DNA from: Endozoicomonas sp. G2_2
Lineage (GTDB): Bacteria; Pseudomonadota; Gammaproteobacteria; Nevskiales; Salinisphaeraceae
Length of the DNA stretch: 64,000 bases
Direction: 5' to 3'
NCBI RefSeq assembly: GCF_017744135.1
Contig: NZ_JAGHQU010000003.1
Location: forward strand, 124,001-188,000
Position numbers and translations under genes: made by a program. Shown here piece after piece: positions 1 to 64,000 of the stretch (the stretch's first letter is position 1; the number at the start of each line of letters is the position of its first letter). The notes beneath the pieces were generated by a model. It saw nothing but the letters and a program-made list of their open reading frames with translations, was not told the origin of the DNA and did no database searches.

Positions 1-841
1 TCATAAGCGCCAGCAGGCGCGGCAGACGCAACACGCGACGGGCTGCGATCATCATCACTACAGATGCGCCGATCTGGGCGAGGTTGAAACAGAACAGCGT
101 GGTGTCGAGCGCATCGGCCATGCCGCGGCGCGCGAGTAGCGAGCCCATATAGGCGTTCAGCCCGAAGAACGTCGCGGCCGATGCGCCGAGCGCCGCGCCG
201 TACTGCCACATATGTCGGTCGCGCCAGTCGGGCATCTTGCGCAGCTTGTGCGGCGGCGTGCGTTCGCCTTGCAGACGGGGTCCGAACAGCCAGGGCGCCA
301 GCAGCAGCGCCGGTACGGTGAATACCAGCAACGCCGTGCGCCAGCTGTCGTCGACCGCAGGCAGCAGCACCGGCAGCGTGAGCCCGGCGCCGATGAACTC
401 GCCGAGCATCATGCCGTTGATATAGACCGTGGAGCCGAGCGCAACGAAGCCGGGACACCAGCGACCCACAAGCGCCGGCAGGGCCGGCTGCATGGCCGCG
501 ATGCCGAGGCCCATCAGCGCGGTCAGCGCCAGAAGCGCGCCAAGGTTCGGCGCCACGCCGCGCAACAGCGAGGCGACCGCGGTGAGCAGCAAAGCGGCGA
601 CGAGCGTCGCGCGCGCGCCGAAGCGGCCGATCAGCCAGGCGGCCGGCAGCGCGCCGAGGCCGAGCATGAACACCGGTAACGTGGTGAGCGTGCCGAGGGC
701 TGTCTGTGCGAAGCCCAGTTCCGCGCGGATGCGCTCGCCCAGCGGTGCCGCGATCATGATCGGCGCACGCATATATACCCCGGTGAGCCAGAGCAGGATC
801 AGGACCCCGGCGCGTGCCAGGTACGAACGGGTTGCGAGCAT
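1..841 (-). CDS. CynX/NimT-type MFS permease, C-terminus cut by window edge
   Basis: The minus strand reads open from an ATG at 839-841 through position 2 without a stop, giving about 280 residues of a polytopic membrane protein that continues beyond the window. Hydrophobic segments alternate with short basic loops, for example a first helix at about residues 10-24 and the MFS-like loop AWLIGRFGAR after the second helix. The start MLATRSYLARAG and the helix-2/3 layout resemble the CynX/NimT (cyanate or 2-nitroimidazole transporter) branch of the major facilitator superfamily. The substrate cannot be read from sequence. It is divergent from the pyruvate kinase gene, with about 130 bp between. 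Family call is fairly sure; function is inference. Confidence 0.8.
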   Translation of the reverse strand, partial: MLATRSYLARAGVLILLWLTGVYMRAPIMIAAPLGERIRAELGFAQTALGTLTTLPVFMLGLGALPAAWLIGRFGARATLVAALLLTAVASLLRGVAPNLGALLALTALMGLGIAAMQPALPALVGRWCPGFVALGSTVYINGMMLGEFIGAGLTLPVLLPAVDDSWRTALLVFTVPALLLAPWLFGPRLQGERTPPHKLRKMPDWRDRHMWQYGAALGASAATFFGLNAYMGSLLARRGMADALDTTLFCFNLAQIGASVVMMIAARRVLRLPRLLALM

Positions 842-974
842 GGCGAGGACCGGTGTTCGAAGAGCGGCGCGATTGTAGTGATTTGTGGCGGCGTGGGGTG
901 CGGGCGTTGCGAAATAGTCGATTTTCCTTGCTTTTCACACCCGTGCACACGGCGCTGTGCTAGCGTCTGGACGC

Positions 975-2396
975 ATGAATCGCAAAACCAAGATTGTCGC
1001 TACGCTGGGTCCGGCGTCGGATTCCCCGGACGTGCTTTCGCGTCTGCTGTCGGCCGGGGTGAATGTCGTGCGGATCAACTTTTCGCACGGAAGTGCCGAG
1101 GATCACCGCGAGCGTGTCGCCCGGGTGCGCGCGGCGGCCAGCGAGCTGGGCCTGCCCGTGGCCGTGCTGGCGGACCTGCAGGGGCCGAAGATTCGTATCG
1201 AGTCGTTCGCCGACGGGGCCGTCGAACTCGAAGCGGGCCAGCGTTTTACGCTCGATACCCAGCTCGCCGCCGACGCAGGCACGCGCGAGCAGGTCGCCAT
1301 CCACTACGAACCGTTGCTCGCGGATGTGGCGCCCGGCGCCCAGCTACTGATCAACGACGGCGCGATCTCGCTCGCCGTGGACGAGGTCGACGACCACCGC
1401 ATCGTCTGTACCGTGGAGGTCGGCGGCACGCTGTCCGGTCGCAAGGGCGTGAATCTGCGTGGCGGCGGGCTGTCCGCCGGCGGCCTGACGGAAAAGGATT
1501 TCGGCGATATTCGCGTGGCGGCCGAACTCGAAGCCGATTATCTGGCCGTGTCGTTCGTGCGCAGCGCCGCCGACATGCACGAGGCCCGACGCCTGCTGGA
1601 AGAGGCCGGCGGCAAGGCGCGGCTGTGCGCCAAGATCGAACGCGCCGAAGCGATCACTGCGCTGGATAAGATCATTCAAGCCAGCGATGCGGTCATGGTT
1701 GCGCGCGGCGACCTCGGCGTGGAGATCGGCGACCCGGAACTGCCGGGCGTGCAGAAGCGCATCATCGCGCAGGCCCGGGAGATGAACCGCCTCGTGATCA
1801 CGGCGACCCAGATGATGGAGTCGATGATCGAAAACCCGATCCCGACCCGGGCGGAAGTTCTGGACGTCGCCAACGCAACGCTCGACGGTACCGATGCGGT
1901 GATGCTCTCGGCAGAGACCGCCGTGGGCCGGTATCCGGTCCAGACCGTGGCGGCCATGGGCCGAATCTGTATCGGCGCCGAACGCGAGGCCACCGCGGAT
2001 CGCCCGATCAGCGGCCTGGCTGCGCATTTCGAACGCACCGACGAGGCGATCGCCATGGCGACGATGTACACCGCGCGCCACATGCACGCGGACGCCATCA
2101 TTGCGCTCACCGAGTCCGGCACCACGGCGCTGCTGATGTCGCGCCAGGACACGCATATTCCCATTTTCGCGCTCACTCAGTATCCGACGTCCGAGCGTTA
2201 CCTCGCGCTATGCCGCAACGTGTTCCCTGTGGCGTTTTCGCCTTCTGAGCTCAACGGCGTCGTGCCGGTCGACGAGGCCGTGGCCTGTCTGAAAACGCGC
2301 GGCGATCTCGAAAAAGGCGATCGCGTGCTGCTCACGAAGGGCGATTTCACCGGCCCCGGCGGCACCAATGCGATGAAGATAATCACGGTGGATTAG
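975..2396 (+). CDS. pyk: Pyruvate kinase
   Basis: This cytoplasmic enzyme transfers phosphate from phosphoenolpyruvate to ADP in the last step of glycolysis. The 473-residue protein starts MNRKTKIVATLGPAS, the classical N-terminal strand of the barrel domain. It contains the active-site stretch around MVARGDLGVEIG and the helix TATQMMESMIENPIPTRAE, followed by the C-terminal allosteric domain with ALTESGTTA. The length matches bacterial pyruvate kinases. An in-frame GTG lies 18 bases upstream, but the ATG at 975 aligns with the family start. The gene is divergent from the MFS permease and is followed by an intergenic stretch containing two dyads. Whether it is the PykA or PykF type was not resolved. 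Confidence 0.95.
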   Translation: MNRKTKIVATLGPASDSPDVLSRLLSAGVNVVRINFSHGSAEDHRERVARVRAAASELGLPVAVLADLQGPKIRIESFADGAVELEAGQRFTLDTQLAADAGTREQVAIHYEPLLADVAPGAQLLINDGAISLAVDEVDDHRIVCTVEVGGTLSGRKGVNLRGGGLSAGGLTEKDFGDIRVAAELEADYLAVSFVRSAADMHEARRLLEEAGGKARLCAKIERAEAITALDKIIQASDAVMVARGDLGVEIGDPELPGVQKRIIAQAREMNRLVITATQMMESMIENPIPTRAEVLDVANATLDGTDAVMLSAETAVGRYPVQTVAAMGRICIGAEREATADRPISGLAAHFERTDEAIAMATMYTARHMHADAIIALTESGTTALLMSRQDTHIPIFALTQYPTSERYLALCRNVFPVAFSPSELNGVVPVDEAVACLKTRGDLEKGDRVLLTKGDFTGPGGTNAMKIITVD

Positions 2397-2416
2397 GCAC
2401 TTCCGGTGATTGTTTG

Positions 2417-2432
2417 CTGACCGGTCGGTCAG
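2417..2432. promoter_or_regulatory. Perfect 7-bp dyad, candidate operator
   Basis: The arms CTGACCG and CGGTCAG are separated by GT in the gap between pyk and the patatin gene. The GACCGGTCGGTC core resembles operators bound by TetR-family repressors, but no TetR gene is visible nearby. It could instead be a chance palindrome or part of a weak pyk terminator. Confidence 0.35.
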
Positions 2433-2443
2433 TGCGCGCAACT

Positions 2444-2465
2444 CACTGACAAGCAAGTGTTAGTG
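2444..2465. promoter_or_regulatory. Imperfect 8-bp dyad upstream of patatin gene
   Basis: The arms CACTGACA and TGTTAGTG match at 7 of 8 pairs around a 6-nt spacer. The dyad lies 12 bp beyond the perfect dyad at 2417-2432 and about 40 bp before the patatin start. It is a possible operator half of the same control region; there is no other support. Confidence 0.25.
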
Positions 2466-2506
2466 GAGATCGTTAAAATGAGTGCACTGCTTTTATTTCG
2501 GTTTCC

Positions 2507-3589
2507 ATGGCTTTCGAAGATGTCCTGACGATACGTGCGGGTCGTGCCGCATATGCTGCACTGCAAGATGGGGGGCTCGATCCGCGCCGTGTCGGCGCCA
2601 TGGCGGGCGCGGCGGGCGGCCCGAAGTGGCTGATCCTGTCCGCGCTCGATCGCTACCTGTTCAGCGACTGGCTCAGGCGCGACGAGGCCGCGCAGCCGAT
2701 CGAACTGGTGGGGTCGTCGATTGGCGCCTGGCGTTTCGCGGCAGCCTGTCATCCCACCGATCCGGGCGGTGCCATCGCGCGACTCGAGCAGGCCTATCTG
2801 GCCCAGCGCTATAGCGAAGGGGCGGGGCGCAACGAAATCAGCGGCACCATCCGCGGCATCCTCGATGCTTTTCTCAGCGATGAGGTGCTCGACGGTGTGC
2901 TCACCCACCCACGCTACCGCCTGCATGCCGTGACCGTGCGCTCGCGGGCGCTCACGCGCAGCGAAACCCGCGGCATGCTTGCCGCCGGTTCGGCGGTGAG
3001 CGCGCTCGGCAACGCGATGTCCCGGCGCACCCTGGGCTGGTTCTTCGAGCCGGTGGTGTTCTCGCGCAGCCAGGGCCAGGTGCGCTGGGCCGACGACGGC
3101 CTGAACCGCCGGATCGTCGGCCTCACCGCGGCCAACGTCCGCGACGCGGTCTATGCCAGTGGCAACGTGCCGCTCGTGATGCGCGGCGTGGTCGATCCGC
3201 CCGGCGCGCCGCGCGGTATCTACCGTGACGGCGGCATCGTCGACTATCATATCGACCAGCCACTGACTGCTGCCGACAGTGCGTCGCCGCTCGTACTCAT
3301 GCCGCATTTCGACGACCGCATCGTGCCCGGCTGGTTCGACAAGAGCCTGCGCTGGCGCCGCCCGCGCCACGCCGAGAACACTCTGATGATCGGCCCCGGG
3401 CCGGCGCTGCGCGCCCATCTGGTAGACGGCCGCGTGCCGGATCGCAAGGATTTCTATCGCTATGCCGGCCATGACGAGGCGCGACTCGCGGCCTGGCAAC
3501 AGGCGATCGATGCCGGCAAGCGCATGCGCGATGCCTTTATCGAATTCGCGGATTCCGCCGACCCCGTGCAGTACGTCCGGCCGCTGTGA
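2507..3589 (+). CDS. Patatin-like phospholipase
   Basis: A predicted serine acyl hydrolase of 360 residues. The patatin features are present: a glycine-rich oxyanion segment GAAGGPKW at about 34-41, the nucleophile elbow G-S-S-I-G with Ser71, and the catalytic D-G-G with Asp241, which together form the Ser-Asp dyad. There is no signal peptide or membrane helix, so it is probably cytoplasmic. Its stop codon overlaps the next gene's start (TGATG), suggesting coupling to the Maf pyrophosphatase. The substrate is unknown; many bacterial patatins hydrolyse membrane phospholipids or host lipids. Confidence 0.85.
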   Translation: MAFEDVLTIRAGRAAYAALQDGGLDPRRVGAMAGAAGGPKWLILSALDRYLFSDWLRRDEAAQPIELVGSSIGAWRFAAACHPTDPGGAIARLEQAYLAQRYSEGAGRNEISGTIRGILDAFLSDEVLDGVLTHPRYRLHAVTVRSRALTRSETRGMLAAGSAVSALGNAMSRRTLGWFFEPVVFSRSQGQVRWADDGLNRRIVGLTAANVRDAVYASGNVPLVMRGVVDPPGAPRGIYRDGGIVDYHIDQPLTAADSASPLVLMPHFDDRIVPGWFDKSLRWRRPRHAENTLMIGPGPALRAHLVDGRVPDRKDFYRYAGHDEARLAAWQQAIDAGKRMRDAFIEFADSADPVQYVRPL

Positions 3590-4179
3590 TGCGCGGCGCG
3601 CCTAAACCGATCGTGCTGGCATCGTCCTCGCCCCAACGGGCGCGGCTGCTGGCCCAGCTCGCCATCGTGCACGAGACCGCCCCCGCCGATATCGACGAGA
3701 CGCCGCGGCCGGGCGAGCCTGCCGAGGCGCTCGCCGAGCGCCTGGCGCGCGGCAAGGCCGATGCCATCGCGCCGGGGCGCCCGGACGCGCTCGTTATCGG
3801 CTCGGATACGGTCGTCGCGCTGGGCGATCGGCTTTATGGCAAGCCGGTCGACGATGCGGACGCCGACCGCATGCTGGCTTCATTGTCCGGGCAAACGCAT
3901 CGGGTCGTCAGCGGCGTGGCGATCGCGTTTAACGGGCGAACGGTCAGCTGCACGGCGACCAGTCACGTGACGCTGCGGACGCTGGCCGACGCCGAGCGCG
4001 CGGCCTATATCGCCAGCGGCGAACCGACCGGCAAGGCCGGCGCCTATGCGATTCAGGGGCTGGGTGCGGTTTTCATCGCGCGTCTGGACGGCAGTTATTC
4101 CAGTGTCATGGGGTTGCCGCTGTTCGAAACCGCACGGCTGCTGAAAGCGGCCGGCGTCGACCTGCTATCGGCCTCGTGA
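3589..4179 (+). CDS. Maf-family nucleotide pyrophosphatase (YhdE-like dTTP/UTP type)
   Basis: A house-cleaning enzyme expected to hydrolyse non-canonical or excess nucleoside triphosphates to the monophosphate and pyrophosphate. The 196 residues begin with the Maf signature LASSSPQRARLL, and carry the GSDTVV motif with Asp73, SGQTHRV, and the C-terminal block GKAGAYAIQGLG. The last two match the YhdE branch (dTTP/UTP) rather than YceF (m7GTP). The ATG at 3589 shares its A with the upstream TGA, and the 3' end overlaps the transporter start as GTGA, so the three genes are probably one transcript. Family is sure; the subtype is inferred from motifs. Confidence 0.9.
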   Translation: MRGAPKPIVLASSSPQRARLLAQLAIVHETAPADIDETPRPGEPAEALAERLARGKADAIAPGRPDALVIGSDTVVALGDRLYGKPVDDADADRMLASLSGQTHRVVSGVAIAFNGRTVSCTATSHVTLRTLADAERAAYIASGEPTGKAGAYAIQGLGAVFIARLDGSYSSVMGLPLFETARLLKAAGVDLLSAS

Positions 4180-5135
4180 GCATGCTCCAGCCGGCACGTA
4201 TCGCCATCGTGTTTCCGCTCTGGGCGGGGGCGCTCGCGCTGTTGGCCTATCTCATGCCCGCGCTGTTCACGCCCGCGGCCGGCGCGATCGTGCCGCTGCT
4301 GGTGGTGATCATGTTCGGTATGGGGCTGACGCTGCTGCCCGCGGACTTCGCGCGCGCACTCGCGCGTTGGCCGGTGGTATTGCTCGGCCTGGGGCTGCAG
4401 TTCGGGCTCATGCCGCTGGCGGCCTGGGCGATCGCAGGCCTGTTCGATCTCGACGCGCCGCTTACGCTCGGCATGATTCTGGTCGGCAGCGTTGCCGGCG
4501 GCACGGCCTCGAACGTGATCTGTTTTCTCGCCGGCGGTGACGTCGCGCTGTCGATCACGCTCACCAGCGTGGCGACCCTGGCGAGTGTGGTCGCCACGCC
4601 GGTGCTGACCTGGCTGTATGCCGGCGCCGAAGTGCCGGTGCCCGTGTCGTCGATGCTCGTGAGCATTGCCGAGATCGTGGTGCTGCCGGTGGTGGCCGGC
4701 ATGGTCGTCAACCGGCTGATCGGCAATCGCTGGCCGAGCCGTGACGGCTGGTGCGCGCTGGGCTCGTCGGTTGCGATCGGAATCGTGATCGCGATCATCG
4801 TCGCGCTCAATGCGGCGTCCATCGCGCGGCTCGGGCTGCTGGTGCTCGGCGCGGTGGTGCTGCACAACGGGCTCGGGCTCGCGGCAGGCTATGGCCTGGG
4901 TTTCGCGGCGACGCGCGACGCCCGTACGGCCAGAACGCTGGCCATCGAAGTCGGCATGCAGAACTCGGGGTTGGCGGTGGCGCTCGCCCAGCAGTATTTC
5001 TCGGCCACCGCCGCGCTGCCGGGCGCGTTGTTTTCGGTCTGGCACAACGTCAGCGGCGCGGTTCTGGCCGCGGTCTGTGCGCGCGCCGACGCCGCGCGCG
5101 AGCGGGACGGGGCGCCGGTTCGAAGTCGAGGCTAG
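4176..5135 (+). CDS. Bile acid:sodium symporter family (BASS/PanS-like) transporter
   Basis: A membrane protein of 319 residues with about nine to ten hydrophobic segments. The family-typical unwound-helix motifs are visible: GSVAGGTASNVICFLAGGD after about residue 105 and EVGMQNSGLAVALA near residue 255. BASS proteins import organic anions such as pantoate, pyruvate or bile acids with sodium; the substrate here is not identifiable. The GTG start at 4176 overlaps the maf stop (GTGA); an ATG two codons later is an alternative. It converges with the PhaC-like gene, and the two ends overlap by 4 bp. Confidence 0.88.
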   Translation: MSMLQPARIAIVFPLWAGALALLAYLMPALFTPAAGAIVPLLVVIMFGMGLTLLPADFARALARWPVVLLGLGLQFGLMPLAAWAIAGLFDLDAPLTLGMILVGSVAGGTASNVICFLAGGDVALSITLTSVATLASVVATPVLTWLYAGAEVPVPVSSMLVSIAEIVVLPVVAGMVVNRLIGNRWPSRDGWCALGSSVAIGIVIAIIVALNAASIARLGLLVLGAVVLHNGLGLAAGYGLGFAATRDARTARTLAIEVGMQNSGLAVALAQQYFSATAALPGALFSVWHNVSGAVLAAVCARADAARERDGAPVRSRG

Positions 5136-6274
5136 TCCGAGCGCTCGGCCAGCCAGTCGGCGGCGATACGCCAGGTATGGGCCGGCGCGTCGCGGCCGGC
5201 GAACACCCCGGCATGGCCGCCCGGGGCGAGTTCGAAGCGCCGGTCGGGGCTGGTCACCAGATCCATGATGCGACGCACGCTGGCGATACCCATGAGCTGG
5301 TCGGACTCACCGGCGATCGCCAGCAGCGGGCTGTCGATACTGGCCAGATCGGACTCCACCTCGCCGAGCCGCACCGTGCCGCTGGCCAGCGCGTTGTCGA
5401 TCCATAGCTTGACCAGAAAGTCCTGAACCAGCGTGCCCGGGTAGTCGAGCATGTCGCCCATCCAGCGGCTCGTGGTCACGTGCGCGGCGACGAAATCCCG
5501 ATCGCCCAAGCGCCGGAGCAGATCGACATACGTGGTGACGCTGCCCACCGGGTTGGTGAGTTTGAACGCGAGGCCGTTGAGCCACCCGGGGACGTGCATC
5601 AGGCGCGGATCGATCTGATGGACACGCCATGGCGTATGGCGGCGGATCAGCCGCGCCGGGCCGTTGAGGGCACGCAGTACCCGCGCGGCGATCGTGGCGT
5701 CGTGCATGTCGACCGGGCTGGCGATGGTCACGATGTTGCGCACGCCGGCATTGCGGTCGGCGCCGGCATGGATGAGCGTGAACAGCCCGCCCATGCAGTA
5801 GGCAACCAGTGACACGTCCGGGCTGCCGCTGTGCTGGCGCACGGCGGTGAGGCCGTCCGGCAGCAGTCGAAGAGCATAGTCGCGCACGCCCAGATAGGCA
5901 TCGTCGCGTCCGGGCTCGCCCCAGTCGAGCAGATAGACGGCGAAGCCGCGGGCGCGCAGGTAGCGGACCAGGCTACGCTGCGGGAGCAGATCGAATATGA
6001 GAGTGCTCGCCGCCAGCGGCGGCACCAGCACGATCGGTGTTGCGTGCTCGTGATCGGCCACGGGCATTGTCTCGGCGCCGACTTCGATCGACGCTGTGCC
6101 CAGCGGCGGGTAGTAACGTACCGCCATCAGTCCCAGTCGATGGATGACCTCGTAAGGGGTCTGGTCGGCCTGATAGAGCGCGCTGTCGTTGAACAGCCAG
6201 TCGCGACCGTTGGTCAGTGTGCGGCGCGCGCCATCACGCGCGCTGTCTAAGCGCCGTCGAATCCCGTTGAGCAT
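5132..6274 (-). CDS. PhaC-like alpha/beta hydrolase (polyhydroxyalkanoate synthase family)
   Basis: A protein of 380 residues resembling the short PhaC subunits of class III PHA synthases. It has the Cys-type lipase box YCMGG with Cys160, the acid in GESDQ (Asp325) and the base in GGHAGV (His354), plus PHA-synthase blocks TPYEVI near 39 and VYLLDWGEPGRDD near 113-125. Class III enzymes need a PhaE partner and usually sit with phaA, phaB or phasin genes; none is next to this gene. It could polymerise hydroxyacyl-CoA or be a related acyltransferase or hydrolase. The catalytic triad is seen in the sequence; the biochemical role is inference. Confidence 0.75.
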   Translation of the reverse strand: MLNGIRRRLDSARDGARRTLTNGRDWLFNDSALYQADQTPYEVIHRLGLMAVRYYPPLGTASIEVGAETMPVADHEHATPIVLVPPLAASTLIFDLLPQRSLVRYLRARGFAVYLLDWGEPGRDDAYLGVRDYALRLLPDGLTAVRQHSGSPDVSLVAYCMGGLFTLIHAGADRNAGVRNIVTIASPVDMHDATIAARVLRALNGPARLIRRHTPWRVHQIDPRLMHVPGWLNGLAFKLTNPVGSVTTYVDLLRRLGDRDFVAAHVTTSRWMGDMLDYPGTLVQDFLVKLWIDNALASGTVRLGEVESDLASIDSPLLAIAGESDQLMGIASVRRIMDLVTSPDRRFELAPGGHAGVFAGRDAPAHTWRIAADWLAERSD

Positions 6275-6328
6275 TCCACCATTATCGCACGCGTCCGGTG
6301 GCGCGCCGGCATGGTGAAACGGGCGGAC

Positions 6329-7000
6329 TCAGTGCCCGCCCGCGGCTTCGCCCCAGCGCTTTTCCAGGGTCGCGTCGCGGCGACAGGAGTTGCGATAGAA
6401 CTTGTAGCGCAGGGAATTCTTCTCGTAGTAGTTCTGGTGGTATTCCTCGGCGGCGTAGAAGGTCGTGGCCGGTGTGATTTCGGTCACGATCGGCGAGGGC
6501 GCGTCGGGGTCGTCCTGGAGCGTCTTCTTCGAGGCCTTGGCCGTGGCTTCCTGTTCCGGTGTGACGGCAAATATCTCGCTGCGGTAGGAGTCGCCGCGAT
6601 CGCAGAACTGGCCGCCGGCGTCCGTGGGGTCGATGTTGTGCCAGAACACGTCGAGCAGATGCGCGTAGGTCACGGTGTCGGGCTTGTAGACCACTTTCAC
6701 CGCTTCCGCGTGGCCGCTGGTTTCGGCGGTGACGTCCTTGTAGCTCGGATCGGCCAAATGGCCGCCGGTATAGCCGGATGTGGTGGATACCACCCCGTCG
6801 ACCTGATCGAACGCTTCCTCGACACACCAGAAACAGCCACCGGCGAAGATGGCGACGGCTTCATCAGGGCCCACGTCCGGCTGGAAAGCGGCCTCGGGCG
6901 CCGGATTCTCGGCGGCGCCCGCGCCGGTCGCCATGCCGCTGCATATCACGAGAGCGGCGAATAGACAGGCAGCGGTCCTTTGAAGCGAAAGCTGTGGCAT
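6329..7000 (-). CDS. msrA: Peptide methionine-S-sulfoxide reductase, exported
   Basis: Repairs methionine-S-sulfoxide in oxidised proteins. The catalytic motif GCFWC lies at residues 55-59 (Cys56 nucleophile), and further MsrA blocks GYTGGH, SGHAEAV and YHQNYY are present. The N-terminus is a signal peptide: a hydrophobic stretch at about 10-28 ending AGAA before the mature ENPAPEA, so the enzyme should act in the periplasm. Most cytoplasmic MsrA proteins lack this leader. A C-terminal Cys (NSCRRD) could act as resolving residue. MsrB is not in the window. It precedes the PhaC-like gene on the same strand, 54 bp apart. Confidence 0.95.
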   Translation of the reverse strand: MPQLSLQRTAACLFAALVICSGMATGAGAAENPAPEAAFQPDVGPDEAVAIFAGGCFWCVEEAFDQVDGVVSTTSGYTGGHLADPSYKDVTAETSGHAEAVKVVYKPDTVTYAHLLDVFWHNIDPTDAGGQFCDRGDSYRSEIFAVTPEQEATAKASKKTLQDDPDAPSPIVTEITPATTFYAAEEYHQNYYEKNSLRYKFYRNSCRRDATLEKRWGEAAGGH

Positions 7001-7061
7001 GGCGGCGGTCTGGTTTGCAGGTATGACTGTGTTGTACGCGACGGCGGGCGGCCGCGATGCG

Positions 7062-8387
7062 TCACTCGGTTTCCGGAAGGCCCGCGGCCAGTGCCGCGGC
7101 TGCGAGTGCGGGTATCGTCAGTGCCGCGACGGCGACCGCGGCGCCAAGGCTGCCGACGAGCGCGATCAGGCCGCCACCGACGAGCAGGATCACGCCGATC
7201 GTCGTATTCGCGACCGCGGTGAGCTGCGCGCGGTCCTCGGCGTTGCCGAGATCGGTGAGGTAGGTCTTGCGCCCGAGACGCACTCCCGCGTGGACCCCGG
7301 CGAGCAGGAAATAGCCCACCGCGAACGGCCAGACGCCAAGGGTCTCGCCCAGGCCGAAGAGCGCGCTCGCGGCCACCAGCAGGTTGAGAACGGCCGCCAG
7401 CACGCCCGTAAGCATGAGCACCTGCCGCGACGAGCGATCGGAAAATCGCCCCCAGACCGGCGCGGCGATCAGCGAGGCAAGGCCCGAAAGCGCCAGCAGC
7501 ACCGCGAGATTGCCGATCGCATCGCCGCCGCTGGAGCGGGCCAGTTCGGCATAATAAGGCGCGGCCAGGGCGGTGGCGATCAAGAGTCCGCGTACGGCGA
7601 TGAAGCGGGCGAAACCGGGTTTGCTGCGAATGATGCCCAGGCTCTGCCAGGCCGTCTTGAGCGCATTCCCGCCGCCCTCGGTGGCGCCCGCGTATTCGCG
7701 CAGGCTCGAAAAGATCACCGCGGCAAACAGCCAGGCCGCACCGGCCAAAGCGAGCAACACGAGAATCGGCGTGAGTTGGGCGTTGGCGGCCGGCGTGAGC
7801 CACAAGGCGAGCCCGAGCACTACCGCGACGCCGCCGGCGGCACTGGCGGCATAGCCGGACACGGTGCCGCGACGCGTCTTCGCGATCGTCTTGCCTTGTA
7901 CATCCTTGTAGGAGACGGAGCACACGCCGCGGCCGAGCGAGAACAACGCCAGGAGCGTCAGCACTGCCAAGCCGGCTGCGCCGGCGTCGAGCGCGAGTGC
8001 GGCCGCGATCATGGCCACCACGCTGGCGCCCTGGATCGCCGCGCCCGCGACCCAGAACCATTTGCGTCGCGGCTTCGATCGCATCCAGCCGGCCACGGCC
8101 AGTTGCGGCAGCAGCGCCAGCGATTCGCGAATCGGCACGAGCAGGCCGGTCATCCACACCGGCGCGCCGATCGCCCCCAGCAGCCAGGGCAGCACAAGCT
8201 TCGGGCTGGCGATGAGGTCGCCGGTCTTGTTCGCGAACAGCGCGACCAGATGGATGAAGAAATTCGTGGGTTGCTCGCGGCAGGCGTCGTCGGAAATATC
8301 GCGGCAGACGCGCGCGTTCTCGTCGCCGGTCACCAGGTCGTAGAGATCGCGGATCGGGCCTTGTTCGGGCGTGGTGGTCTCGTTCAA
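7062..8387 (-). CDS. MFS transporter
   Basis: A 441-residue membrane protein with an N-terminal cytoplasmic stretch of about 45 residues and about twelve hydrophobic segments. Major facilitator features include the loop GWMRSKPRRKWFW after the second or third helix, APVWGRFSDRSSRQ in the second half, and the Ala/Leu-rich helices. It is not clearly assigned to a substrate class. It lies between msrA and the gamma-glutamylcyclotransferase-like gene on the minus strand, with short gaps of 61 and 27 bp, so co-transcription is likely. The C-terminus ends AGLPETE without a further domain. Confidence 0.82.
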   Translation of the reverse strand: MNETTTPEQGPIRDLYDLVTGDENARVCRDISDDACREQPTNFFIHLVALFANKTGDLIASPKLVLPWLLGAIGAPVWMTGLLVPIRESLALLPQLAVAGWMRSKPRRKWFWVAGAAIQGASVVAMIAAALALDAGAAGLAVLTLLALFSLGRGVCSVSYKDVQGKTIAKTRRGTVSGYAASAAGGVAVVLGLALWLTPAANAQLTPILVLLALAGAAWLFAAVIFSSLREYAGATEGGGNALKTAWQSLGIIRSKPGFARFIAVRGLLIATALAAPYYAELARSSGGDAIGNLAVLLALSGLASLIAAPVWGRFSDRSSRQVLMLTGVLAAVLNLLVAASALFGLGETLGVWPFAVGYFLLAGVHAGVRLGRKTYLTDLGNAEDRAQLTAVANTTIGVILLVGGGLIALVGSLGAAVAVAALTIPALAAAALAAGLPETE

Positions 8388-8414
8388 GTTGCTCGTGCCT
8401 CGTGCGTGTACGAA

Positions 8415-8777
8415 TCAGCCGGCGTTTTCGACATGCCGGCACCAGTCGCCGTGTTGGATGACCGGCCAGGCCGGATCGCGTGCCGCGATCCATAGATAGA
8501 TCCATGCCTGCCCGTGATCGGTATCGATCTGGCGTCGCGTGTAGTGGATCGGGTAGTCCTCGAGCCGGTCGAGTGCCGCAAAGCTGTCCTCGTCCACCTC
8601 GAACACGTCGCCGACCAGTGCCGTTTCGCCGGCGTCGAGCGCGGCCGGATAGGGGCCGGTGTCGAGCAGCGTGAAACAGGCCGGCGTCGTATACGCGCCA
8701 GCGTGCGTGGCGGTTGCCATGTAGTGATGGTTGCGCTGGCCAGGGCGCAGCGTGCCGTAGACGAAAACGCGTCTCAT
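8415..8777 (-). CDS. Gamma-glutamylcyclotransferase-like (YtfP/AIG2-type) protein
   Basis: A compact protein of 120 residues that opens with the family signature VFVYGTLRPGQRNHHYM and carries GDVFEVDEDSFAALDRLE with the conserved acidic residue, followed by YTRRQI. Family members open gamma-glutamyl amides or act on related substrates, but many are uncharacterised. The open frame extends upstream to 8882; the ATG at 8777 was preferred because the fold motif follows it within five residues and the extra leader is non-conserved. The gene is divergent from the Nudix gene, and the start regions abut or overlap. Confidence 0.82.
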   Translation of the reverse strand: MRRVFVYGTLRPGQRNHHYMATATHAGAYTTPACFTLLDTGPYPAALDAGETALVGDVFEVDEDSFAALDRLEDYPIHYTRRQIDTDHGQAWIYLWIAARDPAWPVIQHGDWCRHVENAG

Positions 8778-8844
8778 GGAGTCGTTCGATTCGGGGTCAT
8801 GCAGGTATGCTAGCCGACATGAAAAAGCTGACAACTGGCGCAAC

Positions 8845-9543
8845 GTGAGCGGCGCGGTCGCCGTGCGGGACGCCGCGACCACGGTGCTGTTGCGTGATGC
8901 CGACCCGGGCGGGACGGATGGCCTGGAAGTGCTCTTGCTGCGGCGCCATGGCAGTCATGTGTTCGGCGCCAATGCCTATGTCTTTCCGGGGGGCGCGATC
9001 GACGCGGCCGACAGCGATCCAGCGCTGGCGGCACGCTGTATCAGCGGCGCCGAGCAGGCCGCCACCGAGGGCGGGGCCGTTGGTCTGGCCGCCGCGATGG
9101 CGGCGATCCGCGAATGCTTCGAGGAGGCCGGATTGCTGGTCGGTTGTGCGGCGCGCGGCAACGAAAGCCAACGCGACGCGCTGCGCGCGGCGCTCAACGA
9201 CCAGAGTCGCGTATGGCGCGATGTCGCCGAGGTGCTGGATCTGCGGTTCACCCTGGATGACCTGCGTTATTTCGCGCACTGGACCACCCCGGCCGGTGCG
9301 CCCAAACGCTATTCCACACGCTTTTTCGCGGCCGCGGCGCCCGACGGCGAAGCCCGCTGCGATGGCCACGAAACCACGCATGTCTGGTGGGCGCCGCCCG
9401 CCGAGGCCGTGGCCGCGCATGACCGCGGCGAGATCACGTTGATGACGCCGACGCGCGCCACCCTGGAGACGCTGCGCGCATACGGCAATACAGCCGATGC
9501 GCTGGCCGGGCTGGTGGAAACCGCGGCGGTGCTGCGGGCATGA
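8845..9543 (+). CDS. Nudix hydrolase
   Basis: A protein of about 232 residues with the Nudix box core IRECFEEAGLL, here placed far after the glycine pair of YVFPGG, as in the NUDT19-like branch that acts on CoA derivatives or similar pyrophosphates. The N-terminal strand ATTVLLRDA and the segment VLLLRRHGSHVFGANAYVFPGG fit that branch. The start is uncertain: GTG at 8845 precedes the domain directly, while ATG at 8776 would add 23 poorly conserved residues and overlap the divergent gene. The stop overlaps the next start (ATGA), coupling it to the metallo-hydrolase. The substrate is not known. Confidence 0.85.
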   Translation: MSGAVAVRDAATTVLLRDADPGGTDGLEVLLLRRHGSHVFGANAYVFPGGAIDAADSDPALAARCISGAEQAATEGGAVGLAAAMAAIRECFEEAGLLVGCAARGNESQRDALRAALNDQSRVWRDVAEVLDLRFTLDDLRYFAHWTTPAGAPKRYSTRFFAAAAPDGEARCDGHETTHVWWAPPAEAVAAHDRGEITLMTPTRATLETLRAYGNTADALAGLVETAAVLRA

Positions 9544-10370
9544 GCGCCGTGCGCCGCGGTGCCGAAACCATCGCCCCCGGCGTGGTCCGGCTGATCGCCC
9601 CCAATCCCGGCCCGATGACCGGGCCCGGCACGAACAGTTATGTGGTCGGCACGGGCCCCTGCGCGATCATCGACCCGGGGGTGAACGACGACGATCATCT
9701 CGACGCGCTCGTTGCCGCGGCGCCCGGTGAAATCGTCGCCGTGCTCGTGACCCACGCGCACCCCGACCACACGGGAGGCGCACGCCGGTTGGCCGAGCGG
9801 CTGGGCGTGGCCGTGCATGCGCATGCGACGCAGCTGCGGGGCGTGCGCGACAAGGCGTTCCACGCCGATCGTTTTATGGCCGACGGCGATCGTGTGGCGC
9901 TGGGCGATATCACCCTGGAAGCCATCCATACACCCGGCCATGCGGCCGATCATCTGTGTTTTCTCTGGCGCGAGACCGGGCTGCTGTTTGCGGGCGACAC
10001 GGTCATGGCCGATGTCACCGTGGTGATCCTGCCGCCCGACGGCGGCATGACTGCCTATCTCGAGAGTCTGACCCGTCTTCGCGCGTTGCCGATCAAACAG
10101 ATCGCACCGGGCCATGGCCGAATGCTCGACGACGCGCTCGTCGTGCTTGCCCAGATCGTCGAACACCGGCTTGCACGCGAGGCCCAGGTGCGCGAAGCGC
10201 TGGCCGACAGTGACGATGCGACAACGGCAGACGCCATCGCCGCGCGGCTGTATCCCGACCTGGATCCGCGCCTGCGCGGCATGGCCGCCGCGCAGGTCGA
10301 ATCCCATCTGCTGCGCCTGGCCGAACTCGGCCAGGCGCAGGCTGCGGGCGACGGCTGGGCGCCGGACTAG
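9540..10370 (+). CDS. MBL-fold metallo-hydrolase (LACTB2-like)
   Basis: A 276-residue metallo-beta-lactamase-fold protein with the metal motif T-H-A-H-P-D-H (His72, His74, Asp76, His77), the downstream TPGHAADH and AGDTVM metal ligands, and APGHGRML near the C-terminal part. The N-terminal NPGPMTGPGTNSYVVG is typical of the LACTB2/RNase Z-relative group, whose members include endoribonucleases and thioesterases. The C-terminal helical region of about 80 residues fits the winged-helix tail of LACTB2. It follows the Nudix gene with a 4-bp overlap and converges on the dienelactone hydrolase gene, sharing the CTAG stop region. The substrate is not assigned. Confidence 0.88.
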   Translation: MSAVRRGAETIAPGVVRLIAPNPGPMTGPGTNSYVVGTGPCAIIDPGVNDDDHLDALVAAAPGEIVAVLVTHAHPDHTGGARRLAERLGVAVHAHATQLRGVRDKAFHADRFMADGDRVALGDITLEAIHTPGHAADHLCFLWRETGLLFAGDTVMADVTVVILPPDGGMTAYLESLTRLRALPIKQIAPGHGRMLDDALVVLAQIVEHRLAREAQVREALADSDDATTADAIAARLYPDLDPRLRGMAAAQVESHLLRLAELGQAQAAGDGWAPD

Positions 10371-11164
10371 TCGTCGGGCTGGTCGGTGCCGGTTTCGCCA
10401 CCGGCGAGCTTGTCGGCGAGAAACGTCTGAGTGTGCGCCCAGGCGCGCTTGGCCGCGACGGCGTCGTAGGACACGCCGTCGATGCCGTAATCGTCGGCGG
10501 CGGGGTTGGTGAAGGCATGCTCGGCGTCGCCGTACATCGTCAGATGCCAGTCGACGTTTTCGCGGGCGTCGAGGGTTTTGGCGAGCTGGGTCACGTCGCT
10601 CATCTTGACCATCGGGTCGGCCGCGCCATGCAGCACGAGAATCGCGGCGTTCACGTCATCCGATGTGGCCGGCGGCGGCAGATGGCCGTGCAGGCTGACC
10701 ACGGCGTCCACCGGCGCGCCGGAATACGCCAGCTCGAGGGCGCTGGTGCCGCCGAAACAGAAACCGATCGCACCCAGATGCGCGTCGTCGACCCGCGGCG
10801 CCTCCGCCAGCTGTGACAGTGCCGCCTGTCCGAGCCCGCGCAGATTCGCCTTGGCGGCAGTCGACCAGCTCTTGGCTTCCTGAGGGCTTTGCGTGGTCTT
10901 TCCCTCGCCGTACATGTCGGCGGCAAAGGCCACGTAACCGGCGGCGGCAAGCTCGCGGGCACGCTGCTTGGCGTAGTCGTTGAGGCCCCACCATTCCGGG
11001 ATCACGAGCACGCCCGGACGCGCGGTGTCGTCGCTGTCGTCGTAGGCGAGATAGCCGACGTGCGTCGTGCCGCCGACATCGTATTCGATGCTTTGTGTTT
11101 GTACCGCAGCCGCGGCCGGCAGAGCGAGCAGGCCGAGCATGAGTCCGGCAATCTGGTGTTTCAT
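10367..11164 (-). CDS. Dienelactone hydrolase family protein, exported
   Basis: An alpha/beta hydrolase of 265 residues with a cleavable signal peptide (hydrophobic 6-17, cleavage near PAAAA-VQ), so it is probably periplasmic. The dienelactone hydrolase triad is visible: Cys136 in GFCFGG, Asp183 in HGAADPM and His216 in DAEHAF, plus PEWWGL with the conserved Glu. Cytoplasmic dienelactone hydrolases take part in chlorocatechol breakdown, but exported paralogues are common and rarely characterised. No aromatic-degradation genes are adjacent. It lies upstream of nothing in its own direction, because its 3' end meets the convergent MBL gene. Confidence 0.87.
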   Translation of the reverse strand: MKHQIAGLMLGLLALPAAAAVQTQSIEYDVGGTTHVGYLAYDDSDDTARPGVLVIPEWWGLNDYAKQRARELAAAGYVAFAADMYGEGKTTQSPQEAKSWSTAAKANLRGLGQAALSQLAEAPRVDDAHLGAIGFCFGGTSALELAYSGAPVDAVVSLHGHLPPPATSDDVNAAILVLHGAADPMVKMSDVTQLAKTLDARENVDWHLTMYGDAEHAFTNPAADDYGIDGVSYDAVAAKRAWAHTQTFLADKLAGGETGTDQPDD

Positions 11165-11236
11165 GGCGCGTATCCGAAAAATGGGCGATGTCGGGCAAGC
11201 CTAGCGCAGCTTGGCCGACGCCTTCATGAATGGGGC

Positions 11237-12895
11237 TCAGTCGTCGAGTGGTATTCCGGCGCGCTCGATCAGGGCCGCACAGTCGAGTTCCGCCGCGACG
11301 GTGCCATACGCCATGCCGCGATCGCCGCTCAGGCGGGCTTCGCAGAATGCCTTGCCCACCCAGGCGGATTCGCCGGTGAGCAGAATACTGGCCTGGAGTG
11401 CGCGCGCGACGCCTTCCGCGACCCGCCGCGCCTGGGCAGGCTGATCGGCCACGGTGGCCAGCGTTTTTTCGAGGGCATTGCAATGGGCGTCGTAGGCTGG
11501 ATGCAGCCCGGAGGCCCGGCCGAGTTCCGCGCGCAGGGCGTCCACGGCGGCCGGGCTTCGGGCCATTGCCCGCAGCATGTCGAGACACTGGACATTGCCC
11601 GAGCCTTCCCAGATCGAGTTCAAGGGCGACTGGCGGAACAGGCGCGGCAGAATCGACTCCTCGACATAGCCCGCGCCGCCGAGACATTCCTGGGCCTCGT
11701 TCACCAGCGGCGGGGCCGCCTTGCAGATCAGATACTTGCCCACGGGCGTGGCGATACGCGCGAGCAGCTGCTCGTGGTCGTCGTCCGACTCGAATGCGCG
11801 CGCAAGGCGCATCGAAAGCGCCATGGCCGCTTCGGATTCGAGCGCCATGTCGGCAAGCACCTGCTGCATGAGGGGCTGGTCGACCAGGCGCGCACCGAAG
11901 GCCTCGCGATAACGACAGTGATGAATCGCCTGCACCAGCGCCTGGCGCATCAGACCGGCCGAGCCGAGCATGCAGTCGAGACGTGTCTGCGAAACCATCT
12001 CGATGATCGTCGGCACGCCGCGCCCGGCGTTGCCGACCCGGTACGCCTCGGCATCGAAGAATTCGACCTCCGACGATGCATTGGAACGGTCGCCGAGCTT
12101 GTGCTTCAGACGCTGGATCTCGATTGCATTGCGCTGGCCGTCGCGCGTCCAGCGCGGCAGCAAAAAGCAGGACAGGCCCGCGTCTTCCTGGGCGAGCACC
12201 AGAAATGCATCGCACATGGGCGCCGAGAAAAACCATTTATGGCCGGTCAGCGTGTAGCCGCCGTCGGCGCGCGGCGTGGCCCGCGTGGTATTCGCGCGCA
12301 CGTCCGAGCCGCCCTGTTTCTCGGTCATGCCCATGCCGATGGTCAGGCCGGTCTTTTCGGCGTGCGGCGTGAAGCTGGGGTCGTAGCTGTTGGCCAGAAT
12401 GCCGGGCAGCCAGGCTTCGGCGAGCTCCGGTGCGTGACGCAGGGCGGGCACGGCGGCATGCGTCATGGTGATCGGGCACATCGTGCCGGCTTCCATCTGG
12501 TTGTGCATGTAGACCAGACCGGAGCGCACCACCTGGGCGCCTTCGCGCTGGGCGGTCCAGGTCAGCCCGTGCAGGCCGTGTTCCTTGGCCAGCGCCATGC
12601 TGCGGTGATAGGCCGGGTGAAAACGGACCTCGTCGATACGATGCCCGTAGCGATCATGGGTCTTGAGTTCGGGCGGGTTCTCGTTGGCTTCGAATCCGAT
12701 CTCGATCAGTTCGGTGCCGGCGATCGCGCCATAGGTGCGCAGCCGGTCCTGGCCCCAGTCGCCGCCTTCACGATGGATGGCCTCGACCAGCGCGGTATCC
12801 GCTGTGAAGGCGTTGTAGTCCACCAGCGGCGGCGGCTGATTGGTTACATCGTGGGTACGCAGATTATGGCGGGGGCGCAGCGGGATATCGGTCAT
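11237..12895 (-). CDS. aidB: AidB-type acyl-CoA dehydrogenase
   Basis: A FAD flavoprotein of about 552 residues that matches E. coli AidB along its length. Shared blocks include NPPELKTHDRYGHRIDEV, AGTMCPITMTHAA, GMGMTEKQGGSDV (FAD-contact region), GHKWFFSAPM, DKLGxRSNASSEVEF-like KHKLGDRSNASS, LGGAGYVEES and NSIWEGSGN. AidB binds DNA, has weak isovaleryl-CoA dehydrogenase activity and is linked to the adaptive response to alkylation damage. ATG at 12895 was chosen; an ATG 42 bases upstream (12937) is in frame. No ada gene is in view, so whether it is induced by alkylation here is unknown. Confidence 0.9.
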   Translation of the reverse strand: MTDIPLRPRHNLRTHDVTNQPPPLVDYNAFTADTALVEAIHREGGDWGQDRLRTYGAIAGTELIEIGFEANENPPELKTHDRYGHRIDEVRFHPAYHRSMALAKEHGLHGLTWTAQREGAQVVRSGLVYMHNQMEAGTMCPITMTHAAVPALRHAPELAEAWLPGILANSYDPSFTPHAEKTGLTIGMGMTEKQGGSDVRANTTRATPRADGGYTLTGHKWFFSAPMCDAFLVLAQEDAGLSCFLLPRWTRDGQRNAIEIQRLKHKLGDRSNASSEVEFFDAEAYRVGNAGRGVPTIIEMVSQTRLDCMLGSAGLMRQALVQAIHHCRYREAFGARLVDQPLMQQVLADMALESEAAMALSMRLARAFESDDDHEQLLARIATPVGKYLICKAAPPLVNEAQECLGGAGYVEESILPRLFRQSPLNSIWEGSGNVQCLDMLRAMARSPAAVDALRAELGRASGLHPAYDAHCNALEKTLATVADQPAQARRVAEGVARALQASILLTGESAWVGKAFCEARLSGDRGMAYGTVAAELDCAALIERAGIPLDD

Positions 12896-12992
12896 GATGT
12901 CGGGCAGTTGCAAACCGAACTGCCGATTGTGCCTCATCCCCGCCAGGCCGGCCGATAAGCGCGATTATCCGCGCGTGCCGGCGAGCGCGCAC

Positions 12993-13020
12993 AAAAAAAA
13001 GGCCGACCCGCAGGTCGGCC
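12993..13020 (-). terminator. Rho-independent terminator of pstS
   Basis: The perfect arms GGCCGACC (13001-13008) and GGTCGGCC (13013-13020) enclose the loop CGCA. On the minus strand the stem is followed by eight uridines (13000-12993). It lies 52 bp after the pstS stop and also shields the following aidB gene from read-through. Confidence 0.92.
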
Positions 13021-13072
13021 CCCGTGGCACGGGGCATACCCCCGAAACCACCCGATACCGGTTGGGCGAAGA

Positions 13073-14185
13073 TCAGCCGTGGCTGCCCTTGAGCGATGCC
13101 TCGGTCACCTTCTCCTTGTTCTTCCAGTTGTCGCGAATCTGCTCGAGATCTTCAGGCGGCAGCGAGATCAGGCCGAGCTTCTTGAGCGCGCCGCGATCGC
13201 TGGCCATCTGATCGGACAGGAACAGCGTGACGTATTCGTTCATGCCGCCGATCTTGTCGACATGCGCGTTCTTGGTATAGAAGAACAGCGAGCGCGAGAT
13301 CGGGTACTCGCCCGAAGAAATCAGTGCCCGCTGGGGTTCGACGCCGTCGATCTTCGCGGCCTGGATCTTGTCGCGGTTCTCCTCGAGGAAGGAGTAGCCG
13401 AAGATGCCGATCGCGTTGGCATTCTGGGCAAGCTTCTGCACGATGAGGTTGTCGTTCTCGCCCGAGGGCACGAACTTGCCGTCCTGACGGATAGCCGGCT
13501 TCTCGCCGTTGTAGCCGTCGATGTTCTCGGCGCCGTGCTCGATCACCAGCTCCTCGAACGCGTCACGGGTGCCCGACGAGGTGGGCGGGCCGTATACGAG
13601 AATCTCGGTGTCCGGCAGCGAGGCGTCGATATCGCTCCACTTGATATAGGGGTTATCGACGAGCTGGCCGTCCTGCGGCACCTGGGCGGCCACCGCCTTG
13701 GTCAGCTGTTCGCGCGACAGGTCCAGCGCCGGCTCGCCGGCCTTGCGGCCTACCACGATGCCGTCATAACCGACCATGATCTGGGTCACGTCCTCGACAC
13801 CGTTGTCCTGGCACATCTTGAGTTCGGATGCCTTCATCGGACGCGATGCGTTGGTCATGTCCGGGGTGTCCTCGGCCACGCCGCTGCAGAACAGCTTGAA
13901 GCCGCCGCCCGAGCCGGTCGATTCGACCACCGGGGTGCGGAAATCCGTGGTTGCGCCCATTTCCTCGGCCACATACGAGGAAAACGGGTAGACCGTGGAC
14001 GAACCCACGATGCGCAGCTGCGAACGGCTGTACTGTTCGCCCGACTGCGCTTGGCTGTCGGTGCCGCTGCTGGCGGTTTCGCTTTGGCCGGCGTCCTGGC
14101 CCTGGCCGCATGCGGCCATCAGGGTGGTCGCCGCGGCGAGCGCCAGCAGTGATTTCGATCGTTTGTTCAACAGCGTCGTCAGCAT
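13073..14185 (-). CDS. pstS: Phosphate-binding protein PstS, lipoprotein
   Basis: The periplasmic phosphate-binding component of the high-affinity PstSCAB importer, 370 residues. The signal peptide ends in a lipobox-like LMAAC, so it should be a membrane-anchored lipoprotein. Phosphate-ligand motifs are present: IVGSSTVYPF, ESTGSGGGF, and PTSSGTRDAF. The open frame runs much further upstream, but ATG 14185 sits just before the signal peptide and has AAGGATC as a candidate ribosome site. It is unusual in standing alone: pstC, pstA, pstB and phoU are not adjacent. A Pho box lies about 63 bp upstream and a strong terminator follows. Confidence 0.93.
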   Translation of the reverse strand: MLTTLLNKRSKSLLALAAATTLMAACGQGQDAGQSETASSGTDSQAQSGEQYSRSQLRIVGSSTVYPFSSYVAEEMGATTDFRTPVVESTGSGGGFKLFCSGVAEDTPDMTNASRPMKASELKMCQDNGVEDVTQIMVGYDGIVVGRKAGEPALDLSREQLTKAVAAQVPQDGQLVDNPYIKWSDIDASLPDTEILVYGPPTSSGTRDAFEELVIEHGAENIDGYNGEKPAIRQDGKFVPSGENDNLIVQKLAQNANAIGIFGYSFLEENRDKIQAAKIDGVEPQRALISSGEYPISRSLFFYTKNAHVDKIGGMNEYVTLFLSDQMASDRGALKKLGLISLPPEDLEQIRDNWKNKEKVTEASLKGSHG

Positions 14186-14247
14186 GGAAGATCCTTTGCG
14201 GTATTGCGGCCTCGCGGCGCGATTGAGCGCAAGGCTGTCAGCTCGAG

Positions 14248-14265
14248 ATGACAGTTTTATGACGT
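14248..14265 (-). promoter_or_regulatory. Pho box upstream of pstS
   Basis: On the minus strand the sequence reads ACGTCAT-AAAA-CTGTCAT. This is two 7-bp direct repeats with the 4-bp spacer expected for PhoB (consensus CTGTCAT repeated). The second repeat is perfect and the first matches 5 of 7. It overlaps the murB stop codon, so phosphate-starvation control of pstS would start at the end of murB. Confidence 0.75.
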
Positions 14266-15270
14266 CGCGGTGCGGCCTGTCGAGCCGCGCGCGTCGGCGG
14301 GTAGCCGGGTCACCGGCGCGAAGTCGCCGATGAACGAGATTTCCGGCGTGAGCCAGTAGCCGGTCGCGGCCTGCACGGTACGCTGGGCATGCATGATGAG
14401 CGCGCAGACATCGGCGGCGCGTGCCCTGCCGTGATTGACGATGATGTTGGCGTGGCGCGGCGAGATCTGTGCATCGCCGCAGGACAGCCCCTTGAGTCCG
14501 CATTCGTCGATCAGCCGCCCGGCGCCGATGCCCTCGATCTTGCGGAAGATGGAGCCGGCCGACGGCTCGCTGTCCAGCGGCGGGTGCCGCTCGGCGCGCC
14601 AGCGCAGGTTCTCGTCCATGATGCGGGTCAGCGTTTCGGCGGGCGCGGGCTCCAGTTCGAAGGTCGCCGAGAGCACGATATCGTCGCGCGAGTGCAGCAC
14701 CGACTGGTCGTAGCCGAACTCGAAATAATCCACGTCGACACGCTTGCGTTCGTTGTCGGCGGTGAGCAGTTCCGCGGATTCCAGCACCTCGCCGATGAAC
14801 ATGGTGCGTTCGCGTTCCGGCGCCGGCGACAGGAAATGCAGGTTCTGCCACAGCGCGCCGCCTACCGTCGACGGAATGCCCACGTAGTGTTCCAGCCCGG
14901 ACAGGCCATGGTCGACCGCGGCATCGATGAGGTCGGGATAGACCAGCGCGCCGCTGGCCGCCGTCACGCAGGTGCCGTGGATGTCGATCGCCTGGGCGTG
15001 GTTGGCGATGACCAGCCCCGCGTAGCCGCGGTCGCCGATCAGGATGTTGGCGCCGCGGCCCAGCAGGAAATAGTCGACATCCAGATCGCGGGCCACGCGT
15101 ACCGCGGTGGCCAGGGCTTCAGGCGTCCGGGCCTCGACATAGAAGGCTGCGGGTCCGCCGATCTGGAAGCTGGTGCGAGCGGCCAGGGGCACATCGCGCT
15201 GCAAAGCGCGGCCCAGGCGCCGGGCCAGACCGCGCTGCTGCGCGGGTGTGGGAGTGCGGGGTTTTCGCAT
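14257..15270 (-). CDS. murB: UDP-N-acetylenolpyruvoylglucosamine reductase
   Basis: The flavoenzyme that reduces UDP-GlcNAc-enolpyruvate to UDP-MurNAc in peptidoglycan precursor synthesis. FAD-domain motifs NTSF-like RTSFQIGGPAAF, LGRGANIL and GIPSTVGGALWQN are present, then the catalytic Ser240 in AGSIFRK, the AGRLIDECGLKG block, HANIIVN, and the acid Glu310 in TPEISFIG. The commoner KNP after the catalytic serine is replaced by RKIEG. Length is 337 residues from ATG 15270; the frame extends 28 residues upstream without conservation. It precedes pstS and lies divergent from the HAD gene. Confidence 0.93.
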   Translation of the reverse strand: MRKPRTPTPAQQRGLARRLGRALQRDVPLAARTSFQIGGPAAFYVEARTPEALATAVRVARDLDVDYFLLGRGANILIGDRGYAGLVIANHAQAIDIHGTCVTAASGALVYPDLIDAAVDHGLSGLEHYVGIPSTVGGALWQNLHFLSPAPERERTMFIGEVLESAELLTADNERKRVDVDYFEFGYDQSVLHSRDDIVLSATFELEPAPAETLTRIMDENLRWRAERHPPLDSEPSAGSIFRKIEGIGAGRLIDECGLKGLSCGDAQISPRHANIIVNHGRARAADVCALIMHAQRTVQAATGYWLTPEISFIGDFAPVTRLPADARGSTGRTATS

Positions 15271-15417
15271 GAGGGGCGCTGAAACCGGGTAACGGCCCCA
15301 GATAGTCGGCGCGCAACCGAGCAAATACAAGGCCCGGCGCCGCGCGGCGGGCACGGATGTCGGCAGGCGCCGGGTTTCGCGTAAGCTGACACGAAACCGG
15401 GTTTATCAGAGGTTGCC

Positions 15418-16074
15418 TTGTCACAGTCGCAGCGCATCGTCGTATTCGATCTCGACGTCACGCTCACCCGCTACGACACGTTTCTGCCCTTCGTGATCGG
15501 CTATCTGCGCTATCAGCGCAAGCGCCGCAGCCTGTCGCTCTGGCGCCTGGCCACGCTGCTGAAATTCTGGCGCTGGGGAAACCGTACCTGGGTCAAGACC
15601 CAGGTGCTGCGGGCGTTCATTGGCGGCCAGCCGCGCGAGCGAGTCGAGGCTTGGGCCGATCGCTTCGTCGAGGAACTGCTCGAGGACGCTATGCGCGACC
15701 AGGGGCTCGACCAGCTGCGACGGCATCAGCAGGAGGGCGCGCGTGTGGTGCTGGCCTCGGCCAGTTTCGATATTTATGTCGCCCGGTTGGCGAAACGTCT
15801 TGATATCGAGGAAGTGCTCGCCACCCGTGCCGCCTGGAACGCCCGCGGCCGCCTGGTGGGCATGGACGGCGAGAATTGTCGCGACGACGAGAAGCTGCGC
15901 CGCGTCAAGGCCATGGACGACATGCCGGCAGACGGGCGCGGCGTCACAGCCTATTCCGACTCGCACGCCGATCTGCCACTGCTGTCCTGGGCGGAGAACG
16001 GCGTTGCGGTCTGCCCGTCGAAGCGACTGTTTCACCAGGTCGGCGGGCTGGGCCTCGAAGTCGCGCGCTGGTGA
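15418..16074 (+). CDS. HAD-superfamily IB phosphatase
   Basis: A haloacid-dehalogenase-type hydrolase of 218 residues. The four motifs are present: FDLDVTLT with Asp11 and Asp13, a serine in LASASFD, a lysine in DDEKLRR, and the acidic SDSHADLPLL. The group includes phosphoserine phosphatase-like and lipid-head-group phosphatases. Start is TTG at 15418 with AGAGG ahead. Its stop overlaps the GTG start of a small SMR-like membrane protein, and a second SMR-like gene overlaps that, so the three form a tight operon. The context suggests a role on a membrane-carried substrate, but the substrate is not known. Confidence 0.88.
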   Translation: MSQSQRIVVFDLDVTLTRYDTFLPFVIGYLRYQRKRRSLSLWRLATLLKFWRWGNRTWVKTQVLRAFIGGQPRERVEAWADRFVEELLEDAMRDQGLDQLRRHQQEGARVVLASASFDIYVARLAKRLDIEEVLATRAAWNARGRLVGMDGENCRDDEKLRRVKAMDDMPADGRGVTAYSDSHADLPLLSWAENGVAVCPSKRLFHQVGGLGLEVARW

Positions 16075-16427
16075 CTGTTTCCGAGGTCTTTCTCGTGCTC
16101 GCCGTGGGGTTGGCGAGCCTGGCTCAAATCCTGCTCAAGCACGGCATGAATCGCGCCGCGGACGCGGACGCCGGGCATATCTGGCTGCGGCCGTTGCGCC
16201 AGCCTTTGGTGCTGGCCGGCATGAGCACGCAGGTGCTGCTGACCTGTCTATGGCTGGTCGTGCTATCACATATCGATGTCAGTCTGGCGTTTCCGGTGCT
16301 CGCGCTGAGTTATGTCGTGGTGGTGGCCTACTCGGCGCTCTCGATGGACGAAGTCGTGGGCAAGCGCCGGTGGTGCGGGGTCGTGCTCATTGTGCTGGGT
16401 GTAGGCGTGCTGGCTTATGCGGCTTGA
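16071..16427 (+). CDS. Small DMT/SMR-like membrane protein, first of pair
   Basis: A protein of 118 residues with four predicted membrane helices (about 6-22, 40-60, 65-83 and 93-116), the layout of the small multidrug resistance and ArnE/ArnF type. The N-terminal helix carries LASLAQILLKHGM, which fits the GLxQxxLK pattern of EamA/ArnE-like proteins; SHIDVSLAFPVLALSYV in helix three is the matching DMT block. The GTG start at 16071 overlaps the HAD stop (GTGA). It overlaps the next gene by 11 bp. It probably works as a heterodimer with that protein. The substrate is unknown; ArnEF flip undecaprenyl-phosphate-linked aminoarabinose. Confidence 0.8.
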   Translation: MTVSEVFLVLAVGLASLAQILLKHGMNRAADADAGHIWLRPLRQPLVLAGMSTQVLLTCLWLVVLSHIDVSLAFPVLALSYVVVVAYSALSMDEVVGKRRWCGVVLIVLGVGVLAYAA

Positions 16428-16821
16428 GACGCGTTCACTGAACAGCGCCGGTCTGCTGGTGCTGACCGTGTCGCTCATGGCGGCCGGCCAGCTGTGCATG
16501 CGCCGGGGCATGCTGGCTTTCGGCCCGATCGAGTCGGCCGCGGCGTTCGGCAACCTGGTCTGGGGCGGCATCATCTCGCCGGGGGCCATTCCTTTCGTCT
16601 GGCTGGGGATGAGCGTCTACGCGCTCGCCATCATGGTCTGGCTGCAGGTGCTCTCGCGCATGGACTTGAGCATCGCCTTTCCGATGATGAGCCTGAGCTA
16701 TGTGCTGGTCTATCTCGGCGCGGCCCTGTGGCCGGCGCTCGACGAAGCGATTACCGTCGGCCGCCTGGCCGGCACCGGCTTGATCATGTGCGGGGTGGCG
16801 CTGGTGGCGCAGTCGCGGTAG
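16417..16821 (+). CDS. Small DMT/SMR-like membrane protein, second of pair
   Basis: A protein of 134 residues with four hydrophobic segments, paralogous in layout to the preceding one. It has SLMAAGQLCMRRGM at the first helix and LSRMDLSIAFPMMSLSYVLV in the third, aligned with the SHIDVSLAFPVLALSYV segment of its partner. Paired four-helix proteins of this class usually form asymmetric heterodimers, such as ArnE-ArnF. There is no arn operon nearby, so a flippase or exporter role linked to the HAD phosphatase is inference. The gene overlaps its upstream partner by 11 bp and is followed by about 250 bp without a gene. Confidence 0.8.
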   Translation: MRLETRSLNSAGLLVLTVSLMAAGQLCMRRGMLAFGPIESAAAFGNLVWGGIISPGAIPFVWLGMSVYALAIMVWLQVLSRMDLSIAFPMMSLSYVLVYLGAALWPALDEAITVGRLAGTGLIMCGVALVAQSR

Positions 16822-17070
16822 TGAGGCGATGCCTCGGACTTGTGTTCACCGTGTCGGCGTTGCAGATGAATATCTTTGGCTGATCGGTCTGAACCGCAAA
16901 AACAGATGCCTGGCTCGCGTGACCGACAGACCGAGCTGGGAGAAAACGGTGACTCCAGCAGCGCCGCTCGGCAAAACGTTCCCGAGTAGGGAATTCAGCA
17001 GCGGAACCACCGCGGCAACCGGCGGTCTGTTCGTGTCCGATTTTTTTTTCGGACCTCTATGACCTAGAAA
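16822..17070. other. Convergent intergenic gap
   Basis: A 249-bp gap between the SMR-like pair (+) and the TadG-like gene (-). It holds an inverted pair TCGGTCTG (16884-16891) and CAGACCGA (16927-16934), and GTCCGA / TCGGAC arms around a run of eight T at 17035-17054. Either could limit read-through between the convergent units, but neither has canonical terminator layout. No gene is seen. Confidence 0.4.
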
Positions 17071-18894
17071 TTAGCCGTTTTCCGGAGCATCGGTGAAACC
17101 GCAGGCGTCGCGCGACGTGCAAAACAGTTGGGGCTGATCGGCAACGACACCGTTCACCGATACATCGGCGGTGCCAACCGACAGGCCCAGCAGGTTGAAC
17201 AACGGTTGCAAGAGCAGCGTTCCGAGCAGATCCAGCACTGGCCGAAGCAATGCCACGACGGTTGCCACGACCGGCGCGAGCAGGGCGGATGTCAACTCGC
17301 ACAGGATCGGTATGCACGTACCCAGAACGCGAACTTCGATCGCGCCAGGTTCGAAAAGCTGTGACGACAGCCGGGTTAAGCCGCAATTGAGCGCATCCGT
17401 GAGTGGTACACCGACGCGGTCAGTCTGTGGCTCGGCACCGGCCTGAGGCGGAAACGGACCATCGAACATTAGATTTTCGGTGCCGTAGTCGGCGCAGCCT
17501 GCCGAGCCCAGGTTCACGGTCAGGCCATCGGTAACTACCTGGGCGACGCCCGCGGCGTTTACCAGTGTTACTTCGCCGGCAGGCTCGGGATCTATGCGGT
17601 CGATATCGTCGAATTCGCCGACGCCGATCGTGGCAACCGCGGTATCGGTTTCCAGTTCGACGGTATGTTCGTCTTGCGGTGGGAAAGGTTTCGACGGGCC
17701 GGCACAGATGATGTCTTCCAGACGCGCTTCGGCACTCGCGGCCTTGATGAAAATCGGTAAATGTATAAGAGCCCCTCCAAGTGCTTTATCCAGTGCGCCG
17801 AGTACTTCGATATCAAGCTGAATATTGGCCTGACCCGTGCTCGCAACTGTCCGGTAGTCGTTGTTCGCGTTTCGTCCGGCCCGCCCCGCGTCGATCTGGC
17901 GCGGCTCGATGATGTTGATTTCCGCTGCGACCTTCGCGAGACCGCCGAGATCGATGCTCGCCGGCAGGGAAATCGGGCTACCGGTGTTGGCTGTCTGTGC
18001 AAGTCCGGTGAGCAGGTCGGCCACATTGACTGGTAAGGCATCGAGCGTGTTCTCCAGACCCGTCTCGATATTGAGGATGTCGCCAAACAACACCTTGCGG
18101 TTCGGATCGGCCACGTCTGCAAGCGCGCCAAGCGCTCCACCGGCCAAGTCATCCACGCTGCTGATGGTCGCATTGACCGCACCGGCCAGTAAGTCCAGTG
18201 CCGCGGGTAGGCTCAATTCCGTGTCAAGCAGTTCATCGAGGCTCGCGATACGCGCGTCGACATCGAGCAGATCGGCAATGGTGATATCGCTCTCCGCCAA
18301 GCCTTTGTAGGAAGCGGCATCAAGACTGACTGGGCCGCCGAGCAAGGCCGAAAGCAGGCCGTTCGTACCATCGACACCGCCGATGTCTAGGAGCGTGCTT
18401 CCGGCACTGATGCTGGCCATCGGTTCGCTGATCGCGGCCGCCGTCGCACTCAGTTCAACGGTTTCGTCGTCGAATGCACCGAGCAAGCGTCTCGGAGCTG
18501 GTCGCGAAAGCGTGATGCGTGCCGAATCCGCTGAATCATTGTCGGCGGATTGAAAATGATAAAGACCGCCCTCGGTGGTTCGCATGCCGAGATTCGTCGT
18601 GGAAGTGACGCTGTCGCTGTTCGTGAAGTTGCGGCTTAGCGAGTTTTCGACCGCCGTCTCGGCCGCGGTTTGCCGATTTTCGGGTTCGCCGACGCCGCAA
18701 GCGCTGATTGCGCGTGCCGCGTCCAATGCGGCTAGGTTCGTGGCGCTTTGCAACTTCGCCTGCGCCGCATAAAGCCGTCCCGTATCCACTGCCAGCGCCA
18801 GCAGCGCCACGGCCGCGACGATGAACGCGGCGGTCATGATGAGGATGGCGCCGCGCTGGCGGCTGGGGCGCTTGGGCATGCCGCGCTTGTTCAC
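17071..18894 (-). CDS. TadG-like pilus-assembly-type protein
   Basis: A protein of 607 residues. The N-terminus, basic then hydrophobic (RQRGAILIMTAAFIVAAVAL followed by ALAVDTGRLY), is the Flp pilus-assembly TadG-like anchor: type IV-pilin-like helix, then the AVDxGRLY motif. Residues about 50-75 have the AKLQSATNLAALDAAR continuation of that domain. The long remainder is Ala/Leu/Asp-rich, predicted exported, with a hydrophobic stretch near 540-570 and several cysteines, and has no recognised domain. No tad, rcp or flp genes are adjacent. The GTG at 18894 is used; ATG at 18879 is an alternative. Base composition looks less GC-rich than the neighbours. Confidence 0.72.
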   Translation of the reverse strand: MNKRGMPKRPSRQRGAILIMTAAFIVAAVALLALAVDTGRLYAAQAKLQSATNLAALDAARAISACGVGEPENRQTAAETAVENSLSRNFTNSDSVTSTTNLGMRTTEGGLYHFQSADNDSADSARITLSRPAPRRLLGAFDDETVELSATAAAISEPMASISAGSTLLDIGGVDGTNGLLSALLGGPVSLDAASYKGLAESDITIADLLDVDARIASLDELLDTELSLPAALDLLAGAVNATISSVDDLAGGALGALADVADPNRKVLFGDILNIETGLENTLDALPVNVADLLTGLAQTANTGSPISLPASIDLGGLAKVAAEINIIEPRQIDAGRAGRNANNDYRTVASTGQANIQLDIEVLGALDKALGGALIHLPIFIKAASAEARLEDIICAGPSKPFPPQDEHTVELETDTAVATIGVGEFDDIDRIDPEPAGEVTLVNAAGVAQVVTDGLTVNLGSAGCADYGTENLMFDGPFPPQAGAEPQTDRVGVPLTDALNCGLTRLSSQLFEPGAIEVRVLGTCIPILCELTSALLAPVVATVVALLRPVLDLLGTLLLQPLFNLLGLSVGTADVSVNGVVADQPQLFCTSRDACGFTDAPENG

Positions 18895-19059
18895 CTGTGC
18901 TTGTTCCCCGGTCGATGCGTCGGTCGGGCGACGCCTGGCGTAGACTGTGTCATATCACGCTATCGGCCGGTGTCGCTCCGGCTGAAGACGGGCCCATGGG
19001 CAGGCTTCGGCCGAGCGCGTAGACTTGCGCGCCCTTGAGCGGAGACAGCCACGGACCGC

Positions 19060-20850
19060 ATGACGATGCTGGAATATATCGTGACGCCGGTCGATGCGGC
19101 CGCGCATCGCTATCGTGTCGAGATGCGGGCGCGGGTGCGCGCCGGCCGGCCGTTGCGTCTGAATCTCGCGACCTGGATACCGGGCAGCTACGTGATCCGC
19201 GACTTCGCGCGGCACCTGCTGTCGATCGCGGCGAGCAGCGACGGCGAGACCGTGGCCGTGCGCTCGATCACGCGCCACGCCTGGGAATGCACGCCAGGCG
19301 GCAGCGAGCTGACGGTCGTCTGCGAGTTCTACGCGCGCGATGAATCGGTGCGCGCGGCATTTCTCGACGATACCCGCGCTTTCTTCAACTTCACCTCGCT
19401 GGCCCTGCGCCCGGCCGGGCGCGAAGACGCAGGGTGCCGTGTCACGCTCGAGCCGCCAAGCGGGATCGGCGACTGGGAGGTCGCCACCACGCTGCCTGCG
19501 GTCGAGATCGACAGCCGGGGCTACGGCGTCTACGAGACCGACAGCTACTGGGCGCTGATCGATCAGCCGGTCGCCATGGGTACCGCGATCGAGCACGTGC
19601 GCTTCGAGGTGCGCGGCGTACCGCACGCCTTCGTGCTGCTGGGCAGTCACGATGCCGATACCCAGCGTCTGGCCGCCGATCTGGCCGCGGTGTGCGAAGC
19701 CCAGGCGGCGGTCTTCGACGAGTTGCCGGCCCGCGAGTACCTGTTCCTGGCCCAGATCACCGCCAACGGTTTCGGCGGGCTGGAGCATCGCGAGTCGAGC
19801 GTGCTGCAGGTGCCGCGATCGGCGCTGCCTTCGCGCGTGCCGGCGGCCAACGGCGAGTCGGTACGCAGCGAGGCCTACGAAACCCTGCTGGGGCTGTGCA
19901 GCCACGAGTACTTTCATCTCTGGAACGTCAAGCGCATCCGTCCGCAGGCGGTGGCCGAGAACGATCTGCAGTCGGAAGCCTATTTTCGCGACCTCTGGGC
20001 CTACGAGGGCGTGACCTCCTATTTCGACGATCTCGGCCTCGTGCGTGCCGGGCTGATTTCGGAACAGGGCTATCTCGATCGGCTGGCGACGCTTGCCACG
20101 CGCATCGATCGCACGCCGGGGCGCCATCGTCAGAGCCTGTCGCAGTCCAGCTTCGATGCCTGGCTGAAGTTCTATCGGCCCGACGAGAACACGCCGAATG
20201 CGGTGATCAGCTACTACGGCAAGGGCGCGCAGTTCGCGCTCGGGCTGGATCTCAAGCTGCGCGTGGAAACCGACGGCGCGGTCTCGCTGGACGACGTCAT
20301 GCGCCGCGCCTGGCAGACGCACGGGCGCGATGATCGGCCGGTGCCCGAACACGGCCTGGCCCGAATTGCGGCCGATCTCAGCGGTCTCGACCTGGATGTC
20401 TTCGTCGAATCCCATCTGGAAACGATCATCGACGCGCCCTGGGCGGACTGGCTCGGCTATTTCGGCATCGACGCCATGTTCGCGCCCGGCAAGGACGACG
20501 AGGCCGTGCTGCGCGGGCGGCTGGGCGTTCGCATAGCCGGCGGCGTGCAGCCGCGGATCAGCCACGTGTTCGACGACACGCCGGCCCAGGCCGCCGGGCT
20601 GTCCCCGCAGGACCGGCTGGTCGCGATCGACGGCATCGAGATCGGCGCGAACCTCGCCGGTCAGTTGCGCCGCTACCCCGCCGGTGCGGTCGTGGCCGTG
20701 CATCTGTTTCGTAGCGACGAACTGCTGCTGCGCCATGTGACGCTCGGCGCAGCCGCGGCAGGTGAATGGAAATTGCGAATCGACGAGAATGCGGATTCCG
20801 CCGCTCATGCGCGCCGTGCATCGTGGTTGAATGATGTCCGCCCGACCTGA
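19060..20850 (+). CDS. M61-family metallopeptidase with PDZ domain
   Basis: A 596-residue glycyl-aminopeptidase-like enzyme. The zinc motif HEYFH (His282, Glu283, His286) is followed by LWNVKRIRP, the M61 signature, and the third ligand lies in WAYEGVTSYF (Glu316). A beta-rich N-terminal domain of about 150 residues precedes it, and a PDZ domain occupies about 500-570 (VFDDTPAQAAGLSPQDRLVAIDG). No signal peptide is evident, so the enzyme is probably cytoplasmic. ATG 19060 has GCGGAGAC ahead. The gene's 3' end overlaps the acyl-CoA synthetase by 20 bp. Natural substrates of bacterial M61 enzymes are poorly defined. Confidence 0.9.
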   Translation: MTMLEYIVTPVDAAAHRYRVEMRARVRAGRPLRLNLATWIPGSYVIRDFARHLLSIAASSDGETVAVRSITRHAWECTPGGSELTVVCEFYARDESVRAAFLDDTRAFFNFTSLALRPAGREDAGCRVTLEPPSGIGDWEVATTLPAVEIDSRGYGVYETDSYWALIDQPVAMGTAIEHVRFEVRGVPHAFVLLGSHDADTQRLAADLAAVCEAQAAVFDELPAREYLFLAQITANGFGGLEHRESSVLQVPRSALPSRVPAANGESVRSEAYETLLGLCSHEYFHLWNVKRIRPQAVAENDLQSEAYFRDLWAYEGVTSYFDDLGLVRAGLISEQGYLDRLATLATRIDRTPGRHRQSLSQSSFDAWLKFYRPDENTPNAVISYYGKGAQFALGLDLKLRVETDGAVSLDDVMRRAWQTHGRDDRPVPEHGLARIAADLSGLDLDVFVESHLETIIDAPWADWLGYFGIDAMFAPGKDDEAVLRGRLGVRIAGGVQPRISHVFDDTPAQAAGLSPQDRLVAIDGIEIGANLAGQLRRYPAGAVVAVHLFRSDELLLRHVTLGAAAAGEWKLRIDENADSAAHARRASWLNDVRPT

Positions 20851-22681
20851 AACCTGGATCGATCGCAACGAGGCCGACACCCTCTGTGATCTGTTCGCAG
20901 CGCGCGTCGCCCGCACGCCGGATGCGCTGGCCTATCGCTTCTACAGCCCGCGCCGCCATCAATGGATCGAGCTGAGCTGGGCCGAAGCGGCCGCGCGCGT
21001 GCAGCGCTGGCAGGCGGTGCTGGCCGAAGCCGGCGTGCAGCCGGGCGATCGGGTCGCGATCATGTTGCGCAACAGCCCCGAGTGGCTGCTCGTCGATCAG
21101 GCGGTCATGGGTTTGGGGGCGGTCACGGTCGGTCTGTTCTGTGCCGATACACCGGCCAGCAACGCGCATCTCATCGACGACAGTGGCGCGCGCGTACTGG
21201 TCGCGGTCAAGGCCGGTTGGGCGCAGCGCATCTTCGAGGCCGGCGAGTGTCCGCAACTGCACGCCGCATTCGTGTTCACCGGCGATATCGGAGCCGGTGA
21301 ACGCATCCGCTGCGCCGACGCCGCGCTGGCGCGCGCTCCGGAAGATCATCGCGCCGCCGTATCGGCACGTGCCGATGATCTGGCTAGTCTGGTCTATACC
21401 TCGGGTTCCACCGGCCGCGCCCGCGGCGCGATGCTCAGCCACGCCAATCTGCTGTTCAATGCCCACGCGGTCGCCGATGCGCTGCCCAGGGTGGAGGACG
21501 AGCACGCGCTGTCCTATGTGCCCCTGCCGCATTCCTACGAACGTGTGGTCAACGCCTATCGGGCGATGATCACGGGCGCGGTCATCACGTTCTGCCGGCA
21601 TCCGCGGTTTCTCGGCCTCACACTGGCCCGGGCGCCGGTGACCACTTTGGTGGGCGTGCCGCGGGTCTATGAACGTTTTTACATCGAGCTCAATCGCTGG
21701 CTGTCGCGGCGGCCGCGCTATGTACAGCGCCTGGTAGCGTTCACGATCAAGCTGGGCGAGTCGGTTTTCGAGCGCGAGCAGGGACGCAGCCGTCGACACG
21801 TCCGGCATTTGCTGTGGCCATTGCTGCGCCGTTTGGTCGCCCGGCGCTGCCTGCGTCTGTTTGGCGCGGACATGCAATATGCGGTGTCCGGCGCGGCAGC
21901 GTTGCCGTATCCGGTGGCGCGCACGCTGGTTGGCCTTGGGGTGCCGGTGTTGCAAGGCTATGGGCTGACCGAAGCCGGGCCGGTGGTCAGCGTGAACCGG
22001 CTGCACGACAACGCCCTCGACAGCGTCGGCATCGTGCTCGACGGCATCGAGACCAAGATCGGGCCGGACAACGAGTTGCTGGTGCGCTCCCCTGGCGTGA
22101 TGCGCGGCTACTGGAACGACGAAATCGCGACACGCCGCACGGTCTCGGCCGGCGGCTGGCTGCATACCGGCGACAAGGTCAGCCGGCTCGACAAGAATCG
22201 TCTCTATCTCACCGGGCGCATGAAGGAGGTCATCGTGATGACCACGGGCGAGAAAGCCTCGCCCGAACCCATCGAAGAGGCGCTGCGCCTGGATGAGCTC
22301 GTCGAACGCGCCGTGGTGGTCGGCGAGGCACGCCCGGTGCTCGCGGCGATCGTGAGCTGCCCGGCGGATGTGCTGGTGCCGGTCATGCAGCGTCTGAATC
22401 TCGATCCGGCATCGCCGGCGAGTCTGGCCAGCTCGCGGCTGGAAAATTTCTTCATCGAGCGTTTCGCGCGGCTGCTCGTGGGCTATCCGGCTCATGCCCA
22501 GATTCGACGCGTCGCGGTCACTACCGATCGCTGGAGCCAGGTCAACGGGCTCGTGACATCGACAGACAAGACACGCCGGCGCCGGGTCGCGCGCTGCTAT
22601 GCTCGCGACATCGCGCGTCTGTATGGCCGGCGGGCGCCGGGCGAGAAGGCGGACGTGTCGCAGAACACGAATCTGGGCTAG
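20831..22681 (+). CDS. Long-chain acyl-CoA synthetase (AMP-forming)
   Basis: Activates fatty acids to acyl-CoA through an acyl-adenylate. The 616 residues carry the ANL-superfamily motifs: P-loop YTSGSTGRARG at about 189-199, GYGLTEAGPVVS near 375, HTGDK near 445, and GRMKEVIVMTTGEKASPEPIE. The length and the PLPHSYERV block place it in the FAA1/FadD15-like group. It begins inside the end of the peptidase gene and is followed after 12 bp by plsY, an acyltransferase of phospholipid synthesis, which fits a lipid role. Chain-length preference is not readable from sequence. Confidence 0.88.
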   Translation: MMSARPETWIDRNEADTLCDLFAARVARTPDALAYRFYSPRRHQWIELSWAEAAARVQRWQAVLAEAGVQPGDRVAIMLRNSPEWLLVDQAVMGLGAVTVGLFCADTPASNAHLIDDSGARVLVAVKAGWAQRIFEAGECPQLHAAFVFTGDIGAGERIRCADAALARAPEDHRAAVSARADDLASLVYTSGSTGRARGAMLSHANLLFNAHAVADALPRVEDEHALSYVPLPHSYERVVNAYRAMITGAVITFCRHPRFLGLTLARAPVTTLVGVPRVYERFYIELNRWLSRRPRYVQRLVAFTIKLGESVFEREQGRSRRHVRHLLWPLLRRLVARRCLRLFGADMQYAVSGAAALPYPVARTLVGLGVPVLQGYGLTEAGPVVSVNRLHDNALDSVGIVLDGIETKIGPDNELLVRSPGVMRGYWNDEIATRRTVSAGGWLHTGDKVSRLDKNRLYLTGRMKEVIVMTTGEKASPEPIEEALRLDELVERAVVVGEARPVLAAIVSCPADVLVPVMQRLNLDPASPASLASSRLENFFIERFARLLVGYPAHAQIRRVAVTTDRWSQVNGLVTSTDKTRRRRVARCYARDIARLYGRRAPGEKADVSQNTNLG

Positions 22682-22693
22682 GGGAGACAGGCT

Positions 22694-23317
22694 TTGGGCA
22701 CGGTATTGCTCGTAGGGGTCGCGCTGATCGCGGCGTATCTGATCGGTTCGCTGTCGGGCAGCCTCCTGCTCGCCCGCGCGTTCGGGCGCGCCGATCCGCG
22801 CGCCAGCGGCAGCGGCAACGCCGGGGCGACCAACGCGCTACGCACCGGTGGCCGCGGCTACGGCGCTGCCGTGCTCGTCTTCGATCTGGTCAAGGGTGTC
22901 GTTGCCGCGCTGCTGTTGCCGGCGCTGTTCGGGCTCGGGTTCGCGGCTGCGCTCGCCTGCGGCGCCGCGGCGGTCATCGGGCACGTCTATCCCGTGTTTT
23001 TCGGTTTTCGCGGCGGCAAGGGCGCGGCCACGCTGATTGGCGTGCTGCTGGCGCTGCTGCCCGGCGCCCTGCTGCTGGGCGTAGCCGTCTGGATCGCGAC
23101 GCTGGTGGCGACCGGCTATGTGGGGCTGGCGACACTGCTCGGCATGGTCGGCGTCGCGCTGGCGACGCTGTTTGCCCCGGCCGCGGGCGCGGCCGCCAAG
23201 CTGTTCGTGATCGCGATGACGGCGCTGATTTTCTATACCCACCGTGAAAACATACGGCGCCTGCGCGCAGGCAACGAGAACCGTTTCGAGCGCGTGATGC
23301 TGCGGCGCAAGCGCTGA
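22694..23317 (+). CDS. plsY: Glycerol-3-phosphate acyltransferase PlsY
   Basis: An integral membrane enzyme that transfers the acyl group of acyl-phosphate to glycerol-3-phosphate, the first step of phospholipid assembly. The 207 residues show five or more helices and the three PlsY motifs: SGSGNAGATNALR near 38-50, GHVYPVFFGFRGGKGAAT in the middle, and THRENIRRL near the C-terminus. Start is TTG at 22694 after GGGGAGACAG, a clear ribosome site. The last base of the stop codon is the first base of the birA start. The acyl-phosphate maker PlsX is not in the window. Confidence 0.94.
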   Translation: MGTVLLVGVALIAAYLIGSLSGSLLLARAFGRADPRASGSGNAGATNALRTGGRGYGAAVLVFDLVKGVVAALLLPALFGLGFAAALACGAAAVIGHVYPVFFGFRGGKGAATLIGVLLALLPGALLLGVAVWIATLVATGYVGLATLLGMVGVALATLFAPAAGAAAKLFVIAMTALIFYTHRENIRRLRAGNENRFERVMLRRKR

Positions 23318-24279
23318 TGGCCGCGCCCTCGCTGATCTCGCTGCTGGCCGACGGCGCCTGGCATCGCGGGCCCGCGCTGGCGCAGGCACTGGGCGTGAGC
23401 CGTGCGGCGGTCTCGAGCCGGGTGGGCGAACTGCGGGGGCTGGGCCTGGCGGTGCACGCGGTGGCCGGGCGTGGCTATCGGTTGGCCGCGCCGCTCGATC
23501 TCCTCGACGAGGCCGAGATCCGCAGCGCGCTCGGCCCCGGCGCCGCGCGTCTGGATGAGCTCATGGTTCTCGAGCGTACGGATTCCACCAACGCCGAACT
23601 CGCGCGTCGCGGCGGCGAAGGCATGCGCGCATGTCTAGCGGAATATCAGTCGGCGGGTCGGGGCCGCGCGCAGCGGCCTTGGGCTTCGCCGTTCGGTGCC
23701 AATCTCTATGTCTCGCTGGGCTGCGATCTCACCGGGCAGCGTGCACCGTTGGGCGCGCTCAGTCTCGCGGTCGGCGTCTGCGTGGTGGAAGCGCTGGCAG
23801 CCCGGGACGCGCAGTCGCTGGCGCTGAAATGGCCCAACGATATCTGGGCGGGCGCGCAGAAGCTCGGCGGTATTCTGATCGAGCACCGCGGTGAAATTGG
23901 CGGCCGCGCACGGTTGATCGTGGGCGTGGGCCTGAACGTGACTATGCAGCGCGATCAGGCACAGGCGGTGGATCAGCCGTGGACACGCCTGGCCGATCAC
24001 ATGGCCACGCTCCCCGGTCGCAATGTACTCGCGGCCGCCGTGGTGGCGGCGCTCATGGAAGCGGTCACCGGCTTCGAGCAGACCGGTTTCGACGCCTTTC
24101 GGGATCGCTGGGCGCGTTTCGACGCCGTGCGTGACCAGCCGGTGCGGATCATCGAATCCGACGGTGAGCGTATCGGGTTCGCGCGCGGCATCGCCGAGGA
24201 CGGCGCGTTGCGGGTCGAGATCAACGGTCAGACGCGATCGGTTTATTCCGGCGATGTGAGCCTGCGGCTGGCGCCATGA
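23317..24279 (+). CDS. birA: Biotin-[acetyl-CoA carboxylase] ligase / biotin repressor
   Basis: Attaches biotin to the carboxyl-carrier protein and, with the N-terminal domain, represses biotin genes. The 320 residues start with a winged-helix domain (ALAQALGVSRAAVSSRVGELR, about 20-40) followed by the catalytic core: ERTDSTN, the biotinyl-AMP loop GRGRAQRPW, KWPNDIW and KLGGILIE. The presence of the DNA-binding domain makes it the bifunctional E. coli type. It shares a base with the plsY stop and overlaps coaX by 4 bp (ATGA). birA-coaX next to tRNA and tuf is conserved in gammaproteobacteria such as Pseudomonas. Confidence 0.95.
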   Translation: MAAPSLISLLADGAWHRGPALAQALGVSRAAVSSRVGELRGLGLAVHAVAGRGYRLAAPLDLLDEAEIRSALGPGAARLDELMVLERTDSTNAELARRGGEGMRACLAEYQSAGRGRAQRPWASPFGANLYVSLGCDLTGQRAPLGALSLAVGVCVVEALAARDAQSLALKWPNDIWAGAQKLGGILIEHRGEIGGRARLIVGVGLNVTMQRDQAQAVDQPWTRLADHMATLPGRNVLAAAVVAALMEAVTGFEQTGFDAFRDRWARFDAVRDQPVRIIESDGERIGFARGIAEDGALRVEINGQTRSVYSGDVSLRLAP

Positions 24280-24992
24280 ATTTGTTGGTGGATATCGGCA
24301 ACACACGCTGCAAGTGGGCGCTCGGCGTTGCCGGGCAGTTGCGCGAAACGGGTGTGATGGTTCGTGCCGACACGCCGGACTGGACCGAACATCTGCCCGG
24401 CGCGGCAGTGGCGTCGATCGTGGTATCCAGCGTGGCCCAGCCGCAGGCGCTGGATGCGCTGCGCGCCCATGCCGAACGCCGTGGGGTCGCGATGCGCGTG
24501 CTGGAAAGCACGGCCCGGGCGGGTGCGCTGGTCAATGCCTACGCCGATCCCGCGCGTCTCGGGGTGGATCGCTGGATGGCCTGTATTGCCGCCGAGGCGG
24601 ATGGCGACGGCTCGGTATTGGTCGCCGACGCCGGCACAGCGCTCACGCTGGATTTTGTCGACGGCGCGTCGCGGCATCGCGGCGGGTTGATCACCCCGGG
24701 CGTGGCGACCATGCGCGGCGCCCTGCGTCGTCAGACCCAGCTGCGCCCGCGTAGTGAAGATGCCGCGCCCTCATGGCTGAACACCGACACCGACAGCGCG
24801 ATTGCTGCCGGCACGCTCCGCAGCGCCATCAGCCTGCTCGACGCCGCGGTCGGCGATCTGGCGCCGGGGCGCCTGCTGCTCACCGGCGGCGATGCCGCGC
24901 TGCTCGCGCCGCACTTGGCACATGCCTGGCAGCTGCGCCCGCACCTCGTGATGGAGGGGCTTGCCCTGCAGGCCGCGCGCGAAACGGGGTAG
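24276..24992 (+). CDS. coaX: Type III pantothenate kinase
   Basis: Phosphorylates pantothenate in the first committed step of CoA synthesis. The 238 residues have the ASKHA-fold motifs: phosphate-1 DIGNTRCKW at residues 6-14, GVDRWMA in the middle, and DAGTALTLDFV for the second phosphate loop, followed by GGLITPG. Type III enzymes use a monovalent cation and are not inhibited by CoA. The ATG overlaps the birA stop. The gene ends 64 bp before the tRNA-Thr gene, so read-through into the tRNA is possible. Confidence 0.94.
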   Translation: MNLLVDIGNTRCKWALGVAGQLRETGVMVRADTPDWTEHLPGAAVASIVVSSVAQPQALDALRAHAERRGVAMRVLESTARAGALVNAYADPARLGVDRWMACIAAEADGDGSVLVADAGTALTLDFVDGASRHRGGLITPGVATMRGALRRQTQLRPRSEDAAPSWLNTDTDSAIAAGTLRSAISLLDAAVGDLAPGRLLLTGGDAALLAPHLAHAWQLRPHLVMEGLALQAARETG

Positions 24993-25056
24993 CCAGGCCG
25001 GGTGTCAGGCGTCAGAATACGGGTGTTGGCGGCGTCCGCCGCCCGTCTTGCGCCCA

Positions 25057-25132
25057 GCCGGCGTAGCTCAGTTGGCAGAGCAGCTGTTTTGTAAACAGCA
25101 GGTCATCGGTTCGAACCCGGTCGCCGGCTCCA
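25057..25132 (+). tRNA. tRNA-Thr(TGT)
   Basis: A 76-nt cloverleaf: acceptor GCCGGCG / CGCCGGC, discriminator T and encoded CCA. The anticodon stem GCTGT / ACAGC holds loop TTTGTAA with anticodon TGT at 25090-25092; the T arm is ATCGG-TTCGAAC-CCGGT. It corresponds to E. coli thrU, the first gene of the thrU-tyrU-glyT-thrT-tufB cluster. Here it is separated from the other tRNAs by about 6.8 kb. Confidence 0.96.
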
Positions 25133-25561
25133 TCGCGCCGCGTGCTCGGTTTCGGCGATATCGGTATCAACGGCCACCCCGAACCGTCGGTGACGACGGC
25201 GTGTCCGCCGTGTCCGTCAGACGCTTCATGCTTGGCCTCGTATTCCAGCCCGCGCCCGGTGGCGCCACCTCTGAAGCGACTGTCGAAGCGACTGTTTTCA
25301 CACGCGGCGTTGCGCAAACCGCCCGCCCGTCGCGTTTGCGCGTATTACCCATTCGTCGGTCGTCGTGAAGCGCCTGCGCGGCCGCATACGTGGCCAGGCG
25401 TTGTCTGGCCGGTGGCGCTGCGCTGCACCATAGGTAATGTCGATAACACCATCGGCGCGCGCGATTTGACAGGTTTTCGGCGAAGTGTATTGCTGTAGCG
25501 AAGGCGTTCTGAAGTAAAACGCCACAAGAAATACGAACACCGAGAACAAAGGTCGAAAAAG
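25133..25561. other. Upstream region of the formate dehydrogenase operon
   Basis: A 429-bp stretch between tRNA-Thr and fdsG. It contains a tandem pair GAAGCGACTGT (25273-25283 and 25285-25295), a TTGACA promoter candidate at 25466, and a GGCGTT / AACGCC dyad at 25503-25523. Several open frames cross it but show no family motifs or ribosome sites, so no gene is called. Confidence 0.6.
25466..25493 (+). promoter_or_regulatory. Candidate sigma70 promoter of fds operon
   Basis: TTGACA (25466-25471) is perfect. After 16 bp comes TATTGC, a weak -10 match. It lies about 70 bp before the fdsG start and just upstream of a dyad with arms GGCGTT and AACGCC (25503-25523) that could be an operator in the leader. 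Confidence 0.4.
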
Positions 25562-26032
25562 ATGGCGAGGAGTAACGGCAAGGCCGATCCCGAGGTCGTC
25601 GCGATCTGTGCCCGTCACCAGGCCAGCGATGGCCCGCTGCTGCCGATTCTGCACGATGTGCAGGCGCATCATGGTTATGTGTCGGACGAGGCCATCCAGC
25701 AGATCGCCGACGAACTGAACCTGTCCCGTGCCGAGGTATTCGGCGTGGTGACGTTCTATCACGACTTTCATCGCGAGCCGCAACGTGCGCACAGCCTGAA
25801 AGTCTGTCGTGCCGAGGCCTGCCAATCCGTGGGTGGGCGTGATGTATGGGCCGCGGCCAGTACGGCTGCAGAACGCGGCCAGGGCGATGTGCAGCTCGAA
25901 GCCGTCTACTGTCTGGGCAACTGTGCCTGCGCACCCTCGGTCCAGCTGGACGGTAGAACGATCGGCCGCATGAACCCGGAACGCGTCAGCGCGCTGTTTT
26001 CCGCGGGCAGCGGCGCGGGGGTGGCTTCATGA
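25562..26032 (+). CDS. fdsG: NAD-dependent formate dehydrogenase, gamma subunit
   Basis: A 156-residue NuoE-like subunit that carries a [2Fe-2S] cluster and passes electrons in the soluble formate dehydrogenase FdsABGD. The ligands are Cys82 and Cys87 in KVCRAEAC and Cys117 and Cys121 in YCLGNCAC. The N-terminal helical region (LLPILHDVQAHHGYV) and GVVTFYHDF match the NuoE/HoxE family. The stop overlaps the fdsB start as ATGA. Being next to FdsA with a formate-dehydrogenase Cys motif separates it from the respiratory complex I genes. Confidence 0.93.
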   Translation: MARSNGKADPEVVAICARHQASDGPLLPILHDVQAHHGYVSDEAIQQIADELNLSRAEVFGVVTFYHDFHREPQRAHSLKVCRAEACQSVGGRDVWAAASTAAERGQGDVQLEAVYCLGNCACAPSVQLDGRTIGRMNPERVSALFSAGSGAGVAS

Positions 26033-27576
26033 AGATCTATATCCCGATCGACAGCGCCGCGGTATCCATCGGCGCCAACGAAACCGCCGACGCCTTCACC
26101 CGGCAGGACGCGATCGCCGACGCCGAGATCGTACGTACCGGTTCGCGCGGCTTCTACTGGCTCGAGCCGATGGTGGAGATCGAGCACGAGAACCGGCGCG
26201 TCGGCTTCGGCCCGGTCGAGGCAGCGGACGTGCCGGAACTGGCCCGGGCTATTGCGGATGGCGGCTTCGAATCCCACCCGCATTATCTCGGTGATATCGA
26301 TCACATGTTGCGCGCGCAGGGCCAGCGGCGCATGACCTTTGCCCGCTGCGGCGTGATCGAGCCCACCGACTGGTCGGCTTTCGTGGCTCGCGGCGGCAGC
26401 GCCGGACTGCGTGCGGCACTCGACAACAGCGGTCAGGCGATCGTCGACGCGGTCAAGGAATCGGGGCTGCGCGGTCGCGGCGGTGCGGGTTTTCCGACCG
26501 GCATCAAGTGGCAGACCGTGCACGACACCGCCTCCGAGACGAAATATGTCGTCTGCAATGCCGACGAAGGCGATTCCGGCACCTATGCCGATCGCATGCT
26601 CATGGAAGGCGATCCGTTCACGCTCTTCGAGGGCATGGCGATCGCCGGTGTGGCGGTGGGCGCCGAGCACGGGCTGATCTATCTGCGCTCCGAGTATCCA
26701 GATGCAGAGCGTGTGCTCAAGCGTGCGCTGGATGTCGCCCGCGCCGAAGGCATGCTGGGCGACAGCGTGCTGGGTTCGGGCAAGCGCTTCGACATCCAGG
26801 TGCGGATGGGCGCGGGCGCCTATATCTGCGGCGAGGAAACCTCGCTACTGGAAAGTCTGGAAGGCAAGCGCGGGCTGGTGCGCTTCAAGCCGCCGCTGCC
26901 GGCGATCCAAGGGTTCATGGGCAAGCCGACCGTGATCAACAACGTGATCACGCTGGCCAGCGTGCCGGCGATCATGGCCCAGGGGGCGCCGATGTATGCC
27001 GACCTGGGCATCAATCGCTCGCGCGGCACGCTCACCATCCAGCTGTGCGGCAATGTTGCGCGCCCGGGTCTCTACGAAATGCCGTTTGGCGTGACGTTGG
27101 ATCATCTGATCAACGAAATCGGCGGCGGCTCGGCCTCCGGCCGGCCCGTGCGCACCGCCCAGGTCGGCGGGCCGCTGGGTGCCTATGTGCCCGCCGCGCA
27201 TTTCGATACGCCGCTCGGTTACGAGGAGATGGCCGACAAGAAAGCGATGATCGGCCACGGCGGCGTGGTGGTCTTCGACGACACCGTCGACATGATGCAG
27301 CAGGCCCGGTTCGCGATGGAGTTCTGCGATATCGAATCCTGTGGCAAGTGCACGCCGTGCCGGGTCGGCTCGGTACGCGCGCAGGAGGTCATCGACCGGA
27401 TCATCGCTGACGACGAGCGTGAAGCGAACATCGAACTGCTGCGCGAACTCTGCGACACGATGATCAACGGCTCGCTCTGTGCCCACGGCGGCATGGCACC
27501 GTTTCCGGTGCTCTCGGCCCTGAATCATTTCTCCGAGGATTTCGGCGTCCGCCGCGAGGCGGCCGTCACCAGCTAG
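26029..27576 (+). CDS. fdsB: NAD-dependent formate dehydrogenase, beta subunit
   Basis: The diaphorase subunit, 515 residues, that binds NAD and FMN and takes electrons from the iron-sulfur chain to reduce NAD+. An N-terminal thioredoxin-like domain of about 110 residues precedes the NuoF-like core. Motifs are RGRGGAGFPTGIKW (FMN/NAD glycine loop), VCNADEGDSGT, and YICGEETSLLESLEG. The [4Fe-4S] ligands are Cys438, Cys441 and Cys444 in ESCGKCTPCR and Cys484 in SLCAHGG. It overlaps fdsG and is followed after 42 bp by fdsA with a strong ribosome site. Confidence 0.94.
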   Translation: MKIYIPIDSAAVSIGANETADAFTRQDAIADAEIVRTGSRGFYWLEPMVEIEHENRRVGFGPVEAADVPELARAIADGGFESHPHYLGDIDHMLRAQGQRRMTFARCGVIEPTDWSAFVARGGSAGLRAALDNSGQAIVDAVKESGLRGRGGAGFPTGIKWQTVHDTASETKYVVCNADEGDSGTYADRMLMEGDPFTLFEGMAIAGVAVGAEHGLIYLRSEYPDAERVLKRALDVARAEGMLGDSVLGSGKRFDIQVRMGAGAYICGEETSLLESLEGKRGLVRFKPPLPAIQGFMGKPTVINNVITLASVPAIMAQGAPMYADLGINRSRGTLTIQLCGNVARPGLYEMPFGVTLDHLINEIGGGSASGRPVRTAQVGGPLGAYVPAAHFDTPLGYEEMADKKAMIGHGGVVVFDDTVDMMQQARFAMEFCDIESCGKCTPCRVGSVRAQEVIDRIIADDEREANIELLRELCDTMINGSLCAHGGMAPFPVLSALNHFSEDFGVRREAAVTS

Positions 27577-27618
27577 CGCGTCGCGCTGGCGACAAGAACA
27601 AAACGAGAGGAGGTAGCC

Positions 27619-30522
27619 ATGGCATCTCTCAACCCGATCAACTACGGCACGCCCCGGCGGGAGTCCGATACCCAGATCACGCTCGAGATCGACGGCCAGT
27701 CGGTGACCGTGCCCGAAGGCACGTCGGTAATGCGTGCGGCCATCGAATCCGGCATCGACGTGCCCAAGCTGTGCGCGTCGGACATGCTGGAGCCGTTCGG
27801 TTCCTGCCGGCTGTGTCTGGTCGAGATCGAGGGTCGCAAGGGCTACCCGGCCTCCTGCACGACGCAAGTGTCGGAAGGCATGCAGGTCAGCACCCGGACC
27901 GACAAGCTCGATCAACTGCGCCGCGGTGTTGTCGAGTTGTATCTGTCCGATCACCCGGGCGAGAGCCTCACGCCGGACGGGCACGGGGACGACGAGTTGC
28001 TGGAGCTGGCAGAAAAGCTCGACGTCACGCAGGTGCGCTACGGCAAGGGCCGCAACCATCAGATAGCGGCGGTCGATGACTCTAACCCGTACTTCGATTT
28101 CGACGCCTCGCGCTGCATCGTCTGCTCGCGCTGCGTGCGCGCCTGTAACGAAACGCAGGGCACCTTCGCGCTGACCGTGGATGGCCGCGGCTTCGCGTCG
28201 ATGATCAGTGCCGGTACCGACGACGACAACTTTCTCGATTCGGAATGTGTCTCCTGTGGCGCCTGTGTGCAGGCCTGCCCGACCGAGGCCCTGATCGAGA
28301 AGGACGTGGTCGAAAAGGGCATGCCCGAGCGTTCGGTGACCACGACCTGCGCCTACTGCGGCGTGGGCTGCTCGTTCAACGCCGAACTCAAGGGCGACGA
28401 AGTCATCCGCATGGTGCCGACCAAGGAAGGCAAGGCCAACCAGGGCCATTCCTGTGTGAAGGGGCGCTTCGCCTGGGGTTACACGAACCATCCGGATCGC
28501 ATCACCAAGCCGATGGTGCGCGACAAGATCACCGATCCCTGGCGCGAGGTTAGCTGGGACGAGGCGATCCGGTTTTCGGTCGACAAGATCAATGCCATAC
28601 GCGATGAGCACGGCAGCGGTGCGCTCGGCGCGATCACGTCCTCGCGCTGCACCAACGAGGAAACCTTCCTCGTGCAGAAGCTCGCGCGCGCGGTATTCAA
28701 CACCAACAACGTCGATACCTGCGCGCGCGTGTGTCACTCGCCGACCGGTTATGGCCTGAACTCGACGTTCGGCACCTCGGCCGGTACGCAGGATTTCGTG
28801 TCGGTCGAGCAGTGCGACGTGATTCTCGTGATCGGCGCGAACCCGACCGATGCGCATCCGGTGTTCGGCTCCCAGATGAAGCGACGGCTGCGCCAGGGCG
28901 CGCGCCTGATCGTGGTCGATCCACGCGCGATCGATCTCGTGCGGTCACCGCATGTCGAAGCCGACTACCATCTGCAGCTCAGGCCCGGTACGAACGTGGC
29001 GCTGGTGAATGCCATGGCGCATACCGTACTCAGCGAGGGCCTCGAAAACCGGGCGTTCGTCGAAGAGCGCTGCGACCTGGACGAGTACGACGGCTGGCGG
29101 GATTTCATCCTGCGCGAAGAAAACAGCCCCGAGAACACCGAGCAGTACACCGGCGTGCCGGCGGCCATGGTGCGCGAAGCGGCACGGCTCTACGCCACGG
29201 GCGGGAATGGCGCCATCTACTATGGGCTCGGCGTGACCGAGCATAGCCAGGGCTCGACCATGGTCATGGGCATGGCGAATATCGCCATGGCCACCGGCAA
29301 CATCGGCCGGCCGGGCATGGGCGTGAACCCGCTGCGCGGCCAGAACAACGTGCAGGGCTCCTGCGACATGGGCTCGTTCCCGCACGAGCTGCCGGGCTAT
29401 CGCCACGTTTCCGACAAGAGCGTGCGCGACATCTTCGAGAAGGAATGGGGCGTGACCATCGGTGAGGAGCCGGGTCTGCGTATTCCCAACATGATCGACG
29501 CGGCCACTGCCGGCACCTTCAAGGGCCTGTATGTGCAGGGCGAGGACATTCTCCAGTCCGACCCCAACATCAAGCATATCGCCGCGGGTCTCGCCGCGAT
29601 GGACTGTGTGATCATCCAGGACATCTTCCTGAACGAGACGGCGAGCTACGCCCATGTCTTCCTGCCGGGGTCGACCTTCCTGGAAAAGGACGGCACGTTC
29701 ACCAACGCCGAGCGGCGCATCAACCGGGTGCGCAAGATCCAGACCGCGCCCGCCGGCTATGCGGACTGGGAGATCACCCAGATGCTGGCGCAGGCGCTGG
29801 GTTACAACATGAACTACAGCCATCCGTCCGAGATCATGGACGAGATCGCACGCACCACGCCCACCTTCAAGGGCGTGAGTTTCGACAAGATCGACGCGCT
29901 GGGCAGCGTGCAGTGGCCCTGCAACGACGAGCACCCGGAAGGCACGCCGGTCATGCACGTGGACAACTTCGTGCGCGGCAAGGGCAAGTTCATGCTCACC
30001 CCGTTCGTGCCCACCGAGGAGCGTGCGAACCGCAAGTTCCCGCTGCTGCTCACCACCGGGCGCATCCTGTCGCAATACAACGTCGGGGCCCAGACCCGGC
30101 GTACGGCCAATCGCCTGTGGCATGCCGAGGACTGGCTCGAGGTGCACCCCTCCGACGCCGAGGTGCGCGGCATCAAGGACGGCACGCTCGTGGCCGTGGC
30201 CTCGCGCATGGGCGAAACCACCTTGCGTGCAAAGGTCAGCGAGCGGATGACACCGGGCGTGGTCTATACCACCTTCCATTTTCCGGAGACGGCCGCGAAC
30301 GTGGTCACCACCGAGTTCTCCGACTGGGCCACCGAATGCCCCGAATACAAGGTCACCGCGGTCGAGGTGCGGCCGTGCAACACCATGTCCGAATGGCAGC
30401 GTCGTTATATCGACACGCGCGAGAAGCAGCAGCAGATCGCCGGTGATCAGTCGGTACGCGATCCGGAGAGCGTGGCGGCCGGTTTCGATGCCGGCGACAA
30501 GGAATGGGAGCCGGCTGAATGA
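27619..30522 (+). CDS. fdsA: NAD-dependent formate dehydrogenase, catalytic alpha subunit
   Basis: The molybdopterin enzyme that oxidises formate to carbon dioxide, 967 residues. The N-terminal NuoG-like part has a [2Fe-2S] site (KLCASDM, SCRLCLVE), then ferredoxin-like [4Fe-4S] motifs SRCIVCSRCVRAC and CVSCGACVQACPT. The Mo-bis-MGD domain starts with TTCAYCGVGCSF. The active-site residue is Cys372 in ARVCHSP, not selenocysteine, and is followed by the expected His. The start ATG at 27619 has a near-perfect AGGAGGT. Two hairpins, an intercistronic stem at 30527-30551 and no classical U-tract, separate it from fdsD. Activity needs a Moco-sulfurating FdhD/FdsC protein encoded elsewhere. Confidence 0.96.
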   Translation: MASLNPINYGTPRRESDTQITLEIDGQSVTVPEGTSVMRAAIESGIDVPKLCASDMLEPFGSCRLCLVEIEGRKGYPASCTTQVSEGMQVSTRTDKLDQLRRGVVELYLSDHPGESLTPDGHGDDELLELAEKLDVTQVRYGKGRNHQIAAVDDSNPYFDFDASRCIVCSRCVRACNETQGTFALTVDGRGFASMISAGTDDDNFLDSECVSCGACVQACPTEALIEKDVVEKGMPERSVTTTCAYCGVGCSFNAELKGDEVIRMVPTKEGKANQGHSCVKGRFAWGYTNHPDRITKPMVRDKITDPWREVSWDEAIRFSVDKINAIRDEHGSGALGAITSSRCTNEETFLVQKLARAVFNTNNVDTCARVCHSPTGYGLNSTFGTSAGTQDFVSVEQCDVILVIGANPTDAHPVFGSQMKRRLRQGARLIVVDPRAIDLVRSPHVEADYHLQLRPGTNVALVNAMAHTVLSEGLENRAFVEERCDLDEYDGWRDFILREENSPENTEQYTGVPAAMVREAARLYATGGNGAIYYGLGVTEHSQGSTMVMGMANIAMATGNIGRPGMGVNPLRGQNNVQGSCDMGSFPHELPGYRHVSDKSVRDIFEKEWGVTIGEEPGLRIPNMIDAATAGTFKGLYVQGEDILQSDPNIKHIAAGLAAMDCVIIQDIFLNETASYAHVFLPGSTFLEKDGTFTNAERRINRVRKIQTAPAGYADWEITQMLAQALGYNMNYSHPSEIMDEIARTTPTFKGVSFDKIDALGSVQWPCNDEHPEGTPVMHVDNFVRGKGKFMLTPFVPTEERANRKFPLLLTTGRILSQYNVGAQTRRTANRLWHAEDWLEVHPSDAEVRGIKDGTLVAVASRMGETTLRAKVSERMTPGVVYTTFHFPETAANVVTTEFSDWATECPEYKVTAVEVRPCNTMSEWQRRYIDTREKQQQIAGDQSVRDPESVAAGFDAGDKEWEPAE

Positions 30523-30526
30523 GCCG

Positions 30527-30551
30527 ATGGCCCGCCATCGCGGCGGGCCAT
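30527..30551 (+). other. Strong intra-operon hairpin after fdsA
   Basis: The perfect 10-bp arms ATGGCCCGCC and GGCGGGCCAT surround a 5-nt loop, followed by a U-rich TGCTTTGATTT. It may cap the fdsA message or attenuate fdsD. It is not clearly a full terminator because fdsD follows on the same strand. Confidence 0.6.
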
Positions 30552-30620
30552 TGCTTTGATTTCGCGTGACATAGCGTCCGGTGGCAACCCGCGATACCGC
30601 CGGGCGATCGGGAGACAGGA

Positions 30621-30848
30621 ATGGATAGCGACAAGATGGTGCGTCAGGCGAACCAGATCGCACAGTATTTCAGCGCCTATCCGCAGGCGCGCGCGGAAGA
30701 GGGCGTGCGCGGCCATATCCGCAAGTTCTGGGAGCCGCGCATGCGCGCCCAGCTGATCGAATACCACGAGGGCGGCGGCGAAGGCCTGCACCCGCTGGTC
30801 AGCACGGCTGTGGCCGCGATCAAGGCCGAGACGCGCGAGAGCGCTTAA
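30621..30848 (+). CDS. fdsD: Formate dehydrogenase delta subunit
   Basis: A small 75-residue protein matching FdsD, an accessory subunit of the soluble formate dehydrogenase complex. It starts MDSDKMVRQANQIAQYFS, with the RQANQIAxYF block typical of the family, followed by HIRKFWEPRMRAQL and a C-terminal Gly/Glu-rich part ending AAIKAETRESA. Its role is in complex stability or maturation. A 98-bp spacer with a hairpin separates it from fdsA. Its 3' end overlaps by 4 bp the end of the convergent LysR gene. fdsC, usually the neighbour, is not in this cluster. Confidence 0.88.
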   Translation: MDSDKMVRQANQIAQYFSAYPQARAEEGVRGHIRKFWEPRMRAQLIEYHEGGGEGLHPLVSTAVAAIKAETRESA

Positions 30849-31759
30849 CCGGGCGCCGGGTCGGCATCGAGCGGGAAGAAACGGCTGTTTCGGCACGTTT
30901 CGAAAAGTGCCGAGACCAGCGGCGACAGAGGGTCGCGCTCCAGCGTGATGAGGCCCACGCGATAGGACGGGCGCGTGTCGTCGAGCGCGATCGTCGCGAT
31001 GCGTGTGTCCGATGCCAGCAGGTCGCGAAAATATTCCGGCAGCACGCTGCTCAGGCCGGCGTACTTGATGTGCGCCCACAGGTTGATGATCGAGTCGGTT
31101 TCCATCTGGATGACGGGCGTCTGGCCGACGCGCTCGAACGCCTGGTCGATGATGCGGCGGTTCTGCATGTTCGGCGTGAGCAGGCATAGCGGCTCGTCGG
31201 CCGCTTCTCGCCAGGTCACGCTTTTGCGACGGGCCCAGGGGTGCGCGCGCGGCACAAAAAGCCGATAGCGCTCGGTATAGAGGTCCAGGGTCGTCATGTG
31301 TCGCACCGGCTCGTTGTCGAGGTAGGTGATGCCCGCGTCGAGCTGGAATTCCTGGATTTCCCTGAGGATTTCATCGGAGGTGCGTGAATAAACCGCGAAG
31401 CGGACCTCGGGATAGTGATCGCGCATGGTCCGCGTGAGTGCGACCACCATGGGCAGGGCAGAGGGCACGACCCCCAGCGCTACCTGGCCGGCCAGGCCGC
31501 CCTTGAGCGCGGTGAGTTCCTCGTCCATGGCGGCGCAATCGCGCAGGATGGCCTGGGCCCATTGCAGTACGCGCCGGCCTTCCGGCGTCAGGTCGTGGTA
31601 GCGCTGGCCGCGCTCCACGATCGGCACGCCGAGTTCCTGCTCGAGCTGCCGGATTCGTCCGGACAACGTGGGCTGCGTGACGTGACAGCGTTCGGCGGCG
31701 CGCGTGAAGTGGCGTTCCTCGGCGAGCGCGACGAGGTATTGCAGCTGTTTTATATCCAT
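30845..31759 (-). CDS. LysR-family transcriptional regulator
   Basis: A 304-residue LysR-type regulator: an N-terminal winged helix (LQYLVALAEERHFTRAAER, then QPTLSGRIRQLEQELGVP) of about 60 residues, then the inducer-binding domain with GVVPSALPMV and LDAGITYLD. Position beside the fds genes suggests it is the formate operon regulator (FdsR-like). Unusually it is convergent to the operon rather than divergent, so the classical shared control region is absent. Its promoter must lie at 31,760-31,893 facing the tRNA promoter. Confidence 0.88.
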   Translation of the reverse strand: MDIKQLQYLVALAEERHFTRAAERCHVTQPTLSGRIRQLEQELGVPIVERGQRYHDLTPEGRRVLQWAQAILRDCAAMDEELTALKGGLAGQVALGVVPSALPMVVALTRTMRDHYPEVRFAVYSRTSDEILREIQEFQLDAGITYLDNEPVRHMTTLDLYTERYRLFVPRAHPWARRKSVTWREAADEPLCLLTPNMQNRRIIDQAFERVGQTPVIQMETDSIINLWAHIKYAGLSSVLPEYFRDLLASDTRIATIALDDTRPSYRVGLITLERDPLSPLVSALFETCRNSRFFPLDADPAPG

Positions 31760-31849
31760 CCCTGCCTCTCGAGAAGCCGTGGCGGCGCGGGTAGCGCCGC
31801 TCGTGCCATCATACGTTCACGGCGGCGCGAAAATGCTGCACGCCAGCGG

Positions 31850-31878
31850 TTGACAATCCAGGTCCGATTCCCAACAAT
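31850..31878 (+). promoter_or_regulatory. Promoter for tRNA-Tyr/Gly/Thr-tuf
   Basis: TTGACA (31850-31855), 17 bp, then AACAAT (31873-31878), with a GC-rich discriminator, 15 bp before the tRNA-Tyr 5' end. It shows that the distal tRNA genes do not need read-through from tRNA-Thr(TGT) and explains how the cluster tolerates the fds insertion. Confidence 0.7.
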
Positions 31879-31893
31879 GCGCGGCTTGTTCGT

Positions 31894-31978
31894 GGAGGGA
31901 TACCCAAGCGGTCAAAGGGAACAGACTGTAAATCTGTCGGCTCAGCCTTCGGAGGTTCGAATCCTCCTCCCTCCACCA
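31894..31978 (+). tRNA. tRNA-Tyr(GTA)
   Basis: An 85-nt class II tRNA with a long variable arm. Acceptor GGAGGGA / TCCCTCC, discriminator A, encoded CCA, anticodon GTA in the loop CTGTAAA. T arm is GGAGG-TTCGAAT-CCTCC. Close to E. coli tyrU in layout; it is the first gene behind the TTGACA promoter at 31850. Confidence 0.96.
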
Positions 31979-32037
31979 CTTGAATAGCGGAAAATCTGAA
32001 AACGACTGGCGATATGCGGTTGCGCATGAGCCGGACC

Positions 32038-32148
32038 GAGGAGGGTTCGAACCGTAAAGTTCGGCGAGGCGGCGCAGCCGCCGAGAGCAGTATCGCGCAG
32101 CGATGCTGGCCCGAAGGGCGAGCCGCGAAGCGGCGAGTAATCCTCCTC
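32038..32148 (+). repeat. Four-hairpin palindromic element in tRNA-Tyr/tRNA-Gly spacer
   Basis: Four consecutive small hairpins each with a three-base loop: GGCGGC-GCA-GCCGCC (32068-32082), AT CGC-GCA-GCGAT (32092-32104), GCCC-GAA-GGGC (32109-32119) and GCCGC-GAA-GCGGC (32122-32134). The whole is closed by GAGGAGG (32038-32044) and CCTCCTC (32142-32148). All four loops are GNA type. The 5' end contains the palindrome GGTTCGAACC, as in a tRNA T arm. The transcript would fold as a multi-branched RNA. It could be a REP-like mobile palindrome or a tRNA-derived remnant; the identity is not known. Confidence 0.7.
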
Positions 32149-32150
32149 CC
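32139..32150 (+). repeat. 12-bp copy of tRNA-Tyr 3' end
   Basis: AATCCTCCTCCC occurs inside the tRNA-Tyr T stem and acceptor (31960-31971) and again here, 179 bp further on, at the closing side of the hairpin element. It resembles in arrangement the E. coli tyrT (rtT) repeat, whose units also start with the last bases of a tRNA-Tyr gene. Confidence 0.55.
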
Positions 32151-32280
32151 GGGTATAGCCGTTTCATTGGCTACGAAGGATGTCCGGATTGGGTCAAGCC
32201 CGGTTTCAGGTTTGAATCGCCGCCCAGGCAGCGCCCTTGCAGGCGGCGCCGGGATTGGCGAGAGTCGGAAGGTTGGCGGC

Positions 32281-32354
<74 letters not shown>

Positions 32355-32357
32355 TAA

Positions 32358-32377
32358 GATATCGCACAGGCGATATC
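32358..32377 (+). other. Hairpin between tRNA-Gly and tRNA-Thr
   Basis: GATATCGC and GCGATATC form a perfect 8-bp stem around ACAG, followed by GACAGTTTTG. It is a likely processing or protective stem in the tRNA precursor. The four-U tract is too short for efficient termination and two genes follow. Confidence 0.55.
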
Positions 32378-32389
32378 GACAGTTTTGTG

Positions 32390-32464
<75 letters not shown>

Positions 32465-32563
32465 GTTTGCCGGCGATGCAGTGGCGTGGTCGGCGCGCGA
32501 TGCGTTTTGGGCATCGTGGCTACGACGAGTTGAACTCACGGCAACAACGACGAAAGGCGAGCA

Positions 32564-33754
<1,191 letters not shown>

Positions 33755-33770
33755 TGGAATAGCGCGATTC

Positions 33771-33814
33771 GCGACATGCCGCCGATCATCGGAAGGTGGT
33801 CGGCGGCATGTCGC
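33771..33814 (+). terminator. 15-bp inverted repeat after tuf
   Basis: GCGACATGCCGCCGA (33771-33785) and TCGGCGGCATGTCGC (33800-33814) pair perfectly around a 14-nt loop. Only TTTCG follows, so it is an imperfect intrinsic terminator at best. It could slow or protect the tuf transcript before the tRNA-Trp promoter at 33850. Confidence 0.6.
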
Positions 33815-33849
33815 TTTCGTGTCTCTATGCCGCGAGCGTGGCGGAGCAG

Positions 33850-33877
33850 TTGCCAAACGTGGAAACTGTGATAACAT
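33850..33877 (+). promoter_or_regulatory. Promoter of tRNA-Trp/secE/nusG
   Basis: TTGCCA (33850-33855), 16 bp, TAACAT (33872-33877), then the discriminator CCGCCGTC, shared with the str-operon promoter. It lies about 38 bp before the tRNA-Trp gene. Confidence 0.6.
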
Positions 33878-33914
33878 CCGCCGTCTTTTTCGCGGGCGAT
33901 GAGTTTACGCGCAT

Positions 33915-33990
<76 letters not shown>

Positions 33991-34027
33991 CGTAAAGCGC
34001 ATCACCCACTTTTCGGTCGAGTCGTCG

Positions 34028-34399
34028 ATGGCAACCCAAGAAAAACGTACGAGCTCCCTGCTCGACACCGCGCTGCTATGGCTTGCCATAGGTGTGCTGT
34101 TGGCGAGCATGGTCGGCTACTACTATTTCACGGCGCACACCGATCTCGTTCGCGTGGTCGGGCTGCTCGGCGGTGCTGTGGTCGCGGTTCTGATCGCGCT
34201 GCAGACGGCGATCGGCAAGACGGCCTGGTCCTATATCCAAGGCTCGCGCACGGAGTTGCGCCGCATGGTCTGGCCGACGCGGCGCGAGACGGTGCAGACC
34301 ACGCTGATGGTGGTCGTGGTAGTGCTGATCCTCGCCATCTTCATCTGGGCGCTGGATATCGTGCTCGCCTGGGCTGTGCAACTTCTGACCGGCCGCTAG
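34028..34399 (+). CDS. secE: Preprotein translocase subunit SecE
   Basis: A 123-residue membrane subunit of the SecYEG channel, of the three-helix gammaproteobacterial form. Helices lie near 13-32, 40-60 and 90-115, and the conserved amphipathic segment [20 protein letters not shown] lies before the last helix. It follows tRNA-Trp by 37 bp and precedes nusG by 17 bp, the invariant secE-nusG pair. Confidence 0.95.
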
Positions 34400-34416
34400 G
34401 CGCAAGGCGAATTCTT

Positions 34417-34950
34417 ATGGCCAAGCATTGGTACGTGGTTCATGCCTTCTCGCAATACGAGAAGAAGGTGCGCGACGCCCTCAAGGAGCACGCGGCGCGC
34501 CACGGCATGGAAGATTACTTCGGCGATATCCTGGTGCCGACCGAGGAAGTGGTCGAGATCAAAGACGGCCAGCGCCGCACCACCGAGCGCAAGTTCTTTC
34601 CGGGTTACGTGCTCGTGCACATGGAAATGAACGACGACACCTGGCATCTCGTCAAGAGCGTGCCGCGCGTGCTTGGATTCATCGGCGGCACGGCCGATCG
34701 TCCGGCGCCGATTTCCGACGCCGAGGCTGATCAGATCCTCAATCGCGTCGAGGAGTCGGTCGAGAAGCCGCGGCCGAAGACGGTCTTCGAGCCGGGTCAG
34801 GAAGTGCGCGTCATCGACGGCCCCTTTGCCGATTTCAACGGCGTGGTCGAGGAAGTCAATTACGACAAGAACCGCCTGCGTGTGGCGGTCACGATCTTCG
34901 GGCGTTCGACCCCCGTGGATCTCGAATTCGATCAGGTCGAAAAGAGCTGA
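34417..34950 (+). CDS. nusG: Transcription termination/antitermination factor NusG
   Basis: A 177-residue factor that binds RNA polymerase and couples it to the ribosome or to Rho. The NGN domain starts [17 protein letters not shown] and has [22 protein letters not shown]; the KOW domain has [16 protein letters not shown] and carries the C-terminal [10 protein letters not shown]. The ATG at 34417 is used; the open frame extends upstream through secE without family sequence. Confidence 0.96.
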
Positions 34951-35039
34951 TTTTTTGCCGCGGCGCGAGGCGCGCCGCATCCATCGTCACAGGGAGCCCG
35001 GGACAGGCCCGCGGCGCATGCACCTGAAGGAGTAGTTCA

Positions 35040-35468
35040 ATGGCCAAGAAGATTGCAGGCTATATCAAGCTGCAGATTCCGGCCGGCAAGGCCAACCCGA
35101 GTCCCCCCGTGGGTCCGGCGCTGGGCCAGCACGGCGTAAACATCATGGAGTTCTGCAAGGCGTTCAACGCCGAAACGCAGGACATCGAGCCGGGTCTTCC
35201 GATCCCGGTGGTCATCACGGTGTTCTCGGATCGCAGTTTCTCGTTCGTCAAGAAGACGCCGCCGGCGTCGATTCTGCTGAAGAAGGCCGCGAAGATCACG
35301 AGCGGCGCCGCCGATCCGCTGCGCGAAAAGGTGGGTGTCGTGACCCGTGCGCAGGTCGAGGAGATCGCCGAAACCAAGTGGGCCGATCTCAACGCGGCCG
35401 ACATGGACGCCGCGGTTCGCATCATTTCCGGTAGTGCTCGTTCGATGGGCATCAAGGTGGAGGGCTAG
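35040..35468 (+). CDS. rplK: Ribosomal protein L11
   Basis: A 142-residue L11, a component of the GTPase-associated centre that binds 23S rRNA and, in stringent response, senses stalled ribosomes for RelA. Family motifs include the proline-rich [19 protein letters not shown] and GSARSMGI near the C-terminus. Ribosome site GAAGGAG precedes the ATG. The gap from nusG (89 bp) contains a short T run and an 8-bp hairpin at 34960-34978, but no clear promoter was identified. It is followed after 3 bp by rplA. Confidence 0.97.
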
Positions 35469-35471
35469 GTC

Positions 35472-36167
35472 ATGGCGAAGATCTCCAAGCGCAAGGCAGC
35501 CATCCGCGAACAGATCGACCCGGTCAAGGTGTACCCGGTCGACGAGGCGCTCGAGCTGCTCAAGAAGCTGGCCAGTGCCAAGTTCACCGAGTCCGTCGAA
35601 GTGTCGGTGAATCTGGGCGTCAACGCCCGCAAGTCCGACCAGAACGTGCGCGGCTCGACCGTCATGCCCAACGGCACCGGCAAGAGCGTGCGCGTGGCCG
35701 TGTTTACACAGGGCGAGAACGCCGAGAAGGCCAAGGCGGCTGGCGCCGACGTGGTGGGTCTCAACGATCTGGCCGAGCAGGTTCAGGCGGGTGAGATCAA
35801 TTTCGACATGGTCGTCGCCACGCCGGACGCTATGCCGGTGGTCGGTCGTCTTGGCCAGATTCTCGGTCCGAAGGGGCTGATGCCGAATCCGAAGACGGGG
35901 ACGGTGACGGCCGATGTCGAGACGGCGGTCAAGAACGCCAAGGCGGGTCAGGTGCAGTACCGCACCGACAAGGCCGGCATTATCCATTGCGCCATCGGTA
36001 AAGTGGACTTTGGTAACGACGCCCTCAAGGAAAACCTGGCGGCCCTTATTGCGGATCTGCGCAAGGCCAAGCCGGCGAACGCCAAGGGCGTGTATTTCAA
36101 GAAGGTTTCGCTGTCGACCACGATGGGTCCCGGTCTAGCCGTGGACGCCACCGGTACGGCGGCATAA
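35472..36167 (+). CDS. rplA: Ribosomal protein L1
   Basis: A 231-residue L1 of the 50S stalk region. In E. coli it represses its own rplKA message. Signature blocks include [32 protein letters not shown], and [16 protein letters not shown]. Length matches the family. It is close to rplK and is followed by a 272-bp spacer holding the L10 leader. Confidence 0.97.
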
Positions 36168-36179
36168 GTGACGTGGGTG

Positions 36180-36330
36180 ACCCGGCGGCTCTGCTGCCGG
36201 GTGCCGACGCCGTAGTTCTTTGTAGCGTAGCCCGCTCTTCGATGGCTGCGTTGTCAAAGACCGTGAGGCGAACCGAAGGTCTCGGTTCTTAAAGGCGACG
36301 ACGCCAGCCTACGCAGATGACGTGTGTCGT
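36180..36330 (+). promoter_or_regulatory. L10 leader (L10-L12 autoregulatory RNA) region
   Basis: The spacer contains GCCTACGCAGA at 36307-36317, the conserved 3' signature of the L10 leader, and a matching GCGTAG at 36225-36230 that pairs with CTACGC (36309-36314) to close a long-range structure. In E. coli L10 and L12 bind this leader to repress rplJ. An initial hairpin ACCCGGC / GCCGGGT occurs at 36180-36202. The exact boundaries are estimated. Confidence 0.65.
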
Positions 36331-36439
36331 GAAGGCGCCAGCAGCGCCAAAGCGGCAGTCGTCGACGGGCATGCCCTCGGGCATGGCCGATCAATCATCC
36401 GGCGGCATGTGCCGTCGGTTTGCTCAAGGAGTGATGACT

Positions 36440-36967
36440 ATGGCCATGAGTTTTCAAGCCAAGCAGGCCATGGTGGCAGAAGTCAGCGACGTGGCGACCC
36501 GCGCGCATTCCGCAGTGCTTGCGGAATATCGGGGTCTCACGGCTGGCCAGATGGACACGCTTCGCGTGAACGCCCGTGAGGGTGGTGCGTACCTGAAGGT
36601 GATCAAGAACAATCTGGCCAAGCTGGCGCTGAAGGGCACCGAATACGAATGCATGAGCGATGCATTCGTGGGGCCGGTGATCCTGGGTTTCTCGCTGGAG
36701 GATCCGGGTTCGGCGGCTCGCGTTGTAAGCGATTTCCGCAAGAGCAACGATGCCCTGAAGGTGACGGCGATCTCGTTCAACGGGCAGCTGCTGCCCGGCG
36801 AACAGCTGGATCGTCTGGCCAAGCTGCCGACCCGTGACGAGGCTCTGTCCCAGCTGATGCGTGCCATGACGGCACCGGTCGAGAAGCTGGCTCGAGCCAC
36901 GCGCGAGCCGGTTGCCCAGCTCTCCCGCACCGTGGCCGCAGTCCGCGACGAAAAGCAGGCTGCTTGA
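36440..36967 (+). CDS. rplJ: Ribosomal protein L10
   Basis: A 175-residue stalk base protein that anchors L7/L12 dimers. It begins MAMSFQAKQAMVAEV and has LRVNAREGGAYLKVIKNNL, and a C-terminal helix for L12 binding. AAGGAG at 36426-36431 fixes ATG 36440; an ATG at 36434 is too close and in-frame codons further upstream would translate the leader. Confidence 0.95.
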   Translation: MAMSFQAKQAMVAEVSDVATRAHSAVLAEYRGLTAGQMDTLRVNAREGGAYLKVIKNNLAKLALKGTEYECMSDAFVGPVILGFSLEDPGSAARVVSDFRKSNDALKVTAISFNGQLLPGEQLDRLAKLPTRDEALSQLMRAMTAPVEKLARATREPVAQLSRTVAAVRDEKQAA

Positions 36968-37014
36968 ATCAATTGAATCGGGTCCACCGACCCCAAACGT
37001 ATTAGGAGCGAAAA

Positions 37015-37395
37015 ATGGCTGCTACGAAGGAAGAAGTACTCGAAGCGATCTCCGAGATGTCCGTCATGGACGTCGTCGAGCTCGTCGAGATGATGGAAGA
37101 GAAGTTCGGTGTTTCCGCTGCAGCGCCGGTCGCGATGGCCGCCGCTGGCGGTGGTGGCGGCGAAGCCGCGGCCGCCGAAGAGCAGACCGAGTTCGATGTG
37201 GTGCTCGCCAGCTTTGGCGACAACAAGGTCGGCGCCATTAAGGCCGTCCGCGCCATCACCGGCCTGGGTCTGAAGGAAGCCAAGGAAATGGTCGAATCCG
37301 CGCCTGCCACTCTGAAGGAAGGCGTCGAGAAGGCGGAAGCCGAAGAAATGAAGACCAAGCTTGAAGAAGCCGGCGCCAAGGTCGAGCTTAAGTAA
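37015..37395 (+). CDS. rplL: Ribosomal protein L7/L12
   Basis: The acidic 126-residue stalk protein that recruits translation GTPases. N-terminal dimerisation helices are followed by an Ala/Gly-rich hinge ([19 protein letters not shown]) and the C-terminal domain with [20 protein letters not shown]. An AGGAG ribosome site precedes the ATG. The rplL-rpoB gap has an attenuator-like hairpin (37452-37481). Confidence 0.97.
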
Positions 37396-37451
37396 AGCAG
37401 GACGCGTCAAAGGAATTGTTCGACACGATAATTTGACGCTTTCGCGGAATT

Positions 37452-37481
37452 GGCTGGTAGCGGTGACGCTGCCGGCCTTTT
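37452..37481 (+). terminator. Attenuator-like hairpin between rplL and rpoB
   Basis: GGC-T-GGTAGCG pairs with CGCTGCC-G-GCC (one G-U pair, one mismatch) around GTGA, and TTTT follows at 37478-37481. Position matches the partial terminator known between rplL and rpoB in E. coli, which reduces polymerase gene output relative to the stalk proteins. Confidence 0.55.
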
Positions 37482-37569
37482 CCCGTTGCCCCCGACCGAA
37501 CGCGCGCGCTATACCGGGTCGCGAAACACTCACGGTTTCGCGGCAAGTCCAACCAGAGGGTTGAGTGAC

Positions 37570-41652
<4,083 letters not shown>

Positions 41653-41664
41653 TGACGGGTAGCG

Positions 41665-41687
41665 GCGGCCCGGCGATGCCGGGCCGC
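41665..41687 (+). other. Hairpin between rpoB and rpoC
   Basis: GCGGCCCGGC and GCCGGGCCGC, 10 bp, with loop GAT and no U-tract. It should not terminate; it may be a processing or stability element. Confidence 0.5.
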
Positions 41688-41747
41688 TCGCGACGGTTGC
41701 CCATCGTCGTGTGACGTGCCGATGCCCCTCACGATCCGGAGTAGGAC

Positions 41748-45971
<4,224 letters not shown>

Positions 45972-45977
45972 TGCGAG

Positions 45978-46015
45978 GGTGCCGGCGTTTCTGCTTGACA
46001 GAAAACGCCGGCACC
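45978..46015 (+). terminator. Hairpin after rpoC
   Basis: GGTGCCGGCGTTT (45978-45990) and AAACGCCGGCACC (46003-46015) pair perfectly; CTG/CAG extends the stem with one bulged A and leaves loop CTTGA. Only ATTAG follows, so the U-tract is missing. The stem overlaps the -35 of the str promoter. Confidence 0.6.
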
Positions 46016-46023
46016 ATTAGTAT
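45995..46023 (+). promoter_or_regulatory. str operon promoter
   Basis: TTGACA (45995-46000), exactly 17 bp, TAGTAT (46018-46023), and the GC-rich discriminator CCGCCGTCC. It lies about 75 bp before rpsL. GC-rich discriminators are usual in promoters under ppGpp control. The -35 sits in the loop of the rpoC terminator-like hairpin. Confidence 0.75.
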
Positions 46024-46098
46024 CCGCCGTCCTTTAACGGCAGCTCGATCCCGGTCGGGCTGCCTTTATATTTTTCATCGATCGAGCAGGGTGACGAC

Positions 46099-46473
46099 GT
46101 GTCTACGGTCAACCAACTGGTCCGCAAGGGCCGCAAAGACAAGCCCCAGAAGAACGACGTCCCCGCGCTGCAGGGGTGTCCGCAGCGTCGCGGGGTCTGC
46201 ACGCGCGTGTACACCACGACGCCGAAGAAGCCGAACTCCGCGCTGCGTAAAGTTGCGCGTGTTCGCCTGACCAACGGCTACGAAGTTGCCAGCTACATTG
46301 GTGGTGAAGGCCACAACCTGCAGGAACACTCGGTCGTGCTGATTCGCGGCGGTCGTGTGAAGGACTTGCCGGGTGTGCGCTATCACACGGTGCGTGGTGC
46401 GCTCGACGCCTCCGGTGTCGAAGCGCGTCGCCAGGGCCGTTCCAAGTACGGCGCCAAGAAGCCGAAGTCCTAG
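46099..46473 (+). CDS. rpsL: Ribosomal protein S12
   Basis: A 124-residue S12 of the decoding centre. GTG start at 46099 with GGGTGACG upstream. The streptomycin-determining residues are wild type: Lys in [11 protein letters not shown] and Lys in [11 protein letters not shown]. First gene of the str operon rpsL-rpsG-fusA-tuf. Confidence 0.97.
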
Positions 46474-46512
46474 TCCGAACGCACTAGTTCAACGAATACC
46501 TAAAGGTTCACT

Positions 46513-46986
46513 ATGTCCCGTCGTGCATCCGCGCCGCGTCGCGAAATCCTGCCCGATCCGCGCTACCACAGCGAGCTGCTTGCGAAGTTCATGAACATGA
46601 TCATGGAAGACGGCAAGAAGTCGAAGGCCGAGGCCATCGTCTACGGCGCGCTGACCCAGATCGGCACCAAGAAGGGTACCGACGAGCCGCTCGAGATTCT
46701 CGAGGAAGCGCTGGATAACATCCGCCCCGCGGTCGAGGTGAAATCCCGTCGTGTCGGTGGTGCCACCTATCAGGTGCCGGTGGAAGTTCGTGCGGTGCGT
46801 CGCACGACGCTGGCCATGCGCTGGGTGATCGATGCAGCCCGCAAGCGCGGCGAGCACTCCATGGCGCAGCGTCTGGCCGGTGAACTGCTGGATGCTTCCG
46901 AGCATCGCGGCGCCGCCGTCAAGAAGCGCGAAGACACGCATCGCATGGCGGACGCCAACAAGGCGTTCTCGCACTTCCGCTGGTAA
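46513..46986 (+). CDS. rpsG: Ribosomal protein S7
   Basis: A 157-residue S7, primary binder of the 16S rRNA 3' domain and autogenous repressor of the str operon in E. coli. It starts [17 protein letters not shown] and has [12 protein letters not shown] and [13 protein letters not shown]. Follows rpsL by 39 bp. Confidence 0.97.
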
Positions 46987-47030
46987 GCGGCGCGCGGCCC
47001 ATTTTCGAGATTCGAAAAGAGAACTAATTC

Positions 47031-49145
47031 ATGTCCCGCAAGCATCCTCTCGAGCGTTATCGCAACATCGGCATCATGGCCCACATTGATGCCGGCAAGA
47101 CGACGACGACCGAACGTGTCCTCTACTACACCGGTATTTCGCACAAGATGGGCGAAGTGCACGACGGTGCGGCCGTGATGGACTGGATGGCGCAGGAGCA
47201 GGAGCGCGGCATCACCATCACGTCAGCCGCGACGACCTGCTTCTGGCAGGGCATGGAACAGCAGTTCCCCGAGCAGTACCGCATCAACATCATCGATACG
47301 CCGGGGCACGTGGACTTCACGATCGAAGTCGAGCGCTCGCTTCGTGTACTCGACGGTGCCGTCTGTGTGCTGGACGCCAACGCGGGTGTCGAACCGCAGA
47401 CCGAAACGGTCTGGCGTCAGGCCAACAAGTACCATGTTCCGCGGCTGGTGTTCGTCAACAAGATGGACAAGCTGGGTGCGGACTATTACCGCTGTGTGCA
47501 GATGATGCGCGATCGTCTGGCCACGCACCCCGTCTCGATCCAGCTGCCGATCGGCGCCGAGGACGACTTTGAGGGCGTGGTCGATCTGCTGCGCATGCAG
47601 GCGATCTACTGGAACCAGGAAGACGCCGGTCGTACCTTCGAGGCGCGCGAGATTCCCGATCATCTCAAGGCCGACGCCGAGAAGTATCGCGAAGAGATGG
47701 TCGAGGCCGCCGCGGAAGCCGACGAAGAGTTGATGGATCGCTATCTCGAGAACGGCGAGTTGTCCGACGAGGACATCAAGTCGGGTCTTCGTGCGCGCAC
47801 CATCGCCAATGAGATCTGCCTGTGCCTGTGTGGCACGGCATTCAAGAATAAGGGCGTTCAGGCCATGCTCGACGCTGTCGTCGACTATCTGCCTGCGCCG
47901 ACCGAAGTGCCGCCGATCAAGGGCCAGGACGCCAACGATCCCGATACCAAGATCGAGCGTCGCGCGAGCGACGAAGAGCCGTTCGCGGCGCTGGTGTTCA
48001 AGATCGCGACCGACCCGTTCGTGGGCTCGCTGTCGTTCATCCGGGTTTACTCGGGCGTGCTCTCTTCGGGCGATTCGGTCTACAACCCGATCGAGAACAA
48101 GAAGGAGCGTGTGGGTCGCATCCTGCAGATGCACTCCAACTCGCGCGAAGAGATCAAGGAAGTCCGCGCCGGCGATATCGCCGCGGTGGTTGGTCTGAAG
48201 AACGTGACCACTGGCTACACGCTGTGCGCGCCGGACTCCCAGGTGATTCTCGAGCGCATGGAGTTCCCGGATCCGGTTATTGCCGTTGCCGTGGAACCCA
48301 AGTCCCGCGCCGATCAGGAAAAGATGGGCGTCGCGTTGTCGAAGCTGGCCCAGGAGGATCCGTCCTTCCAGGTGCGCACCGACGAGGAAACGGCGCAGAC
48401 CATTATCTCCGGCATGGGTGAGCTCCACCTCGAGATCATTGTCGATCGCATGAAGCGTGAGTTCGGCGTCGAGGCGAATGTCGGTGCGCCGCAGGTCGCG
48501 TATCGCGAGACCATTCGCAAGGAAGTCGAGCAGGAAGGCAAGTTCGTGCGCCAGTCGGGTGGTCGTGGCCAGTACGGTCATGTCTATCTGCGGCTCGAGC
48601 CGCAGGAAGAGGCCGGCACCGGCTACGAGTTCGTCAACGCCATCACCGGTGGCGTGGTGCCGAAGGAATACATCAACTCCGTGGACAAGGGTGTCCAGGA
48701 AGCGATGGCCAACGGTGTGGTCGCGGGTTACCCGATGGTCGACCTCAAGGTCACGCTTTATGACGGCTCCTATCACGATGTTGACTCGAGCGAGGCCGCG
48801 TTTAAAATAGCCGGCTCGATGGCGTTCAAGGACGGTGCTCGTCAGGCATCGCCGGTGCTGCTCGAGCCGATGATGGACGTGGAAGTCGTCACGCCGGAAG
48901 AATACATGGGTGACGTGATGGGCGATCTGAATCGCCGTCGCGGCACCGTCAAGGGCATGGAAGACATCCCGACCGGCAAGCAGCTTTCCGCTGCCGTGCC
49001 GCTCTCCGAGATGTTCGGTTACTCGACTGATCTGCGCTCCATGAGCCAGGGTCGTGCCACCTACACCATGCAGTTCGAGAAATACTCGGAAGCACCTTCG
49101 CACGTGATCGAAGGTCTGACCCGAAACCAGTCGCAAAAGGCATAA
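47031..49145 (+). CDS. fusA: Elongation factor G
   Basis: The translocase GTPase, 704 residues. GTPase motifs [13 protein letters not shown] (about 17-29), DTPGHVDFT and NKMDKLGA; domain IV has the conserved [11 protein letters not shown]. Ends QSQKA. It lies in the str operon between rpsG and tuf copy 2 (12-bp gap). Confidence 0.98.
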
Positions 49146-49157
49146 GAGGTAGTCGCC

Positions 49158-50348
<1,191 letters not shown>

Positions 50349-50350
50349 CC

Positions 50351-50665
50351 ATGGCCGCAAGTCAGAACATTCGTATTCGTCTCAAGGCCTTCGATCATCG
50401 TCTGATCGACAAGTCGGCGCGCGAAATCGTGGAAACCGCCAAGCGCACGGGTGCGCAGGTGCATGGCCCGATTCCGCTGCCGACGCGCAAGGAGCGTTAC
50501 ACGATCCTGATCTCGCCGCATGTCAACAAGGACGCGCGGGACCAGTACGAGATCCGCACCCACAAGCGGATGATGGATATCGTCGAGCCCACGGAGAAGA
50601 CCGTGGATGCGCTCATGAAGCTGGATCTTGCTGCGGGCGTCGACGTCCAAATTAAATTGCAGTAA
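50351..50665 (+). CDS. rpsJ: Ribosomal protein S10
   Basis: A 104-residue S10, also NusE in transcription antitermination. It starts [20 protein letters not shown] and has [10 protein letters not shown] and [17 protein letters not shown]. It follows tuf by 2 bp and is separated from rplC by 146 bp containing a promoter and hairpin, an unusual split of the S10 operon. Confidence 0.97.
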
Positions 50666-50668
50666 GGC

Positions 50669-50697
50669 AAGACAAATCGGTCGCAGTCTGGTATAGT
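50669..50697 (+). promoter_or_regulatory. Candidate promoter between rpsJ and rplC
   Basis: AAGACA (50669-50674), 17 bp, TATAGT (50692-50697), then the CCGCGACCC discriminator. It lies 115 bp before rplC. In E. coli the S10 operon promoter and leader precede rpsJ; here it appears inside the operon. Confidence 0.6.
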
Positions 50698-50710
50698 CCG
50701 CGACCCTGGC

Positions 50711-50741
50711 GAACAAGGCCCGCACCACGCGGGCCTTGTTC
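50711..50741 (+). promoter_or_regulatory. Leader hairpin before rplC
   Basis: GAACAAGGCCCGC (50711-50723) and GCGGGCCTTGTTC (50729-50741), perfect 13-bp stem with loop ACCAC, begins about 8 bp after the expected transcription start. No U-tract follows, so it is a leader stem rather than a terminator. It could serve L4 autoregulation, but this is not shown. Confidence 0.5.
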
Positions 50742-50811
50742 ACTGGATGCAACCAAACTTGAACTGTCGCCCCCTCTAGCGAGTGGCGATAAGCGAGAAG
50801 GTATTTAACAC

Positions 50812-51519
50812 ATGGCTATTGGATTGGTAGGTCGCAAGCGCGGCATGTCTCGCGTTTTCGACGACAACGGCGTGTCCGTTCCGGTAACGGTCGTCGAAGT
50901 CGAGCCCAACCGTGTCGTTCAGATGAAGGATACGGATACGGAAGGCTATCGCGCCGTACAGGTCACGACGGGTTCGCGTCGTGCCAGTCGCGTGACGAAG
51001 GCCAGCGCCGGCCATTTCAAGAAGGCTGGCGTCGAAGCCGGTCGCGGGCTCTGGGAGTTCCGCGTCGAAGGCGAGTGGCCGACCGTTCCGGGTGCTGCGC
51101 CGCAGCCCACCGAGGAAGGCGAGGAGCCGGCCGAGGCGGAGCAGGTCGAGTTGGCCGTTGGCGGTGAGTTGACGGTGTCGCTGTTCTCGGAAGGTCAGAT
51201 CGTCGACGTGGTCGGTCGGTCGATCGGTAAGGGTTACGGCGGTGTGATCAAGCGTCACAACTTCCGCTCGCAGCGCATGTCGCACGGCAACTCGAAAGCC
51301 CACCGTGCGCCGGGCGCGATTGGTCAGAACCAGTCGCCGGGCCATGTGTTTAAGGGTAAGAAGATGGCGGGCCAGCTCGGCAACGCGCGCACCACGGTTC
51401 AGAACCTGCGTGTCGTGCGTGTCGATGCCGAACGCAACCTCATCCTGATCCAGGGCGGTGTTCCGGGTGCCAAGGGCGGTGACGTGGTCATCAGTCCGGC
51501 AGTCAAGAAAGCCGGTTAA
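50812..51519 (+). CDS. rplC: Ribosomal protein L3 with acidic insertion
   Basis: A 235-residue L3, about 26 longer than E. coli. The core is conserved ([37 protein letters not shown]-like [20 protein letters not shown]). Residues about 87-113 are an inserted Pro/Glu-rich segment, [15 protein letters not shown] at its core, between two beta strands of the globular part. First gene after the candidate promoter. Confidence 0.96.
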
Positions 51520-51546
51520 GCGCGACTCTCACGACAGGCATAAGTC

Positions 51547-52155
51547 ATGGAACTGAATTTGGCAACAGGCGGCAAATCGGTCTCGGTCTCTGACGAGATC
51601 TTCGCGCGCCCGTTCAACAAGGATCTGGTGCATCAGATCGTGACCGCATACCTGGCGGGTTCGCGCGCTGGCACCAAGGCACAAAAGAATCGTGCGGCCG
51701 TGCGCGGTGGCGGCAAGAAGCCGTGGCGCCAGAAGGGGACGGGTCGTGCGCGTGCCGGCACCATTCGCAGCCCGATCTGGGCTGGCGGCGGCGTGACTTT
51801 TGCGGCAGTCCCGCGGGATTACTCGCAGAAGGTCAACCGCAAGATGTATCGCGCAGGGATGCGCGCCATCGTGTCCGAGCTGCTTCGGCAGGATCGGTTG
51901 GTCGTGATCGAGGCGCCCGCGCTCGAAGCGCGGAGCACCAAGGCGCTGATCAAGGCGCTTGACGACCAGAATTGCGCGCCGCGCGGGCTGATGGTTGTTG
52001 GCGAAGTCGACGACAAGCTTGGTTACTCCGCGAACAACATCGTCGGCCTCGACGTGGTGGGTGTCTCCGCGCTTGACCCGGTGGTGCTGGTGGGTGCCGA
52101 GAAGGTGCTGATCACGGAAGAGGCGCTTCGCGCCCTTGAAGGTTGGTTGCAATGA
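51547..52155 (+). CDS. rplD: Ribosomal protein L4
   Basis: A 202-residue L4, which lines the exit tunnel and in E. coli represses the S10 operon. It has HQIVTAYLAGSRAGTKAQK, the loop GKKPWRQKGTGRARAGT and PLW-like SPIWAGGG. The stop overlaps the rplW start (ATGA). Confidence 0.96.
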   Translation: MELNLATGGKSVSVSDEIFARPFNKDLVHQIVTAYLAGSRAGTKAQKNRAAVRGGGKKPWRQKGTGRARAGTIRSPIWAGGGVTFAAVPRDYSQKVNRKMYRAGMRAIVSELLRQDRLVVIEAPALEARSTKALIKALDDQNCAPRGLMVVGEVDDKLGYSANNIVGLDVVGVSALDPVVLVGAEKVLITEEALRALEGWLQ

Positions 52156-52454
52156 ACCAGGAACGCATTTTTCAGATCTTGCGCGCGCCGCACATTTCCG
52201 AGAAGAGCAGTGTCGTCGGCGACGCGAACAACCAGGTCGTGTTCGAAGTCGCCAAGACTGCGAGCAAGCCGGAAATCGCGGCTGCGGTAGCGTCGCTCTT
52301 CGACGTGAAGGTCGAGGGCGTGACCACGATCAACGTGAAGCCGAAGCTGAAGCGGTTCCGTGGTCGTCCGGGTATGCGCAGCGGCTGGAAGAAGGCCTAC
52401 GTCACGCTGGCCGACGGCGAGGAAATCGATTTCCTCGACGGCGCCACTCAGTAA
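52152..52454 (+). CDS. rplW: Ribosomal protein L23
   Basis: A 100-residue L23 at the tunnel exit, docking site for trigger factor and SRP. It starts MNQERIFQILRAPHISEKS, and contains VEGVTTINVKPKLKRFRGR. ATG 52152 overlaps the rplD stop; a start 9 bases upstream is less likely. Confidence 0.95.
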   Translation: MNQERIFQILRAPHISEKSSVVGDANNQVVFEVAKTASKPEIAAAVASLFDVKVEGVTTINVKPKLKRFRGRPGMRSGWKKAYVTLADGEEIDFLDGATQ

Positions 52455-52487
52455 GCGCTGCGATAAGCGTCAGACAGGTAAGGAATT

Positions 52488-53324
52488 ATGGCACTCAAGA
52501 AAGCCAAGCCGACATCCGCGGGTCGTCGCTTTGTCGTGAGCGTCAAGGACCACGCCTTGCACAACGGCAAGCCCGAGTCCTCGCTCGTCGTCAAGAAGCA
52601 CAAGCAGGGTGGTCGCAACAATAACGGTCGCATCACGGTCCGTCATCGTGGTGGCGGTCATCGTCAGCACTATCGTCTTGTCGATTTCAAGCGCGACAAG
52701 GACGGCGTGCCGGCGAAGGTCGAGCGGCTCGAATACGACCCGAATCGCAGTGCGAATATCGCGTTGCTGTGCTACTTGGACGGCGAGCGGCGTTACATCA
52801 TTGCGCCCCGCGGGGTGGCGATCGGTGCTCAGATCGTGTCCGGTCCGCAGTCGCCGATTCGTCCCGGGAATGCGTTGCCGCTGGCGAGCATCCCTGTCGG
52901 CACGACGGTGCATTGTGTCGAGATGCGTCCCGGCAAGGGCGCGCAGCTCGGCCGCAGCGCGGGTGCTGCGATCCAGGTTGCGGCTCGCGCCGGCGAGTAC
53001 GCGGTACTTCGCCTGAAGTCCGGCGAGACGCGTCGCGTGCATATCAACTGCCGCGCGACGGTCGGCGAAGTCGGCAATTACGAGCACAGCCTCCGTCAGC
53101 TGGGCAAGGCCGGTGCCAAGCGGTGGCGCGGGCGTCGCCCGACGGTTCGTGGTGTGGCCATGAACCCGGTGGATCATCCGCACGGCGGTGGTGAAGGTCG
53201 CACCAGTGGTGGTCGGCATCCGACCAGTCCCTGGGGCTGGAAGACGAAGGGTTTCAAGACGCGTGCAAACAAGCGCACCGACGGCATGATTGTTCGTCGC
53301 AGCGCCAAGCGCAAGAAGCGGTAA
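52488..53324 (+). CDS. rplB: Ribosomal protein L2
   Basis: A 278-residue L2, needed for subunit association and peptidyl transfer. It has [11 protein letters not shown], GDxxxA-like [14 protein letters not shown], and the C-terminal [14 protein letters not shown] with the important His. RNA-binding tail ends RRSAKRKKR. Confidence 0.97.
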
Positions 53325-53354
53325 GCCGCGTTCTATACAGGCACAGGAATAGCT

Positions 53355-53624
53355 ATGCCCCGTTCAATCAAGAAAGGCCCGTTCGTGGATTTGCACTTGG
53401 CCGCCAAGGTCGAGGCCGCCGCGGGCAGTAGCACCAAGCGTCCGATCAAGACCTGGTCGCGTCGCTCGATGGTGACGCCGGACATGATCGGTCTGACCAT
53501 TGCCGTGCATAACGGCCGTCAGCATGTGCCGGTGTTCGTGTCGGAGAACATGGTCGGCCATAAGCTCGGCGAATTCTCCCCGACGCGGACGTTCAAGGGT
53601 CACCTTGGCGATCGCAAGGGTTAA
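53355..53624 (+). CDS. rpsS: Ribosomal protein S19
   Basis: An 89-residue S19 of the small-subunit head. It has [28 protein letters not shown] and [16 protein letters not shown]. Follows rplB by 30 bp. Confidence 0.97.
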
Positions 53625-53641
53625 GGCGAGGACTTATCACT

Positions 53642-53974
53642 ATGGAATCGTTCGCCAAACTGCGTTTCGCGCGGATTTCGCCGCAGAAGGCCCGCCTCGT
53701 TGCCGACGAAGTGCGTGGCATGCCGGTCGAGCGCGCGCTCGAAACGCTGCAGTTTTCGACCAAGAAGGCCGCGCAGATCGTGCGCAAGGTGCTCGAGTCG
53801 GCTGTCGCCAACGCCGAGCACAATGAAGGCGCCGACATCGACGAGCTCAAGGTCTCGGTGATCATGGTGGACGAGGGTCCGACCATGAAGCGCATGAAGC
53901 CGCGTGCACGAGGTCGTGCCGACCGGATTTTCAAGCGTACGAGTCACCTGACGATTCGTGTCGCAGACAAGTAA
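53642..53974 (+). CDS. rplV: Ribosomal protein L22
   Basis: A 110-residue L22, lining the exit tunnel. It has [22 protein letters not shown] and the extended loop [18 protein letters not shown]. Confidence 0.97.
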
Positions 53975-53986
53975 TCGGACATAGAT

Positions 53987-54667
53987 ATGGGTCATAAAGT
54001 ACATCCTGTCGGTTTCCGCCTGGGCATCACCTCCGAGTGGAGCTCGCGCTGGTATGCCGAAAACGCCGGCTATCGCGATGCACTGAACACGGATCTCGAG
54101 ATTCGTGACTTCATCCGCGAGAAGCTGTCGCACGCGTCGGTAAGCCGTATCCAGATCGATCGGCCGGCCCGCTCGGCGCGCATCACGATCCACACGGCGC
54201 GCCCCGGTATCGTGATCGGGAAGAAGGGCGAGGATATCGACAAACTGCGTGCGGAAGTCTCCGAGCGTATGGGCGTGCCGGTTCACCTGTCGGTGGAAGA
54301 GATTCGTCGGCCGGAACTGGACGCACTGCTCGTGGCCCAGAATATCGCGCAGCAGCTCGAGCGTCGGATCATGTTCCGTCGTGCGATGAAGCGCGCGGTG
54401 GGCAACGCGATGCGTCTCGGTGCCGGCGGTATCCGTGTGAACGTGGCGGGCCGTCTGAACGGCGCCGAAATCGCACGTACCGAGTGGTATCGCGATGGGC
54501 GAGTGCCGCTGCATACGCTGCGCGCCGACATCGATTATGGCCTCGCTGAAGCCAAGACCACTTATGGCGTCATCGGCGTCAAGGTCTGGATCTTCAAGGG
54601 CGAGGTGTTCGACACCGATCCCAAGATCGAAGAGAAGCCCGCCGAATCCGGCGCGGCCGCGGGGTAA
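53987..54667 (+). CDS. rpsC: Ribosomal protein S3
   Basis: A 226-residue S3 with a KH domain ([17 protein letters not shown]) at the mRNA entry site. Begins [15 protein letters not shown] and ends with an acidic tail. Follows rplV by 12 bp. Confidence 0.97.
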
Positions 54668-54673
54668 TCAACC

Positions 54674-55087
54674 ATGTTGCAACCGAAACGAGTCAAGTTC
54701 CGCAAGGTTCAGAAGGGTCGCAACCGTGGCCTGGCGCAGCGCGGTAACGAGGTGAGCTTTGGCGAGTACGGGCTGAAGGCCGTACAGCGTGGCCGGCTCA
54801 CTGCCCGCCAGATCGAGGCGGCGCGTCGTGCCATGACCCGTCATATCAAGCGTGGCGGCAAGACGTGGATCCGCGTGTTCCCGGACAAGCCGGTAACGAA
54901 AAAGCCGATTGAAGTCCGCATGGGTAAGGGCAAGGGCAACGTCGAATTCTGGGTGGCCAAGGTGCAGCCCGGTTCCATGCTCTACGAGATGGAAGGCGTT
55001 AGCCGTGAAGTCGCCCAGGAAGCGTTCCGTCTGGCGGCGTCCAAGCTGCCGGTGAAGACGGCCTTTGTCGAACGCAAGATTCTGTAG
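54674..55087 (+). CDS. rplP: Ribosomal protein L16
   Basis: A 137-residue L16 near the A site. It has [40 protein letters not shown] and [15 protein letters not shown]. Confidence 0.97.
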
Positions 55088-55095
55088 AGGCGAAG

Positions 55096-55284
55096 ATGAA
55101 AGCGAAAGAATTGCGCGAGAAGTCGGCCGAAGACCTGAACAAGGAACTGCTGTCGCTGCGGCGTGAACAGTTCAACCTGCGCATGCAGCAGGCGACCGGT
55201 CAGCTGGCGCAGACGCATCAGTTTGGCGCCATCCGCCGCGATATCGCGCGCATCAAGACCGTGCTGCGCGAAGCGGGCAAATAG
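55096..55284 (+). CDS. rpmC: Ribosomal protein L29
   Basis: A 62-residue helical L29 at the tunnel exit, with [16 protein letters not shown] and [13 protein letters not shown]. It lies 8 bp after rplP. Confidence 0.95.
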
Positions 55285-55297
55285 GAACAGTTGAGCC

Positions 55298-55606
55298 ATG
55301 AGCGAAACGAGCGAAACGAACAACACTGCCGCCGATCAGGAAAAGCGTCAGCGCATTCTGGCCGGCAAGGTCGTCAGCAATGCGATGGACAAGACCATCG
55401 TCGTGCTGATCGAGCGGCGCATGCAGCACCCGCTGTATGGCAAATACGTTCGTCGGAGCACGCGTCTGAAGGCGCACGATCCGGAGAACACCTGCCAGGT
55501 GGGTGATTTCGTGGAAATCGCAGAGGGTCGCCCGGTGTCCCGCCGCAAGGCGTGGTCGCTGCGGCGCGTGGTCGAGAAGGCCGGCGAATTCGATACCGCA
55601 GGATAA
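55298..55606 (+). CDS. rpsQ: Ribosomal protein S17
   Basis: A 102-residue S17 with the OB-fold motifs [18 protein letters not shown] and [13 protein letters not shown]. The N-terminus has about 15 extra residues, [17 protein letters not shown], compared with the 84 residues in E. coli. Last gene of the S10 operon set. Confidence 0.95.
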
Positions 55607-55615
55607 ACGACAGCC

Positions 55616-55981
55616 ATGATCCAGACAGAATCGGTACTCAATGCGGCCGATAACAGCGGCGCCCGCCGCGTCCAGTGCATCAAGGTGCTGGGCGGGTCGC
55701 ATCGCCGTTACGCTCGTGTTGGCGACATCATCAAGGTCAGCGTCAAGGATGCGATCCCGCGCGGGCGCGTGAAAAAGGGCGAGGTCATGAATGCCGTCGT
55801 CGTTCGCACGCGCCACGGGGTTCGTCGCAACGACGGTTCGCTGATCCGTTTCGACAACAATGCGGCCGTGCTGCTGAACGCGAACAACGAGCCCGTTGGT
55901 ACGCGTATCTTCGGCCCGGTCACGCGCGAGCTGCGTGAGAAGTTCATGCGCATCATCTCGCTTGCGCCGGAGGTTCTATGA
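55616..55981 (+). CDS. rplN: Ribosomal protein L14
   Basis: A 121-residue L14 at the subunit interface. It has [27 protein letters not shown] and NAAVLLN. The stop overlaps the rplX start (ATGA). First gene of the spc set; no promoter is evident ahead of it. Confidence 0.97.
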
Positions 55982-56307
55982 GCTCCAGGAAGATTCGTAG
56001 CGGCGACGAGATCGTCGTGATCTCGGGCAAGGACCGGGGTCGTCGCGGCACGGTCAATCGCGTGCTCGGCGAAAAGGTCGTTGTTGACGGCATCAATGTC
56101 GCGAAAAAGCATGTTCGCCCGGACCCGAATCAGGGTATCCAGGGTGGCATCGAGGAACGCGAAATGCCGCTGCACATCTCGAACGTGATGCTGTACAACC
56201 CGGACACCCAGAAGGGTGAGCGGGTCGGTTTCAAGTGGTTGGGCGAAGGTGCGGACCGCCGTAAGGTGCGTATCTACAAGTCGTCTGGCGAAGTGGTCGA
56301 CGCGTAG
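55978..56307 (+). CDS. rplX: Ribosomal protein L24
   Basis: A 109-residue L24 with the KOW motif [16 protein letters not shown], and [10 protein letters not shown]. It initiates assembly of the large subunit. Confidence 0.96.
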
Positions 56308-56316
56308 GCAATCGTC

Positions 56317-56889
56317 ATGGAAAACGCCATGGAAAATATGAGTAAACATCCGGCACGCTTGAAATCGGTGTACGCCGATCAGATCGTCCCGCAGCTCATG
56401 GAGCAGTTCGGTTACAGCAGCCCGATGGCGGCGCCGCGCGTAACCAAGATCACGCTCAACATGGGTGTCGGTGAAGCCGTGTCCGATCGCAAGGTGATCG
56501 AGGCGGCCATGGGCGACATGGCCAAGATCGCTGGTCAGAAGCCGGTCATGACCCGCGCTCGCAAGTCGGTCGCCGGCTTCAAGATTCGCGAAGGCTGGCC
56601 GATTGGCTGCAAGGTCACGCTGCGCCGCACCCAGATGTACGAATTTCTCGATCGGCTCGTGAACGTGTCGCTGCCGCGTATCCGCGATTTCCGCGGGCTT
56701 AACCCGCGCGCGTTCGATGGCCGCGGCAACTACAGCATGGGTATTCGCGAACAGATCGTGTTTCCCGAGATCGACTACGACCGCGTGGACACGCTGCGCG
56801 GCATGGACATCGTGATCTCGACATCCGCACGGAACGATGAAGAGGGGCGCGCGCTGCTGGACGGGTTCAATTTCCCGTTCCGCAAGTAA
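56317..56889 (+). CDS. rplE: Ribosomal protein L5
   Basis: A 190-residue L5 that binds 5S rRNA. It has [39 protein letters not shown]-type core and [15 protein letters not shown]. Two downstream in-frame ATGs near the start make the first few residues uncertain. Confidence 0.96.
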
Positions 56890-56911
56890 GCGACCCGGAG
56901 ACTAAAGAACT

Positions 56912-57217
56912 ATGGCAAAGAAAAGCATGATCGCCCGCGATCGCAAGCGCGCGAAGCTGGTGGAGAAGTACGCCGCCAAGCGCGCCGCGATCAAGGATCG
57001 TATCAACGACCCGGAGGCGACGCCGGAAGAGCGGTTCGCCGCCGCGCAGGAACTGCAGGCGCTGCCGCGCGATGCGAGCCCGACTCGGGTCACGCGTCGC
57101 TGCCAAGCCACCGGCCGTCCGCGTGGTGTTTATCGCAAGTTCGGGCTCTCGCGCAACAAGCTGCGGGAAGCAGCCATGCGTGGCGAGGTGCCCGGCCTCG
57201 TCATGTCCTCCTGGTAG
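56912..57217 (+). CDS. rpsN: Ribosomal protein S14
   Basis: A 101-residue S14 of the zinc-free long type, with no CxxC zinc site. It has [24 protein letters not shown]. Confidence 0.96.
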
Positions 57218-57241
57218 GCCACAGAAAAGGTATCGGTACGC

Positions 57242-57637
57242 ATGAGTATGACTGACCCCATTGCCGACATGTTGACCCGTATCCGTAACGGGCAGTCGGC
57301 AGAGAAGGAAAGCGTCGAAATGCCCTCGTCCAAGCTGAAGCTGGCTATCGCCAAGGTGCTTCAGGACGAAGGCTATATTGCCGGATTCGAAACGAGTGAC
57401 CTGGACGGCAAGCCGCGTCTGCGCGTGGAGCTGAAGTATTTCCAGGGACACGGTGTCATTGAGAACATCGAGCGCGTGTCGAAGCCCGGCCTCCGGATCT
57501 ATCGCAGCAGCAAGGACGTGCCGACGGTTGTCGGTGGCCTTGGGATCTCGATTGTATCCACGTCGCAGGGCGTGATGACCGATCGCGCAGCGCGCGAAGC
57601 GGGTCACGGCGGCGAGATTCTCTGCTACGTGTCGTAG
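57242..57637 (+). CDS. rpsH: Ribosomal protein S8
   Basis: A 131-residue S8, autoregulator of the spc operon in E. coli. It has [14 protein letters not shown] and [20 protein letters not shown]. Confidence 0.97.
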
Positions 57638-57668
57638 ACGCGTCGAGCAACGTACAGGAAGTTCGAAT

Positions 57669-58199
57669 ATGTCCAGAGTAGCTAAGGCGCCCGTCAGCCT
57701 GCCGAGCGGCGTTGAATGCAACGTCGCCGAGCGCGATGTGCGCGTCAAGGGCAAGAACGGCGAGCTGTCTTTTCGTCTGCCGGCGGGTGTGGATCTCGAA
57801 GTCGCCGACGGCGAGGCCCGTGCAAAGGCGACCGGTCGCAAACTCAACCTGGCGATGGCCGGCACTGTCCGTGCGACGGTGGCGAACATGGTCAAGGGCG
57901 TGAGCGAAGGCTTCGAGCGCAAGCTCGAGCTGGTCGGCGTCGGTTATCGCGCGCAGGCGCAGGGCGATACCCTGAACCTGTCGCTCGGACTGTCGCATCC
58001 AGTGGCATACAAGATGCCGCAGGGTGTCACCGTGCAGACGCCGAGCAACACGGAGATCATTCTCAACGGGGCCGACAAGCAGGTTGTCGGGCAGGCTGCG
58101 GCAGAAATCCGCAACTTCCGTCCGCCGGAGCCCTACAAGGGCAAGGGCATCCGCTACGCCGATGAGCGTGTGGTTCGCAAGGACGCGAAGAAGAAGTAA
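57669..58199 (+). CDS. rplF: Ribosomal protein L6
   Basis: A 176-residue L6 near the sarcin-ricin loop. It has [16 protein letters not shown], and the C-terminal [15 protein letters not shown]. Confidence 0.96.
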
Positions 58200-58244
58200 A
58201 TACCGGCTCGCTTCATCAACGGCCTCCAACAGATTCAGTACGCC

Positions 58245-58601
58245 ATGCACAAGAAAACGATTTCGCGACTGCGCCGGGCACGCCGGGGACGCATGCACAT
58301 GCGGAACCTGGGCGCGCATCGCCTGTCCGTTCACCGGACGCCGCAGCATATCTACGCCCAGATCGTCGCGCCCGACGGGTCGCAGACCATCGCCTGCGCG
58401 TCGACGGTCGAAAAGAGCCTCCGCGAGGAGTGTGGCAAGACGGGCAACTGCGATGCAGCGCGCCTGATCGGCCGCACCATCGCGGACCGGGCCAAGGCCG
58501 CCGGTATCGAGTCGGTCGCGTTCGATCGCGCCGGCTTCGCGTACCACGGTCGTATCAAGGCGCTTGCCGACGCGGCGCGTGAAAACGGCCTGCAGTTCTA
58601 A
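58245..58601 (+). CDS. rplR: Ribosomal protein L18
   Basis: A 118-residue L18 that binds 5S rRNA. It has [17 protein letters not shown] and [24 protein letters not shown]. Confidence 0.96.
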
Positions 58602-58614
58602 CAGGATCCTCAAG

Positions 58615-59124
58615 ATGGCAACACGTAACGAACAACGCACAGAAGGCGATCTGCTCGAGAAGCTGATCACGGTCAATCGCGTGGCCAAGGTGGTCAAGGG
58701 TGGCCGGCAGTTCGGCTTTACCGCGCTGACCGTCGTAGGCGACGGCGAGGGCCGCGTCGGCTTTGGTTATGGCAAGGCGCGCGAAGTCCCGCTGGCGATC
58801 GCCAAGGCGATGGAAGCGGCGCGCAAGAGCATGATCCGCGTTCAGATCAAGGAAGGCTCCACGCTGCAGCACGCGATCGTTGGTCGCCACGGCGCGACGA
58901 AGGTCATCATGCGGCCGGCCTCTGAAGGTACCGGCGTGATCGCCGGCGGCGGCATGCGTGCCGTGTTCGAGGTGGCTGGCGTGAGCAACGTCCTCGCCAA
59001 GAGCTACGGCTCGCGTAACCCCATCAACCTGGTGCGTGCCACCATCAATGGCCTGCGCGAGATGCATGATCCGGAATTCATCGCCGCCAAGCGTGGCAAG
59101 ACGGTTGAAGAAATCACCGCTTAA
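58615..59124 (+). CDS. rpsE: Ribosomal protein S5
   Basis: A 169-residue S5 with a double-stranded RNA-binding domain. ATG 58615 follows the rplR stop by 13 bp. It has [19 protein letters not shown] and [14 protein letters not shown]. Confidence 0.96.
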
Positions 59125-59136
59125 CGGGAGCGCGCG

Positions 59137-59322
59137 ATGGCCAGCAAGCAGATCACGATCAAACTAATCAAGAGCCCGGCGGGGCGGCTCCAGCGGCACC
59201 GCGCCTGCGTGCGTGGCCTGGGCCTGCGCCGGATGCACCATACGGTTTCCGTGGCAGATACGCCGGAAAACCGCGGCATGATCAACAAGATTGTCGACAT
59301 GCTCGCGATCGAGGAGTCCTAG
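59137..59322 (+). CDS. rpmD: Ribosomal protein L30
   Basis: A 61-residue L30 with [20 protein letters not shown] and a C-terminal IEES. The next gene starts within 2 bp of its stop. Confidence 0.94.
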
Positions 59323-59323
59323 G

Positions 59324-59752
59324 ATGAAACTCAACGATCTCCAGCCAAGTGAGGGCGCGCGCCAGTTGCGCAAGCGCGTTGGTCGTGGTCCGGGGTCCGA
59401 CCTCGGTAAGACCGCGGGCCGCGGTCACAAGGGCCAGAAGTCCCGCACCGGCGGTTACACGAAGGTCGGCTTCGAGGGCGGTCAGATGCCGCTTCAGCGT
59501 CGGGTGCCCAAGCGCGGGTTTCGTAGTGCGGTGAACGCGCCCGCTGAAGTACGCCTGGACGGTCTCAATCGTCTCGAAGGCGACGTGGATCTGGCGGCTC
59601 TGAAGGCGGCCGGCCTGGTAGCGCGCGACGCGCGTCGGGCCAAGGTCATCGCTTCAGGCGAAGTGTCGAAAGCGGTGAACCTGAAAGGCATCGGCGCCAC
59701 CGCGGGTGCGGTCAAGGCGATCGAAGCAGCCGGCGGCAGCGTTTCCGAATAG
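59324..59752 (+). CDS. rplO: Ribosomal protein L15
   Basis: A 142-residue L15. It has the Gly-rich [21 protein letters not shown] and [19 protein letters not shown] 59324 is chosen; longer frame upstream is rpmD sequence. Confidence 0.96.
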
Positions 59753-59755
59753 ACC

Positions 59756-61108
59756 ATGGCGAAGCGGCCCAACAACGCAGGCGGCGGCGGTGGGATGATG
59801 CCCAACGCCGGTAGTCTCACGGAAGTGCGTCAGCGCCTGCTGTTCTTGGTAGGCGCTTTGATCGTTTTCCGCATCGGGACTTTCATTCCGGTGCCGGGCA
59901 TCGACCCCGCCCAGCTGGCACGTCTGTTCGAGCAGCAGTCCGGAACGATCCTCGACGTCGGTGTGATGTTCACCGGTGGTGCGCTCAAGCGCCTGTCGAT
60001 CTTTGCGCTGGGCGTGATGCCCTATATTTCCGCGTCGATCATCATGCAGTTGATGACCGCGACGGTGCCGACGCTCAAGGAACTCAAGAAAGAGGGCGAA
60101 GCGGGCCGGCGCAAGATCACGCAGTACACGCGATACGGTACGGTCGCGCTGGCTTCCTTCCAGTCGATTGGCACCGGCATCGCGCTTTGGAATCAGGGCA
60201 TCGCGCAAAGCGGGACGAGCGAGTTCAGCTTCATCTTCACGACCGCCGTGTGTCTGACCACGGGCGCGCTCTTTTTGATGTGGCTGGGCGAGCAGGTCAC
60301 GGAGCGGGGTATCGGTAACGGTATCTCCATGCTGATCTTCGCCGCGATCGTTGCCGGGTTGCCGTCCGCGATTGGTGGGACGCTTGACCTGGTGCGCACG
60401 GGCGAACTGAGCGTGTTCTTCGTGATCGCGCTGTTTGTCGGTGCAATGGCGGTGCTCGCGTTCGTGGTTTTCGTCGAGCGCGCGCAGCGGCGCATTCCCG
60501 TGCATCATGCGCAGCGTCAGCGCGGGCGCAAGATGTATGCGGCGCAGACACAGCATCTGCCGCTGAAGCTGAATATGGCGGGCGTGATTCCGCCGATCTT
60601 CGCGTCGAGCATCATTCTGTTTCCGGCAACCATCGTCCGGTTCCTCGGTGAAGGCGGAACGATTGCGAACTGGGTGTCGAACGCGATTGCACCGGGACAG
60701 CCGCTCTATGTGCTGTTCTATTCGCTGATGATCATCTTCTTCTGCTTCTTCTATACCGCGCTCGTGTTCGATTCGCGGGATACGGCAGAAAATCTGAAGA
60801 AGTCCGGCGCGTTCATCCCGGGTGTACGGCCCGGTATCCAGACCGCGAACTACATCGACACGGTGTTGACGCGGTTGACGGTGGCCGGCGCGATCTACGT
60901 GACCGCGGTCTGTCTGCTGCCCGAGCTGTTGATCCTGCAGTACAACGTGCCGTTCTATTTCGGCGGCACCTCGCTGCTGATCATCGTGGTCGTGGTCATG
61001 GATTTCATGGCTCAGTTGCAGGCGCATCTGATGTCGCATCAGTACGAAGGGCTGATGAAGAAGAACAACCTCAAGTCGCAGGGTCGCGGCGCCGGGATGC
61101 TGCGCTAA
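59756..61108 (+). CDS. secY: Preprotein translocase subunit SecY
   Basis: The 450-residue channel subunit of the Sec translocon with ten membrane helices. It has the N-terminal [27 protein letters not shown] and the plug region, and [17 protein letters not shown]. Follows rplO by 3 bp and precedes rpmJ by 83 bp. Confidence 0.97.
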
Positions 61109-61191
61109 CACGGCCACGACAGGGTTGGACACGGATACAAACGGATACACCTCCGGCCGCGTAACGGCCGGCGTGATGTCAGAGGTAGGAC

Positions 61192-61308
61192 ATGAAAGTT
61201 AGAGCTTCGGTCAAGAAAATTTGCCGCAACTGCAAGGTCATCCGTCGCAACGGCGCCGTGATGGTCATTTGCTCGACGGACCCGCGCCACAAGCAGCGCC
61301 AGGGTTAG
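61192..61308 (+). CDS. rpmJ: Ribosomal protein L36
   Basis: A 38-residue protein, [19 protein letters not shown] at its start. It is the C+ zinc form: Cys11, Cys14, Cys27 and His33 match the CxxC...CxxxxxH motif. TAGGAC precedes the ATG. It lies between secY and rpsM as expected. A start with GTG instead is not needed. Confidence 0.96.
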
Positions 61309-61318
61309 TCGGTACGTC

Positions 61319-61347
61319 TTGTAATTACTGAACAGAAAGGCTATATT
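61319..61347 (+). promoter_or_regulatory. Promoter of alpha operon
   Basis: TTGTAA (61319-61324), 17 bp, TATATT (61342-61347). It lies 11 bp after the rpmJ stop and about 80 bp before rpsM. It would give an 75-nt leader where, in E. coli, S4 binds the alpha operon pseudoknot. The pseudoknot itself was not resolved. Confidence 0.65.
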
Positions 61348-61427
61348 GGCGGGCTTTTCCACGGTTGAAAACGCGTCTGGCGAGATCCAGGCGGCAACCA
61401 CTGCCCCATAGCTGGGAGATCAATCGA

Positions 61428-61784
61428 ATGGCGCGAATCGCTGGAGTCAACCTCCCGATCAACAAGCACGCGGTCGTGGCGTTGACGTCACTTTATGGCG
61501 TTGGTTTCACGCGGGCGCGCGAGATCTGCGCCGCCGCAGACGTTGCGACGGATACCAAGATCAAGGATCTCACCGAAGGCGAGGTCGAAGCCCTGCGCGC
61601 GCAGGTGCAGCAGTACACGATCGAGGGCGATCTGCGTCGTGAGATCTCGATGAACATCAAGCGTCTGATGGATCTGGGCTGCTATCGCGGCCTGCGTCAT
61701 CGTCGCGGTCTGCCGGTGCGTGGTCAGCGCACCAAAACCAATTCGCGCACGCGCAAGGGTCCTCGTCGGCCCATCCGCCGCTAG
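61428..61784 (+). CDS. rpsM: Ribosomal protein S13
   Basis: A 118-residue S13 of the small-subunit head. ATG 61428 is chosen; it starts [17 protein letters not shown] and ends with the basic tail [11 protein letters not shown]. First gene of the alpha operon. Confidence 0.96.
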
Positions 61785-61817
61785 TTCGTTCTCGCACGAG
61801 AGTACAGGTAACGCTTT

Positions 61818-62222
61818 ATGGCGACAGGCACTTCTTCTTCTTCGACCCGTACGCGCAAGGCGCGCGCACGCCGCAACGTCACGGACGGCATCGCGTTCGT
61901 GTATGCGACGTTCAACAATACGATCATCACCATCTCCGATCGTCAAGGCAACGTTCTGGCGTGGTGCACGTCGGGCAGCTGTGGCTTCAAGGGTTCGCGC
62001 AAGAGCACGCCCTTTGCGGCGCAGGTTGCCGCCGAGCGTGCCGGTGAAGGTGCGAATCAGTACGGCGTCAAGAATCTGGAAGTTCGCGTGAAGGGCCCCG
62101 GGCCGGGTCGCGAGGCCGCGGTGCGCTCGCTCAATGGCGCCGGCTTCAAGGTCACGAGCATCATCGATGTGACCCCGATTCCGCACAACGGCTGTCGTCC
62201 GCCCAAGAAGCGCCGCGTTTAA
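61818..62222 (+). CDS. rpsK: Ribosomal protein S11
   Basis: A 134-residue S11 of the platform. It has [18 protein letters not shown] and [23 protein letters not shown]. Confidence 0.97.
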
Positions 62223-62260
62223 CGCGCCGGGCGTACCGCTTTAGCGAACAGGTAAAGATA

Positions 62261-62884
62261 ATGGCTAAATATACGGGACCGAAATGCAAGCTTTCGCGCC
62301 GGGCAGGTACCGACCTGTTCCTTAAGGGGCGCGGCCGCTCGCTGGAAGGCAAGTGCAAGATCGACACGCCGCCGGGTGCGCAGGGTGCGCAACGCCGTCA
62401 GCGCTTGTCGGACTATGCCCTGCAGCTGCGTGAGAAGCAGAAGCTGCGGCATATGTACGGCGTGCTGGAGAACCAGTTCCGCAACTATTACAAGAAGGCG
62501 GCGCAGAACAAGGGCGCGACCGGCGTGTTGCTGCTGCAGCAGCTGGAGTCCCGGCTGGACAACGTGGTGTACCGCATGGGCTTTGCGTCCACCCGCGCCG
62601 AGGCGCGTCAGCTGGTAAACCACAAGGCCGTTGCCGTTAACGACTATCCGGTCAACATTCCGTCTTACGAGGTGAAGGTCGGCGATACGGTGGCGATCCG
62701 CAATCGCGCCAAGCACCAGCCTCGCATTCTGGAGTCGCTCCAGGTCGCCTCGCAGTTGGGTATCAGCGAGTGGCTCGAGGTGGACGAGAAAGGCCTCAAG
62801 GGCACGTTCAAGGCGGTCCCGGATCGCGATCAGGTGCTGCCGGACATCAACGAGAATCTGGTAGTCGAGCTTTACTCGAAGTAA
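62261..62884 (+). CDS. rpsD: Ribosomal protein S4
   Basis: A 207-residue S4 with an S4 RNA-binding domain ([22 protein letters not shown]). It is the alpha-operon repressor in E. coli. N-terminus [14 protein letters not shown]. Confidence 0.97.
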
Positions 62885-62920
62885 TTGGCGCTGTCTTAGA
62901 CGGCAAGAGGTATTTGCATT

Positions 62921-63907
62921 ATGCAGTCCAGTGAATTGCTGAAACCGCGCCTGGTCGAGGTGGAGCGCGCCAATGAGCGTCGCGCCAAGATCGCGCTGGA
63001 GCCGCTCGAGCGCGGCTACGGGCATACGCTCGGAAACGCGATTCGGCGGATTCTGCTGTCCTCCATTCCGGGGGCGGCGATCACCGAGGCGAAGATCGAC
63101 GGTGTGCTTCACGAGTACACCACTGTCGAGGGCATGCAGGAAGATGTCATCGACGTGCTGCTTAACCTCAAGAACGTGGCGGTGCGTATGCATTCGCGTG
63201 ACGAGGCCGAACTGCATCTGCACAAGAGCGGCGAAGGCCCCGTCACGGCAGGCGATATCACCACGGATCACGATGTCGAAATCGTGAACCCGGATCTGGT
63301 CATCGCGCATCTCACGAGCGGTGAGCTGCGGATGAGCATGAAGGTCGAACGCGGCCGTGGTTACCAGCCCGCGCAGAGCAAGGCCGAGCCGGGCGAAGAA
63401 GATACCGGTGCCAGCGAAATCGGTGCACTGCGTCTGGACGCGAGCTTCAGCCCGATTCGTCGCGTGAGCTACGCCGTTGAGCGTGCGCGTGTCGAACAGC
63501 GCACCGACCTCGACAAGCTCGTGCTCGACATCGAGACGAACGGCAGCGTCGAGCCGGAAGACGCGGTGCGTACCGCGGCGGCCACGCTGTACGACCAGCT
63601 GTCGGTTTTCGTGGATCTGGAAGCCCGCGAGGAATCCAGTCGCAAGGGCGAAACCGGCAAGGTCGACCCGACGCTGCTCAAGCCGATCGAGGATCTCGAA
63701 CTGACGGTACGGTCGACCAACTGCCTGAAGGCCGAGGACATCCACTATGTGGGCGACCTGGTGCAGCGTACGGAAACCGAACTGATGCGCACGCCGAACC
63801 TCGGTAAGAAATCGCTGACCGAGATCAGCGAAGTGCTCGCAGAACACGGACTCAAGCTCGGCATGTCGGTCGAGAACTGGCCGCCGGCAGAACTCGAAAA
63901 AGCCTAG
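62921..63907 (+). CDS. rpoA: RNA polymerase alpha subunit
   Basis: A 328-residue alpha subunit. N-terminal assembly domain has [20 protein letters not shown]; linker then C-terminal domain with [17 protein letters not shown] and the DNA/UP-element-binding [13 protein letters not shown]. Confidence 0.97.
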
Positions 63908-63951
63908 CTGACAGCAGCGCTTTTTTGCAGTCGTAGACTAAGGACACAACT

Positions 63952-64000
63952 ATGCGTCATCGCAAGAGCGGTACCAACCTGGGGCGTGAGTCGTCGCACC
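63952..64000 (+). CDS. rplQ: Ribosomal protein L17, cut by window edge
   Basis: The first 16 residues, MRHRKSGTNLGRESSH, match L17 and the position after rpoA. The gene runs beyond the window. AAGGACAC precedes the start. Confidence 0.93.
   Translation, partial: MRHRKSGTNLGRESSH

Follow-up and report, generated by a model that had tools for sequence, protein, structure and literature searches.

The four-hairpin element that follows tRNA-Tyr in the 64,000-nucleotide stretch of Endozoicomonas sp. G2_2 analysed here (the window) is almost certainly a lone unit of the RtT family, in part decayed and homologous to RtT of E. coli, judging by sequence and covariance models. The Rfam model of RtT, RF00391, scores 37.3 bits on it (E 1.5e-5 in 701 bases); as this lies below the gathering cut-off of 45, we claim the element as an RtT homologue and not as a member by Rfam's own criterion. 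The first-pass annotation had described four hairpins with the loops GCA, GCA, GAA and GAA inside a 7-bp closing stem, GAGGAGG/CCTCCTC, and both sequence and fold bear this out. It had also held that the structure matched no element it could name, which the covariance-model matches do not support; a small hairpin and the tRNA-derived parts of the element were absent from its description (Table 1).

Table 1 Features of the window element and of T-loop-inserted tRNA-Gln-like copies. Positions are those of the window unless a locus is named.
Feature	Position	Strand	Basis or remark
Four-hairpin element	32038..32148		Between tRNA-Tyr and tRNA-Gly; sequence read and fold
tRNA-Tyr (GTA), host gene of the unit	31894..31978	+	ARAGORN; Rfam RF00005
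RF00391 (RtT) match	32024..32157	+	Full model; below cut-off
Closing stem, 5' arm GAGGAGG	32038..32044	+	Complementary to tRNA-Tyr 3' strand; sequence, fold
Closing stem, 3' arm CCTCCTC	32142..32148	+	Sequence, fold
Small hairpin CGAAC-CGTAAA-GTTCG	32048..32063	+	Sequence, predicted fold
Four-hairpin cluster per model R1	32057..32143	+	92.6 bits; window copy is in the R1 training set
Hairpin H1, loop GCA (32074-32076)	32068..32082	+	Sequence, fold
Hairpin H2, loop GCA (32097-32099)	32088..32108	+	Sequence, fold
Hairpin H3, GCCC-GAA-GGGC, loop GAA (32113-32115)	32109..32119	+	Sequence, fold
Hairpin H4, loop GAA (32127-32129)	32122..32134	+	Sequence, fold
12-base copy AATCCTCCTCCC of tRNA-Tyr 3' part	32139..32150	+	tRNA positions 58-69
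tRNA-Gly	32281-32354		Downstream of element
T-loop-inserted tRNA-Gln-like copy	L106 1234-1383	-	Region before gene duplicated too
T-loop-inserted tRNA-Gln-like copies	L114 1369-1529, 1655-1815	-	
T-loop-inserted tRNA-Gln-like copies	L178 1452-1602 and two further copies	+	

In the predicted fold, the closing stem extends to 10 bp, as far as 32047/32139. Its 3' arm belongs to the 12-base copy of tRNA-Tyr, so the stem uses tRNA-derived sequence; the 7 further bases of the copy up to CCA are gone, leaving 12 of 19. The closing stem lies 60 nt and the modelled cluster 79 nt downstream of the end of tRNA-Tyr. Positions 32020-32170 (151 nt) fold with a minimum free energy of -70.4 kcal/mol, against a mean of -60.2 for dinucleotide shuffles (z -2.74), and 1 of 200 shuffles equals or beats this fold. 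The 5' arm GAGGAGG recurs in eight of the ten unit-bearing genomes of the genus and reads CAGG(A/G)GG in the other two.

The element is followed by tRNA-Gly, tRNA-Thr and a reading frame that by eye looks like EF-Tu, and we infer that tRNA-Tyr, the element, tRNA-Gly and tRNA-Thr form one operon. A promoter scan gave a single promoter-like site, at 31850 upstream of tRNA-Tyr, and found none belonging to the element itself. No terminator-like site was found by pattern scan between tRNA-Tyr and the element, which makes its transcription within the tRNA precursor plausible, as proposed in the first-pass annotation.

R1, a covariance model built from nine copies of this genome only, recovers the four units of the E. 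coli K-12 tyrV region at 43.8-47.0 bits (E 2e-12 to 1.5e-11) in a search of 1.7 kb with filters off, where the next match reaches 11.6 bits. Several H1 and H2 pairs of the E. coli units are non-standard under R1, and the modelled cluster is 80 nt long there versus 87 nt in the window. In this E. coli region, RefSeq annotates a 171-nt ncRNA, RttR, that ends exactly at the CCA of the copied tRNA end. RtT/RttR (tyrT-tyrV) and the window element share their place behind tRNA-Tyr, a cluster of four hairpins whose loops are mostly of GNA type, a closing stem built with the copied tRNA 3' end and alignment to RF00391 over its full length; the window differs in having a single unit, in its sub-threshold score and in the lost CCA end of the copy.

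The RtT family is wider than the Rfam cut-off reveals. RF00391 passes its cut-off at the tRNA-Tyr units of two sister genomes, G008 (65.9 and 59.3 bits) and G013 (58.7 and 55.8 bits), and matches one Tyr, one Arg and one Gln locus of the genome under study, all below cut-off. Unlike RtT/RttR of E. coli, the relatives in the genus also occur behind Arg and Gln tRNAs, where RF00391 mostly misses them: 3 of 40 non-Tyr loci pass. Across 369 genomes of the class, RF00391 matched 66 at E ≤ 0.001 and 23 above its cut-off; among 14 control genomes, E. coli alone matched. R1 matched at least 92 of the 369 at E ≤ 1e-6, with at most 12 candidates scored per genome. Thirty-seven of 398 genomes in a sample of the phylum were positive at E ≤ 1e-7, namely 16 of the same class (the genome under study included) and 21 from one family of another class.

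Within the genome under study, BLAST of the element gave 13 further partial matches at E ≤ 1, the four weakest of those away from known arrays having E 0.02-0.8. R1 gave at least 21 matches at E ≤ 1, from 150 of 2461 candidates scored. Of the 17 at E ≤ 1e-5, 12 follow an intact tRNA and 2 a decayed tRNA-Arg; the other 3 lie in an array that opens a contig, and the first two of these terminate in a tRNA-Arg-ACG 3' copy. Two of the 4 weaker matches extend tRNA-linked arrays, and two (C22:23089 and C30:173985) are without a nearby tRNA. Reading the neighbourhoods places hairpin clusters 3' of tRNA-Tyr, Arg-CCT, Arg-CCG, Arg-ACG, Arg-TCT, Gln-TTG and Gln-CTG, in a genome with 45 Rfam tRNA matches, one of them a decayed copy. 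The first-pass annotation named many dispersed copies as a test; further copies exist, but they are not dispersed and lie mostly at tRNA genes. REP and BIME elements are likewise palindromic, intergenic and tandem, whereas the present family is tied to tRNA 3' ends with cognate sequence, all 17 matches at E ≤ 1e-5 being tied to a tRNA, a decayed tRNA or a copy-bearing array. For the candidates scored, this link led us to reject a REP-like dispersed repeat.

Elsewhere in the same genome, a degenerate hairpin cluster recognized by eye behind tRNA-Val-GAC (L025, G000:C4:10874-13947) ends in a tRNA-Val 3' copy; it is missing from the R1 matches, a search that scored only part of the candidates. 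On the same contig (L054, G000:C4:57000-71500), two stretches about 9 kb apart each carry tRNA-Arg-CCT and a repeat array, one of the tRNAs being decayed. Their reading frames, one GNAT-like plus a second, are similar by eye, and the two are probably a segmental duplication. Judged by eye, the DNA behind tRNA-Met (L018, G000:C28:10887-13960) contains the start of a reading frame that seems to resemble a tyrosine recombinase.

Pairing is maintained in the family while the sequence changes. Alignment A4 holds 133 matches at E ≤ 1e-11 from 96 chosen sources, with 121 distinct copies, the E. coli units falling below the limit; it is fitted to the model and hence biased in the model's favour. In it, 93.9% of cells are paired (75.2% in shuffles), and the compensatory changes that the first-pass annotation named as a test are present, 24 of 30 pairs having changed on both sides. 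The covariation score is 0.463, against 0.144 for shuffled and at most 0.043 for slid versions, and all five measures lie above 500 of 500 shuffles and above the slid versions. An alternative alignment with MAFFT of 11 Tyr units from ten genomes has 8 of 42 pairs doubly changed and 66 of 452 cells unpaired; its few double changes result from misregistration of H2, and A4 is the better covariation test. The inner C-G pairs of H3 and its GAA-type loop are the least variable parts in the family.

Across the aligned copies, the conserved fold is shown to belong to the sense strand. G-T cells in A4 outnumber A-C cells by 267 to 21, and G-A cells outnumber C-T cells by 167 to 10; 225 of the 267 G-T cells fall at three positions, without which the ratio is 42 to 17. 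These excesses indicate that folding takes place on the strand read together with the tRNA. In the parts of PMC7657543 and PMC8250186 available to us, RtT is described with covariation and a tandem GA motif, and this motif agrees with the G-A cells of A4. Out of 412 predicted loops, 281 are triloops, of which 192 have the form C(GNA)G. GNA triloops are especially stable in DNA, where C(GNA)G forms unusually stable mini-hairpins, a property that would also fit a role as single-stranded DNA.

We examined the surroundings of 133 matches in pieces fetched from the genome under study and its relatives (143 minus 6 duplicates and 4 reverse-strand shadows, covering part of the relatives' matches only), and of 73 matches in other pieces. 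A tRNA lies upstream on the same strand within the piece for 107 of the 133 and 53 of the 73. Of the 46 without one, by our reading 15 sit at contig ends, 4 follow a tRNA that is decayed or truncated, 6 are T-loop-inserted copies and 21 lack any such explanation. The 95 first units stand next to a tRNA (Arg, Gln, Ser, Tyr, Glu or Thr; 16 tRNA kinds), 31-93 nt behind it, with a median of 78.

Each unit tends to carry the end of its own tRNA. After the hairpins, these 95 units match the 3' end of that tRNA over a mean of 15.7 bases (median 19), compared with 5.5 for tRNAs of other amino acids. The cognate copy is complete from A58 to A76 (19 bases) in 53 of them, reaches 12 bases or more in 75 and falls under 9 in 9; among the 75, it starts at position 58 in 58 units and ends at 76 in 63. 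For Tyr, the full copy is found in four of the five first units among the 95 and, by eye, in 6 of 10 first units of genus genomes. Fifteen of 19 phylum loci also have an upstream tRNA (Ser, Gln, Arg, Tyr, Glu and one Asp), with 18-19 matching bases in 10 of the 15. Comparison of the units shows a typical layout: a spacer, a T-arm-like start GGTTCGA (GTTCG in the window), the domain of four hairpins and, copied from the tRNA just upstream, up to the last 19 bases of its 3' end. In effect, a unit is its tRNA's 3' part, with the T loop housing a hairpin domain. A simple script finds a terminator-like hairpin between tRNA and cluster in 48 of the 95 first units, where the cluster may thus seldom be transcribed.

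Two further loci stand apart. Three tandem R1 matches at L090 (1234-1774) have neither a tRNA in the piece nor a tRNA 3' copy, and are either false positives or a different sort of hairpin-rich repeat. Two R1 matches at L094 (1501-1757, minus strand) end in a tRNA-Ser-like 3' copy, with no tRNA found in the fetched piece.

The spacer may contain a segment of the tRNA in inverted orientation. Its longest inverted match averages 11.4 bases to the own tRNA and 7.8 to the others, and the own tRNA exceeds the others' mean in 87 of 95 units. Twelve or more inverted bases occur in 47 of the 95, mainly with Arg hosts (34 of 37, at positions 44-63). For units behind the other tRNAs, the counts are Gln 5/31, Glu 1/3, Ser 5/17, Thr 2/2 and Tyr 0/5. 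The cognate excess in the longest match is small for Gln (8.7 vs 6.4), and none is seen in the five Tyr units (8.2 vs 7.9). For Tyr units, the window included, the inverted part is therefore not supported by this measure, and the evidence there is the 7-bp closing arm.

We folded each tRNA together with its unit; these are equilibrium predictions, and co-transcriptional folding would let the cloverleaf form first. In the best predicted fold of two Arg loci, and of E. coli tyrV with its unit, the 5' acceptor strand is paired to the copy in the unit, and the T arm of the tRNA itself is bound by the spacer. Over the 95 units, the T stem of a tRNA folded alone has a predicted probability of 0.71; its own unit lowers this to 0.05, and 285 swapped units, taken from tRNAs of other amino acids, leave it at 0.57. 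With the own unit, the 5' acceptor strand is predicted to pair downstream with a probability of 0.85, versus 0.16 with swapped ones. Shuffling the spacer restores the predicted T stem to 0.45; with the copy shuffled it is 0.12, and with the cluster shuffled 0.02. Pairing of the 5' acceptor strand in the copy region exceeds a probability of 0.5 in 80 of the 95 units, and in 51 of the 53 with a full copy. Most tRNA/unit pairs are thus predicted to exchange the tRNA 3' end for the copy in the unit. In the window, the predicted T stem is at 0.00 and the 5' acceptor strand pairs in the copy region at 0.36, a weak exchange that follows from the cut of the copy to 12 bases.

A sensitive search matched the K-12 unit in 4695 of 5426 E. 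coli genomes. Since 731 genomes have no match, the unit is not essential there; tRNA-Tyr itself was found in 5375. In three genomes (loci L106, L114 and L178, Table 1), a four-hairpin cluster lies inside the T loop of tRNA-Gln(UUG)-like genes upstream of a normal tRNA-Gln. When the cluster is removed in silico, 6 of 181 testable matches (209 collected minus 28 not testable) give a tRNA call: one at L106, two at L114 and three at L178. The tRNA bodies are identical to the neighbouring normal tRNA-Gln at L106 and L178 and diverged at L114, and we therefore regard them as products of duplication and attribute no function to them. With 6 of 181 matches and such bodies, a working class of stand-alone "expanded T-loop tRNA" genes was rejected.

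By analogy, the unit is probably co-transcribed with its tRNA and released as a trailer. Processing of the tRNA 3' end would excise it, giving a stable, structured RNA that has the copied CCA at its end, as annotated for RttR. A trailer RNA released by tRNA processing would be shared with 3'ETS-leuZ, a tRNA external transcribed spacer RNA that acts as a sponge. The fuller reading, which we favour on balance, is of an RtT-family unit that forms such a trailer and takes the shape of a T arm with a hairpin domain in its loop. In the unprocessed precursor, the 5' acceptor strand may pair with the copy and the spacer may hold the tRNA's own T arm. Because the copy and the inverted segment match its own tRNA, the unit can compete with the tRNA's own 3' end; it would be a cis-acting competitor in folding or processing, as well as a mimic of the tRNA end. 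The decoy or scaffold RNA of the first-pass annotation is likewise a candidate role. That the unit regulates by exchanging the 3' end of its tRNA is a tentative proposal that we consider rather unlikely. With the CCA part of its copy missing and little predicted exchange, the window element would retain at most T-arm displacement or a released hairpin RNA.

About as doubtful is that the units are passive products of DNA events without an RNA function. Shared T-arm motifs (GGTTCGA, ATCC) would permit slippage, unequal recombination and template switching at near-palindromes, and such events would duplicate the tRNA 3' end, correct inverted segments so that they fit the tRNA, and expand arrays. 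This accommodates the tandem arrays, spaced by 178 bp in E. coli and mostly by 169-186 bp in the genus, with other spacings too, and their varying copy number, from 1 to 14 places in each matching E. coli genome; a 175-bp rtT VNTR is listed in the part of PMC2658671 we consulted. Units within an array are on average 0.91 identical, compared with 0.74 at the same tRNA between genomes, decayed copies are common, and the T-loop-inserted tRNA-Gln copies resemble duplication products. However, the stems change sequence yet stay paired, where neutral decay would not keep four hairpins, and the wobble and G-A cells favour one strand. Sheer accumulation of palindromes by chance in GC-rich DNA, by which the first-pass annotation would have stood refuted, can draw on a single-sequence z-score that is weak alone; it is practically eliminated by covariation, the further copies in at least 92 of the 369 class genomes and the tRNA association.

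A small mobile element that inserts at the tRNA T loop or just after the CCA and duplicates a 19-bp target (A58-A76) is improbable; a host or phage enzyme might move such an element in the form of folded single-stranded DNA. It would explain the flush ends of the duplicate, the 16 tRNA kinds that serve as hosts and the abundance of C(GNA)G triloops, and also the occupied and empty sites within one genus, where tRNA-Tyr was found in 12 of 14 genomes and has a unit behind it in ten of the 12 and none in two. The nearest relatives tell against it, and the mobile palindromic repeat of the first-pass annotation becomes a weaker rival: among 79 genus units, the nearest relative lies at the same tRNA in another genome for 45, at a tRNA of the same amino acid for 13, at another tRNA of the same genome for 11 and elsewhere for 10 (units of one genome and tRNA were not intercompared; four units are unlabelled, giving two of the 45 pairs). 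As a caveat, mean identities are close: 0.74 among units that share a tRNA across genomes, and 0.70 among units at different tRNAs of one genome. The Arg unit had no match in phage and plasmid records; the E. coli unit had one among phage records, in a Salmonella record, and 18 of its 14,990 places are on E. coli plasmids, which also carry tRNA-Tyr (27 places). Integrative elements of the tyrosine recombinase type share the direct repeat of the tRNA 3' end from T loop to CCA, but a unit of about 180 bp is too short for a recombinase gene and has its own hairpin domain. The usual tRNA integrase sites keep the T-loop overlap, whereas no attachment core is conserved at both junctions of the examined matches (GARTAAT vs TTCGAAT), which weakens an ordinary integrase site. 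Less probable still is an element of transcription or stability only, a hairpin cluster that slows decay of the tRNA precursor or terminates it. The fold is very stable, and rtT has been reported to resemble candidate attenuators belonging to BIMEs in Enterobacteria (PMC2965389), but the cognate 19-base copy is left unexplained and a pattern scan found no terminator-like site after the window cluster up to 32484.

RtT was described in 1991 by Bosl and Kersten in the E. coli tyrT operon, as cited in the portions of PMC4986893 and PMC2965389 we consulted. Within that same portion of PMC4986893, Northern blots of A. pleuropneumoniae show RtT bands, and RtT is placed near Asn and Lys tRNAs; an excerpt of PMC8092127 has RtT raised at low temperature in Thioalkalivibrio. 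A search of literature titles and abstracts, with most subscription journals outside its coverage, returned no report of cognate copies at genes for Arg, Gln, Ser or Thr tRNAs.

The structured, conserved unit is real, the wider family and the cognate copy are its interesting part, and the mechanism is what we infer from them. RtT is not peculiar to tRNA-Tyr: like modules, most of them fitted to their own tRNA, follow genes for Arg, Gln, Ser, Thr and Glu tRNAs (16 tRNA kinds when Tyr is counted) and one Asp gene. A bolder and still more tentative view would make RtT one case of a general kind of module that is partnered with its cognate tRNA, occurs in Gammaproteobacteria as well as in one family of another class, and serves as a tRNA-specific maturation switch. 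With the four-hairpin domain in a duplicated T loop, the 19-base cognate copy and a T-arm-displacing sequence, each tRNA precursor would toggle between two forms, the normal tRNA and one whose T loop is expanded. In the literature as far as we consulted it, the role of RtT in the E. coli tyrT operon has gone unexplained since its 1991 description. The data also show where the Rfam model of RtT could be widened, and the natural replicates, together with the sharp A58-A76 copy rule, make its function testable.
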